Assembly (NCBI GenBank): GCA_030674475.1
Contig: JAUSCZ010000039.1
Coordinates: 1 to 44,014 of the forward strand
Direction of reading: 5' to 3'
DNA: 44,014 nucleotides
From: Candidatus Omnitrophota bacterium
GTDB taxonomy: Bacteria; Omnitrophota; Gorgyraeia; Gygaellales; UBA12090
The notes beneath the pieces are model-generated. The model worked only from the letters and a program-made list of their open reading frames with translations, did not search any database and was not told the DNA's origin. The translations under genes were made by a program, and so were the position numbers. Numbering within the stretch: the stretch's first letter is position 1; the number at the start of each line of letters is the position of its first letter. Shown piece after piece: positions 1 through 44,014 of this stretch.

Positions 1-2
1 CC

Positions 3-665
3 ACCGCCCAGACCACTGCCGAAAAGATCACCCGGCTGACCAACACGGTTACCGAAACCGCCAAGGTTATCCAGGGCTTAGGCGAGAAATCCCAGGCCAT
101 CGGGGAAATCACCGAAACCATTACCTCCATTGCCGACCAGACTAACCTCTTAGCCTTAAACGCGGCTATTGAAGCCGCCCGGGCCGGAGAGGCCGGAAGA
201 GGCTTTGCCGTGGTCGCCGAAGAAGTGCGTAAATTAGCCGAAGGCTCAGCCGAGGCGGTCCGAAAGATAGGCAAGCTGATTAAATCCATCCAGAGCGAAA
301 CCCAAGAAGCAGTCAAGGCCATTCAAACCTCCTCCAAGGAAGTCCAGGAAGGCCGGGTTGAGGTGGCCAAGATTACCGAAGTTCTTGGCGAGATCAACCA
401 GTCGGTCAAAGAGGTCAATGAATTAGCCAACCAGATCTCCACCGCCATCCAACAGCAGGTTCAGGAAAACGAACAGGTGGTTAAGGCCGTGGATGAAGTA
501 GCCACCATCGCCAAAGACTCCGCCGCTACCAGCCAGGAGGTCTCCTCAAGCACCGAAGAACAGACCGCCTCAATGGAAGAGGTCTCAGCCTCGGCCCAGG
601 AGCTTTCTAATTTATCAATGGGGTTAAAAGACCTGATGGGGAAGTTTAAGGTAAAAGGAAAATAA
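3..665 (+). CDS. Methyl-accepting chemotaxis protein, C-terminal signalling domain (5' truncated by window edge)
   Basis: The frame is open from base 3 ([12 protein letters not shown]...). It contains the MCP hairpin signature [46 protein letters not shown] and continues to the stop at 665. Confidence 0.96.
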
Positions 666-685
666 AAATAGGAGGGTTAAGCCAA

Positions 686-1996
686 ATGAAAAGACAGAGA
701 AGTAAAGTATTTTTTATGGTAGTGGCGGGAATATGCGCTTTTATTCTATTCGCTCAAACGGGATTTGTCCAGGCGGATGAAAAGGATGAAACTATTAATG
801 CCCTGTTGGACAGGATTTCTAATTTAGAGAGAAAAGTGGATGAAATGAACAAGAAGATGGAAATCAATAAGTCCGTAGGGACCGCCAGCTTTAGCGAAGA
901 AGTGGTGCAGAAAAAGGTTGAGAAAATCCTTATGGAGAAAGAGGAAAAAGAAGGCGGTTTACTTAAGGCAGTGAAAGATATTAATGTCCGCGGTTTTGTG
1001 GATACTACTTATACCGTTAATCTGGGAGGGCCGGATAGCCGCGTCAATACCGCCCGGGTCTTTGATACTCAGGCCAATAATTTCAATGTTCAGGCCGCTG
1101 AGGTAGTTTTAGAGAAGCTTCCTCCGGATGAAGGAGGGGCTGGTTTCCGGACTGATCTTTATTTCGGTCAGGACGCCGAGGTAATTACTCCGCTCTATCT
1201 CTCTTCAACCACTGACCAGTTTGATTTAGAGCAGGCCTATGTCCAGCTTAAGCCTAACGGATTTAATCTTCCTATAGGCAATTGGCAGTGGATAAAATTC
1301 GGTAAGTTTGTGACAATGCACGGAGCTGAAGTGATTGAGGCCAAGGATAATTTAAATATCTCCCGGTCCCTTCTTTTTGGTTATGCCATACCCTTTACCC
1401 ATACCGGTATCCGGGCGGGTTATCAGTTTAGCGACAGTTTAGCCGGTTATTTCGGGATTAATAACGGTTGGGATAATGTTAAGGATAATAATAAGTCTAA
1501 GTCTGTAGAAAGTTCCTTGAGCTGGACCGCCAATGATAAATTATCTTTCTGCCTGGCGGGGATGTATGGGCCGGAGCAGACCTCTAATGACCATTCTCAG
1601 CGCGGATTGGTGGATTTTCTGGCTACTTATAAGCCGTTTAATAAATGGACCATTATGCTCAATGCCGACTATGGCCACGAAGAGGATATGCTGGCCGCGG
1701 GTAAAGACGGCGCCTGGAGCGGGGTTGCCGCTTATTTAAAATACGAGGTAAACAGCTGGATGAGCTTAGTTAACCGGACTGAATTTTTCAGCGACCGTCA
1801 GGGTTTAAGGGTGGTTGCCGGAACAATGCAGGACCTCTGGGAGAATACCTTTACCTTAGAAGTAAAGCCGTATAAAGACCTGACTACCCGTCTGGAATAC
1901 CGGCACGACGAGTCAAGCTCCAAGATATTCACCGCTAACCAAAAGGCAGTGGATACCCAGGACACCATAGGATTACAAATGATTTACGCGTTCTAA
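686..1996 (+). CDS. Outer-membrane beta-barrel porin-like protein with N-terminal coiled coil
   Basis: Signal peptide, short coiled coil (LLDRISNLERKVDEMNKKME), alternating beta-strand pattern, and terminal aromatic residue (MIYAF). Confidence 0.8.
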   Translation: MKRQRSKVFFMVVAGICAFILFAQTGFVQADEKDETINALLDRISNLERKVDEMNKKMEINKSVGTASFSEEVVQKKVEKILMEKEEKEGGLLKAVKDINVRGFVDTTYTVNLGGPDSRVNTARVFDTQANNFNVQAAEVVLEKLPPDEGGAGFRTDLYFGQDAEVITPLYLSSTTDQFDLEQAYVQLKPNGFNLPIGNWQWIKFGKFVTMHGAEVIEAKDNLNISRSLLFGYAIPFTHTGIRAGYQFSDSLAGYFGINNGWDNVKDNNKSKSVESSLSWTANDKLSFCLAGMYGPEQTSNDHSQRGLVDFLATYKPFNKWTIMLNADYGHEEDMLAAGKDGAWSGVAAYLKYEVNSWMSLVNRTEFFSDRQGLRVVAGTMQDLWENTFTLEVKPYKDLTTRLEYRHDESSSKIFTANQKAVDTQDTIGLQMIYAF

Positions 1997-2031
1997 GAAA
2001 GAGGGGATAGTCCTCTTTTTCGGTAAAATAA

Positions 2032-2066
2032 AAAACCCTCGCATTCACCCGCGAGGGTTTTTTATT
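2032..2066 (+). terminator. Rho-independent terminator (probably bidirectional)
   Basis: aaaaaaCCCTCGCattcaccCGCGAGGGttttttatt, between convergent genes. Confidence 0.85.
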
Positions 2067-2107
2067 ATCATGCGAAAAACCGCGTTTTACAAGAGACCGT
2101 TTTTCTG

Positions 2108-2650
2108 TCAGCAGGATTTTACGCGCGTTTTTGCTTTTAGCTTGTCTATCTTGTCCTGGACATACCAGGAAAAGTATCCTTTATACCGTCTTCGCAGGTT
2201 TGGTTTTTTCCAGTCGCGCGTGGTGATGATCCCGCGGCAATTTTTACTTTGGCAGACGCACTTAAAGGAATAGTCAAAGTCAGCGTCGGTCATCGCGTAA
2301 TCATAGGTTATCTCCTCGCCTTGGGCAATATCCCGTATCGCGGCCATCAAGAGATGCCCCTTTATCCCGGCGTTAGGCTCACAGCTGTGGTTAAAGAAAT
2401 CATCATCCTCAAGGGTGCCTTTTTTAGAAGAGACCAGATAAAATCCCTCAGCCACTTTGGTGGCATAATTCTCAATATCCTTAAATTCTCCTTTAGAGAG
2501 CCGGTTGAAATCATCCTGAGTGATAATAAAGCCTCCCCAGACCGAGATTATCTCGTCCTTCTTTATCGGCTCCAGCGCGAAGACGCCTTTACGATGTATT
2601 CCTGAGGAGCGAACCTTGACCTTTTTGTTTAAATAAGAGTGTTTAAGCAT
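2108..2650 (-). CDS. SET-domain protein (putative lysine methyltransferase)
   Basis: SET motifs: GVFALEPIKKDEIISVWGG, FFNHSCEPNAG, GEEITYDYA. Post-SET-like CVCQSKNCRG. Confidence 0.9.
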   Translation of the reverse strand: MLKHSYLNKKVKVRSSGIHRKGVFALEPIKKDEIISVWGGFIITQDDFNRLSKGEFKDIENYATKVAEGFYLVSSKKGTLEDDDFFNHSCEPNAGIKGHLLMAAIRDIAQGEEITYDYAMTDADFDYSFKCVCQSKNCRGIITTRDWKKPNLRRRYKGYFSWYVQDKIDKLKAKTRVKSC

Positions 2651-2683
2651 TTAAATAGAAAGTATAAAAATTAGCTTAATATC

Positions 2684-2831
2684 GAATTCCCTAATGACGA
2701 ATACCGAATGAATGACCAATTCTTTAATGCCTGAATGCTTAAAATCGGCTTCTTCTTAAATTTACATTAGGCATTTGGTCATTTTAGCATTTTACATTCG
2801 TTCGCCATTCGGATTTCGTCATTAGTCATTA
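2684..2831. repeat. Long imperfect hairpin made of AATGACGAATNCCGAATG-type words (family D)
   Basis: The left arm (aatgacgaataccgaatgaatgaccaattc) is complementary to the right arm (cattcgttcgccattcggatttcgtcattagtcatt). Similar elements at 12602-12737 and 33926-34077. Confidence 0.8.
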
Positions 2832-2832
2832 A

Positions 2833-3873
2833 TCAGGTATATTTTCTTGTTTGTAATTGATGTTTAGATATCGCGATTCCTTCTTTTCTTAGTCCCTTTA
2901 AGACAGAATCAAATATACGTTTATCCTTGCCCAAATCCTCCATAAAAACAAGGCCGGATGGTTTGATTTTATTGTCTAAAAGCATTTTCGCGATTAACGC
3001 CGGCACTACGGCGGTTATTTTTTGCATTGAATTAAGTTTTTCTTCTTTACGCGAACGGCTTTTCAGGCGCCAGATAATCTTTTTATTTTTAGTTAAGAGG
3101 ATAATTTCGGAAAGGGTGAAATTATCCTCTTTTCGTGCCTCCAGGATTTTTTTAGAAAGCATCAAATTTTCTTTCTTTAAGAATCCCTGGTTTTGTAAGA
3201 AATTAAAAAAAGTCATAAAGCCGTCCGGTCGGACCACCCGGCATTGAAAACTTTTAAGCTCAGGCTTCTCCAGGAGATTTTCAAAGCCGCTGGCGCAAAG
3301 ATAACTTTCGGCCTCAATTCCAAAAAACTTTTCTTTTCGATATCCGGCAAAAGGAGGAAATTTCTTCTTTTTGCCTTTAAGTATCTGCCAGGAGGGGATT
3401 TGATGCTCCAGGATTAAGTCCTCAAAACACCATAAAAAAGGAAAGAAAGATTTATTTGGCGAGAGCGAGCCGGCTTTGACCTCGATTTCCTGAATGTCAG
3501 GATGTAAGGATAGTTCTTTTCCTAAGATTAAGTTTACCAGCCCCGGCGAAAAACCGCATCCGGCAATTACCGTGATGCCGCTTTTTTCAATCCGCGTTTT
3601 TCGCTCAAGATAAAATTCCGCGTCTAAATCCGAGACATCTATGAGGGGTTTTTTGTAGCGCAGGGCTAATTTTAGGCAATCCTGGCCCAGGCTTCCGGCC
3701 AGGGCTCCGATTATAAGAGCGCACCCTTTAACCTCTTTGCCCGCGTTGGTTAAAAGAGTGATTTTATCGGCAGTTTTATTTTTTTTTAGATAGCGGGAAA
3801 TCGCCCGGGCAATACGGCCGTTACCCAGGATGACAATGCCGCTCTTTGAGGGCTCATTGATTATAACTGCCAT
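2833..3873 (-). CDS. Saccharopine dehydrogenase-like / carboxy(nor)spermidine dehydrogenase-like NAD(P)-binding protein
   Basis: N-terminal Rossmann VILGNGRIARAISRYL; CGFSPGLVN motif typical of the saccharopine dehydrogenase family. Overlaps speE. Confidence 0.8.
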   Translation of the reverse strand: MAVIINEPSKSGIVILGNGRIARAISRYLKKNKTADKITLLTNAGKEVKGCALIIGALAGSLGQDCLKLALRYKKPLIDVSDLDAEFYLERKTRIEKSGITVIAGCGFSPGLVNLILGKELSLHPDIQEIEVKAGSLSPNKSFFPFLWCFEDLILEHQIPSWQILKGKKKKFPPFAGYRKEKFFGIEAESYLCASGFENLLEKPELKSFQCRVVRPDGFMTFFNFLQNQGFLKKENLMLSKKILEARKEDNFTLSEIILLTKNKKIIWRLKSRSRKEEKLNSMQKITAVVPALIAKMLLDNKIKPSGLVFMEDLGKDKRIFDSVLKGLRKEGIAISKHQLQTRKYT

Positions 3874-4742
3874 ATCCTGGGCATTATCAGGCTGGCGTGG
3901 TGGATTTCAGGAGAGTAGTATTTTAAAGCGGAAAGTTTTTCGTCTAATCTTTGCCGGGCTCTTCGCGTGATCTCCTTGATATTTATTTCTGCCGGATCGG
4001 TAGTTTTGGCGGCCAGGAGAAAACAATATTCACAGCCTGAGCTGTATGAGGGCATGGGCAGGCGCAGGGGCGAGACGAATTCAAAGAGTTTTTTTAATTT
4101 TCCGGCAATTCCTTTTATAATCAAATCAAAATCTAAAAACGGCCCCAGCTGGAAAACCGCGACTCCGTCTTTTCTTAAGGCTTCATAGACGCTTTTATAA
4201 AAGTTAAGCTCAAAAAGGGCCTTACCGGGCCCGACCGGGTCAGTGGAATCCACCACAATAGCGTCAAAAAAGTCTTTGTTTTCTTTGATAAAGTTTTTCC
4301 CATCGGCGAAAAGAAGATTAAGCCTTTTGTCTTTAAAGCTTCCCCGGGAAACAAAAGGCAGATATTTCCGGGAAAGTTTAACCACCTCTTGGTCAATGTC
4401 AACCATATAAAGTTCATCCAGGGGGTGCTTGGAGGCTTCTCTTAATACCCCGCCGTCTCCTCCTCCCACTACCAGGAAGCGCTTAGGATTTTTATGGGAA
4501 ATCAAAAGCGGGTGGACAATCATCTCATGGTAGATGAATTCGTCGCTCTGGGAAAACTGGATTATTCCGTCAAGAGAGAGCATCTTGCCAAATCCCGGGC
4601 TTTCAAAAATATGAATATCCTGAAACTTGCTCTTTCCTTTAAATATTTCTTTTTTGAGGCCAAAGATATCCCTTTTACATCTTCTTATTCCGGGAAACGC
4701 CGCTTCAACAAACCACTCTTTCGGGTCGAAACAAATTTTCAT
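3861..4742 (-). CDS. speE: Spermidine synthase (aminopropyltransferase)
   Basis: MLSLDGIIQFSQSDEFIYHEMIVHPLL, VVGGGDGGVLREASKH, DAIVVDSTDPVGPGKALFELNFY. Confidence 0.95.
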   Translation of the reverse strand: MKICFDPKEWFVEAAFPGIRRCKRDIFGLKKEIFKGKSKFQDIHIFESPGFGKMLSLDGIIQFSQSDEFIYHEMIVHPLLISHKNPKRFLVVGGGDGGVLREASKHPLDELYMVDIDQEVVKLSRKYLPFVSRGSFKDKRLNLLFADGKNFIKENKDFFDAIVVDSTDPVGPGKALFELNFYKSVYEALRKDGVAVFQLGPFLDFDLIIKGIAGKLKKLFEFVSPLRLPMPSYSSGCEYCFLLAAKTTDPAEINIKEITRRARQRLDEKLSALKYYSPEIHHASLIMPRIWQL

Positions 4743-5107
4743 AAATTTCCTCTTCTTAAAAGGCGCGCCTTTACTTTTTTAGGAGAAAGATATTTTTTTA
4801 GATACTCCAGGGCGCCGTAAGGTTTGGTATTTTTGCCGCAGGTAAAGATGTCTATGGCAATATAGTCATGTTCAGGCCAGGTGTGTATGGCGATGTGGGA
4901 TTCAGCCAGTAAAACTACCCCGGTAATTCCCTGAACGGGAAATTTATAGATTGAGGTTTTAAGCGGGGTGTTGTTGGCGGCTTTGGCCGCCCCCAGCAAG
5001 ATCCTTTTTAATTCCGCGGAATTTTTAATAAATTTCGGCGATTTAAAATCCGCGATTAAATGTATCGGAGAACTAAAGGTATCTTTTTTATAGTTTTTTT
5101 GGGCCAT
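4739..5107 (-). CDS. speH: S-adenosylmethionine decarboxylase proenzyme
   Basis: VLLAESHIAIHTWPEHDYIAIDIFTCG, including the ES autocleavage site. Confidence 0.96.
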   Translation of the reverse strand: MAQKNYKKDTFSSPIHLIADFKSPKFIKNSAELKRILLGAAKAANNTPLKTSIYKFPVQGITGVVLLAESHIAIHTWPEHDYIAIDIFTCGKNTKPYGALEYLKKYLSPKKVKARLLRRGNL

Positions 5108-5142
5108 TCGTAAATAATGTGGAATGATTATTGGTAATTATC

Positions 5143-5170
5143 GTAGGGGCGGGTTCGAACCCGCCCCTAC
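5143..5170. repeat. Perfect 28-bp palindrome GTAGGGGCGGGTTCGAACCCGCCCCTAC
   Basis: Identical copies at 5754-5781 and 42238-42265, a truncated copy at 5727-5748, and a variant at 27348-27376. Confidence 0.97.
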
Positions 5171-5176
5171 TAAATT

Positions 5177-5677
5177 TTATTCCTCTTTTTTGCTTCCGGC
5201 TAAGGAGACTACCTTTTCCACGTGCTGGATTTCAGTGGGACTCAGGACTTTCTTAAGGTCTAAGAGAACTAAAAGCCGGTCTTTGCTGAGTTTTCCTACG
5301 CCGTAGATATAATGCTCCTGAACTTCAGTTTGAATAACCGAAGGGACATCTTCGATCTGTTCCGAAGATAACCTTAATACCTCGGAAACCGAGTCTACCA
5401 CCATTCCCATGGTCATATTCTCAATTTCGACAATGATGATGCGGGTATTTTCTCCTCTGGGCTTAGAAGGGATAACCAGCCTTTTGGCCAAGTCAATAAC
5501 CGCGACCACCTGGCCCCTTAAATTAACCACTCCCTCAACAAACTCCGGAGCCTTGGGCAGATAAGTAATAGGTATAAGCCTGACGATTTCCCTGACCTGG
5601 CTTATATCCACCCCGAATTCCTCGTTGCCGATGGCAAAGATTACCAATTGGTATTCTTTTTGTTTTTCTTGAGCCAT
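5177..5677 (-). CDS. cheW: Chemotaxis coupling protein CheW
   Basis: FAIGNEEFGVDISQVREIVRL, VVNLRGQVVAVIDLAKRL. Confidence 0.95.
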   Translation of the reverse strand: MAQEKQKEYQLVIFAIGNEEFGVDISQVREIVRLIPITYLPKAPEFVEGVVNLRGQVVAVIDLAKRLVIPSKPRGENTRIIIVEIENMTMGMVVDSVSEVLRLSSEQIEDVPSVIQTEVQEHYIYGVGKLSKDRLLVLLDLKKVLSPTEIQHVEKVVSLAGSKKEE

Positions 5678-5726
5678 TTTTTACCTCCTGGTTTTGTTTT
5701 TTGGTTCGATTAATATTAACCACATG

Positions 5727-5781
5727 GTAGGGGCGGGTTCGAACCCCACTATCGTAGGGGCGGGTTCGAACCCGCCCCTAC
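5727..5781. repeat. Truncated plus complete GTAGGGGCGGGTTCGAACCCGCCCCTAC palindromes in tandem
   Basis: gtaggggcgggttcgaacccc-actatc-gtaggggcgggttcgaacccgcccctac. Confidence 0.95.
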
Positions 5782-6389
5782 TCAGTTACCCCGAGCGCTG
5801 AAAAAACCTTACTTAGAGATTCTATGGAAGGGAAAAGCAGGAACAGCCCTTCCAGGTTTACCTCGCTTACCTTCATCTCAGTTTTGATGTAAAGGGCTTC
5901 TTCCGAATATTGGGCAATCTGGATAAAGATAAAATCCAAAATCGCCCCCACCATATCTATGGCCAGGGTGGGAGCGGAAATCAGGATATTTAACTTGGTC
6001 ATATCGGCCAGGGCCGCGACATAAGAACCGCAAAGGATGTTAGCCGTCTCTTTTAACGAGGATTGAAGCATTTCATCCTGCAGGTTGATTTGTTCGCCAG
6101 GCTGGCCTAAGAGTGCCCCGGAAAGGTTTTTGGCGTCATCCGGCGGGAATAAGAGAAACATCCTTCCGGTTAAGTCTCCTTCCAATTCCATATCTATTAC
6201 AAAAAATAGCCTCTCTCTTTCTTTTAAGAGGTTGGCGATGTTTTCCAGCGGCACAAAGTTTACCAGGGGAACGGTGATTTCCACCCTCTTAGAAAGCAGT
6301 TCGGATAAGGCTGTGGCCGCCCGCCCGGCTCCGATAGTGCCGATTTCTTTTAGTAAATCTAATTGGGCTAATGAAAATCGTTTTTCCAT
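5778..6389 (-). CDS. cheC: CheC-family CheY-P phosphatase paralog 1 (first site degenerate)
   Basis: QLDLLKEIGTIGAGRAATALS (N replaced by T in D/S-x3-E-x2-N); second site SLKETANILCG intact with P 22 residues later. Confidence 0.88.
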   Translation of the reverse strand: MEKRFSLAQLDLLKEIGTIGAGRAATALSELLSKRVEITVPLVNFVPLENIANLLKERERLFFVIDMELEGDLTGRMFLLFPPDDAKNLSGALLGQPGEQINLQDEMLQSSLKETANILCGSYVAALADMTKLNILISAPTLAIDMVGAILDFIFIQIAQYSEEALYIKTEMKVSEVNLEGLFLLFPSIESLSKVFSALGVTE

Positions 6390-6453
6390 ATGACCTTTCT
6401 TTAATGACCTGCCCCGCTCATCAGAAGACTATGCCATAATTGCTTTTTCTCTC

Positions 6454-6517
6454 CGGATAGGCGGGGTTTTCTAACCCCGCCTCGTCGAGAGCGGGACAAG
6501 AATGTCCCGCCTATCCG
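6454..6517. repeat. Cloverleaf palindrome: outer stem plus two hairpins
   Basis: GGATAG-[GCGGGGTTttctAACCCCGC]-ctcgtcgaga-[GCGGGACAagaaTGTCCCGC]-CTATCC. Confidence 0.9.
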
Positions 6518-6579
6518 TCAAAAAATGCTCATTTGGCACAGTCTCCAGGCGGGGGGATAAGAAAGTCTGTCCTTACGGA

Positions 6580-7623
6580 TTAAATCGCTTTAGCTATCTC
6601 CTGAACTATCTGCTGCGGAGAAAGGACCTTATCGGCCAGGCCGGCTTCATACACCGCCTTGGGCATTCCCCAGACTACTGAGCTTTCTTCGTTTTGGATA
6701 ATGATTGTGCCGCCTTTTTCTTTGATGCTTTTTGTTCCCTCCATGCCGTCTTTACCCATCCCGGTAAGGATTATGCCGATAATATTCTCACCGCAGGCCT
6801 GGGCCGCGGAGGACATAGTTACGTCTATTGAAGGACGGACAAAGTTTACTTGGGGATCCTGGGTAAGCCGTGCCTTTAGATGTTCTCCGTATTTTTCCAC
6901 AATCAGATGATGCCCGGCGGGGGCGACATAGGCCTTACCGGCACAGATAAATTCGTTATCCTCCGCCTCTTTGGCTTTTATTTTTGATTCCCAGGATATC
7001 CTTTCGGCAAAAGTCGTGGTGAATCCCACCGGCATATGCTGGACAATTATGAAGGCCGCTTTATCGGTTCCAGGGATGTTTTTCATAATATCCAGCACTA
7101 CCTTTGGCCCGCCGGTAGAGGCCCCTATAATTACCAATTTTTTGACGGCAAATACTTTTTCTTTCGCGGACGGGGCCACGATTCCGGAGGAGACTACGGA
7201 CATAAATTTATCCAGTTCAATTTTTCCGGCCAGCTTTATTTTTGAGACTATTTCATCTTTGAGCTTATAGATATCCAGGGATATTTCACCCGAAGGTTTG
7301 GCGATAAAATCTATCGCCCCTAACTCCAGGGCTTTCATGGTGTCGTTGGTCCCTTCCTTGGTATAGGCGGAAAGCATAATTACCTTGGTAGGCTGTTTTT
7401 TCATTACCTCTTTAAGCACGGCTATCCCGTTTAAGAGAGGAAGATTGATGTCTAAGGTAACGATATCCGGCTTAAGCTCCAGTATCTTTTGCAGTCCTTC
7501 TCTTCCGTTTTTGGCTTTATAGATAACCTCCAGGGCCGGATCAGCGTTGATGGCGTCGCCGATGACTTTACGCATTAGGAATGAATCTTCGACTATCAAA
7601 ACCCGGATTTTCTTAAGGCTCAT
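6580..7623 (-). CDS. cheB: Chemotaxis response regulator protein-glutamate methylesterase CheB
   Basis: REC domain plus IIGASTGGPKVV, IVQHMPVGFTTTFAERI, IILTGMGKDGMEG. Confidence 0.98.
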   Translation of the reverse strand: MSLKKIRVLIVEDSFLMRKVIGDAINADPALEVIYKAKNGREGLQKILELKPDIVTLDINLPLLNGIAVLKEVMKKQPTKVIMLSAYTKEGTNDTMKALELGAIDFIAKPSGEISLDIYKLKDEIVSKIKLAGKIELDKFMSVVSSGIVAPSAKEKVFAVKKLVIIGASTGGPKVVLDIMKNIPGTDKAAFIIVQHMPVGFTTTFAERISWESKIKAKEAEDNEFICAGKAYVAPAGHHLIVEKYGEHLKARLTQDPQVNFVRPSIDVTMSSAAQACGENIIGIILTGMGKDGMEGTKSIKEKGGTIIIQNEESSVVWGMPKAVYEAGLADKVLSPQQIVQEIAKAI

Positions 7624-7630
7624 TTGATAA

Positions 7631-8122
7631 TTAAACCTCTTTTCTTCCCCAGGAGACGGTGTCTACAAAGACCTTGCCGTTTTCCAGATTCAGTTCTATG
7701 GTTCTTCCGAAAGTTCCGCCTACTTCTTCGGCGGTAATTTTAATGCCTAATTCGTTAAGGACTATTCGGGCCATCTCGATATTCTTTTCCCCCACGTTTA
7801 AGATGCTGTCAACGGTGATGAAGCTGAACATATGGGCTCCTCCGAAAAGCTTTATCACCAGGCTTGTTTTTGGACAGCCCAGTTTTTCAAAATCTTCGAT
7901 GCTTTTTTTGATTACGGAATTGACAAAGCGATGGGGGTTGGATTTCATTCTGGCCTTGTCAATATCCGGAAGCATGGGATGGGCCATCGTCCCGATCTTT
8001 TTTCCGGGATGATAAAAGGTGATGCCTAAACAGGAGCCCAGGGCTCTGGTGATTAAACGCGCGGGCGCGCAGCCTGTGTGCATATTCCCCATTGAAACTT
8101 CAATCAGATTATCTTCCGCCAT
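7631..8122 (-). CDS. cheD: Chemoreceptor glutamine deamidase CheD
   Basis: RALGSCLGITFYHPGKKIGTMAHPMLP, KLFGGAHMF, EEVGGTFGRTIELNLENGKV. Confidence 0.97.
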   Translation of the reverse strand: MAEDNLIEVSMGNMHTGCAPARLITRALGSCLGITFYHPGKKIGTMAHPMLPDIDKARMKSNPHRFVNSVIKKSIEDFEKLGCPKTSLVIKLFGGAHMFSFITVDSILNVGEKNIEMARIVLNELGIKITAEEVGGTFGRTIELNLENGKVFVDTVSWGRKEV

Positions 8123-8128
8123 ATTTTT

Positions 8129-8170
8129 ATTTTTTCCGCCGAAAAGCGGATCCGCCCGTGGCGGAAAAAA
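8129..8170. repeat. Palindromic hairpin between cheD and cheY
   Basis: ttttttCCGCCgaaaagcggatccgcccgtGGCGGaaaaaa. Confidence 0.75.
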
Positions 8171-8171
8171 G

Positions 8172-8543
8172 CTATCCTTTTAATGCCCTATTTACCGCCT
8201 CAATTACTCTTGAGGGCTGAAAGGGTTTAGTGATAAAGTCTTTTGCTCCGGCCTGGATTGCCTCAACCACTAATGAGTGTTGGCCCATTGCCGAGACCAT
8301 AATTACCCTGGCCTGGGGGTCAATCTTCATAATCTCTTTTACCGCGCCAATTCCGTCTAAGTCTTCAACCTTGGGCATTACGATGTCGCAGGTTACCACA
8401 TCCGGTTTTAATTCCTTGTATTTATCAATAGCGGCCTTGGCGTTCTCCGCCTCTCCACAGACCTCATAGCCCTCTTTCTTGAGTATATCAGAGAGCATCT
8501 TGCGCATAAACAGCGCGTCATCCACTACCAGAATCCTTGCCAT
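8172..8543 (-). CDS. cheY: Chemotaxis response regulator CheY (copy 1)
   Basis: Single REC domain: ILVVDDALFMR, DVVTCDIVMP, VIMVSAM, GAKDFITKPF. Confidence 0.96.
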   Translation of the reverse strand: MARILVVDDALFMRKMLSDILKKEGYEVCGEAENAKAAIDKYKELKPDVVTCDIVMPKVEDLDGIGAVKEIMKIDPQARVIMVSAMGQHSLVVEAIQAGAKDFITKPFQPSRVIEAVNRALKG

Positions 8544-8563
8544 AGCTTACCTCCCAGTTTTTG

Positions 8564-9406
8564 TCATAAATCAATTTTCCGATATATTTTTTCTTTGGGC
8601 AGAATGGTTTCAAAAAGCCTTCTTTCCCAAAGGGTTTCCACCTTGCTTAAGACCAGGTATCCTCGAGGGTTAAGCAGGCGGTGAAATCTTTCGAAGAGTT
8701 CGCCTTTTTGCTGATGGCTTAAGTAAATCATCACATTCCGGCAGAATATCGCGTCTAAATAGTTAAAAGAGGGGTCGCGGCTTAAGTTGCACTGTTCGAA
8801 TTTTACCATTTGTTTTATTTCGTCTTGGACGCGGCAAGTATCGTCGCCCAGGGGAATGAAATATTTCTTCATAATCTTTTTATCGATTTTCGCCAGCCTG
8901 TCGTCAAGTTTATATTCCCCTTTTCTGGCCTTTTCCAGGGCATCGTTATCAATATCCGTGCCCCAGATTTTTACCACAAAGCCCGTCTTTGCCCCCAGGG
9001 CTTCTTTTATCAGGATGGCCAGGGAATAGGTTTCCTCGCCGCTGGCGCAGCCTGCCGACCAGAAACGGATAATCCTGTGGCTGGCGGCTTCTTTCTTAGG
9101 GATAATTTCCGAGATAAGTATATTTTTAAATGCCGCGAATACATCGCTATCGCGGAAGAATTCAGTTACATTTATGGATAGGTTATCCAAAAAACGGTTA
9201 AATTCTTCAGGCTTTTCCTGAAGCAGTTTTATGTAATCAAGATAATTTTGGCATTTAGCCGCTTGAATCCGTAAACGCAGGCGCCTAAAGGCGAATCCCT
9301 CGCGGTATTGGCTTAAATCAACCCCCTTGTATTCCCGGATAAAATGGAGTATTTTCCTGAGACCATTTTCATCGGACTTGGCACCGGTTTCAGCTTTGAG
9401 CATCAT
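8564..9406 (-). CDS. cheR: Chemotaxis methyltransferase CheR (start placed at internal Met; ORF extends to 9451)
   Basis: FAFRRLRLRIQAAKCQNYLDYIKLL, NVTEFFRDSDVF, FWSAGCASGEETYSLAILI, IFCRNVMIYL. The longer N-terminus is encoded by a repeat. Confidence 0.96.
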   Translation of the reverse strand: MMLKAETGAKSDENGLRKILHFIREYKGVDLSQYREGFAFRRLRLRIQAAKCQNYLDYIKLLQEKPEEFNRFLDNLSINVTEFFRDSDVFAAFKNILISEIIPKKEAASHRIIRFWSAGCASGEETYSLAILIKEALGAKTGFVVKIWGTDIDNDALEKARKGEYKLDDRLAKIDKKIMKKYFIPLGDDTCRVQDEIKQMVKFEQCNLSRDPSFNYLDAIFCRNVMIYLSHQQKGELFERFHRLLNPRGYLVLSKVETLWERRLFETILPKEKIYRKIDL

Positions 9407-9413
9407 TAAATTA

Positions 9414-9497
9414 GCTTTTGAACAATAGAACAATTGAACATTAGACCGCAATTGAGCTTTTGTTTGTCTATTGTTCTATTGTCTATTGCTCAATTGC
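9414..9497. repeat. Hairpin of CAATTGTTCTATTG-type words (family C)
   Basis: gaacaatagaacaattgaacattag ... ctattgttctattgtctattgctcaattg. Confidence 0.85.
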
Positions 9498-9506
9498 TCT
9501 GTGCGC

Positions 9507-9540
9507 TGTCATATTAAGAAGTAATGTCACAGCGCACTAG
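9507..9540. repeat. Hairpin downstream of comFB-like gene
   Basis: GTGCGCTGTCATattaagaagtaATGTCACAGCGCAC. Confidence 0.7.
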
Positions 9541-9800
9541 TGCCGGGGTTTTTTACTGACATGCAGTATGGCCTTGGTCAGGTTGGTCATTATATCCACA
9601 TGAGACTGCGTAAGTAGTTCTTTAAGCTTAGTATAAATTCTTCCCTTATTTGAGACTACATATTGGCTATTCATCCGGTTTAAAGCAAAGGCCGCCATAT
9701 CCAATTTGCATTTTTCGCATTTACAGATATCTTCAATATCCGTAAGCAGTTTATCCAGTTCGTCTTTGACCGCGTCTTCCATATAGTTATAGAGTTTCAT
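9537..9800 (-). CDS. ComFB-family protein
   Basis: ICKCEKCKLDMAAFALNRMNSQYVVSNKGRIYTKL matches the ComFB CxxC and ALNxxxxxYVVSxxG pattern. Confidence 0.88.
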   Translation of the reverse strand: MKLYNYMEDAVKDELDKLLTDIEDICKCEKCKLDMAAFALNRMNSQYVVSNKGRIYTKLKELLTQSHVDIMTNLTKAILHVSKKPRH

Positions 9801-11947
9801 TAGGTGGTTTCCTCCCTGTCCTCAAAAATTATTTTTACCCGGGAACCCTCGGTCAAAGCGGTGGTAAAACCGGCGGGCAGATCGTTTACCAGGATTTTCA
9901 TTTTTTTGCCGAAGGCCTCGTGAGGGTTGAAATCTATGTAGCGGAAGATTTCCGAGAGTATTACCTTGCGCGCCTTCAGGCGGTAGACTTTTATATCGGC
10001 TCCGTCAATCAGGAACTCTTCCGGCTTTACCTGATGCCCGTTCATAAATATCTGCTGAGGTTCAATGTCAATAATGATGTCTTGGTCTCCCACCTGGACG
10101 CGCATCTTTTCGCTTGCTTCTGTCGTTTCCACGACATCTTTAATCCTGTGGAAAATAGCCGTACCGGGGGTAAATTCAATTATGTCCTGAGGCTTAATTT
10201 CTGTCTCCAAATTCGCGGATTTTTCGTTAACCTTCAAGGTGAAGTTGGATTGAGTAAGGACCTTAGGGTTGTCATTTATGTTTACCAGGATTTGTCTTTG
10301 ATTGAGGTTCTCTGGCTTAAGGCCTTTTTGTTTTAAGATATCCTTGGCCTTTAAAGTAAGGACGCGGATATGAGAACGGTCTAAAATCTCCGTGTCAAGG
10401 CCCACCTCTTTTTCATTCATCACTACTATTGGCGTCAGCGGTAAGGTTTCCCGGTTAAAGACGATTTCCTGATACCCGATTCCTAATAGTTCTTTTATTG
10501 AACAGGAGGCATTTTCTCCGTCAATAGCTTCCTGAAATTCTATTTTATCCGCCTCGTCTATCTTTTGGGATAAAGAGTCTATGTCTTTTCCGTTAAGCAG
10601 TATTTTCGCTCCTTCACCCAGGGTCCCCTTGATTATTTTTAATTCTCCGTTTACCGTGCAGGTTATGGCCATCCCCGGCCGGGGATAAAGCCTTTTATGG
10701 GCCAGGATGCCGGACAAAGTAAGAGCACCTACTATATCTTTTTTTTGCTGGAAGTCAAGCATCTTGAATTTTTTATTATTAACCTCAACCTCGATAAAAT
10801 TCAGCCCCGAGGATTCCGCGGTCATCACCGCGATTCCCAAAGGGGTAACCGCCTCCGGGCCGCTTAAGCCGGGGGTGATATTTTTTATAGTCTTTATTGC
10901 CGAAGGCAGGCGGATTCCTATTTTTTCCGCGGCGAGGTTAAATCCTCTGGCCAGCTCCGGAATCAGGTTAAAGGTCCGGCTTCCTCCGCCGACAACAATT
11001 ACCGCCTGGGGAGCCTTTCCGCCGTTTAACTTGAGCGCGGCCTGAGCGATAGATTCGGCTAATTTTTTGGTTATCCCGGAAATTTTTTCAATCAAAATCC
11101 GGGATTCCACCTCTCGTTTTCTTCCCCAGATGTCTTCGTATTTAATTTTTTCCTCATCCGGCAATAAGCGCTTGATTCTTTCAGCGGTGGCAAAGTCAAC
11201 CAGGAGGCTTTCCGAAAGGACCTCGGTGATTTCATCCCCCGCCAAAGGAACCATCCCGTAGGCAAAGACAAATCCGTCGCCCGTTATGGCTAAATCCGAG
11301 GTGCCCGCCCCGATATCCACCAAAACCAGGTTGAGTTTGCGCAGTTCCTCCGGGACTATGGCATTGATGGCCGAAATCGGCTCTAAGGTAATATTGGTAG
11401 GGATGAGGTCTGATTTTTTCAGCACGGCGAACATGCTGTCTAAAACCACCTTAGGCAATAAGGTAACAATAACTTCGCAGGAGATGGTTTTCCCCCGGTG
11501 GCCGGTGAGGCTGGATATCCGCATCCCGTCTAATTCGTAATAGATCGGGCTGTAACCGGCGCAGTAACAGCGGGAGATATTTTCGGAACTGGAAATAATT
11601 TTATCTACCGCCTCCAACTCCAGGTTTTTTACCATCTCCGGGGTTATTTCTTCGCTTAACTCAAATTCCCTGACCGCCTTACTGGTAGAGGTTGAAAGGT
11701 CCCGCCCGGCAACCGCGACCCCGACTTTTTGTAATTTTTTATTTTGGCGCGACTCCAGAGCGGATTTAATCCGGCGCACGGTTTTAGCGGCGTCCTCGAT
11801 GTTTTGGATCTGGCCGTCCAGCATCGGCCGCGAGGGGTGTTCAAGGGTCTCGCTGTCAATAATTTCTATTCCTTCCTCAGTCCGGCGGCAGACTATGCCC
11901 ATTACTTTTCTGGTTCCGATATCCAAGGCAAAAATTTCATTATCCAT
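9800..11947 (-). CDS. FtsA-like (PilM/FtsA superfamily) ATPase with long C-terminal extension, 715 aa
   Basis: Actin-fold/SHS2 motifs: IFALDIGTRKVMGIVCR, LNLVLVDIGAGTSDLAITGDG, AVIVVGGGSRTFNLIPELA. Overlaps the comFB start by 1 nt. Confidence 0.88.
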   Translation of the reverse strand: MDNEIFALDIGTRKVMGIVCRRTEEGIEIIDSETLEHPSRPMLDGQIQNIEDAAKTVRRIKSALESRQNKKLQKVGVAVAGRDLSTSTSKAVREFELSEEITPEMVKNLELEAVDKIISSSENISRCYCAGYSPIYYELDGMRISSLTGHRGKTISCEVIVTLLPKVVLDSMFAVLKKSDLIPTNITLEPISAINAIVPEELRKLNLVLVDIGAGTSDLAITGDGFVFAYGMVPLAGDEITEVLSESLLVDFATAERIKRLLPDEEKIKYEDIWGRKREVESRILIEKISGITKKLAESIAQAALKLNGGKAPQAVIVVGGGSRTFNLIPELARGFNLAAEKIGIRLPSAIKTIKNITPGLSGPEAVTPLGIAVMTAESSGLNFIEVEVNNKKFKMLDFQQKKDIVGALTLSGILAHKRLYPRPGMAITCTVNGELKIIKGTLGEGAKILLNGKDIDSLSQKIDEADKIEFQEAIDGENASCSIKELLGIGYQEIVFNRETLPLTPIVVMNEKEVGLDTEILDRSHIRVLTLKAKDILKQKGLKPENLNQRQILVNINDNPKVLTQSNFTLKVNEKSANLETEIKPQDIIEFTPGTAIFHRIKDVVETTEASEKMRVQVGDQDIIIDIEPQQIFMNGHQVKPEEFLIDGADIKVYRLKARKVILSEIFRYIDFNPHEAFGKKMKILVNDLPAGFTTALTEGSRVKIIFEDREETT

Positions 11948-11950
11948 AGT

Positions 11951-12571
11951 TTACAACCCCAGCATTTCAAAAATCTTCTTGGTGCTCGCGTATTCCAGAA
12001 GAAGGGTAACAAAAAGGTCTATCTCGATATTTTCGATACACATCTTGTTTTCAATAGACATAATGTATTTGACGTCTTCGCCGATGAATTTTTTTATCAA
12101 GACTTTATTCAAGTTGTTCATTTTATCAATGGCAGTCTGGGGCGATGAAGGAATAAGCAGGCGGTGGTTAAGCATTTCGCCTACCGAATCCAAGTAAGAA
12201 CAGCAGAGGATATAAGCAGTTTCCGAGATGGCCGAAAGTTCAATTAAGGTAAGCAGTTCGCTTGAGCCGGGTTTCCTTTTCATCAGTATATCGCTTAGCA
12301 AGAGACTGCTTTTTTTGGAAAAAAGCACCAGGGCCCCTCCGCGCAGGGTTCCTAATATCCTGGAACATATCGCGATGCTGATTTCCTGCGGCTCCTTGAA
12401 AAACTCCGTATCGTCCAGCTGGTCTAAGCGCAGAAACTTCACCTCGGGTATATTTATGGAAACTATCTTATTCATCAACTGGCCCAGGGCAGTGGCGGCG
12501 TTTCCCGCTCCGACATTGCCGATTTCCCTGAGGGCGTCTAATTGAATAGGGGAGAAGTTTAAATCTACCAT
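11951..12571 (-). CDS. CheC-family phosphatase paralog 2 (second site degenerate)
   Basis: LDALREIGNVGAGNAATALGQ intact with P 22 residues after N; second site SAISETAYILCC (N replaced by Y). Confidence 0.88.
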   Translation of the reverse strand: MVDLNFSPIQLDALREIGNVGAGNAATALGQLMNKIVSINIPEVKFLRLDQLDDTEFFKEPQEISIAICSRILGTLRGGALVLFSKKSSLLLSDILMKRKPGSSELLTLIELSAISETAYILCCSYLDSVGEMLNHRLLIPSSPQTAIDKMNNLNKVLIKKFIGEDVKYIMSIENKMCIENIEIDLFVTLLLEYASTKKIFEMLGL

Positions 12572-12601
12572 TTACTCCTCGTATAGTATGTGTTATAGAC
12601 T

Positions 12602-12737
12602 GTTAATGACGAATTCCTAAATCCGAATGTCTAATGAATGACGAATTCTTAAATGGTAAATGTCTAATTTTTTTAGACATTTAGACATTAAACATTAGGC
12701 ATTTATTCGTCATTTTAGATTTCGACATTAGACATTT
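12602..12737. repeat. Long hairpin of family D (AATGACGAATTCCTAAAT...)
   Basis: aatgacgaattcctaaatccgaatgtctaatgaatgacgaattc ... attcgtcattttagatttcgacattagacatt. Confidence 0.85.
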
Positions 12738-12753
12738 TCATGCTGCTGCCTCT

Positions 12754-14811
12754 CTAGTTTTTTAAGCTCATTATATCTAAAATCAAGGCTACCCTGCCGT
12801 CGCCGAGTATCGTGGCTCCGGCTATCCCTTTGGTTTTTTTTACAAAACTCGGCAAAGGTTTAACCACGATATCCTGCTCGCCTATTATTTGATTCACTAA
12901 AAGAGCCAGGGCCTTTTTCTCATACTCAATTATTACCAGCGGGATGGCTTCATTAATTCCGGTAGTTTCCTGGGTGCGGTTAAGGGAAATGCCCAGTTCT
13001 TTCTCTAGCCTTATTACCGGGATAACTTCATCCCGGACATTAATTACCTCAAAATGTTGAACCATTTTTATTTCTTCCGGACGCACCTTGATGGTTTCCC
13101 GGATATTCATCAGGGGAACGGCTAAAATTTCCTGCCGGACTTTGACTAACATTGCCTTGATTATAGCCAGGGTTAAGGGAAGGGTAAGCAGGAATTTCGT
13201 GCCCAGGCCGATTTTAGTTTCAAAATCCACTCTCCCGCCCAGGGATTCTATCTTCACTTTTACTACATCTAAACCCACCCCTCTTCCTGAGGTATCGGTT
13301 ATTTCTTTGGCGGTGGAGAAGCCGGGCATAGTTAATATCTCCAGCACCCTTTTCTCGTCAAGGTGAGACACTTCCTGTTCCGGGATGAGCCCTTTTTCAA
13401 CAGCTTTTTTTCCCACCGCGGCAAAATCCACTCCTCTTCCGTCATCGGCCACCTCAATGGAGATATGGCCTTTTTGGCGGGTGACTTGGATAGAGATTTT
13501 TCCTTTGGGATTTTTGCCTTTGGCCTTTCTTTCCTCGGGAGTTTCCAGCCCGTGGTCAATGGCGTTTCTTAAGAGATGTATTAATGGGTCTCCTATTCCA
13601 TCCAGGACCACCCGGTCTAATTCAATTTCGCTGCCGGTGATTTCCAGGTCTATTTCTTTATTTTTGCGCCTGGCTAAATCCCGGACTACCCGGGTAAAAT
13701 TATCTAAGATATAGGCGACCGGAAGAAGCCTGGTTTGCATTATTTCATTCTGCAGGGCTGAGGTGAGATGGTCCAGGGTAAAGCTGATTTCTTCCAATTC
13801 CTGAATTTTTAAGGACTGCACTACCTGGACCAGGCGGATTTTGGAAATTGCCAGCTCCCCCATAAGGTTCATAATCTTGTCTAATCTTTGCACCGGAATC
13901 CTGATGCTCTGGATTTTTTTTAGGTATGATGATGGCTGTTCTGTTTGCGCGCCGGCTGATCCGGTGCCTCCGGATGGGGTTGCGGCGGCGGAAGGCTCAG
14001 AGGCTGTTTCCTGAGGATGCGCGGGCTCGGAAAGAGATGAGGCTCGAGGTTTAATCTCCGCGGAGCTGACTTTGACATCGTCTACCTCCGAGATGCCCGC
14101 TAGTTCCTGCTGGAGGATTTCCGACTTTTCCTTAACGGCCAGGACTATCAAAAAGGAGCGGTCAAACCTTCCTTCTTTCAGTGCCTCCAAGGAAGGCGCG
14201 GCGGCCAGGATTTCGCCCCGCCTTTTTAGATTGGTAATTACTAAAAAGGCCCGGGCCTCTTTCATCGGGCAATTTTCGGAGAGGGTAATTTGGATCTTAA
14301 AAACATTAAATCCGTTTTCTTTGGCTTCTTTAAATTTAATCAGTTCAACTTCAGTCCATTCTACTTCGTCTAAGGTGATAAACGGTGTTTTCCTGGTCAA
14401 AGGCCCCGCCTCCTCTGACGGCCCTGGCGGGGGTTCTTCCAGCAATAGATTTTTTAAGGCTTCCATGCAGGCGGAGATATCCGTTTTGGATTCCTGATTC
14501 AGCCTGACCTCCTGAAGTAATTGTTCCAGGAGGTCAACCCCGGCAAAAAGCGTGTCAATGATATTAGAGGTTACCGCTTTTTTCTGGCCGCGCAGTTCGT
14601 CCAGCAGGTCTTCCATTTGGTGGGAAATCTGGGCAATCTTATCATAGCCCATAGTGGCGGACATCCCTTTCATGGTGTGGGTGCAGCGGAAGATCTCATT
14701 CAGGGAATTAAGGTCGCGGGGATTTTCTTCCAATTTGACCAGGCATCCGTTCATATTGTCCAGATATTCCTGGGATTCGGAAAGAAATATTTCTCGGTAA
14801 CTATCTTGCAT
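12754..14811 (-). CDS. cheA: Chemotaxis histidine kinase CheA
   Basis: HPt HTMKGMSATMGY; dimerisation VQRLDKIMNLMGELAISKIRLVQ; HATPase LIHLLRNAIDHGLETPEER; GRGVGLDVVK; C-terminal CheW-like domain. Confidence 0.98.
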   Translation of the reverse strand: MQDSYREIFLSESQEYLDNMNGCLVKLEENPRDLNSLNEIFRCTHTMKGMSATMGYDKIAQISHQMEDLLDELRGQKKAVTSNIIDTLFAGVDLLEQLLQEVRLNQESKTDISACMEALKNLLLEEPPPGPSEEAGPLTRKTPFITLDEVEWTEVELIKFKEAKENGFNVFKIQITLSENCPMKEARAFLVITNLKRRGEILAAAPSLEALKEGRFDRSFLIVLAVKEKSEILQQELAGISEVDDVKVSSAEIKPRASSLSEPAHPQETASEPSAAATPSGGTGSAGAQTEQPSSYLKKIQSIRIPVQRLDKIMNLMGELAISKIRLVQVVQSLKIQELEEISFTLDHLTSALQNEIMQTRLLPVAYILDNFTRVVRDLARRKNKEIDLEITGSEIELDRVVLDGIGDPLIHLLRNAIDHGLETPEERKAKGKNPKGKISIQVTRQKGHISIEVADDGRGVDFAAVGKKAVEKGLIPEQEVSHLDEKRVLEILTMPGFSTAKEITDTSGRGVGLDVVKVKIESLGGRVDFETKIGLGTKFLLTLPLTLAIIKAMLVKVRQEILAVPLMNIRETIKVRPEEIKMVQHFEVINVRDEVIPVIRLEKELGISLNRTQETTGINEAIPLVIIEYEKKALALLVNQIIGEQDIVVKPLPSFVKKTKGIAGATILGDGRVALILDIMSLKN

Positions 14812-14814
14812 GAA

Positions 14815-15426
14815 TTATTTTATGTCTATTGACCTAAGGATAATTTCTAATCCTTCGGGATTGGGGATGATAAAAAAATGGCCCTTGATGGAGGTGGTCG
14901 GCTCGGTGAATTCGGAGTCAATCAGCAGGGCAAATTCGGATTTACAGCTGAGTTCAATCAGGATGTAATCAATGATGGCTCCGGCCATATCAACGATCAG
15001 CTCGGGAACGGTGGGGACAAAGCCTAAACCGACAAAACTGCTTAAAGCGCCTAAGTAGGCGTTGGTAAGAATCAGGCCGACCTCTTTAAGCGCGGAGCGT
15101 TCCAGGTCGCCGATTATACTGCTTTCGGAGACCGGTTTTCCGGTCATCAGCGAGGAGAGGGCAAGGGCGTCTCTCTGGGAAAAGATAAATACGATTGTGC
15201 TGGGCAGGTCTCCCAGGACGCGCAGAACCAGTCCGGTTACCAGATTATTTATGCCTCCTACCGCGGCAGGAACTTCTTCTATGGGCAGAACCAGCATTCG
15301 CGGGACAATGATATTTATTTTTTTGTTAAGCAGTTGAGAAAGGGCGGTGGCGGCGTTCCCCGCGCAGATATTCCCGATTTCAATAAGCGCGTCTTTCTGG
15401 ATATCGGTTAAAACGATATTCTTCAT
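14815..15426 (-). CDS. CheC/CheX-family phosphatase paralog 3 (second site degenerate)
   Basis: KDALIEIGNICAGNAATALSQ intact with P 22 residues after N; second site SALKEVGLILTN (N replaced by L). Confidence 0.88.
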   Translation of the reverse strand: MKNIVLTDIQKDALIEIGNICAGNAATALSQLLNKKINIIVPRMLVLPIEEVPAAVGGINNLVTGLVLRVLGDLPSTIVFIFSQRDALALSSLMTGKPVSESSIIGDLERSALKEVGLILTNAYLGALSSFVGLGFVPTVPELIVDMAGAIIDYILIELSCKSEFALLIDSEFTEPTTSIKGHFFIIPNPEGLEIILRSIDIK

Positions 15427-15491
15427 CTATAATTTACAGTTTATAGTTGATAGCGTATGGTTTATGGCTATAAACCATCAACCATAAACTG
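15427..15491. repeat. Period-7 hairpin of TATAGTT/AACTATA words (family B)
   Basis: cagtttatagttgatagcgtatggtttatggctataaaccatcaaccataaactg. Related elements at 29404-29473 and 37204-37279. Confidence 0.9.
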
Positions 15492-15496
15492 ATATT

Positions 15497-15871
15497 CTAA
15501 GGGTTTGCCAGTATTTTTCTTACCGTATCTTTCAGGCGGTCAGGATTTACCGGCTTATTCAGGAAGTCCTTGGCCCCCAGCCGGATAGCTTCAACCACCA
15601 GGGCCTGCTGGCTCATTGCCGAGATAACCAGGATCTTAGCCTTAGGGTCGAGCCTGATGATTTCCTTCACCGCCCCGATACCGTCTAATTCTTCCATCAT
15701 CGGCATAACAATATCCATCGTTACCAGATCCGGCTTCAGGGTTTTGTATTTTTCCACCCCGTCCTTGGCGTTGGAGGCCTCACCGCAGACCTCATGGCCC
15801 TCAGCTATAAAAATAGTAGTAAGCACCTGGCGCATAAAAAGCGCGTCATCCACAATCAATATTCTTGCCAT
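15497..15871 (-). CDS. cheY: Chemotaxis response regulator CheY (copy 2)
   Basis: ILIVDDALFMRQVL, DLVTMDIVMP, ILVISAMSQQALVVEA, GAKDFLNKPV. Confidence 0.95.
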   Translation of the reverse strand: MARILIVDDALFMRQVLTTIFIAEGHEVCGEASNAKDGVEKYKTLKPDLVTMDIVMPMMEELDGIGAVKEIIRLDPKAKILVISAMSQQALVVEAIRLGAKDFLNKPVNPDRLKDTVRKILANP

Positions 15872-15893
15872 ATCTTATTCTCCTAATGAGTAG

Positions 15894-15930
15894 ATAACTT
15901 ATGTCGCGCGAAAAGCGCGACATAAGTTAT
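15894..15930. repeat. Perfect inverted repeat, 16-bp arms
   Basis: ATAACTTATGTCGCGCgaaaaGCGCGACATAAGTTAT. Confidence 0.95.
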
Positions 15931-15945
15931 AGCAAAGCGTCTGCG

Positions 15946-15965
15946 CCTGCCTACCGGCAGGCAGG
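15946..15965. repeat. CCTGCCTRCCGGCAGGCAGG palindrome
   Basis: cctgcctaccggcaggcagg. Other copies at 25449-25468 and 34823-34842; variant at 38771-38790. Confidence 0.95.
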
Positions 15966-16146
15966 AATTAATCCCGTCGAGCGAGGCAAAATTATTGAAT
16001 ACCTTTCCTTAATTGGATAGGAAAGTATACCCTTCTGGGTTAGAAAATTCTGTTTTTAACTTACTCAGCGGGATAACCTCAATTGAATTATAGAATACAA
16101 CTACACGAGAGTCAAGTTAAATATTAGCTATGGGTTAGGAGTTTTT

Positions 16147-17223
16147 TTAGCTTTTATGGTTATCCTTAATGATTTCATTTAATCTGTTTCTACTCTGTTG
16201 GGCGCTGAGGCGGTTCTTGAATAACTCAAATCCTGATCGCGCGAGCTTGTTTCTTAGGGCCGCGTTTTCTTTTAGTTCTATAATCGCTTTAGCTAAAGAT
16301 TTTTCGTCTGCCATCGCGCAGAGATAGATATTTTCGGCGTGAGTAAATAGTTCTTTCGCCGCGGGGCTGTCTCCGGCAATCACCGGTTTTTTCATTGCCA
16401 GGTATTGAATAGTCTTTCCGGAAATAACCCGTTTCGCCTTTTCGTTGTTACTGAAATGTCCTCCCAGGCAGATATCACTTTCAGCTATCCGGCACGACAG
16501 GTCCCAGTAAGAAACCCAATCAAGGAATTCCACGTTTTTTAGATTTAATTCTTTGGTTAATTTCGTTATTTTTCTTTTTTCCCTGCCTCCTCCCAGCAGT
16601 TTAAACAGGATGTCGGTTTTGTCTTCCAGGAGCTTAGCCGCTTTTATGATGTATTCTATTCCGTGCAAGCTCCAGAATGTGCCGTGGAAAAAAACTATAC
16701 ATTTGTCATTATTTATTTTAGCTTCCCGGGGATAAAATATGTTTTCATCTGTTCCCACATATAAAGTGTAAAACTTCCTCCTTTTTATCTCAAACAGCTT
16801 AGAGAAGAAATCCGCGTTGGAACGGGTATCGGTAATAATTTTATCCGCTAAACGAAAAGACAATTCGTCTAAACGATAAGCGATTTTTCCGACAAATGAG
16901 CCGGGTTTAAAATCTTCGCGGTCCAGGCAAAGCACATCATACACTGAGACAAAGGCATCCAGAATCAATGGTTTTTTAGTAAAAAACTTTATAATAAAAA
17001 CTAATGGCTGGCCTAAAAATCCGGCAAAGACCAATGAATAATTTCTGAATAGCGCGCTCAAGACCAGACGCGTAACTACTTCTATAATTCGTAGAGGATA
17101 GGAAGATTTACCCGAGGTTATTTTTATGACTTCAAAGTTATCGCGTAAAGACTTTACTATCTGATTATTCCTGGGATAATTTTCTTTTTCGGTGCAGACA
17201 AATAATACGGTTTCCTTAGGCAT
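16147..17223 (-). CDS. Glycosyltransferase (GT4/GT1-like)
   Basis: VFFHGTFWSLHGIEYIIKAAKLL, FKLLGGGREKRKITKL, GKTIQYLAMKKPVIAGDSPAAKELF. Confidence 0.85.
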   Translation of the reverse strand: MPKETVLFVCTEKENYPRNNQIVKSLRDNFEVIKITSGKSSYPLRIIEVVTRLVLSALFRNYSLVFAGFLGQPLVFIIKFFTKKPLILDAFVSVYDVLCLDREDFKPGSFVGKIAYRLDELSFRLADKIITDTRSNADFFSKLFEIKRRKFYTLYVGTDENIFYPREAKINNDKCIVFFHGTFWSLHGIEYIIKAAKLLEDKTDILFKLLGGGREKRKITKLTKELNLKNVEFLDWVSYWDLSCRIAESDICLGGHFSNNEKAKRVISGKTIQYLAMKKPVIAGDSPAAKELFTHAENIYLCAMADEKSLAKAIIELKENAALRNKLARSGFELFKNRLSAQQSRNRLNEIIKDNHKS

Positions 17224-17225
17224 GG

Positions 17226-18029
17226 TTATTTTCCGCAGATTCCTAAGATATCTAACGCCTCATCCGGCTTAAGTGTTATTTTGTAAACATCCGAAGGATT
17301 TTTATATCTTTCGTTAAGCGCGTCAAGCGCGTGATTTTTCTTCTGATTTTTTATGGAACGAAACATTGTAATGAAAAAAGATACAAGGCGCGCGGGAAAC
17401 GCCCTTCTTAGATTTAAGAAATCGTAAGATGCTATTTTTAGGTTTTTTCTGATTCTTTCCTCTTCGATTTCTTTTACTTCAGGCCCGGCGTCTATACCTA
17501 AGATAGTAACCTCCTTAAATCTTTTAGCGAGAAGTCTTTTTAGTTCAGCCGAGGTGTATTCGCGGATATGGAACACATTCCAGCTGGGCATATTTCCCGG
17601 AAGCCGGATAGCTTTATTGGGAGTGGTGATGATAAGCCGGCCGTTATTTTTTAGCACGCGATACATTTCAGCGATAAAACCAATGTCATTCTTAATGTGC
17701 TCTATCGCGTGGAAAGAAACAATCACCTCAAAATAATTATCGGCAAAAGGAATAGTTTTACCGTCATAAAGTTGATACGCGCAGTTATTGCCGGCGTATT
17801 TTTTTGAGGCCTTTCGGATGATTTTTTTATCTATATCTATGCCTACTATTTTCTTTACCGCGGAGGATAACAATTTGGTTCCGTATCCCTCTCCGCATCC
17901 GGCATCTAAACAGCAGTCATCTTGTGATATTTTCTCTTTGCACCAGGTATATATGAATACCTCTTTTAAATAAATAAGGTATTCCTCCGGAGTTTTTATT
18001 TCTTCAGGGTATATTCTTTCGCCGCTCAT
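17226..18029 (-). CDS. Class I SAM-dependent methyltransferase
   Basis: CCLDAGCGEGYGTKLLSSAVKKIVGIDID, VIVSFHAIEHIKND. Confidence 0.9.
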   Translation of the reverse strand: MSGERIYPEEIKTPEEYLIYLKEVFIYTWCKEKISQDDCCLDAGCGEGYGTKLLSSAVKKIVGIDIDKKIIRKASKKYAGNNCAYQLYDGKTIPFADNYFEVIVSFHAIEHIKNDIGFIAEMYRVLKNNGRLIITTPNKAIRLPGNMPSWNVFHIREYTSAELKRLLAKRFKEVTILGIDAGPEVKEIEEERIRKNLKIASYDFLNLRRAFPARLVSFFITMFRSIKNQKKNHALDALNERYKNPSDVYKITLKPDEALDILGICGK

Positions 18030-18129
18030 AACTTTAAAGATCCGAATTTTATATTTTTTCTAGCAATAAGGCAAACTTATTAATATTCCCTCAACACACT
18101 GTAACATCCAAAATTAATATGAAGGCGCG

Positions 18130-18984
18130 TTAGTCTTCGGTTCGCTCTAAGCGCAACTGGGCAATCTGTTCGGAGATAAGCCCAAGCATAAAGATGATTA
18201 TAGAGGTGGTCAGCAGGAGGGCGCTCATATTAGTGAAGCGGTGGGAGCTAAGATAGGTAAAGAGATAATAAAGCGTGCCCGCGGAAAAACACAGGGCGCT
18301 TAAAGGCAGGAATACTCTCAAGGGAGAAAAGAAGATGGCGATTTTTAAGATTATCATAAGAAACCGCGTCCCGTCTCTTACTAAATTTATTTTGCTTTTT
18401 CCGGATTTTCTGGCGGAAGATAATATGGGAATATATTTTATAGTCCTTCCGGTTTTTAAAAAAGATAAAGTCAGGGTAGTAGGATAAGAAAATGAATTCG
18501 GCAGTAAATAGAGAAATTTTAAGGCCTCCCTCCTTTTGACTGCCCGGAATCCGCTGGTTAAGTCCTGGATTTTAAATAAGGTAACATAACCGGCAAAAAG
18601 GTTGTAGAGCCTATTGGCTATATCCCGAGAGGTTAATTTAGAGAAATCCCGCGAGCCGATAATCATATCAAAATCTTCCATCCGGGAAAGTAATTCAGGA
18701 ATATCTTTGGGCGAGTGCTGGCCGTCGGCATCCATACATACGACTATATCAGCCGTTGAGCGCCTTAGCCCGGTCTTGATACAGGCGCCGTTACCGATGC
18801 GGTAAGGATGCCGGATAACATTGACTCCGCTCTCTTTGGCAATTTCGGCGGTTTGGTCTTCTGAGGCATCGTCTATTACCGTAATTTTGCCGGATTCCCC
18901 AATCGTCTCTTTAATCGTCCGGATAAGCCCGGCAATATTTTCTTCCTCGTTATAGGCGGGAATAATTATTTCAAAACTGCGCAT
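18130..18984 (-). CDS. Family 2 glycosyltransferase (dolichyl-phosphate-mannose synthase-like) with C-terminal TM helices
   Basis: EIIIPAYNEEENIAGLIRTI, VIDDASEDQT, VCMDADGQHSPKDIPELL. Confidence 0.92.
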   Translation of the reverse strand: MRSFEIIIPAYNEEENIAGLIRTIKETIGESGKITVIDDASEDQTAEIAKESGVNVIRHPYRIGNGACIKTGLRRSTADIVVCMDADGQHSPKDIPELLSRMEDFDMIIGSRDFSKLTSRDIANRLYNLFAGYVTLFKIQDLTSGFRAVKRREALKFLYLLPNSFSYPTTLTLSFLKTGRTIKYIPILSSARKSGKSKINLVRDGTRFLMIILKIAIFFSPLRVFLPLSALCFSAGTLYYLFTYLSSHRFTNMSALLLTTSIIIFMLGLISEQIAQLRLERTED

Positions 18985-19044
18985 AGCGCTTATTCTAACA
19001 AAAATCCAAGAAAAAACTACCTTTTTTCTTAAGGTGTTGTATAA

Positions 19045-19199
19045 TAGTTCTTGCTGAGAAACCCATCAAGAACTTGATTACAGAGATTAAACGCAGATTA
19101 CGGAGATTAAACCTTAGACGATAAATCTCTGTAATCTTATTAAAAATCTTTGTAATCGAGTTCTTTCCAATTGCTACAAACTTGGGAAAGAACTAAAAA
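19045..19199. repeat. Nested inverted repeats upstream of the REC-GGDEF gene
   Basis: AGTTCTTG...CAAGAACT, gattacagagatta...taatctctgtaatc, and agttctttcc...gggaaagaact. Confidence 0.8.
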
Positions 19200-19201
19200 G
19201 A

Positions 19202-20158
19202 ATGGAAGAAAAAAATATAAAAATCGCGGTTATTACCGAAGATCAAGGCATCCAGGAGTATATGTCTTTGATTTTAGTTGGTGAAAACTACGATGTCAAA
19301 ACTTATTTCACCCAGGAAGAAGCTTTAGCCGGTTTAGGCAGTTACCTCCCGGATTTAGTCATTTCGGATTTTCAGTCCCCCCATATCAACGGCATAGATA
19401 TCTGCAAGGCCCTAAGAAGAAACTATATGTTTGCCCATATTCCTCTTATATTCATTCTTGAAGAAACCGGACCGCTGACAATAGGAAAAGTGATTTATTC
19501 GGGAGCGGATGATTATATCCAAAAATCAACCATAGAGGAGGAATTTCTGCTGAGAGTAAAGCTAAGCCTGCACCGGACAATGCGCCAGCAGGATGTAAAT
19601 CCCATAACCCGTCTTCCCGGACAGGCGGGCTTACTTAAGGAGCTGCAAAAAAGAATAGACGCCAAAAGCGTAACCGCGGTTTGCTCTGTGGACCTGCTTA
19701 ATTTCAAGGATTTTAACCGCCGCTACGGCTTTAAAAGAGGCGACCGGGTGATTGAATTTACTGCCGGCCTGATTACCCGGGCAATGAGTGAGCTGGGAAG
19801 CCCGACGGATTTCTTAGCCCATCCCCAGGGAGACGATTTTATCTTTATCACCTTTCCCGAGGGAGCGGAAATAATCGCTAATAAAATAATTAAAGATTTT
19901 GATACCGATATTCCTTCTTTTTACGATGAGGAAGACAGGATCAGGGGCCACATCTTAGCGAAAAGCCGCAAAGGCGAAATCTTAAAGATTCCCCTTCTAA
20001 GGGTGCATATCGGTATTGTTACTAATGAGTATTACCAGTTTATCAATCCCGCCCAGGTAATCCAAATTGCCGTCGAGCTAAACGATTTCGCCCAGAAAAA
20101 TTTCGGCAAGAGTATGTTTGTAAAGGAAAGAAGAAAAGAATATCCCTTTCTTAGCTAA
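19202..20158 (+). CDS. Response regulator with degenerate GGDEF-like output domain
   Basis: REC-like N-terminus (LPDLVISDFQSPHINGIDICKAL). GGDEF fold with signature degenerated to QGDDF. Confidence 0.82.
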   Translation: MEEKNIKIAVITEDQGIQEYMSLILVGENYDVKTYFTQEEALAGLGSYLPDLVISDFQSPHINGIDICKALRRNYMFAHIPLIFILEETGPLTIGKVIYSGADDYIQKSTIEEEFLLRVKLSLHRTMRQQDVNPITRLPGQAGLLKELQKRIDAKSVTAVCSVDLLNFKDFNRRYGFKRGDRVIEFTAGLITRAMSELGSPTDFLAHPQGDDFIFITFPEGAEIIANKIIKDFDTDIPSFYDEEDRIRGHILAKSRKGEILKIPLLRVHIGIVTNEYYQFINPAQVIQIAVELNDFAQKNFGKSMFVKERRKEYPFLS

Positions 20159-20187
20159 AAGAGAGACCCTTCGCTACGCTTAGGGTA

Positions 20188-20231
20188 AATGCGGCTATAA
20201 ATATGTTAAAATCCAATTGTGGCCGCATTTA
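20188..20231. terminator. Inverted repeat between convergent genes, possible bidirectional terminator
   Basis: TAAATGCGGC...GCCGCATTTA. Confidence 0.5.
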
Positions 20232-22274
20232 GTTAGCTTCTATCTTCTCTGGTTTCTCCTCTAAAATTCTCTCGATTTTCTCATCTGTCTTAAACCCCAA
20301 CTCTTTGGCTTGATTAAAATATTCCCTGGCCTTAGGATAGTCCGGCTTAGGCAAAGATAGATAAAGAACGCAAAGGTTATAATATCCGGGGGCGAAGTCC
20401 GGAGCTAGTTCTACGGTCTTTTTAAAGTACCATTCAGCCTTGGCATCTAGCAGTTTTTGAGCATAGACTGTCCCCAGTCTGTAGTAAGCTTTAGGATCCG
20501 CGGCATTAATTCTAATACTTTTTTCATATTCTTCTATCGCTTTTTTAGGTAAATTCTCTTTTTCAAAAACCATTCCTAAGCCAAGATGGGCATTGATTGA
20601 GTCAGGATTGTCTTTGAGTGCATCCAGAAAATATTCTTTGGCCTTTTTTGTGTCAGAATAGTTATCTATATACCACCACCCCAGATTTGCCTTGATTTCC
20701 GGAAGCTCGGGATAAAGTTTAAGCGCGTCCTCCCAGGCTTTCCTGGCCTCTTGTTTTCTGCCCATTCCAGTATAGACTATTCCCAGGGTATTAAGATAGC
20801 GCAGAGAATCCTGTTTTAAAAGCCGGTCTCGGTATTGGGTTAACAATTCCAGGGCTTTTTCAGGCTGGTTTTTAAATCTGGCGTAGTAGGCGGCTAAATT
20901 AAGAATTGAGGGGTAAGAGGCAATATTTTTTTTAGAGCCTATAGCCTGTTTAAGATACTCCTCTCCTTCCAGGTCAATCCCTTTATTCACCAGATATAAT
21001 CCTAAGCTTCCCTTGGCAATTTCAGAGCCGGGGTTGGCTTTCAACTCCGCCTTCCATAATATGTATTCGTCTTGCCACTGGAAATTACGGATCAGAGTTA
21101 AGATAAAAAATAACCCCAGGATAAAAATAAACAATAAACGTAATACCTCTTTTTTTGCTTTCCATTTTAAAAGAACATATCCAATGATGAAATATACGGC
21201 GAAATAGGCCACATAAGGATGATGTTCCGCGGCGACAATATTCAGCCGTCCGTAAAATTGGGGCAGAAGACAGATAAGATACCAGAATATGGAAAGCGCG
21301 ATAAGCGGTAGGCGCTTTCTTAAACTTAGAGCAGTCAAAATCAAAATTATAATCAAGGTTAAAGGAATCGCTCCAAGGGGGTTATTCAGGCTTGAGATAA
21401 TCGGGAAATTGTGGTCTACGCAGAGGTTAAAGGGGTAGAAAAAAAGATAAAGATAAAAAAACGATACCGCGCTTTGGGTCAGGATGTTTGAGGAAAACGG
21501 CCGTATAGCCAGCATGCTTTTTGACTTGCCAAACAAACCAAAGACCTCGCCAAAAATAAACTTTATCAAAACAAGATACCCCAGGGTGATTAAGGCAAAA
21601 GGCAAAAGTCTTAAAAATAAACTCTTCTTCTCTTTCTGGGGAGTTTTATTATACGCAAGTTCATAGGCGAAAATCAACATGGGCAAAATTAAAGCAATTT
21701 CTTTAGTCAGTAAGGCAAGAATATAACATCCTAGGCTTAATACATAAAGATGTCTTTGCTGAGATTCACGCCCGCGGACATAGCTATAGAGGCCGGATAA
21801 AATAAAAAATCCGCACATAGTTACCGAACGGCTGGAGATGTAGGTTACGGCCTCGGTATTTATGGGATGCAGACAAAAAATAATAGTCAGCCCTAAGCAA
21901 ATCTTGTAGGGAACGGTTTTAAACCGTTCCCTTGCTAAGAATATTTTAAGCAGAAGGTAAAGCAGTATGGCATTTAAAAAATGCAGCAGGATATTGATCA
22001 GATGGTAGCTGTAGGGATTAAGCCCGGAAAAAAAATAATTAAAGGCAAAGCTAAGCATCAAAAGCGGCCGCCACATCCCTTTGGCTATGGGAAAGCTGGT
22101 TATTTTATTGGTAAAAAGATTAGGAAGAGTTTCCCAGTGTTTGATATAATTATTCTCAACAATAGTGAGCCTATCGTCAAAAATAAAAGGATTGGACAGG
22201 TTGTTAAAATAGGCCAAGCCAACAGCCGCCAGGATTATAAAAACCGCCAAGCTGTCTTTTTTATTCTTTTCCAT
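20229..22274 (-). CDS. TMTC-like membrane glycosyltransferase with C-terminal TPR repeats
   Basis: FNNLSNPFIFDDRLTIVENNYI, LHPINTEAVTYISSR, multiple TM segments, then TPRs. Confidence 0.88.
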   Translation of the reverse strand: MEKNKKDSLAVFIILAAVGLAYFNNLSNPFIFDDRLTIVENNYIKHWETLPNLFTNKITSFPIAKGMWRPLLMLSFAFNYFFSGLNPYSYHLINILLHFLNAILLYLLLKIFLARERFKTVPYKICLGLTIIFCLHPINTEAVTYISSRSVTMCGFFILSGLYSYVRGRESQQRHLYVLSLGCYILALLTKEIALILPMLIFAYELAYNKTPQKEKKSLFLRLLPFALITLGYLVLIKFIFGEVFGLFGKSKSMLAIRPFSSNILTQSAVSFFYLYLFFYPFNLCVDHNFPIISSLNNPLGAIPLTLIIILILTALSLRKRLPLIALSIFWYLICLLPQFYGRLNIVAAEHHPYVAYFAVYFIIGYVLLKWKAKKEVLRLLFIFILGLFFILTLIRNFQWQDEYILWKAELKANPGSEIAKGSLGLYLVNKGIDLEGEEYLKQAIGSKKNIASYPSILNLAAYYARFKNQPEKALELLTQYRDRLLKQDSLRYLNTLGIVYTGMGRKQEARKAWEDALKLYPELPEIKANLGWWYIDNYSDTKKAKEYFLDALKDNPDSINAHLGLGMVFEKENLPKKAIEEYEKSIRINAADPKAYYRLGTVYAQKLLDAKAEWYFKKTVELAPDFAPGYYNLCVLYLSLPKPDYPKAREYFNQAKELGFKTDEKIERILEEKPEKIEAN
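21906..21931. repeat. Palindrome gtagGGAACGGTTTtAAACCGTTCCc inside the TMTC-like CDS
   Basis: 11-bp arms. Resembles the intergenic GTAGGGGGCGGTTCGGAACCGCCCCCTAC at 27348-27376. Confidence 0.85.
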
Positions 22275-22283
22275 TATTCAACA

Positions 22284-22318
22284 AAAAAGGGAGAAAATTA
22301 CTTTTCTCCCTTTTTATC
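22284..22318 (-). terminator. Rho-independent terminator of the pilin gene
   Basis: aaaaaaGGGAGAAAattacTTTTCTCCCttttt. Confidence 0.85.
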
Positions 22319-22337
22319 GCTGATTGTTAAAATGTGA

Positions 22338-22709
22338 TTATTTCTTAGGACAGGCTCCGGTAATGCCGTCTAGGCCCACGCTAAGTACCCCGGTTGCGGC
22401 AGTGTAATGAGCATTCCAATTCCCGGAACTTGAAGTGGGAGCTGCAGGCCAAGATTGCAGATAGCCGCCTAAAACAGCTGCACTGACGGTACCAGGCCAA
22501 GGAGTAAGGTCGGCGGGGACATTAATCACCTGACTGGCGTAAAAGTTAGATATAGCCGCTCTTAGTGCTCCGCCGCTTTGCTGGCAGGCTGCTTGTCTGG
22601 CGCTAGCCCTTAAATCCATAAACCTAGGAATTGCGATCGCGGCCAAGATACCGATGATAACGATAACCATAACCAACTCAATCATTGTAAAGCCTTTTTC
22701 TTTATTCAT
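22338..22709 (-). CDS. Type IV pilin / pseudopilin-like protein (start at MNKEKGFTMIEL)
   Basis: Prepilin cleavage/methylation motif KGFTMIELVMVIVIIGILAAIAIPRFMDL; C-terminal Cys pair AAC...GACPKK. Confidence 0.96.
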   Translation of the reverse strand: MNKEKGFTMIELVMVIVIIGILAAIAIPRFMDLRASARQAACQQSGGALRAAISNFYASQVINVPADLTPWPGTVSAAVLGGYLQSWPAAPTSSSGNWNAHYTAATGVLSVGLDGITGACPKK

Positions 22710-22795
22710 TTGCCACCTCCGTATTTTTATTAATAACATATACTTAGAATATTGTCAACATTTTTTTAACTTAAATGCCGCTAATTTTTTTCAAA

Positions 22796-22857
22796 TAAAA
22801 AAACCCTTCTTCCATCCGCAAGTAATTCTTCAATAGTTTATTTGGATGAAGAATGGG
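22796..22857 (-). terminator. Intrinsic terminator / riboswitch expression platform
   Basis: Minus strand: CCCATTCTTCATCC...GGATGGAAGAAGGG followed by TTTTTTTATTT, between aptamer and pilin start. Confidence 0.85.
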
Positions 22858-22872
22858 TAATTTTTTCTACTG

Positions 22873-22964
22873 GCAACTGGCTGCCTGATTATCGTTGGTG
22901 AACCTAACCAGGCCCTGTTAGCTTTGCGTCCCATCCTTGCGGAATGGTTTGCTCTTTTCAGCAA
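22873..22964 (-). promoter_or_regulatory. GEMM-I riboswitch aptamer (c-di-GMP-I fold), putative GEMM-Ib/cGAMP subtype
   Basis: Minus strand: TTGCTGAAAAGAGCAAACCATTCCGCAAGGATGGGACGCAAAGCTAACAGGGCCTGGTTAGG...CAGGCAGCCAGTTGCC. Diagnostic GCAAACC, GNRA-capped stem, GGGACGCAAAGC and AGC...GUUGCC elements. Confidence 0.92.
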
Positions 22965-23121
22965 TTTGAATAACTTTTCTCTATTAAAATGGCGCCGGCT
23001 AAACTCCAGCGCCATATACCCACTTTACCACTCATACTTCCTTCCACTACTAATCTCTAATTAAAATATACCATATAAATCAGGAGTTGTCAAGGCATTA
23101 CCAGCATATTAAGGAAAGGTC

Positions 23122-23149
23122 TTGACGAGTTTGGAGATTGTGCTATAAT
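23122..23149 (+). promoter_or_regulatory. Sigma70-type promoter for rpmH
   Basis: TTGACG-16-TATAAT; the -10 ends 9 nt before the rpmH ATG. Confidence 0.8.
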
Positions 23150-23158
23150 TGAAAAACT

Positions 23159-23296
23159 ATGAAAAAACATCTTACCACACCTACAAATATAAAAGGCAAA
23201 CGCGTGCATGGTTTTCGTCGGAAGATGAAGACCGCTAACGGCAGAGATACTATTAAGCGTAGACGGCAAAAAGGAAGAAAACGGTTGACTTTTTAA
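23159..23296 (+). CDS. rpmH: 50S ribosomal protein L34 (not in ORF track)
   Basis: [45 protein letters not shown]. Confidence 0.97.
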
Positions 23297-23301
23297 GGAG
23301 C

Positions 23302-23640
23302 TTGAAGATTCCGACTGAATCCTCGGGAGGCAAAGTTGTGGGCCTGCTCGTCCGGCGGGGAGCTTTAAGTTTGCGTTTTTTTGGAAAAGGACTTATCAGG
23401 ATAAAGCTATTTTTTGCTTATTTTATTATCCAGCCTATAAGGTTTTATCAGCGAAATATTTCTTTAAGGCTTACTCCCTCCTGCCGATTTCATCCCTCTT
23501 GTTCTTGCTATTTTATTCAGGCAATTAAGCATTTTGGCCTGTTTAAGGGCAGTTGCCGGGGTTTTTTTAGGATTTTACGCTGTAATCCCCTTTTCTTAGG
23601 CGGATATGACCCAGTAACCGGAGATAAAAATAATGAATAA
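23302..23640 (+). CDS. yidD: YidD membrane protein insertion efficiency factor (N-terminal extension; true start uncertain)
   Basis: [39 protein letters not shown]...[16 protein letters not shown]. Confidence 0.94.
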
Positions 23641-25219
23641 AAGAGTTTTTTTGGCGATAGCATTATCTTTCTTAGTTCTTTTTTCTTGGCAAACATTTAT
23701 TTCTAAGGTGTATCATCTTGATAATAAAGAAGTTACGCTGGATACTCTAAATAATAAAGGGTTAAAGTCCGCGGAAGACTCTTTTCTTTCTTCTACATCC
23801 GCGGCGGTTTCTTTACCTGCCCCCTCGCCCGCTTCCCTAATAACTGAAACCATAACCTTAGATAGATTTGAGACGGATAAGTTGAAGTTGGAATTCATTA
23901 ATCCCGGAGCCAGGATTTATCGAGTGTATTTAAAGGATTATAAATTGAATTCGGAGATCACTGGTGGATTATATTCTAAACTATTCGAAAATGAAATTTA
24001 TACTTTAGAAAAGTCTACTGAAAAAGTAGAAATTAAAATTGCTAAAAATGGACATTATCTAATTCAGAAATTAAATTTTCGTAACAATAGTTATTACATA
24101 GAGTTAGATACAATTTATGGTAATGATACTTCATCAAATTGGACATTTAGTGATAAATTAATTCTTAATCAAGTTTCTCAAAATGTTAAGGCAGAAGAGA
24201 AAAATTTATTTGAAGTTGTGTTTTTGGGACAAAGTTCACAGCGAAAGAATCCTACTTCAATTAAAGATAAATATATGCCGACAGAAAAGATTGATAGTCT
24301 GGCCTTTCGCGACCGCTATTCAACAATAATAATCCATCCGGAAAATTTACCCAAAACTGCTCCTTATATTGAAAAACAAAATGGTTTGTCAGATGTAGGA
24401 CTTAATTTAGAAAATATTACAGTGCCGGCGAATAGTCAAATAAGTTATAAATTCATAGTATATTGCGGGCCGCAAGATATTAACTTATTACAGCAGAGTA
24501 AGCTAGGGTTCGAGGAAGTGGTTAATTATGGCAGTTTTGATTTTATCTCTACCAGTCTTTTGGGGATATTAAACTTTTTCTATAAAATATTTCGTAATTG
24601 GGGAGTAGCTCTTATCCTGCTAAGCCTCTTTATTTTTATTGTTTTATACCCTTTAACTATGAAGCAGATGAAGGCTATGAAGCAAATGCAGGATCTTCAG
24701 CCGCAAATCGAGGCTTTGCGTAAGAATCATAAGGATAATCCTAAAAGATTAAATAAAGAGATTATGGAGCTTTACCGTAAACATAAAGCTAATCCTCTGG
24801 GAGGGTGTTTGCCGATGGTGTTACAAATTCCCATTTTCTTTGGTTTATACCAGGCTTTATCGCGCTCAATTGTCTTAAAAGGAGCACAGTTTCTTTGGAT
24901 TAAGGATTTAGCTGAGCCGGATAAACTTTTTATCTTGTCTCAAGGATTACCTTTTATCGGAAAAGAAATTAATCTTTTGCCTATTTTGATGGCTATCGGG
25001 ATGTTTTTTCAGCAGAAGCTAACTATGAAGACCAGCGCGGCAACTTCCGCGGCCCAAGAACAGCAGAAGATTATGGTAGTGGTTTTTCCCATTATGTTTG
25101 GGTTTATTTTTTACCATTTTCCCAGCGGGTTGGCCTTATATTGGTTTCTCAATACCTTAACTAGTATTTTCTCTCAATGGAAGATTCTAAAAACAACTGC
25201 CCCCAGTCTGGCAAGTTAA
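23633..25219 (+). CDS. yidC: Membrane protein insertase YidC
   Basis: YidC periplasmic domain plus Oxa1 core: [61 protein letters not shown]. Confidence 0.97.
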
Positions 25220-25401
25220 CTTCAGTTGAAACTGAAGGAAAGACGCCGCAGGAAGCTATAAAAAAAGCCTTATCTATTTTAGGAGTAGCGAGGAGGGAAG
25301 TAGAGGTGAAGATTCTCTCTGAGGAGGAAAAAGGTTTATTTGGTATGGAGGGGGCCAGGCCAGCCAAGGTGAGAGTAACCCTGCGGAAGAAAAAAACTTG
25401 A
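25177..25401 (+). CDS. Jag-N-domain-only protein (no KH/R3H domains)
   Basis: TPQEAIKKALSILGVARREVEVKILSEEEKGLFGMEGARPAKVRVTL; stop at 25401. Overlaps the yidC 3' end in another frame. Confidence 0.85.
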   Translation: MEDSKNNCPQSGKLTSVETEGKTPQEAIKKALSILGVARREVEVKILSEEEKGLFGMEGARPAKVRVTLRKKKT

Positions 25402-25448
25402 TAGGGTAGGAAATTATATTTAATAAGATTCTTCGCATAGCTCAGAAT

Positions 25449-25505
25449 CCTGCCTGCCGGCAGGCAGGCAAGTAAAATTTAAGCGCCAGAGGCAAATTTT
25501 ACTTG
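25449..25505. repeat. CCTGCCTGCCGGCAGGCAGG palindrome plus adjacent CAAGTAAAATTT...AAATTTTACTTG hairpin
   Basis: Direct reading of the sequence. Confidence 0.9.
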
Positions 25506-25602
25506 ACAACAAGAGTTGGTTTTAGGATAATTAGAAATAGAAATGTCTTCTTGAAGCATTGAATTGTTCGCCGTAGAACAATTGCTAAAAATAGTTGGTA
25601 AA

Positions 25603-26451
25603 ATGGCTAAGATAATCGCAATCTGTAATCAAAAGGGCGGGACGGGTAAGACCACTACAGCAGTGAATTTGAGCACGGCTTTGGCCTTGGCCGGAAAAAA
25701 GGTGTTGTTAGTGGATATTGATCCTCAGGCAAATGCCACTAGCGGTCTGGGTATAGATAAGAATAAAGTTAACCTGAGCACCTACGATGTTCTAACTGAG
25801 GAAATTCCGGTAGCACAGATATTAATGTCCAATTTAGAAAATAAGATTTCTATCCTACCTTCAAATTCAGCTTTAGCCGGAGCTGAGGTAGAGTTAGTAT
25901 CTCTCTTTAGCCGAGAATATCGTTTGAAAAAGGCTTTAGAAAACATTACTTCTGAGTTTGATTTTATTTTGATTGATTGTCCACCTTCTTTGGGTTTGTT
26001 GACTATAAATGCCTTAACCGCGGCTAACTCCATACTTATTCCGGTGCAGTGCGAATATTACGCTTTAGAAGGCTTAACTCAGCTTCTTAATACCATAACC
26101 TTAGTGCGTAAAAATCTGAATCCGGCTTTGGAGATTGAAGGCGTGGTTTTGACTATGGCAGATTATCGGACTAACCTTACCCAAGAGGTAATCTCTGAGG
26201 TCAGGAATCATTTCAAAGAAAAGGTTTACCAGGCGGTTATTCCGCGTAATATCCGCCTGACCGAGGCGCCTAGTTTTGGCAAATCTATTTTTGTTTATGA
26301 CAAGGATTCTATCGGAGCTAAAAAATACGCAGACCTGGCCAACGAGATATTAGAAAAAAATAGTGCACAACATATTGAAAATAATGTAGTTACGAATACT
26401 GAAACTATACGGAATATTCATCCTCAGGAGTCATCTTCGCCGACAGTTTAA
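25603..26451 (+). CDS. parA: ParA/Soj chromosome partitioning ATPase
   Basis: MAKIIAICNQKGGTGKTTTAVNLSTALA, VLLVDIDPQANATSGLG, DFILIDCPPSLGLLTINAL. Confidence 0.97.
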   Translation: MAKIIAICNQKGGTGKTTTAVNLSTALALAGKKVLLVDIDPQANATSGLGIDKNKVNLSTYDVLTEEIPVAQILMSNLENKISILPSNSALAGAEVELVSLFSREYRLKKALENITSEFDFILIDCPPSLGLLTINALTAANSILIPVQCEYYALEGLTQLLNTITLVRKNLNPALEIEGVVLTMADYRTNLTQEVISEVRNHFKEKVYQAVIPRNIRLTEAPSFGKSIFVYDKDSIGAKKYADLANEILEKNSAQHIENNVVTNTETIRNIHPQESSSPTV

Positions 26452-26475
26452 TATTTGACATTTAAAAGAGACGAT

Positions 26476-27339
26476 ATGGAAAAAAGAGGCTTAGGAAGAG
26501 GTTTGGGATCTTTAATACCAGATAGGGAGGCTGAGGAGCATTTTCATAGTTCAGCACCTAAGGAGCATATTCGGTATATCCCGGTGGAACAGATTAAGCC
26601 TAATCCTTATCAACCCAGGGAAAATTTTGATTCCCAGAGTTTAGAGGAGCTGGTTGCTTCAATTAAGGAAAAAGGTATTATTCAGCCGATTATCGTCAGG
26701 CATTCTGCTTCAGGTTATGAGCTAATTGCCGGTGAACGCAGGTGGAGAGCGGCTAAGTCATTGAATCTAAAGGAGATACCAGCAATTGTCCGCCAGGCCA
26801 AAGATGAGGAATCTTTGGAGCTGGCCTTGATTGAGAATATTCAGAGGCAGAATTTAAGCCCGATAGAAGAAGCTCATGCCTATAAGCACCTGATGGAGCA
26901 ATTTGGCTTTACCCAGGAAAAGATTGCCCAGACTGTGGGCAAAGCCCGGGCCTCTGTAGCTAATACCTTGCGCCTGTTAAAACTTCCCCTGGAAATCCAG
27001 GAAATGCTTAAGAAAGGCCAATTGAGCTTTGGCCACGGAAAGGTCTTATTAGAGCTTGATGATGTTCAAAAACAGCTGGCCTTGGGCCGGCAGATAGTTT
27101 CTAAGAGTTTATCAGTCAGGGAATTGGAGAATTTAGTATTTCAACATCATAAGGCGCATTCAACCAAACCTGTCTCTGAAACGCGTAAACTGCCGCATCT
27201 CAAGGCAATCGAGGAAGAGCTGCGCCAGATTTTAGGCACTAAAGTAAAGATTGCCTCGGGTCTTAAGCGGGGGACTTTACATATTGAGTTTTACTCGCCG
27301 GAAGATTTAGAGAGGATTTATAATCAGATAAAGAAATAA
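26476..27339 (+). CDS. parB: ParB/Spo0J partition protein
   Basis: MEKRGLGRGLGSLIPD, IKPNPYQPRENFD, ELIAGERRWRAAK, ALIENIQRQNLSPIEEA. Confidence 0.97.
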   Translation: MEKRGLGRGLGSLIPDREAEEHFHSSAPKEHIRYIPVEQIKPNPYQPRENFDSQSLEELVASIKEKGIIQPIIVRHSASGYELIAGERRWRAAKSLNLKEIPAIVRQAKDEESLELALIENIQRQNLSPIEEAHAYKHLMEQFGFTQEKIAQTVGKARASVANTLRLLKLPLEIQEMLKKGQLSFGHGKVLLELDDVQKQLALGRQIVSKSLSVRELENLVFQHHKAHSTKPVSETRKLPHLKAIEEELRQILGTKVKIASGLKRGTLHIEFYSPEDLERIYNQIKK

Positions 27340-27347
27340 CCAATTTA

Positions 27348-27376
27348 GTAGGGGGCGGTTCGGAACCGCCCCCTAC
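27348..27376. repeat. Palindrome GTAGGGGGCGGTTCGGAACCGCCCCCTAC
   Basis: Near-perfect variant of the GTAGGGGC family. Confidence 0.95.
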
Positions 27377-27452
27377 TATCAATCGATGTATTTGATTATT
27401 GATCATTATCTGTGATTTGGTGTTTGGTTATTCTTAAAAATGAGGTATAATT

Positions 27453-27965
27453 ATGAACGCGAATCAAGCGACATTAGTTTTGGTTAAGCCGGATGGTTTA
27501 AAGAAATCTTTGACCGGAAATGTTCTGACCCGTCTTTCCGAGACCAAATTAGAGATTGTGGCCGCCAAAATTGTGCGGGTGTCTAAGGAGTTGGCAGCTG
27601 AACATTACGCTCATCTCAAGAACCAGCCCTTTTTCGATGAGCTGATCACTTATCTGATGGGCGAACTGCATGATCGCAAAAAGGTTATGGCCGTGGTTTA
27701 TTGGGGAGAGGATGCCATTAATAAGGTGCGTAAGTTGGCCGGCGCTACCAACCCGGAGGAGGCGGATCCGGTTTCTATCCGGGGGGCCTACGGCCGCATT
27801 ACCACTAAGGGTGTATACGAAAATGTAATCCACGCCTCAAGCAATGAATCCGAGGCCAAACGGGAAATCCAGCTTTGGTTTCAACCGGAAGATATAATCG
27901 TTGATTTATATCCCGCCCAAGAGGTGGCGGAGAAAGAAGTCCGCAGAAAGGTTTGGGTGAATTAA
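27453..27965 (+). CDS. ndk: Nucleoside diphosphate kinase (long form)
   Basis: ATLVLVKPDGLKKSLTGNVLTRL, KLAGATNPEEADPVSIRGAYG, NVIHASSNESEAKREIQLWF. Confidence 0.95.
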   Translation: MNANQATLVLVKPDGLKKSLTGNVLTRLSETKLEIVAAKIVRVSKELAAEHYAHLKNQPFFDELITYLMGELHDRKKVMAVVYWGEDAINKVRKLAGATNPEEADPVSIRGAYGRITTKGVYENVIHASSNESEAKREIQLWFQPEDIIVDLYPAQEVAEKEVRRKVWVN

Positions 27966-27966
27966 T

Positions 27967-28782
27967 ATGCTTAGAGGTATGACCGGCTTTGCCCAGGCTT
28001 CCTGCCGTTTTAAAGACGCCCAGCTTAACTTAGAAATCCGTAGTCTCAATCACCGCTATATTGAGTGCCTGGTTTACTGTCCTGACGGCTTTGGCCTGGC
28101 CGAAGATCTCATCAAAGGCCTGCTTAAAGACCGGATAAAGCGGGGCCGAATCAGCGCCACTTTATCGGTAAGCAATTTGCATCCTAAGGTAGTGGTTGAT
28201 TATGAGTTGGCGGCTAACTATGTCAAAACCTTAAAGCAGTTAAATCAACGTTTGAAGTTAGAAAATAATATTTCTTTAAGCCAGGTTATCAGTCTGGAAG
28301 GAGTTTTAAGGACCGAAAAGCCGAAGTTGACCGCGGAATTTATCCGGGCGCTAAAGTCATTGGCAAATAAGGCGGTGAGCAAACTCATTGCCATCCGTAA
28401 ACAGGAAGGCGACGCGGTTACCCGGGATCTTTTGCGCTGTATCAACATCATAAAAAGCGAAGTGGAGAAAATCAGCGTTTCTATCCGGGAACTAAGCCAT
28501 AAGAAAAAGGCGGTGTTATCCGAGGATGAATACGGCGTATTTTTAAAAAGTACCGATATTAACGAGGAGCTTAGCCGTTTAAGTTATCATACCAAAAATT
28601 TCCTTGCCGTGATAAAAAAGGAATCAGCCGCCGGCAAGGAATTAGATTTTATCGGCCAGGAGATTCAGCGCGAGGCCAACACTATCTCCGCCAAGGCCCA
28701 GAGCGCCCAGGTTTCCTCATCGGTAGTGAAGATAAAAAGCGCCATTGACCAGATTCGGGAGCAGGTGCAGAATGTCGAGTAA
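27967..28782 (+). CDS. YicC family protein
   Basis: MLRGMTGFAQASCRFKDAQLNLEIRSLNHRYIEC; C-terminal GKELDFIGQEIQREANTISAKAQ. Confidence 0.96.
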   Translation: MLRGMTGFAQASCRFKDAQLNLEIRSLNHRYIECLVYCPDGFGLAEDLIKGLLKDRIKRGRISATLSVSNLHPKVVVDYELAANYVKTLKQLNQRLKLENNISLSQVISLEGVLRTEKPKLTAEFIRALKSLANKAVSKLIAIRKQEGDAVTRDLLRCINIIKSEVEKISVSIRELSHKKKAVLSEDEYGVFLKSTDINEELSRLSYHTKNFLAVIKKESAAGKELDFIGQEIQREANTISAKAQSAQVSSSVVKIKSAIDQIREQVQNVE

Positions 28783-29407
28783 GAAATCCTCCCCTTACCA
28801 AGGGGAGGCGGGGAGGGGTAGTTCCCGGGGAAAAATCTTTGTGGTTTCCGGGCCATCGGGTTCAGGCAAAAGCACCCTGCTGAATAAGGTGCAATCAAAA
28901 AGGGAATTCTCGGAAAATCTGGTTAAAATTGTTACTGCGACAACCCGTCAGCCCAGAAAAGGAGAGAAAAACGGCCGGGATTATATATTCCTGGATAAAG
29001 ATGAATTTTTAAGGCGGCTTAAGAATAAAGAATTTGCCGAGTCAGAGGAGGTTTTCGGAAAATATTACGCCACTCCTAAAGAGGCTTTGCTTAAGACAAT
29101 AAATCAGGGCAAGGACGCGCTCTTGTGCGTGGATGTCAAAGGAGCGCGAAGCATAAAGCGGGAATTTTCTCAAGAAGCGATTTTAATATTTATTTCGGTG
29201 GCGGACATAGAGAAATTAAGGCAGAGGCTGTGTCAACGTTCCACGGAAACCAAAGAGGCCTTGAAAAAGCGGCTTAAGATTGCCCAGAAAGAATTATCCT
29301 GCGCCAAAAATTACGATTATATCGTAGACAATGATGTTTTGCCCGAGGCGGTGGAAAAACTTTCTTCGATAATTATCGCCGAAAGGCTCAAGGTTTATAA
29401 AAAATAG
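28772..29407 (+). CDS. gmk: Guanylate kinase with repeat-derived N-terminal extension
   Basis: KIFVVSGPSGSGKSTLLNKV, TATTRQPRKGEKNGRDYIFL. The extension SSPYQGEAGRGSS coincides with a palindrome. Confidence 0.96.
   Translation: MSSKKSSPYQGEAGRGSSRGKIFVVSGPSGSGKSTLLNKVQSKREFSENLVKIVTATTRQPRKGEKNGRDYIFLDKDEFLRRLKNKEFAESEEVFGKYYATPKEALLKTINQGKDALLCVDVKGARSIKREFSQEAILIFISVADIEKLRQRLCQRSTETKEALKKRLKIAQKELSCAKNYDYIVDNDVLPEAVEKLSSIIIAERLKVYKK
28788..28808. repeat. CCTCCCCTTaccAAGGGGAGG palindrome in the gmk 5' coding end
   Basis: Direct reading. Similar in style to cccccttt/aaaggggg arms at 41045-41190. Confidence 0.9.
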
Positions 29408-29473
29408 TTTATAGTTTATAGTTGATAGTTTATAGTTGATGGCTATAAACCATAAACCATAAACTATAAACTG
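29404..29473. repeat. Period-7 hairpin of TATAGTT words (family B)
   Basis: atagtttatagtttatagttgatagtttatagttgatggctataaaccataaaccataaactataaactg. Confidence 0.95.
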
Positions 29474-29491
29474 ATTCGTTATGGAGGAATT

Positions 29492-29698
29492 ATGCGTGAG
29501 ATATTCCGGGAAGAATTATTGGATAAGGCGGATTTCAGCATTTATAAGTTAGTTATGCTGGTTACCAAAAGGGCGTTGGAAATTGCCGAAGGGGCGCCTA
29601 AATTGATAGATACTCCCCTGGATGCTAAGCCTATCAGCATAGCTATGAATGAGATCGCCGAAGGCAGAGTCAAATATAAAAAAGCCAAAGAAAAGTAG
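29492..29698 (+). CDS. rpoZ: RNA polymerase omega subunit
   Basis: FSIYKLVMLVTKRALEIAEGAPKL, and gmk-rpoZ synteny. Confidence 0.9.
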   Translation: MREIFREELLDKADFSIYKLVMLVTKRALEIAEGAPKLIDTPLDAKPISIAMNEIAEGRVKYKKAKEK

Positions 29699-29718
29699 AC
29701 TCCTATATTATTAAGTAA

Positions 29719-29878
29719 AAAGGAAAAAGTAAAAAGGTAAAACCAAAACCTAAAAGTTAAAATTAAAGAATGGAAAATAAAGTCTATGATTTAAAAAACA
29801 TTCTTACGCGAAAGGAAAGAAACGGTTTTAAATTTTGAATTGTGGTTTTGACTTTTTAGTTTTTACTTTTAAGTTAAT
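29719..29878. repeat. Hairpin of AAAGTAAAAAGGTAAAAC words (family E)
   Basis: aaaaagtaaaaaggtaaaaccaaaacc ... ggttttgactttttagtttttactttt. Confidence 0.75.
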
Positions 29879-29890
29879 CGTATCTTTCAT

Positions 29891-30436
29891 ATGTTATTGA
29901 GCAAAAAAGAAATAATCCTGGGAGTCACCGCGAGCATTGCCGCTTACAAGGCCTGCGAGATTATCCGGTCTTTAAAAGAAGAAGGCTTTGGGGTTACGGT
30001 GATTATGACTGAGGAGGCCAGGGAATTTATTACCCCTTTGACTTTGGCCAGCCTTTCACGCAACAAAGTCTATTCCCAGATGTTCTCTGATCCTGAAGAT
30101 TGGGAGATTGAACATATCTCTTTGGCGGACAAGGCGGATTTGATTTTAATTGCCCCGGCCACCGCCAATATTATTGCTAAATTAGCCTGCGGCTTAGGCG
30201 ATGATTTATTAAGCTCTTGTGTTTTGGCGGCTAAAGCCCCGGTCCTGATTGCCCCGGCAATGAATTTCAATATGTTCCGGCATAGGCTCACTCAGGAAAA
30301 CATCGCTAAGCTGAAAAAAATCGGTTATAAATTTATCGGCCCGGAAAAAGGTAGGCTGGCAGACGGAAAAATTGGCATCGGGCACTTGGCTTCAGTTGAA
30401 GAGATAGTAAAAGAGGTAAAGAAGGTTTTGAAGTAG
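29891..30436 (+). CDS. Phosphopantothenoylcysteine decarboxylase-type flavoprotein (CoaC domain only)
   Basis: KEIILGVTASIAAYKACEIIRSL, LILIAPATANIIAKLACGLGDDLLSS, VLIAPAMNFNMF. Confidence 0.92.
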   Translation: MLLSKKEIILGVTASIAAYKACEIIRSLKEEGFGVTVIMTEEAREFITPLTLASLSRNKVYSQMFSDPEDWEIEHISLADKADLILIAPATANIIAKLACGLGDDLLSSCVLAAKAPVLIAPAMNFNMFRHRLTQENIAKLKKIGYKFIGPEKGRLADGKIGIGHLASVEEIVKEVKKVLK

Positions 30437-30441
30437 ATTTT

Positions 30442-30516
30442 GGCGACGTAGCCAAGTGGTAAGGCAGTGGTCTGCAAAACCTCTATTCAGCGGTTCGAGT
30501 CCGCTCGTCGCCTCCA
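30442..30516 (+). tRNA. tRNA-Cys (anticodon GCA), CCA encoded
   Basis: Cloverleaf ggcgacg...ctGCAaa...ggttcgagtcc...cgtcgcctcca. Confidence 0.95.
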
Positions 30517-30599
30517 CTAAATTTTTCGATAAGAAAAATTTAGTGGATACTCAAGCGAACGTCGCGCAGCGACAAGCTGCGCAGTGAGCGGAGTATCTA
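30517..30599. repeat. Two adjacent inverted repeats between tRNA genes
   Basis: CACTAAATTTTTCgataaGAAAAATTTAGTGg, then GATACTC-...-GAGTATC enclosing gtcgcgcagcgac and gctgcgc. Confidence 0.8.
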
Positions 30600-30626
30600 A
30601 GGGCTTTGCAATTTTGGCAATATGCC

Positions 30627-30709
30627 GGGCAAGTGGTGGAATGGCATACACGACAGACTTAAAATCTGTTGGCTGCAAGGTCGTGAGGGTTCGACTCCCT
30701 CCTTGCCCA
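30627..30709 (+). tRNA. tRNA-Leu (anticodon UAA), CCA not encoded
   Basis: gggcaag...acTTAaaa...long variable arm...cttgccca. Confidence 0.93.
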
Positions 30710-30731
30710 TTTTAAAAAACAATGTTATCGC

Positions 30732-30805
30732 GGGCTCATAGCTCAGCTGGTTAGAGCGTTTCCTTGACATGGAAAAGGTCAGGGGTTCGAATCCTCTTGG
30801 GCCCA
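30732..30805 (+). tRNA. tRNA-Val (anticodon GAC), CCA not encoded
   Basis: gggctcatagctcagctggttagagcg...ttGACat...ggttcgaatcc...tgggccca. Confidence 0.94.
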
Positions 30806-30852
30806 TTAATACAGAATTAAGAGTTAAGAGCTAAGAGTAAAGAAAAGAGCTT

Positions 30853-32571
30853 ATGGATTTAGATATTTTAAGACATTCCTGTTCGCATATTCTGGCTAAG
30901 GCGGTGAAAGAGCTTTGGCCGCAAGTCAAGTTGGGCATCGGTCCGTCTATCGAAGACGGATTTTATTATGATTTTGAGCGCGCGGAGTCTTTTAGCGAAG
31001 AGGATTTGAGCAAGATTGAAAATAAGATGCGGGAAATCATCCAAAGGGATGAGCCTTTTGTCCGGGAAGAATTACCTAATAAAGAAGCTGAGGAGTTATT
31101 CCATAGACTGAAAGAAGACTACAAAGTGGAGTTGATCAATAATTTAGCCGAGGATAAGGTTTCAGTTTACAGGACCGGCGGTAGTTTTGTGGATCTCTGC
31201 CGGGGGCCGCACATTGAATCTACCGGAAGAATTAAGGCTTTTAAGCTCTTGTCGCTGGCCGGGGCTTATTGGCATGGTATTGAGTCCAACCCGATGCTCC
31301 AACGTATCTACGGCACCTGCTTTGAGACTAAAAATGAGTTGGACGAATATCTGAAGAATTTAGAAGAGGCTAAAAAGCGCGACCACCGCAAATTAGGACC
31401 GCAGTTAGGCTATTTTGACATCTACCATGACGAGGCCGGCTCCGGCCTGGTTTTTTATCATCCCAAGGGAGCCATTTTGCGCCGGATAATCGAGGATTAC
31501 GAAAAAGATGAACACCTCAGACGGGGTTATCAGATGGTGATTACTCCCCATATTATGCGGCAGGAATTATGGCAGACCTCCGGACATTATGATTTTTACC
31601 GCCAGAATATGTATACTTTCCAGATTGAAAACAAGGAGTTTGTGCTCAAGCCGATGAATTGCCCGGGACATATTTTGATTTATAAATCTAAATTGAGAAG
31701 CTACCGGGAGCTTCCAGTAAGATTGTTTGAATTAGGCACGGTTTACCGCCATGAAAAATCCGGGGTTTTGCACGGGTTGCTCAGGGTGCGCGGCTTTACC
31801 CAGGATGACGCCCATATCTTTTGCTCCGGGGAGCAGTTGAAAGACGAGATTAAAAAAGTAATAGATTTTGTTTTCTCGACAATGAAGGATTTCGGCTTCG
31901 CGGACGCGGCTATTGAATTAAGCACCCGGCCCAAGGATTCCATCGGCAGTGATGAAAACTGGGATAAGGCTACTTCGGCTTTAGAGGATTCCTTAAAAGA
32001 GAAAGGCCTGGAGTATGAGATAAACAGCGGCGACGGCGCTTTTTACGGCCCTAAAATAGATATCAAACTTAAAGACGCCCTAAAGAGAAAGTGGCAGTGC
32101 GCGACTATCCAGTGCGATTTTGCCTTACCGGCGAGATTTGATTTGAAATATATTGATAATGAGGGAAAAGAAAAACAGCCGGTGATGTTACATCGGGTGA
32201 TACTTGGTTCTTTAGAGCGTTTCTTAGGCGCGTTGTTAGAACATTACGCCGCCGTCTTTCCTTTATGGCTGGCTCCGGTTCAGGCCATGATTATTCCGGT
32301 AAGAAAAGAAGATGAGCCGTATGCCGGGCAGGTTAAGGAAAGATTGACTTCCTCCGGGCTGAGAGTAGAATTAGATATAAGCAATGAAACCTTGACTAAA
32401 AGGATCCGCAATGCTGAGGTGGAGAAGCATCCTTATATAATCGTGGTGGGCTCGAAAGAGGCTAAGGAGAACAAGATTGCCTTAAGAAAAAGAGGGCTGG
32501 GGGACCAGGGTCAGATTGATCTTGAGGAGTTTATCAATAAGGCAAAGATAGAAATAACAAATAAACAATAA
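30853..32571 (+). CDS. thrS: Threonyl-tRNA synthetase (no TGS domain)
   Basis: LRHSCSHILAKAV, MNCPGHILIYKSK, RVRGFTQDDAHIFC, HRVILGSLERFLGALLEHYAG-type motif. Confidence 0.97.
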   Translation: MDLDILRHSCSHILAKAVKELWPQVKLGIGPSIEDGFYYDFERAESFSEEDLSKIENKMREIIQRDEPFVREELPNKEAEELFHRLKEDYKVELINNLAEDKVSVYRTGGSFVDLCRGPHIESTGRIKAFKLLSLAGAYWHGIESNPMLQRIYGTCFETKNELDEYLKNLEEAKKRDHRKLGPQLGYFDIYHDEAGSGLVFYHPKGAILRRIIEDYEKDEHLRRGYQMVITPHIMRQELWQTSGHYDFYRQNMYTFQIENKEFVLKPMNCPGHILIYKSKLRSYRELPVRLFELGTVYRHEKSGVLHGLLRVRGFTQDDAHIFCSGEQLKDEIKKVIDFVFSTMKDFGFADAAIELSTRPKDSIGSDENWDKATSALEDSLKEKGLEYEINSGDGAFYGPKIDIKLKDALKRKWQCATIQCDFALPARFDLKYIDNEGKEKQPVMLHRVILGSLERFLGALLEHYAAVFPLWLAPVQAMIIPVRKEDEPYAGQVKERLTSSGLRVELDISNETLTKRIRNAEVEKHPYIIVVGSKEAKENKIALRKRGLGDQGQIDLEEFINKAKIEITNKQ

Positions 32572-32576
32572 TAGCA

Positions 32577-32604
32577 GTAGAGACGCGAAATTTCGCGTCT
32601 CTAC
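32577..32604. repeat. Perfect palindrome gtagagacgcgaaatttcgcgtctctac
   Basis: 28-nt perfect palindrome with the same GTAG...CTAC ends as the GTAGGGGC family. Confidence 0.95.
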
Positions 32605-32627
32605 TAAAGAAAACGGAGGTGATTGAT

Positions 32628-33134
32628 ATTCAGAGAAATGTCCGGACAAACGAAAGAATTCGCGTTCAGCAGGTAAGGCTTATCGGGCCTGAGGGCGAGC
32701 AATTAGGAATTGTTTCCATTCAAAAGGCCTTAAGTATGGCCAGTCAGTACGAACTGGATTTGGTGGAAGTGGCTCCTAACATTGTTCCGCCGGTCTGTAA
32801 GATTTTGGATTTTACTAAATTTAAGTACGACGAGGAGAAAAAAGAGCGCCAGAATAAAAAGCGCCACCACCAAACGCACCTTAAGGAAATCAGGGTCAAG
32901 CCTAATATTGAAGAGCACGATTATCAGGTGAAGTTAAAACAGTTGATTGCTTTTCTGCGGGAGAAAGATAAGGTAAAGGTCGGTTTATTTTTCCGCGGCC
33001 GGGAGATGGCGCATCAGGAATTAGGCCGGCGGATTATGGACAGGTTGGTTACCGAAACTTCCCAATACGGCATGGTGGAAAAGCCGCCGATTCTAGAAGG
33101 AAGGTCGATTACGATGATTATCGGGCCGAAATAA
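32628..33134 (+). CDS. infC: Translation initiation factor IF-3; probable AUU start (ORF track uses GTG at 32619)
   Basis: VRTNERIRVQQVRLIGPEGEQLGIVSIQKAL. GGAGGTGAT Shine-Dalgarno immediately upstream of ATT. Confidence 0.93.
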   Translation: MQRNVRTNERIRVQQVRLIGPEGEQLGIVSIQKALSMASQYELDLVEVAPNIVPPVCKILDFTKFKYDEEKKERQNKKRHHQTHLKEIRVKPNIEEHDYQVKLKQLIAFLREKDKVKVGLFFRGREMAHQELGRRIMDRLVTETSQYGMVEKPPILEGRSITMIIGPK

Positions 33135-33152
33135 TAAAAGGGGTTAATTAGA

Positions 33153-33254
33153 AAGTAACCAGTAACCAGTAACCAGTAACCAGATAAAAGGAAAGAATAT
33201 ATTTTCATTCCTGGTTACTGTGCTCTGGTGTCTGGTTTCTTCCGCGAAGCGAGG
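33153..33254. repeat. CCAGTAA heptamer hairpin (family A), copy 1
   Basis: agtaaccagtaaccagtaaccagtaaccag ... ctggttactgtgctctggtgtctggtttcttccgcgaagcgagg. Confidence 0.95.
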
Positions 33255-33258
33255 ATAT

Positions 33259-33459
33259 ATGCCTAAATTAAAGACAAAAAAAGGAATTAAGAAAAGATTC
33301 AGGATGACTAAAACCGGAAAATTCAAACACGGTAAAGCCGGTAAGGGACATCTGCTTTCTTCAAAAAGCCAAAAACGCAAGCGCAAGCTTAAGATGCTGG
33401 GTGTGGTAGATAAATCCAGGAATAGTATGCTTAGGACGATGCTGCCGTATGGCGGGTAA
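33259..33459 (+). CDS. rpmI: 50S ribosomal protein L35
   Basis: MPKLKTKKGIKKRFRMTKTGKFKHGKAGKGHLLSSKSQKRKRKL. Confidence 0.97.
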   Translation: MPKLKTKKGIKKRFRMTKTGKFKHGKAGKGHLLSSKSQKRKRKLKMLGVVDKSRNSMLRTMLPYGG

Positions 33460-33463
33460 ATAA

Positions 33464-33573
33464 AGTAACCAGTAATCAGAGTACAGAAACCAGTAACCAG
33501 TAACCAGAAACCAGAAAAAAATAATTCTGGTTACTGTTCTCTGGTATCTGGTTTCTCCCGAACGGAGTGAGGG
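33464..33573. repeat. CCAGTAA heptamer hairpin (family A), copy 2
   Basis: agtaaccagtaatcagagtacagaaaccagtaaccagtaaccag ... ctggttactgttctctggtatctggtttctcccgaacggagtgaggg. Confidence 0.95.
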
Positions 33574-33577
33574 TAAA

Positions 33578-33925
33578 ATGGCAAGAGTAAAGACTAATGT
33601 CGCAAGAAGAAAAAGAGTCAAGAAGGTTTTAAAGCGAGCCAAGGGTCAATGGGGTGACCGCTCTAAGCAATACCTGCAGGCCAAGCGTTCACTTCTGCAC
33701 AGCGATGTGTATGCCTATCGCGACCGTAAAAAGCGTAAGATTATTTTCCGCCAGCTTTGGATTGCCCGGCTTAATGCCGCGGTTCGCGCCGCCGGTATGA
33801 CCTACAGTCGTTTTATCAGTGGTCTAAAAAAAGCAAAAGTTGGCCTTAACCGTAAGATGCTGGCTGAATTGGCGGTCAACGACTCCAAGACCTTTGAGAA
33901 GTTGATTGAAATAGCTAAAGGGTAA
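33578..33925 (+). CDS. rplT: 50S ribosomal protein L20
   Basis: MARVKTNVARRKRVKKVLKRAKGQWGDRSKQYLQAKRSL. Confidence 0.97.
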   Translation: MARVKTNVARRKRVKKVLKRAKGQWGDRSKQYLQAKRSLLHSDVYAYRDRKKRKIIFRQLWIARLNAAVRAAGMTYSRFISGLKKAKVGLNRKMLAELAVNDSKTFEKLIEIAKG

Positions 33926-34077
33926 TGACTAATGACGAAATCCGAATGGCGAATTAATCCTCAATGCCATAATAACCAAATGTTTAATTGTCTTTACCTA
34001 GAAAAAATTATTGGGCATTAAGACATTCGGGTATTGGTTATTCATTTGGCATTCGTCATTAGAAATTCGGAATTTAT
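33926..34077. repeat. Long hairpin of family D
   Basis: atgactaatgacgaaatccgaatggcgaatt ... ggcattcgtcattagaaattcgg. Confidence 0.85.
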
Positions 34078-34088
34078 AAAGGACATAG

Positions 34089-34733
34089 ATGTATGTCATA
34101 ATCGTCGGCTGCGGCCGGGTAGGTTCAGAATTAGCTAAACTTCTTTCCACTGAAGGCCATAATGTGGTGGTTATTGACCGCTCAGCCAAAAGCTTTGAGC
34201 GTCTGGGCCGGACCTTTAACGGAATGACCTTGGTGGGAAACGGTTTTGATGTCGAGCTTCTTAAACAAGCCGGAATAGCCCAGGCCGATGCCTTTTGCAG
34301 TGTAACTAACGGCGATAACAGTAATATCGTGGCCGCTCAGGTCGCCAAAAAGCTCTTTAAGGTACCCAAGGTCATTGCCCGGGTCTATGATCCCAGCCGG
34401 GCGGATATCTATAAGTCGCTGGGTTTGGATATCATCAGCGGAACTATCCTTTTTGCCGCGATGATCCGCGATAAAATTATTGAGAGCAGATTTTCCAGCT
34501 ATCTTATAGAAAGTAAGGATGTTGGCGTATTAGAGATTGAGACGGATGAGAAGCTTGTCGGTAAGACCGTTGAGGAAATAAATATGCCGGGAGAGCTTCT
34601 GGTGGTGATGATCAAAGGGATTAAAGGGGTTATTTTGCCCGAAGCCAAGACCAAACTCCATAAAAATGATGTGGTTATGGCTGTAGTCAAGATAGAAAAG
34701 TTAGATAAAGTCAGAAAGAGATTTGGAATATAA
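34089..34733 (+). CDS. TrkA-type K+ channel regulatory subunit (1)
   Basis: MYVIIVGCGRVGSELAKLLSTEGHNVVVID; RCK-N plus RCK-C architecture. Confidence 0.94.
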   Translation: MYVIIVGCGRVGSELAKLLSTEGHNVVVIDRSAKSFERLGRTFNGMTLVGNGFDVELLKQAGIAQADAFCSVTNGDNSNIVAAQVAKKLFKVPKVIARVYDPSRADIYKSLGLDIISGTILFAAMIRDKIIESRFSSYLIESKDVGVLEIETDEKLVGKTVEEINMPGELLVVMIKGIKGVILPEAKTKLHKNDVVMAVVKIEKLDKVRKRFGI

Positions 34734-34738
34734 TAAAA

Positions 34739-34852
34739 AGTAACCAGTAACCAGTAACCAGTAACCAGAGCAAAGAGACAAAATCTGGTTTCTGGCAACT
34801 GGCCTCTGGTTTCTCCCGAACGCCTGCCTGCCGGCAGGCAGGAAGTGAGGGG
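34739..34852. repeat. CCAGTAA heptamer hairpin (family A), copy 3, with nested CCTGCCTGCCGGCAGGCAGG palindrome
   Basis: agtaaccagtaaccagtaaccag ... tctggtttctcccgaacg[cctgcctgccggcaggcagg]aagtgagggg. Confidence 0.95.
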
Positions 34853-34854
34853 AA

Positions 34855-35517
34855 ATGTACATTATAATCGTCGGTGCCGGAAAAGTGGGAAAGTTTCTGG
34901 CCCAGAAACTACTTAGCGATAAGCATACCGTAGCTATTATTGAAAAGGAAAAGAGCGTCTGTGAGGAAATAGCCAGGGATCTTAATACCCTGGTGATTAA
35001 CGGCGACGGATGCGACCCTAAATACCTGGAAGAGGCGGGAATCGCCCGGGCGGATGTTTTGGCCAGCGTTACCGGCGAGGATGAAGACAACTTAGTGGTC
35101 TGCCAGCTGGCCAAGGAGAAATTTAAGGTTTCCCGCACTGTAGCCCGGGTCAACGACCCCAAGAATGAGCCGGTATTTTCCTGTCTGGGCGCGGATGTGC
35201 CCATTGACGCTACGGCTATCCTGGCCAAAATTATCGAAGAAGAGGTTTCTTTTGCCGACTTTGTGAATCTGATGAGCTTTAGACGGGGAAAACTGGCCAT
35301 TGTCCGTGTGGATCTGCCTTCTGACTCCCCGGTAATTAATAAACAGCTTCAGGAATTACAATTACCTCCGGATTCGGTATTGGTCTCAATTCTCCGGGGC
35401 GATCAGGTCATTGTTCCCAAAGGAAACACCACTCTTTTGATCGGGGATGACCTTATTGCCCTGACCCTTTTGCAGAATGAACAGCAACTTCTAAATTACC
35501 TTATCGGTAAGCTATAA
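34855..35517 (+). CDS. TrkA-type K+ channel regulatory subunit (2)
   Basis: MYIIIVGAGKVGKFLAQKLLSDKHTVAIIEKE, GDGCDPKYLEEAGIARADV. Confidence 0.94.
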   Translation: MYIIIVGAGKVGKFLAQKLLSDKHTVAIIEKEKSVCEEIARDLNTLVINGDGCDPKYLEEAGIARADVLASVTGEDEDNLVVCQLAKEKFKVSRTVARVNDPKNEPVFSCLGADVPIDATAILAKIIEEEVSFADFVNLMSFRRGKLAIVRVDLPSDSPVINKQLQELQLPPDSVLVSILRGDQVIVPKGNTTLLIGDDLIALTLLQNEQQLLNYLIGKL

Positions 35518-35560
35518 ATTCCAAACCCGCATTGAAAAATTCCAATGCGGGTTTGGAATT
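35518..35560. repeat. Inverted repeat downstream of trkA2
   Basis: attCCAAACCCGCATTGaaaaattCCAATGCGGGTTTGGaat. Confidence 0.9.
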
Positions 35561-35570
35561 GGTGAAGGTT

Positions 35571-35717
35571 ATGAAACTTCAAAACTTATCCTCCCCCATA
35601 ATCCAGTCTAGCCTGGGAATCTTGATTGAGATTACCTACGGCCTCGCGATAATTTTAACTAATCTAGGAATTATCTATTTAGTTTTGATATTAAAATGGT
35701 CCTCAAGCCGAATTTAG
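35571..35717 (+). CDS. Small (48 aa) hydrophobic protein overlapping trkH
   Basis: GAAGG SD before ATG; MKLQNLSSPIIQSSLGILIEITYGLAIILTNLGIIYLVLILKWSSSRI. Overlaps the trkH start. Confidence 0.5.
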   Translation: MKLQNLSSPIIQSSLGILIEITYGLAIILTNLGIIYLVLILKWSSSRI

Positions 35718-37198
35718 AAGACCTTAGGGCAATAGGATATTATTTAGGTAAAATCATTATCGGCCTGGGAATGACTATGCTCATTCCTTTTGTCTCGGCC
35801 TTTATTTTCCGGGAGTTTAATCCCCTATATGATTTCTTAATCAGTTTTTTGATTTGCCTGATTTCCGGCAATGCCCTGATTTTACTCTGTAAAACCGACA
35901 AGGATTTAAATTGGGTCGGGGGAATGGTGGTAGTGGCCCTGGCCTGGCTGGCGGCGGCAGTCCTGGGAGCGGTTCCTTTTTATCTGAGCGGACACTGGGT
36001 TTCTTTTTTAGACTGTGTCTTTGACTCAATGAGCGGCTTTGCCACTACCGGGCTAGTTTTGGTTCAGGACCTTGACCATATCGCCAGGAGCGTTAATCTT
36101 TGGCGCCATCTGATTATGTTTATCGGCGGCCAGGGGGTGGTGGTGGTGGCATTATCGTTTCTGGTGCGCGGCTCAGCCGGGGCCTTCAGGATGTATGTGG
36201 GCGAGGCCCGCGACGAAAAGGTGCTTCCCAATGTAGTGGAAACTGCCCGTTTTATCTGGTTAGTCAGTATAGTGTATCTGATCTTAGGCACAGTTGTCCT
36301 GGCTATTGTCGGCAGATGCGAAGGGATGTCCTGGGTAAATTCATTTTTTCACGGAGCCTGCGTATTTATGGCCGCCTTTGATACCGGAGGCTTTGCCCCT
36401 CAATCCCAGAATATCCTCTATTATCACAGCTTAGCCTATGAAATTACCACTATTGTAATTATGATTTTGGGTTCGCTTAATTTCAAATTGCATTATACCG
36501 TCTGGATGCGGCGTAAAAAAGAAATAGTAACCAACATTGAGACCCGCACTTTCTTTATGACTATAATGTTAACCTTTTTTTTAACCGCCGTGGGTTTAGC
36601 CAAGTTAGGGGTTTATCCGGATGCCTTAGGCTTGTTCAGAAAAGGATTCTATCAGTTGATTTCCGGACATACCGGGACCGGCTATCAAACTATTTATGCC
36701 CGGCAGTTTATCCATGAATGGGGGGCCTTAGCCCTTTTCTCTTTGACTATAGCTATGGCCTTAGGCGGATGCGTGTGTTCAACCACCGGCGGCATAAAAA
36801 TGCTCAGAATTGGCGTGGTTTTTAAGGCTTTGTATAATGATATCAAACGGGTGATGCTTCCTGAAGCCGGAGTCTTTGTTGAGAAGTATCATCATATCAA
36901 AGATGTGGTGATGGAGGAGCATCAGGTGCGCTCGGCAGTCTTGATATTTTTATGTTACCTGGGGCTCTATGCCTTAGGGGGAGTTATCGGGATGTTTTTT
37001 GGTTATCCGGCCCTGGACTCTTTGTTTGAGTCTACCTCAGCCGCGGCCAATGTGGGGCTTTCCTGCGGGATAACTCAGGCCTCTATGCCGGCGCTTTTAA
37101 AGGTGGTCTATATTTTACAGATGTGGATAGGCAGGTTAGAGTTTATGTCGGTTTTTGTCCTGATCGGTTTTTTTGCCGCTTTTGTCCGGGGAAAATGA
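35696..37198 (+). CDS. TrkH/TrkG-family potassium transporter
   Basis: SMSGFATTGL, GGQGVVVVALSFLV, SGHTGTGYQT, LGGCVCSTTGGIKMLR, ESTSAAANVGLSCGIT. Confidence 0.95.
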   Translation: MVLKPNLEDLRAIGYYLGKIIIGLGMTMLIPFVSAFIFREFNPLYDFLISFLICLISGNALILLCKTDKDLNWVGGMVVVALAWLAAAVLGAVPFYLSGHWVSFLDCVFDSMSGFATTGLVLVQDLDHIARSVNLWRHLIMFIGGQGVVVVALSFLVRGSAGAFRMYVGEARDEKVLPNVVETARFIWLVSIVYLILGTVVLAIVGRCEGMSWVNSFFHGACVFMAAFDTGGFAPQSQNILYYHSLAYEITTIVIMILGSLNFKLHYTVWMRRKKEIVTNIETRTFFMTIMLTFFLTAVGLAKLGVYPDALGLFRKGFYQLISGHTGTGYQTIYARQFIHEWGALALFSLTIAMALGGCVCSTTGGIKMLRIGVVFKALYNDIKRVMLPEAGVFVEKYHHIKDVVMEEHQVRSAVLIFLCYLGLYALGGVIGMFFGYPALDSLFESTSAAANVGLSCGITQASMPALLKVVYILQMWIGRLEFMSVFVLIGFFAAFVRGK

Positions 37199-37716
37199 GA
37201 AAAATAGTTTATAGTTTATGGTTTATAGTTTATGGCATTTTTTTGCTATCAACTATAAACTATACACTATCAACTATTTGTTACGCTCAGACGGTGGTTT
37301 CTTCAACCGAGCTGATTGAGCGGGCCAAGGAATTAAACGGGCGGGAAGTGGTTTATGAGGGCGAGCTGATTGGCGAGGTAATGAATAGAGGAGATTATTC
37401 CTGGCTTAACCTTAATGACGGACAAAATGCCATTGGGATTTGGACCGGTAATAATTTTTTAAATTTAGTTTCTTTTGCCGGAGATTATACCCATAAGGGA
37501 GACTGGCTTCAGGTGAGGGGTGTATTTAGCCGGGCCTGTCCAGTCCACGGGTCGGATTTGGATATCCATGCCCAAAGTATCAGCCTGATCAGGAGAGGAA
37601 GGGTAGTCAGGCACCAGTTAGTTCCTTTTAAGCCAAGGCAGGCTATAATTTTATCGGGAGTATTTTTATGTCTTTTGATTGGACGGCTATTGAGCAGGAA
37701 GCTCAAAAAGAAATAA
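37195..37716 (+). CDS. Membrane-anchored OB-fold-like protein with repeat-encoded signal peptide
   Basis: ATGA overlap with trkH. MRKIVYSLWFIVYGIFLLSTINYTLSTICYAQ|TVVSS..., C-terminal TM. Confidence 0.75.
   Translation: MRKIVYSLWFIVYGIFLLSTINYTLSTICYAQTVVSSTELIERAKELNGREVVYEGELIGEVMNRGDYSWLNLNDGQNAIGIWTGNNFLNLVSFAGDYTHKGDWLQVRGVFSRACPVHGSDLDIHAQSISLIRRGRVVRHQLVPFKPRQAIILSGVFLCLLIGRLLSRKLKKK
37204..37279. repeat. Period-7 TATAGTT hairpin (family B) inside a CDS
   Basis: atagtttatagtttatggtttatagtttatggc...gctatcaactataaactatacactatcaactat. Confidence 0.92.
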
Positions 37717-38747
37717 ACCAGGCCTCATCAGGCGAGGCTATTGAGGCTCTGCGGATAAAGTATCTGGGCCGGCAGGGTTTGCTGGCTGAGATTACCGGAT
37801 CCATCTCTGCTCTTTCAGCCTCAGAGCGTCCGGAATTCGGAAAGAAAGCTAATTATCTCAAGAATAAACTTACCCGGTTTCTTGAGGAGAGGGTTTCTCA
37901 ATTAAAAGAAAAGGAATCTCAAGACCTTGAGACTTTTGACCTTACCCTGCCCGGCGAACCAATTCCCCAAATCGGAACCCGGCATCCGATTACCCAGACT
38001 ATCCAGGAGATAACCGCTATTTTTTCTAAACTGGGTTTTGTAACCGTGGAAGGCCCGGAGGTGGAAAACGAATACAACAACTTCAGCGGTTTAAATATCC
38101 CCTTAGATCATCCTTCCCGGGATGCCTTTGATACGTTCTATTTAAAACCAGAAACCAGAAACCAGAAACCAGTAACCAGAAAAGAAAGATTCTTACTGCG
38201 CAGCCATACTTCGCCGGTGCAGATTCGGGTGATGAAAGAGCATAAGCCGCCTCTGGCGGTGATAGTTCCGGGTAAGGTCTATCGGCCGGACGCGGTGGAT
38301 GCCTCACACTCCTTTGTCTTTCATCAGATTGAAGGTTTCTTAGTTGATCAAGAGGTAAGTTTTGCTGACCTTAAAGGGACCTTGACCGCTTTTGCCCAAA
38401 GGCTCTTCGGGGAAAAGATCCAGATGCGTTTTCGCCCCCACTTTTTTCCTTTTACTGAGCCTTCGGCTGAGGTGGACATCTCTTGCATGCTATGCAAGAG
38501 AAACCAGAAACCAGTAACCAGAAACCAGGAAAAGAAGTGCAGCGTGTGCGGGGGTAAGGGGTGGCTGGAGATTTTAGGCTGTGGGATGATTCATCCTAAT
38601 GTCTTTGCTAATGTGGGCTATCCTAAAGATAAATACAGCGGATTTGCTTTTGGAATGGGCATAGAAAGGATAGCTATGCTTAAGTATGGAATAAACGACA
38701 TTCGTTTATTTTTTGAGAATGACCTTAGATTCTTAAGACAGTTTTAG
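37668..38747 (+). CDS. pheS: Phenylalanyl-tRNA synthetase alpha subunit with two repeat-derived insertions
   Basis: VEGPEVENEYNNFSGLNIPLDHPSRDAFDTFY, RSHTSPVQIRVM, FRPHFFPFTEPSAEVDISC, ILGCGMIHPNVF. Confidence 0.97.
   Translation: MSFDWTAIEQEAQKEINQASSGEAIEALRIKYLGRQGLLAEITGSISALSASERPEFGKKANYLKNKLTRFLEERVSQLKEKESQDLETFDLTLPGEPIPQIGTRHPITQTIQEITAIFSKLGFVTVEGPEVENEYNNFSGLNIPLDHPSRDAFDTFYLKPETRNQKPVTRKERFLLRSHTSPVQIRVMKEHKPPLAVIVPGKVYRPDAVDASHSFVFHQIEGFLVDQEVSFADLKGTLTAFAQRLFGEKIQMRFRPHFFPFTEPSAEVDISCMLCKRNQKPVTRNQEKKCSVCGGKGWLEILGCGMIHPNVFANVGYPKDKYSGFAFGMGIERIAMLKYGINDIRLFFENDLRFLRQF
38148..38182 (+). repeat. (CCAGAAA/CCAGTAA)x5 heptamer array inside pheS
   Basis: 5 x 7 nt; encodes PETRNQKPVTRKE between DTFYLK and FLLRSHTSPVQ. 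Confidence 0.95.
38481..38528 (+). repeat. TCTTGCATgctATGCAAGA palindrome plus CCAGAAA/CCAGTAA/CCAGAAA array inside pheS
   Basis: Encodes CMLCKRNQKPVTRNQEKK between PSAEVDIS and CSVCGGKGWLEILGCGM. Confidence 0.9.
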
Positions 38748-38910
38748 AATACGCGGATCCAAGCCGCAAGCCTGCCGGCCGGCAAGGCAGAAATTTCCGT
38801 ACGCCCTGCTCAAACACAACCTTACCATCCGCACTGCGTAACGGTATCTTTGTGATTGGGTTACAATAAAAGTAGCGGTGCGATTTATCGCACCCACGAG
38901 GAGATTTTAG

Positions 38911-40989
38911 GTGAAACTTACCTATAATTGGTTAAAAGATTTTGTGGATATCAGCCTTAAGCCTAAAGAGCTGGCGGATAAGCTGACTATGGCCGGGCTT
39001 GAGGTTGTTTCTTTGGAGGAATTTGAGGGTGATTATGTTTTTGAAATTGAGATTACCTCCAACCGTCCGGACTGGCTTTCGGTAATCGGTATCGCCAGGG
39101 AAGTTTCCGCGATTACCGGTAGGAAGTTAAAGCCGACAGCCGACAGCCGACAGCCGACAGCCGGCTCCGGAAGCTTGCATATTAAAATTGAGAATAAAAA
39201 GGCCTGTCCTTTTTATTCCGCCCGGTTGATTTATGAGGTCAAGGTTGGGCCTTCACCTTCCGGGATTGCCGATAGGCTCAAGGCAATAGGCCTGAGGCCG
39301 GTAAATAATATTGTGGATATCACCAATTATGTCTTATGGGCCACCGGACAGCCTCTGCACGCTTTTGATTTGGATAAAATTGTAGGGGCGAACCTCTGTG
39401 TTCGCCCGAATGATGGCGGGCAGACACGGAGGTCTGCCCCTACGCACAGGAAAATTTCTGTTCGTTTTGCGAAAAGCGGCGAAGAAATAATTTCTATAGA
39501 CGGTATAAGTAGAAAACTATCTCCGAAGATTCTGGTTATTACCGATGAAAATAGGCCTGTAGCCATCGCCGGGATTATGGGGGGTAAAGAAAGCCAGGTG
39601 AGCGAAGCTACCCGTAATATCCTCTTAGAAAGCGCTTATTTTCATCCTTTGGTTATCCGCAAGGCCGCCCGCCTTTTAGGGCTTTCCAGTGACTCTTCTT
39701 ATCGTTTTGAACGTTCGGTGAGTATGGGCGGTATCTTAGACAGCTCTGATCTGGCCTCTTCCTTAATCTTAAAATACGCCGGAGGTAATCCCGGTCCACT
39801 CTTTAAGGCCGGTTCTGATGCTAAGACGCCTGCCAAAAGCATTATTTTCAATATTCCCAGGGCCAATAAACTGTTGGGAAAGGATTTATCCGCGGTTAAG
39901 ATAAAAGCAAATCTTTCAGCCTTGGGATTTAAAACCGCTTCCCTGAAAAAAGATACGTTGAAAATAACCCCGCCGGCTTTCCGTCAGGATATCTCAACCC
40001 CGGCCGATATCCTGGAAGAGGTCTGCCGCGTCTACGGCTACGAGAATATCCCTTTAAGTCTTCCGTCAATAAAGCCTTCACAGCTTCCGGAAGAGAACAT
40101 CCAGCTTATTCAGGAGAGGGCGGCTCAGACGCTTTCGTCATTAGGTTTTAATGAGGTGATTACCTATAGCCTTTTAAGCCAGGAGGCTTTAAAGAGAATA
40201 AGATCTGACGGACAAACTACCGTATTTTTAGAAAATCCTTTAAGCCAGGAGCAGGAGGTTTTAAGGCCGAGCTTAACCTGGGGGCTTTTAAATGTCTTAG
40301 CCCGAAACCTGGAATTGGGAAATACCAAATGCGCCTTTTTTGAAATCGGGAATTGCTTTAGCCAAGACAGCGAATGCCGGTTTTTGGGCATAGTAATGAA
40401 TAAACGTGGTTCGACTACGCTCACCACAGGTGGTTTATTGGAACTAAAGGGCGTCTTAGAATTATTGCTTCAAAAAATAGGTATCAAAGATTATAAATTT
40501 ATTCCTTCTACGGATCCGCTTTTTACCGTAGGATACTCCTCTGCCTTAGTAACAGGTAAAGAAGAATTTGGTTTTTTGGGCCAGGCCAAAAAAGAGATTC
40601 TCACTGAACTCAGGATAGATGAAAGCGAGGTAATAATAGCCGGGTTAAATCTGGATAAGCTGAAAAATCTAGCCTGTTTTTCCCGAGTCTACCAGCCGCT
40701 CCCCAAATATCCTTCGGTTTCCAGGGATATTAGCCTGATAGTGGATGAGACCATAAGTTATCAGGCTCTGATAGATGCGATAAAATCCGGTAACGGATTA
40801 GAGAGTTTAGAGAATATAAAGTTTAAAGATGTGTATCGCTCAGAAGCTTTAGGTAAAACCAAGAAATCCATCACCATCTCTTTGGAATTCCGTTCCCCCG
40901 AAGAAACCCTCACTGATTCCCAGGTGAACTCCCGCGTGGAAAGCATCATCCAGACAGTTTCCCGGGAGTTAGGGGCCGGGATCCGTTAG
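38911..40989 (+). CDS. pheT: Phenylalanyl-tRNA synthetase beta subunit (GTG start) with three repeat-derived insertions
   Basis: MKLTYNWLKDFVDISLKPKELADKLTMAGLEV, GQPLHAFDLDKI, PVAIAGIMGGKESQV, AYFHPLVIRKAARLLGLSSDSSYRFERSV. Confidence 0.97.
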   Translation: MKLTYNWLKDFVDISLKPKELADKLTMAGLEVVSLEEFEGDYVFEIEITSNRPDWLSVIGIAREVSAITGRKLKPTADSRQPTAGSGSLHIKIENKKACPFYSARLIYEVKVGPSPSGIADRLKAIGLRPVNNIVDITNYVLWATGQPLHAFDLDKIVGANLCVRPNDGGQTRRSAPTHRKISVRFAKSGEEIISIDGISRKLSPKILVITDENRPVAIAGIMGGKESQVSEATRNILLESAYFHPLVIRKAARLLGLSSDSSYRFERSVSMGGILDSSDLASSLILKYAGGNPGPLFKAGSDAKTPAKSIIFNIPRANKLLGKDLSAVKIKANLSALGFKTASLKKDTLKITPPAFRQDISTPADILEEVCRVYGYENIPLSLPSIKPSQLPEENIQLIQERAAQTLSSLGFNEVITYSLLSQEALKRIRSDGQTTVFLENPLSQEQEVLRPSLTWGLLNVLARNLELGNTKCAFFEIGNCFSQDSECRFLGIVMNKRGSTTLTTGGLLELKGVLELLLQKIGIKDYKFIPSTDPLFTVGYSSALVTGKEEFGFLGQAKKEILTELRIDESEVIIAGLNLDKLKNLACFSRVYQPLPKYPSVSRDISLIVDETISYQALIDAIKSGNGLESLENIKFKDVYRSEALGKTKKSITISLEFRSPEETLTDSQVNSRVESIIQTVSRELGAGIR
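39133..39160 (+). repeat. (CCGACAG)x4 exact heptamer array inside pheT
   Basis: ccgacagccgacagccgacagccgacag; encodes PTADSRQPTAG. Confidence 0.98.
39382..39443. repeat. GTAGGGGC...GCCCCTAC cloverleaf repeat inside pheT
   Basis: gtaggggcgaacctctgtgttcgcccgaatgatggcgggcagacacggaggtctgcccctac; encodes VGANLCVRPNDGGQTRRSAPT. Confidence 0.97.
40407..40438. repeat. AATAAAC-GTGGTtcgactacgctcACCAC-GTTTATT palindrome inside pheT
   Basis: Direct reading; encodes NKRGSTTLTTGGLL. Confidence 0.8.
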
Positions 40990-41252
40990 ATTTAACTTTC
41001 CCCATTTCCATATTTTGCGTAACCGGTCACTAAACGGGGGCGTTTTTTTAAAAATCCCCCTAACCCCCTTTTTGGCTTTGGTTATTAGGAAGCCAAACCA
41101 CCGCCCTCTGGCTTGTCAAAGGGGGAATTTTTATTCCCCTCTTTCATAAAGATGTGCTTCCCCCTTTCGCAAAGGGGGACAGAGGGGATTTTCAGGGTGA
41201 GGGGAGATTTTTCCTTGTTTACTGACGCATTACTATTTTACTAAGAAATGCC

Positions 41253-41280
41253 TTGATTTTTGGCAAAAGGGTGGTATACT
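41253..41280 (+). promoter_or_regulatory. Sigma70-type promoter for the 6S RNA candidate
   Basis: TTGATT-16-TATACT. Confidence 0.7.
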
Positions 41281-41287
41281 TAATTAT

Positions 41288-41465
41288 AGAAAAGGAAAGT
41301 TATTTTACTTCCCTGCCGTGCGCGTCAGGACTTGGAAAATAGTTGAACCAACATTATTGTAATGGGAGCTGAAACTCCCTTGACAGTTCGCTGTTAAGGG
41401 GAGGCACCCACCTGTGAATCAGGGTTCAAGTAATCAGTTCGACGGCAATGCGCGGGGATTTTTTT
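41288..41465 (+). ncRNA. ssrS: 6S RNA candidate (ends approximate)
   Basis: Closing stem TCCCTGC...GCGGGGA, internal TTGAACC...GGTTCAAG pairing, rod-like structure, cggcaatgcgcggggaTTTTTTT 3' terminator. Confidence 0.78.
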
Positions 41466-41494
41466 GTAGGGGCAACCCCTGTGGTCGCCCCTAC
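41466..41494. repeat. GTAGGGGCAACCCCTGTGGTCGCCCCTAC palindrome
   Basis: Member of the GTAGGGGC family directly after the 6S terminator. Confidence 0.9.
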
Positions 41495-41573
41495 TTTTTT
41501 TACAAATTCAATGAAGAGCACCCAATAGGAAATTATATTTGATTTTATCCTTAAATAGTGTTAAGATTAATTT

Positions 41574-42224
41574 ATGATAGTAACCCAAAGAAAACCATTA
41601 GAAGAAATTTTAAGTATCCTAAAAGACCAGAATAAGGTGTTTCTGGTTGGCTGTGGGGAGTGTTCAACTACCTGTCATACCGGCGGAGAGAAGGAAGTTT
41701 TGGAGATGAAGCAGTTTCTGGAGGCCCAGGGTAAAAAGGTTACCGGATGGGTTATTCCTAATGCCCCCTGTATTGCCGCCCAGACCAAGACCGCCTTTGC
41801 CCAGAATATGCCGGCCCTGAAAGATACCCAGGCCATATTGGTAATGTCCTGCGGTTTAGGGGTGCAGTCGGTCAAGGAAAATGACCGCTTAAAGTTAGAA
41901 GTCTTTCCGGCCCTAAACTCAATGTTTGGCACTTTGATGGATTCTAAGGGCAGTTTTTATGAAGTCTGCTCTAATTGTGGTGACTGCGTCTTGGATAAAA
42001 CCGGTTGTATCTGTCCGATTACCCGCTGTTCTAAAGGGCTCCTAAACGGCCCCTGCGGGGGAGTGATTAAGGGCAAGTGCGAGGTGGACAGGGACCGTGA
42101 CTGCGCCTGGGTCTTGATTTATAAGGAGCTGGAAAGAAAAGGCCAGTTAGATAAAATGAAAGCCTTGTCCGCGCCCAAAGATTACAGCAAGACCACTAAG
42201 CCGCATAAGGTATTAGTCAGTTAG
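41574..42224 (+). CDS. Methylenetetrahydrofolate reductase C-terminal/zinc-binding domain protein (MetV-like)
   Basis: FLVGCGECSTTCHTGG, YEVCSNCGDCVLDKTGCICPITRCSKGLLNGPCGG. Confidence 0.9.
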   Translation: MIVTQRKPLEEILSILKDQNKVFLVGCGECSTTCHTGGEKEVLEMKQFLEAQGKKVTGWVIPNAPCIAAQTKTAFAQNMPALKDTQAILVMSCGLGVQSVKENDRLKLEVFPALNSMFGTLMDSKGSFYEVCSNCGDCVLDKTGCICPITRCSKGLLNGPCGGVIKGKCEVDRDRDCAWVLIYKELERKGQLDKMKALSAPKDYSKTTKPHKVLVS

Positions 42225-42226
42225 AA

Positions 42227-42324
42227 GTAACCAGATGGTAGGGGCGGGTTCGAACCCGCCCCTACGCCGAGCGCCGAAAAAATCTGTATTCTGTTCTCTG
42301 TAATCTTCCGAGCGAAGCGAGGCA
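42227..42324. repeat. Composite repeat: CCAGTAA fragment + GTAGGGGC palindrome + TCCGAGCGAAGCGAGG tail
   Basis: gaagtaaccagatg-gtaggggcgggttcgaacccgcccctac-gccgagcgccgaaaaaatctgtattctgttctctgtaatct-tccgagcgaagcgagg. Confidence 0.85.
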
Positions 42325-42325
42325 T

Positions 42326-42709
42326 ATGGAACAATATAGCGAAAAAGTAATGGATCATTTCCTGCATCCCAGGAATATTGGAGAAATTCCCGATGCCAGC
42401 GGTATCGGAAATGTCGGTAATCCCGTCTGTGGCGACATCATGAGATTATACATTAAAGTAGATAACGGCAAGATAATAGACATAAAGTTTAAGACTTTTG
42501 GCTGTGGAGCGGCTATTTCTACCAGTTCGATGGTTACCGAGATGGTTAAGGGAAAGAGCATTGATGAAGCCTTGACAATTACCAATAAAGCGGTAGCTGA
42601 GGCCCTGGGAGGGCTGCCGGCAGTAAAGATGCATTGTTCGGTTCTGGCTGAAGAGGCTTTAAAATCAGCGATTGAGGATTATCGCAAGAAACAGCAGGCC
42701 AGATCTTAG
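42326..42709 (+). CDS. IscU/NifU-type Fe-S scaffold protein
   Basis: VMDHFLHPRNIGEIPDASGIGNVGNPVCGDIMRLYIKV, KTFGCGAAISTSSMVTEMVKGKS, KMHCSVLAEEALKSAI. Confidence 0.95.
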   Translation: MEQYSEKVMDHFLHPRNIGEIPDASGIGNVGNPVCGDIMRLYIKVDNGKIIDIKFKTFGCGAAISTSSMVTEMVKGKSIDEALTITNKAVAEALGGLPAVKMHCSVLAEEALKSAIEDYRKKQQARS

Positions 42710-42710
42710 G

Positions 42711-43268
42711 ATGGTTTTAACCAAAGAGAATTTAAGGAAGTTAATGTTAGAAAAACTGAAAAAGCAAAGGGAGGATTTAAGAAAAAAGAGGTCCTTAAAC
42801 ATAAAGGACAAGCTTTTTAGGTTAAAGGTATTTAAAGAGGCAAAGACGATACTATTCTATCTGGCCTTGAAACCCGAGGTCCGGACCAGGATAATGATTG
42901 AGGAAGCGCTTAAATTAGGCAAAAAAATAGCAGTTCCAGCTTGCGATATAAAGGCAAAAGAAATTAAACCTTGCTTGCTTAGGACTTTAGAAAATAGACA
43001 TTTGAAAAAGGGAGCTTATGGAATTAGTGAACCTTTCCTGACCCGGCCGATCGACCCAGCTAAAATTGATTTGTTTATTGTTCCCGGTTTGGCCTTTGAC
43101 CTTTCCGGAAACCGTTTGGGCCGGGGGTTGGGTTATTACGATAGATTCCTGAGCCGGCTCCCGGAGTCCGCCCATAAGATAGGGCTTGCCTTTAAATTCC
43201 AGGTTTTAAAACGCCTTCCTTTTTGCCTTCCTCACGACATCCGCGTGGATAAAGTCCTCTTTGCCTAA
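42711..43268 (+). CDS. 5-formyltetrahydrofolate cyclo-ligase
   Basis: DLFIVPGLAFDLSGNRLGRGLGYYDRFL; GLAFKFQVLKRLPFCLPHDIRVDKVL. Confidence 0.96.
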   Translation: MVLTKENLRKLMLEKLKKQREDLRKKRSLNIKDKLFRLKVFKEAKTILFYLALKPEVRTRIMIEEALKLGKKIAVPACDIKAKEIKPCLLRTLENRHLKKGAYGISEPFLTRPIDPAKIDLFIVPGLAFDLSGNRLGRGLGYYDRFLSRLPESAHKIGLAFKFQVLKRLPFCLPHDIRVDKVLFA

Positions 43269-43269
43269 A

Positions 43270-43325
43270 AAATTGCTAATTGCTAATTGCTAATCGTTAC
43301 GATATGCTATATGCTATTAGCTACT
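43270..43325. repeat. Heptamer array (ATTGCTA)x3 plus inverted half (family G)
   Basis: attgctaattgctaattgctaatcgttacgatatgctatatgctattagc. Confidence 0.85.
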
Positions 43326-43361
43326 TTCGTGCTTTATTTTCGAATATAAGCGGAGGAAATT

Positions 43362-44014
43362 ATGACTATATTTATTTATATAATCGCGGCCCTGGTTTCC
43401 ATTTCTTCAGGATACGCCTTAAATAAGGTTTTATCCAGGAAGAAGATTCAGGATGCCAAACAAGCGGCATCCCAGATACTTGAACAGACCAAAAAAGAAG
43501 TAGAAAATCTCAAAAAAGAAGCGGAGCTGGAAGGCAAAGATATGATTTTGCGCCTGCGCCAGGATTTCGAGGCCAAGACTCAAAGCCGGCGCGAAGAACT
43601 GATTGCCTTAGAAAAACGCCTCAGCCTTAAGGAAGACAATGTGGATAGACGCCTGGCCCTTTTAGAAAAAAAGGAAAAGGAGTTGGATGCTAAATATGAT
43701 TCCTTAAGAATAAATGAGGATGCCCTGAAGGCCAAAGATAAACAGTTGGCCGCCTTAATCAACGAAGAAAAAGAGCGCTTGCAAAAGATTGCCAATTTGA
43801 CCATTGAGGAGGGTAAGCAGGTTCTCCTGGCGCGTTTGTCCGATGAATTAAATAATGAAAAAGCGGTTTTGATTAGAAATTGCGAAGAAGAGATAAAGAC
43901 CACCGCGGATAAAAGGGCCAGGGAATTAATCAGCTTGGCTGTGCAGCGCTGCGCGGTTGAGCATACGGTAGAGTCTACGGTGAGCGTAGTCAGCCTGCCC
44001 AGCGACGAGATGAA
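43362..44014 (+). CDS. rny: Ribonuclease Y, N-terminal part (3' truncated by window edge)
   Basis: N-terminal TM helix, long coiled coil, CAVEHTVESTVSVVSLPSDEM. Confidence 0.95.
   Translation, partial: MTIFIYIIAALVSISSGYALNKVLSRKKIQDAKQAASQILEQTKKEVENLKKEAELEGKDMILRLRQDFEAKTQSRREELIALEKRLSLKEDNVDRRLALLEKKEKELDAKYDSLRINEDALKAKDKQLAALINEEKERLQKIANLTIEEGKQVLLARLSDELNNEKAVLIRNCEEEIKTTADKRARELISLAVQRCAVEHTVESTVSVVSLPSDEM

Follow-up and report, generated by a model that had tools for sequence, protein, structure and literature searches.

A ComFB-family protein and an FtsA-like ATPase in a CheC/CheD-type chemotaxis operon of Omnitrophota: a possible cyclic-dinucleotide input to CheR

In Pseudomonas aeruginosa, MapZ needs c-di-GMP to inhibit receptor methylation by CheR1 (PMC6370697). 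ComFB proteins are called widespread cyclic-dinucleotide receptors and their targets are mostly unknown. Cyanobacterial ComFB binds both c-di-AMP and c-di-GMP, and deletion of comFB in Synechocystis alters pili and lowers the levels of PilJ, PixJ1, PixL, and CheA (PMC12313861). ComFB of Bacillus subtilis binds zinc through C25, C27, C30, and C88, and a role in sensing zinc or redox state has been suggested for it (PMC4381287). Our literature search found no paper that joins ComFB with chemotaxis. Here, a ComFB gene located in a chemotaxis operon, next to a gene for an FtsA-like ATPase, is described. The window, which is the whole stretch of 44,014 nucleotides that was analysed, makes up one contig of a 2.19-Mb Omnitrophota genome that is 92% complete.

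The chemotaxis operon and its probable output

The operon has the order cheY-cheC3-cheA-cheC2-FtsA-like-comFB-cheR-cheY-cheD-cheB-cheC1-cheW. CheA, CheW, CheY, CheR, CheB, CheC, and CheD are all present, as in a CheC/CheD-type chemosensory system. The features of the window are as follows.

1-665, plus strand: end of a methyl-accepting chemotaxis protein, a plausible CheR substrate (listed ORF 210-665; the window edge probably cuts the gene)
5177-5677, minus strand: cheW
5778-6389, minus strand: cheC-1
6580-7623, minus strand: cheB
7631-8122, minus strand: cheD
8172-8543, minus strand: second cheY-type response regulator
8564-9451, minus strand: cheR, receptor methyltransferase, recurrent partner of ComFB (the listed TTG start is uncertain)
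9537-9800, minus strand: ComFB-family protein, 87 aa
9708-9725, minus strand: CxCxxC (C26, C28, C31) of ComFB, predicted zinc site, with partner His87 at 9540-9542
9800-11947, minus strand: FtsA-like ATPase, 715 aa
9803-10816, minus strand: C-terminal extension of the FtsA-like protein, about residues 378-715, tandem beta-grasp-like repeats (Pfam ThiS match at residues 544-592)
10868-11947, minus strand: FtsA-type actin fold, about residues 1-360, with DIGTRK (9-14), DIGAGTSD (211-218), and GGG (320-322)
11951-12571, minus strand: cheC-2, directly 5' of the FtsA-like gene, with one intact phosphatase half-site
12754-14811, minus strand: cheA (Hpt, P2, dimer, ATPase, and CheW domains)
14815-15426, minus strand: cheC-3
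15497-15871, minus strand: cheY-type single-domain response regulator
19202-20158, plus strand: receiver-GGDEF protein with the altered motif QGDDF
22869-22963, minus strand: c-di-GMP-I riboswitch, upstream of a pilin gene (22338-22739, minus strand)

The FtsA-like gene begins 3 nt past cheC-2, and its TAA stop codon overlaps the ATG start codon of comFB by one nucleotide (TAATG). The comFB gene is preceded by GGGAGG and is separated from the downstream cheR by 85 nt. The reading frames confirm the first-pass annotation, which had placed a 715-aa FtsA-like gene and a ComFB gene with a 1-nt overlap between cheC-2 and cheR, and the GEMM-regulated pilin that it had reported is also present at the riboswitch listed above.

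Each of the three CheC paralogues keeps one intact D/S-xxx-E-xx-N phosphatase half-site, which is the second one in CheC-1 and the first one in CheC-2 and CheC-3. The intergenic regions 9452-9536 and 12572-12753 contain many short AT-rich repeats (CAATAGACAATAG; TGTCTAATG/GACATT), and a hairpin (GTGCGCTGT/ACAGCGCAC) lies between comFB and cheR. Elsewhere in the window, a 6S RNA is found at 41307-41462 (58.4 bits), and speD-speE-like and saccharopine-dehydrogenase-like genes, named by eye from the sequence, form a possible polyamine cluster at 2833-5107.

The chemosensory output is probably type IV pili, and an output of this kind rather than a flagellar one had been anticipated for the window. 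PilT-family ATPases are found in 33/33 genomes, including all carriers tested, and FlhA in 1/25 carriers; no FlhA was found anywhere in the source genome, which is 92% complete. Several che clusters have pilin or pilus genes beside them, as in locus L042, where pilin, PilM-like, and T2SSF genes come after the che cluster. No conserved pilus gene is found inside the operon. Riboswitches were looked for near the other che clusters and the ComFB-CheR fusions described below and none was found, so the link between riboswitch and pilin is local to the window. Receiver-GGDEF genes recur near the clusters, which would suit an output in gene expression or c-di-GMP metabolism and not in motility; this is a rather unlikely alternative, against which PilT in the carriers and the pilus genes beside the clusters argue indirectly.

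ComFB, its zinc site, and its association with CheR

The 87-aa protein matches the Pfam ComFB model (PF10719) with an E-value of 3e-24 and 85.2 bits, against a curated cut-off of 25, and scores 43.2 bits against the 120 bits of the NCBIfam equivalog for late competence protein ComFB (NF052654). Judged by these models, it is a member of the domain family and not the competence equivalog. Its profile matches the solved ComFB of B. subtilis (1.3e-9) and the c-di-GMP receptor 8hja (7.5e-5). The latter match supports a possible cyclic-dinucleotide input, as had been proposed for this gene; this receptor, CdgR, has a solved structure and does not have the zinc cysteines of the window subtype. The AlphaFold2 model of ComFB, from an input alignment whose rows are near-copies, has a pLDDT of 51, too low for use.

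The zinc-binding cysteines of B. subtilis ComFB (C25, C27, and C30) have their counterparts in C26, C28, and C31 of the window protein. His87 is present in 32/32 alignment rows that have all three cysteines and a resolved column, and in 0/6 resolved rows without the cysteines; a motif search located a histidine at the matching site in 17 of the 18 fusions. Because His87 and CxCxxC co-occur and are lost together, the window ComFB would have a C3H zinc site in which His87 is the likely fourth ligand. This conserved and jointly lost site, together with the zinc binding of the B. subtilis protein and the sensing suggested for it (PMC4381287), would be compatible with a ComFB that tunes CheR as a zinc or redox sensor and involves no cyclic dinucleotide. 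Such a role is unlikely, since the zinc site is gone in ComFBs that are still paired with CheR (loci L107-L110) and several genomes have a GGDEF or GGDEF-EAL gene beside ComFB.

CheR lies directly 3' of stand-alone ComFB in 27 of the 34 cases with a readable neighbour, the window included, and is not directly downstream in the other 7. The two domains are also joined in 18 ComFB-CheR fusion ORFs from 14 genomes, one of which is encoded at C22 of the source genome (Pfam ComFB 56 bits, CheR 195 bits); at least one fusion has a ComFB part so degenerate that Pfam does not recognise it. Genome G070 has a che operon without cheR and a ComFB-CheR fusion just upstream of it. The che operon of family f37 contains cheA-ComFB-cheR and no FtsA-like gene, and the ComFB-CheR pairs of family f35 are found downstream of dprA, away from che genes. 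In the f35 loci L106, L107, L109, and L113, ComFB follows dprA, which is a competence gene, and CheR comes next in all but L113.

In the CheR tree, the ComFB-linked CheRs separate from four other sampled CheRs (99/95), where three CheR-TPR-like proteins from genomes without ComFB (L063, L064, and L067) were counted as unlinked and L045 was labelled “none”, the ORF upstream of its CheR being broken. All 18 fusions fall into a single group (100/99). Since linked CheRs and fusions group in this way, the pairing is, on the evidence of the tree, old within the phylum Omnitrophota, to which the survey was confined, and need not have arisen many times. Searches of plasmids by tblastn gave no ComFB-CheR fusion among the matches listed, and a Stenotrophomonas ComFB from these searches has no CheR neighbour. 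Repeated pairing and fusion make CheR a concrete candidate target of ComFB; they establish an association and do not give the direction or sign of control.

Matches to the c-di-GMP-I riboswitch number 3-9 per genome in 20/20 genomes checked, so c-di-GMP is in use in these genomes. Of the 11 genomes checked for a c-di-AMP synthase, 10 have one, the source genome among them, so c-di-AMP is also a possible ligand of ComFB. In the family of the window, four genomes have receiver-GGDEF genes close to a ComFB-CheR fusion, and in family f15 (L112 and L114) ComFB adjoins a GGDEF protein, which is a GGDEF-EAL protein in L112, with no CheR. These neighbourhoods lean towards c-di-GMP, rather than c-di-AMP, as the ligand. 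Homologues of the receiver-GGDEF protein at 19202-20158 recur near che clusters and ComFB-CheR fusions, and they mostly have GGDDF where the window protein has QGDDF.

The FtsA-like protein

The 715-aa protein matches the Pfam FtsA model (E 4e-11), and an unbroken alignment of its relatives' profile to solved structures of FtsA covers residues 5-358 (E 4e-20). The motifs DIGTRK, DIGAGTSD, and GGG are invariant or nearly so in 14 relatives, and the protein thus has an actin fold with its nucleotide motifs. The extension at about residues 378-715 is conserved among the relatives. Both parts had been recognised by the first-pass annotation, an FtsA-like actin fold at the N-terminus and a long C-terminal extension, and the domain search that it proposed for the extension gave, at E 0.01 or better, matches to ThiS in 12/14 members and to TGS and Ub-Mut7C in 3 members each. 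The tail profile aligned to itself reveals internal repeats (hhalign probability 98%) with offsets of about 60 and about 125 residues. From these matches the tail is read as tandem beta-grasp-like repeats of about 60 aa. In all relatives its end, KIIFEDRE, is strand-like, and no FtsA-type C-terminal amphipathic helix was found in it; the membrane filaments once suggested for this protein are not indicated. The AlphaFold2 model, whose input alignment also consists of near-copies, has a pLDDT of 30 and is likewise unusable.

The protein scores below the NCBIfam cut-offs for FtsA (TIGR01174, 110.7 versus 175.85 bits) and for PilM (TIGR01175, 33.1 versus 133 bits). Its gene has neither dcw or ftsZ neighbours nor pilNO neighbours, and is surrounded by che genes. 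The source genome encodes a dcw-type FtsA at C10, beside Ddl, MurB, and MurC-like genes, as well as three PilM-like proteins and MreB, so the FtsA-like protein was rejected as the division FtsA, PilM, or MreB of this genome, and the earlier caution that it might be the sole FtsA does not apply. In the dcw FtsA (G000:C10, at L047:5256-6479), DIQSDK, EIGFDSTQ, and SGRDA replace DIGT, DIGGGT, and GG; with its nucleotide motifs altered in this way, the division FtsA at C10 may therefore not bind ATP normally.

The FtsA-like gene is present in 16 of 98 relatives, and exactly these 16 genomes have CheA of the window type and a ComFB of at least 84 bits. It is present in 22 of 386 Omnitrophota genomes, and CheD is found in 22/22 carriers versus 33/364 others; the genomes in both counts are not phylogenetically independent. 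Relatives with as little as about 48% protein identity still have these genes arranged in this way, so the neighbourhood is not restricted to this genome, which had been named as a reason to abandon it. In family f35, an FtsA-like gene (42-46% identical) is the last in an operon cheW-cheY-cheC-cheD-cheB-cheA-cheC that contains no ComFB or CheR, and topoisomerase and recombinase-type housekeeping genes come next in the one f35 locus whose annotation was extended. A search of viral contigs found no relative, and a scan of genome contigs found only near-identical Omnitrophota.

Full-length homologues are also found in Bacillota. By full-length similarity, shared motifs, and tail, the window protein belongs to a Bacillota family of 700-aa FtsA/PilM-like proteins. 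The Anoxybacillus homologue (34.5% identity over 99%) is encoded in a ccpA, aroA, and ytxJ region, Acetoanaerobium has another, and both loci are away from che genes, so the family is wider than the che context. The tree of FtsA-like proteins does not settle the grouping of the Bacillota members. The Bacillota loci would fit a general housekeeping protein of an old family that is merely carried along in the operon, and this explanation is distinctly unlikely for Omnitrophota, where the gene comes after cheC or cheA in every readable locus and its presence tracks the che system.

In every cluster read with both genes on one contig, the FtsA-like gene precedes ComFB. A joint polar scaffold of the two proteins that responds to a cyclic dinucleotide and serves the array or pili, as had first been proposed, is improbable, since the one-nucleotide overlap, an adjacency that is fixed in one taxonomic order and confined to it, and the conserved ATP motifs are set against genes that separate elsewhere (FtsA-like genes after cheC without ComFB in the operon, ComFB-CheR operons without FtsA-like) and a ComFB that, in the loci read, is fused with CheR and never with the FtsA-like protein.

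Proposed working and comparison with described systems

The preferred reading, which we give an even chance, is that a CheC/CheD-type system acts on type IV pili, with ComFB as a cyclic-dinucleotide input to CheR and the FtsA-like protein serving CheA and CheC. ComFB would be a small, probably dimeric, zinc-stabilised helical receptor arm of the adaptation branch and would bind CheR. Binding of a cyclic dinucleotide, more likely c-di-GMP than c-di-AMP, may alter the rate at which CheR methylates the chemoreceptors, and the changed methylation would reset CheA activity and the CheY output to pili. The FtsA-like protein would form a module of its own. As an actin-fold protein that depends on ATP and has a tail of beta-grasp repeats, it would work with CheA and CheC, most likely as a cytosolic scaffold or switch and not as a membrane filament. 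It presumably uses ATP and binds CheA and CheC; its role beside them is the least certain step. A more specific form, which is doubtful, makes it an actin-type part of the chemosensory system itself, whose assembly with CheA and CheC depends on ATP and which couples or positions the array at the pilus machinery, while the dinucleotide bound to ComFB sets adaptation through CheR.

If the preferred reading is true, cyclic dinucleotides tune receptor methylation by a second route, one that does not use PilZ, and do so in bacteria without a flagellum. The FtsA-like beta-grasp family gains a functional context, which is chemosensing, in a defined operon and with candidate partners.

The FtsA-like protein shares with FtsA and PilM the actin-type ATPase fold, in FtsA order across residues 5-358, and differs from them by scores below both NCBIfam cut-offs, a beta-grasp-like tail, no amphipathic C-terminal helix, and the che context. 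The Bacillota proteins of about 700 aa (Anoxybacillus WP_066327715.1, annotated as PilM) have the DIGTR, DIGAGTSD, and AGDEITE motifs and a ThiS-like tail match; unlike the window gene, those at the two loci are not near che genes.

The window ComFB resembles B. subtilis ComFB (PMC4381287, PDB 4wai) in size, CxCxxC, and profile match (E 1.3e-9), whereas the latter belongs to the comF competence operon and has Cys88 as the fourth zinc ligand in place of what is apparently His87. Cyanobacterial ComFB and CdgR (PMC12313861, PMC13075795) are of the same domain family and bind c-di-AMP/c-di-GMP, but they have about 180 aa versus 87, the solved CdgR has no zinc cysteines, and our literature search found no CheR pairing reported for them. 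The Synechocystis phenotype fits a role of ComFB in pilus chemosensing, by analogy, and does not imply control of CheR. The MapZ-CheR1 system is similar in that a small cyclic-dinucleotide receptor acts on CheR, as proposed for the window ComFB. MapZ is a PilZ adaptor, whereas the window protein has a ComFB domain and no PilZ domain and is of a kind often found next to CheR or fused to it. It would thus be a non-homologous counterpart of MapZ, with a MapZ-like working and outside the MapZ family.

Follow-up and report, generated by a model that had tools for sequence, protein, structure and literature searches.

A natural G20-to-A c-di-GMP-I riboswitch variant upstream of a type IV pilin gene in Candidatus Omnitrophota

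The closest described systems to the element reported here are the c-di-GMP-I (GEMM-I) riboswitches, such as Vc2 and Cd1, and the GEMM-Ib riboswitches of Geobacter, which sense 3′,3′-cGAMP. In Geobacter, pilus genes such as pilM are among the targets of cGAMP riboswitches (PMC9262584), and the ligand choice of Gmet_0970 depends on position 20 alone: an A20G exchange switches the response from cGAMP to c-di-GMP (PMC6456294). The G20A mutant of Vc2 binds cGAMP (PMC6274999, PMC7288161), and the solved Geobacter cGAMP aptamer carries U at the position-19 equivalent (PMC7288161). However, in the C. difficile riboswitch Cd1 a G-to-A exchange at the position-20 equivalent has no large effect (PMC9262584). 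As the Gmet_0970 and Cd1 results conflict, the base at position 20 cannot settle the ligand choice. An A at this position tends to be taken as a sign of cGAMP signalling, but the base alone should not count as proof. In the literature searched we found no paper containing both 'Omnitrophota' and 'riboswitch', and the present analysis offers an initial map of type IV pilus control by GEMM-I in this phylum.

We analyzed a contig of 44 014 nt (JAUSCZ010000039.1, in the following the window) from an uncultured bacterium assigned to Candidatus Omnitrophota; its YidC is 95% identical to the YidC of UBA12090 and of GWA2_41_15 Hainich H52, both from the same phylum. A first-pass annotation had proposed a GEMM-I aptamer in this stretch and asked for a covariance check. 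The Rfam model of the c-di-GMP-I class (RF01051, gathering cut-off 35 bits) indeed matches the minus strand at 22963–22869 over its full length (model positions 1–87) with 51.1 bits and an E value of 3.2e-7. The Rfam alignment, combined with a coordinate script, also confirms an A at the equivalent of Vc2 G20, at position 22953 of the minus strand (model position 11). The C pairing with a ligand guanine (Vc2 C92, Geobacter C75) is conserved as had been claimed, but it lies at 22873 on the minus strand, as the first C of GUUGCC, and not at 22880, a position within P3. Along with C92, the other ligand-contact bases of the class, A47/A48 in CAAAGC, are present; a G at position 20, in place of the A seen here, is typical of most RF01051 members although the model does not require it. 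At the equivalents of U13 and C15, which contact the ligand in the solved Geobacter cGAMP aptamer, the window has G and G. We rate the element as a naturally occurring A20 variant within the c-di-GMP-I class, whose function is ordinary and whose base at this position is unusual. Elsewhere the window contains a 6S RNA (58.4 bits, 41307–41462) and a cluster of three tRNAs (30442–30805).

The aptamer is followed on the minus strand by an intrinsic terminator (22858–22797) with arms at 22858–22844 and 22817–22804 and seven T at 22803–22797. Its folding energy is −14.9 kcal/mol (z = −2.15 versus shuffled sequences) and it is retained in related genomes; it was missing from a consensus terminator scan because that scan permits loops of 3–8 only. 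The start codon at 22709, with GGAGG in front of it, opens a type IV pilin-like gene of 123 aa (22709–22338, minus strand), whose product carries PF07963 (N_methyl) and TIGR02532 above cut-off and the prepilin motif GFTMIE. The next gene on the same strand encodes a membrane protein with matches to TPR families (22274–20229), and the synteny of the pilin and TPR genes is retained in genome G007. Convergent with these two genes, positions 19202–20158 encode a protein with a receiver and a degenerate GGDEF domain (PQGDDF motif). At locus L026 there is a paralog bearing GGDDF, a motif for which one active enzyme is known (PMC8835794).

Two sigma-70-like promoter sites precede the pilin gene on the minus strand. 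The distal site, TTGACA-17-TATATT at 23093–23065, matches the consensus at 11 of 12 positions and would start the riboswitch transcript; its −10 region and the leader after it are retained in UBA12090 and the entire site in GWA2_41_15 H52. The proximal site, TTGACA-17-TATTAA at 22758–22730, lies between terminator and pilin. The same layout, TTGACA-17-TA just upstream of the ribosome site, is found before the orthologous, riboswitch-bearing pilins of G001, G002, G003, G006 and G007 and also in G018, where a pilin is present and no riboswitch was found in the stretch read. Judged from this arrangement, the pilin gene is probably transcribed from two promoters, of which the riboswitch would affect only the distal one. 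The order of terminator and pilin gene stands as first annotated. The accompanying proposal of pilin control by transcription attenuation is plausible, but as the conserved proximal promoter lies 3′ of the terminator, such control would reach only part of the pilin transcripts.

With respect to the switching mechanism, we found that a strand at 22822–22812 (minus strand, CUUGCGGAUGG) is complementary to the 5′ strand and loop of aptamer P2 (CCAUUCCGCAAG). The predicted duplex has an energy of −17.9 kcal/mol, compared with −7.6 kcal/mol (sd 2.0) for shuffled sequences, none of 500 being as good. Folding of growing transcripts, with energies computed without ligand, Mg and tertiary contacts, favors the ligand-free best fold over the aptamer fold by 8 kcal/mol at transcript ends 22812–22808. 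In this ligand-free fold P2 comes apart: CUUGCGGAUGG pairs with its 5′ strand and loop, and the 5′ arm of the terminator with its 3′ strand; once the terminator is complete, the best fold consists of aptamer and terminator (−46.5). Transcription would begin at the distal promoter, and the opened P2 would block the terminator as long as no ligand is bound. Ligand would lock P1 and P2, so that the terminator forms and the distal transcript stops before the pilin gene, while the proximal promoter would supply pilin mRNA that is not seen by the riboswitch. Since locking of P1 and P2 favors termination, the folding model predicts an OFF switch with a P2 strand forming the antiterminator. A local hairpin, ATTCTTCA/TGAAGAAT (−6.3 kcal/mol), was considered as antiterminator and rejected, the P2-strand pairing being much stronger. 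An ON mechanism as in pilM, where the terminator takes up C75, was not retained: the terminator in the window shows no pairing with the C92 region, and the minimum-energy fold contains both this terminator and P1. The P2-strand antiterminator is kept in G001 and is confined to the genus of the window (g1); it was not found in the G20 orthologs of the pilin locus. GEMM-I RNAs of Omnitrophota are in general enriched for P2 regions complementary to sequence further downstream, with 24 of 111 at the 5% level when kinship is ignored.

The orthologous pilin loci within the same family allow the exchange at position 20 to be placed. In genus g1 the host genome (G000), G001 and G002 carry A20, the aptamer of G002 being damaged, and the three sister genera represented by G003, G006 and G007 carry G20 within the same CTGAAAAG.GC segment. 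As this segment is otherwise identical, the simplest history is a single G-to-A change in genus g1, and from this comparison A20 is not a fixed trait of the pilin locus. A second locus varies as well: the aptamer of a pilus operon on contig C1 has A20 in G000, whereas its counterpart in the congeneric genome G001 has G20 and a different J1/2 segment. The aptamers of the window and of UBA12090 are intact and differ only in the P3 loop region and the flanks. For the G20 ortholog of the pilin locus in G007 the best Rfam match is RF03167. Inside the damaged congener aptamer (L079 4973–4889, the same locus as L203 of G002) lies an 84-nt element with inverted ends (CCGCCTGCC...GGCGGGCAGG), and the core of this aptamer is mutated as well (GAGCATACC). 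The G20 aptamers of G003 and G006 (L207, ∼1177–1290; L208, 2164–2050 of the minus strand) contain a hairpin-like insert of ∼57 nt in the P2 internal loop, in the context GGGACG[GGTGA..CC..]GCAAAGC. Its 5′ end is conserved between the two genera and its middle differs; exact matches to the pattern were found nowhere else among 128 genomes. The insert may represent a variant aptamer architecture.

We were further interested in the cyclic dinucleotides that the host could produce. Its genome (2.19 Mb, 92% complete) contains seven GEMM-I aptamers, of which, by alignment, three have A20 (the window aptamer, C1:168550 and C4:10112) and four G20. Downstream of the C1 aptamer lies a pilus operon with genes for a pilin, minor pilins, PilM, PilO and a secretin, and downstream of the C4 aptamer a Y1-transposase-like gene, so that type IV pilins lie downstream of two of the three A20 aptamers; one G20 aptamer (L021) is likewise located upstream of a pilin operon. 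For three of the G20 aptamers the best Rfam match is c-di-GMP-I-GGC (RF03167). The genome encodes 14 PilZ domains and eight GGDEF-family domains. Four of the latter are degenerate, among them that of the window's own GGDEF-like protein; the other four are intact, and each has Asp where PleD has D344. The annotation had called for a search for Hypr-type GGDEF enzymes, and none (Ser/Thr at the D344 position with an intact GG(D/E)EF) was found among the eight domains; a cGAMP synthase of the SMODS CD-NTase type was not found in the 92% complete genome either. The recognised signalling machinery of the genome is c-di-GMP only. The host is indeed outside the Desulfobacterota, the case in which a cGAMP sensor had been said to be notable; the cGAMP reading itself loses ground as the likely one, given the Asp residues in all intact GGDEF domains, the missing SMODS gene and the G20 of the sister genera.

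A20 aptamers are spread more widely in the phylum. Scanning 285 Omnitrophota genomes with patterns of fixed core sequence, which capture only part of all aptamers, we obtained A20 matches in 23 genomes (about 8%; 29 sites in many families) and G20 matches in 154. In an unselected set of 90 Omnitrophota aptamers about 10 carry A at position 20 and the remainder G; C or T was never observed there among recognisable aptamers. The two groups also differ at position 19. T occurs there in 13 of 30 A20 aptamers versus 0 of 82 G20 aptamers and A in 5 of 30 versus 69 of 82 (kinship ignored in both comparisons), a pattern more suggestive of a coherent subclass than of drift; the window aptamer has G at this position. 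A homolog of the downstream gene is found behind a G20 aptamer for 13 of the 30 A20 aptamers. A20 and G20 aptamers hence serve overlapping gene sets, which is easiest understood if both read c-di-GMP. A special link between A20 and pilins was dropped, as a prepilin motif lies within 1 kb of 6 of 30 A20 and 9 of 82 G20 aptamers. At locus L168 an A20 and a G20 aptamer are ∼0.8 kb apart on one contig, and the gene downstream of the latter is homologous to the one downstream of the A20 aptamer at L184.

Hypr domains were searched in the same 285 genomes as GGDEF whose selectivity residue is Ser, Thr, Arg or Cys. The pattern has fixed codon positions and could overlook unusual domains; with Asp at that residue it retrieved each of the four intact GGDEFs of the host genome. 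Five genomes matched, and in two of these the match was a true GGDEF domain with Ser. These candidate cGAMP synthases (L200 in G149 and L201 in G118) have intact GGDEF/GGEEF motifs, and their genomes gave no match to the A20 pattern. The 23 A20-bearing genomes yielded no match to the Hypr pattern, a SMODS gene in two genomes and 100 matches to the Asp-type GGDEF, at least two in each genome. A20 aptamers thus occur in ∼8% of the genomes sampled from a phylum in which hardly any cGAMP synthase is known: either the base at position 20 predicts the ligand poorly outside Geobacter, or an unrecognised cGAMP synthase exists.

The survey also revealed recurrent features of other GEMM-I loci. The G20 aptamers L007, L060, L073 and L125 have an unusual J1/2 (AACGGGG, GACGGGG or GCCGGGG replacing GATAAAGG). 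Y1-transposase-like genes of the RAYT type (MPRLPRIYL...) stand behind GEMM-I aptamers in several genera (L020, L100, L130, L139, L150 and L158), so transposase-like proteins are apparently under cyclic-dinucleotide control. Genes starting like family 1 beta-glucosidases (FPEGFLWGAATSAHQVEG) follow GEMM-I aptamers at L109, L118, L143, L153 and L162. A large-protein family (∼770–810 aa where complete) with FKSSFKAWIRVVAFIV near its start recurs at L063, L097, L114, L120, L123, L128, L135, L136, L141 and L148.

Taken together, the window contains a genuine GEMM-I aptamer with a natural G20-to-A exchange, and we consider it probable, with some reserve, that the riboswitch responds to c-di-GMP and acts as an OFF attenuator on the distal promoter, next to a proximal promoter that is blind to it. 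c-di-GMP is most likely still sensed in the cell, and the selectivity is perhaps relaxed such that 3′,3′-cGAMP is bound as well in the test tube. Several points weigh against this explanation: the difference between A20 and G20 aptamers at position 19, the confinement of the P2-strand antiterminator to genus g1, folding energies computed without ligand, Mg and tertiary contacts, and a genome that is 92% complete. The position-20 effect in Gmet_0970 counts against it as well, as A20 may cost the window aptamer affinity for c-di-GMP. The same effect (PMC6456294), the combination of A20 with a retained C92 and the Geobacter cGAMP riboswitches on pilus genes such as pilM (PMC9262584) would fit a GEMM-Ib riboswitch that senses 3′,3′-cGAMP in the cell and controls the pilin as in Geobacter, with a synthase that is absent from the assembly or of an unrecognised kind; the T or G that accompanies A20 at position 19 in Omnitrophota, where the Geobacter aptamer has U (PMC7288161), points the same way. 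We regard this as possible if unlikely in view of a host genome without Hypr GGDEF and SMODS, the 0 of 23 and 2 of 23 A20 genomes with these synthases, G20 at the same pilin in sister genera and at the pilus operon within one genus, and G instead of U and C at the U13 and C15 equivalents. It seems rather unlikely to us that Omnitrophota have their own cGAMP pathway, in which the synthase belongs to neither the Hypr GGDEF nor the SMODS CD-NTase type and a phylum-wide A20 subclass of GEMM-I (often T19-A20) reads the signal and governs pili and adhesins.

Two other explanations do without a cellular cGAMP signal. A promiscuous A20 aptamer might serve as a c-di-GMP sensor of lower affinity beside the G20 aptamers and give pilus genes a switching point at another level of c-di-GMP. 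The mixture of A20 and G20 aptamers over the surface genes of the genome, the two type IV pilins behind its three A20 aptamers and the binding of cGAMP by the Vc2 mutant (PMC6274999, PMC7288161) agree with such a division; however, the G20 aptamer L021 of the same genome also precedes a pilin operon, and we judge the division unlikely. It is very improbable that the aptamer is out of use, with A20 as an early lesion and the pilin driven from the proximal promoter. Such decay is seen in the congener, where insert and core mutation have broken the aptamer (L079, L203), and the proximal promoter layout is retained in all orthologs, even without a riboswitch. In contrast, changes in the window and UBA12090 aptamers are limited to the P3 loop region and flanks, the two further A20 aptamers of the genome are intact, and position 20 varies among aptamers only between A and G, never C or T.

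Compared with known systems, the window element shares with the c-di-GMP-I riboswitches Vc2 and Cd1 the aptamer architecture, the ligand-contact bases including C92, the transcription terminator and the association with a pilus or adhesin gene. As in the OFF switch Cd1 (PMC9262584), aptamer and terminator can coexist and an antiterminator would compete. Unlike both, the window has A instead of G at position 20, and its predicted antiterminator uses a P2 strand and loop and not the 3′ strand of P1. With the GEMM-Ib riboswitches of Geobacter (Gs1761/pgcA, Gmet pilM) it has in common the A at position 20 and a downstream type IV pilus gene. It differs from them in its Omnitrophota host without recognised cGAMP synthases, in G19 and G21 in place of Geobacter U13 and C15 and in the G20 found at the same locus in sister genera; moreover, in the ON switch Gmet pilM the terminator takes up C75 (PMC9262584), whereas the window switch is predicted to be OFF. 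A third relative is c-di-GMP-I-GGC (RF03167), the family that best fits three G20 aptamers of the host and the G20 ortholog of the pilin locus in G007; the window aptamer, in contrast, is called by RF01051 and has A at the first ligand-contact base.
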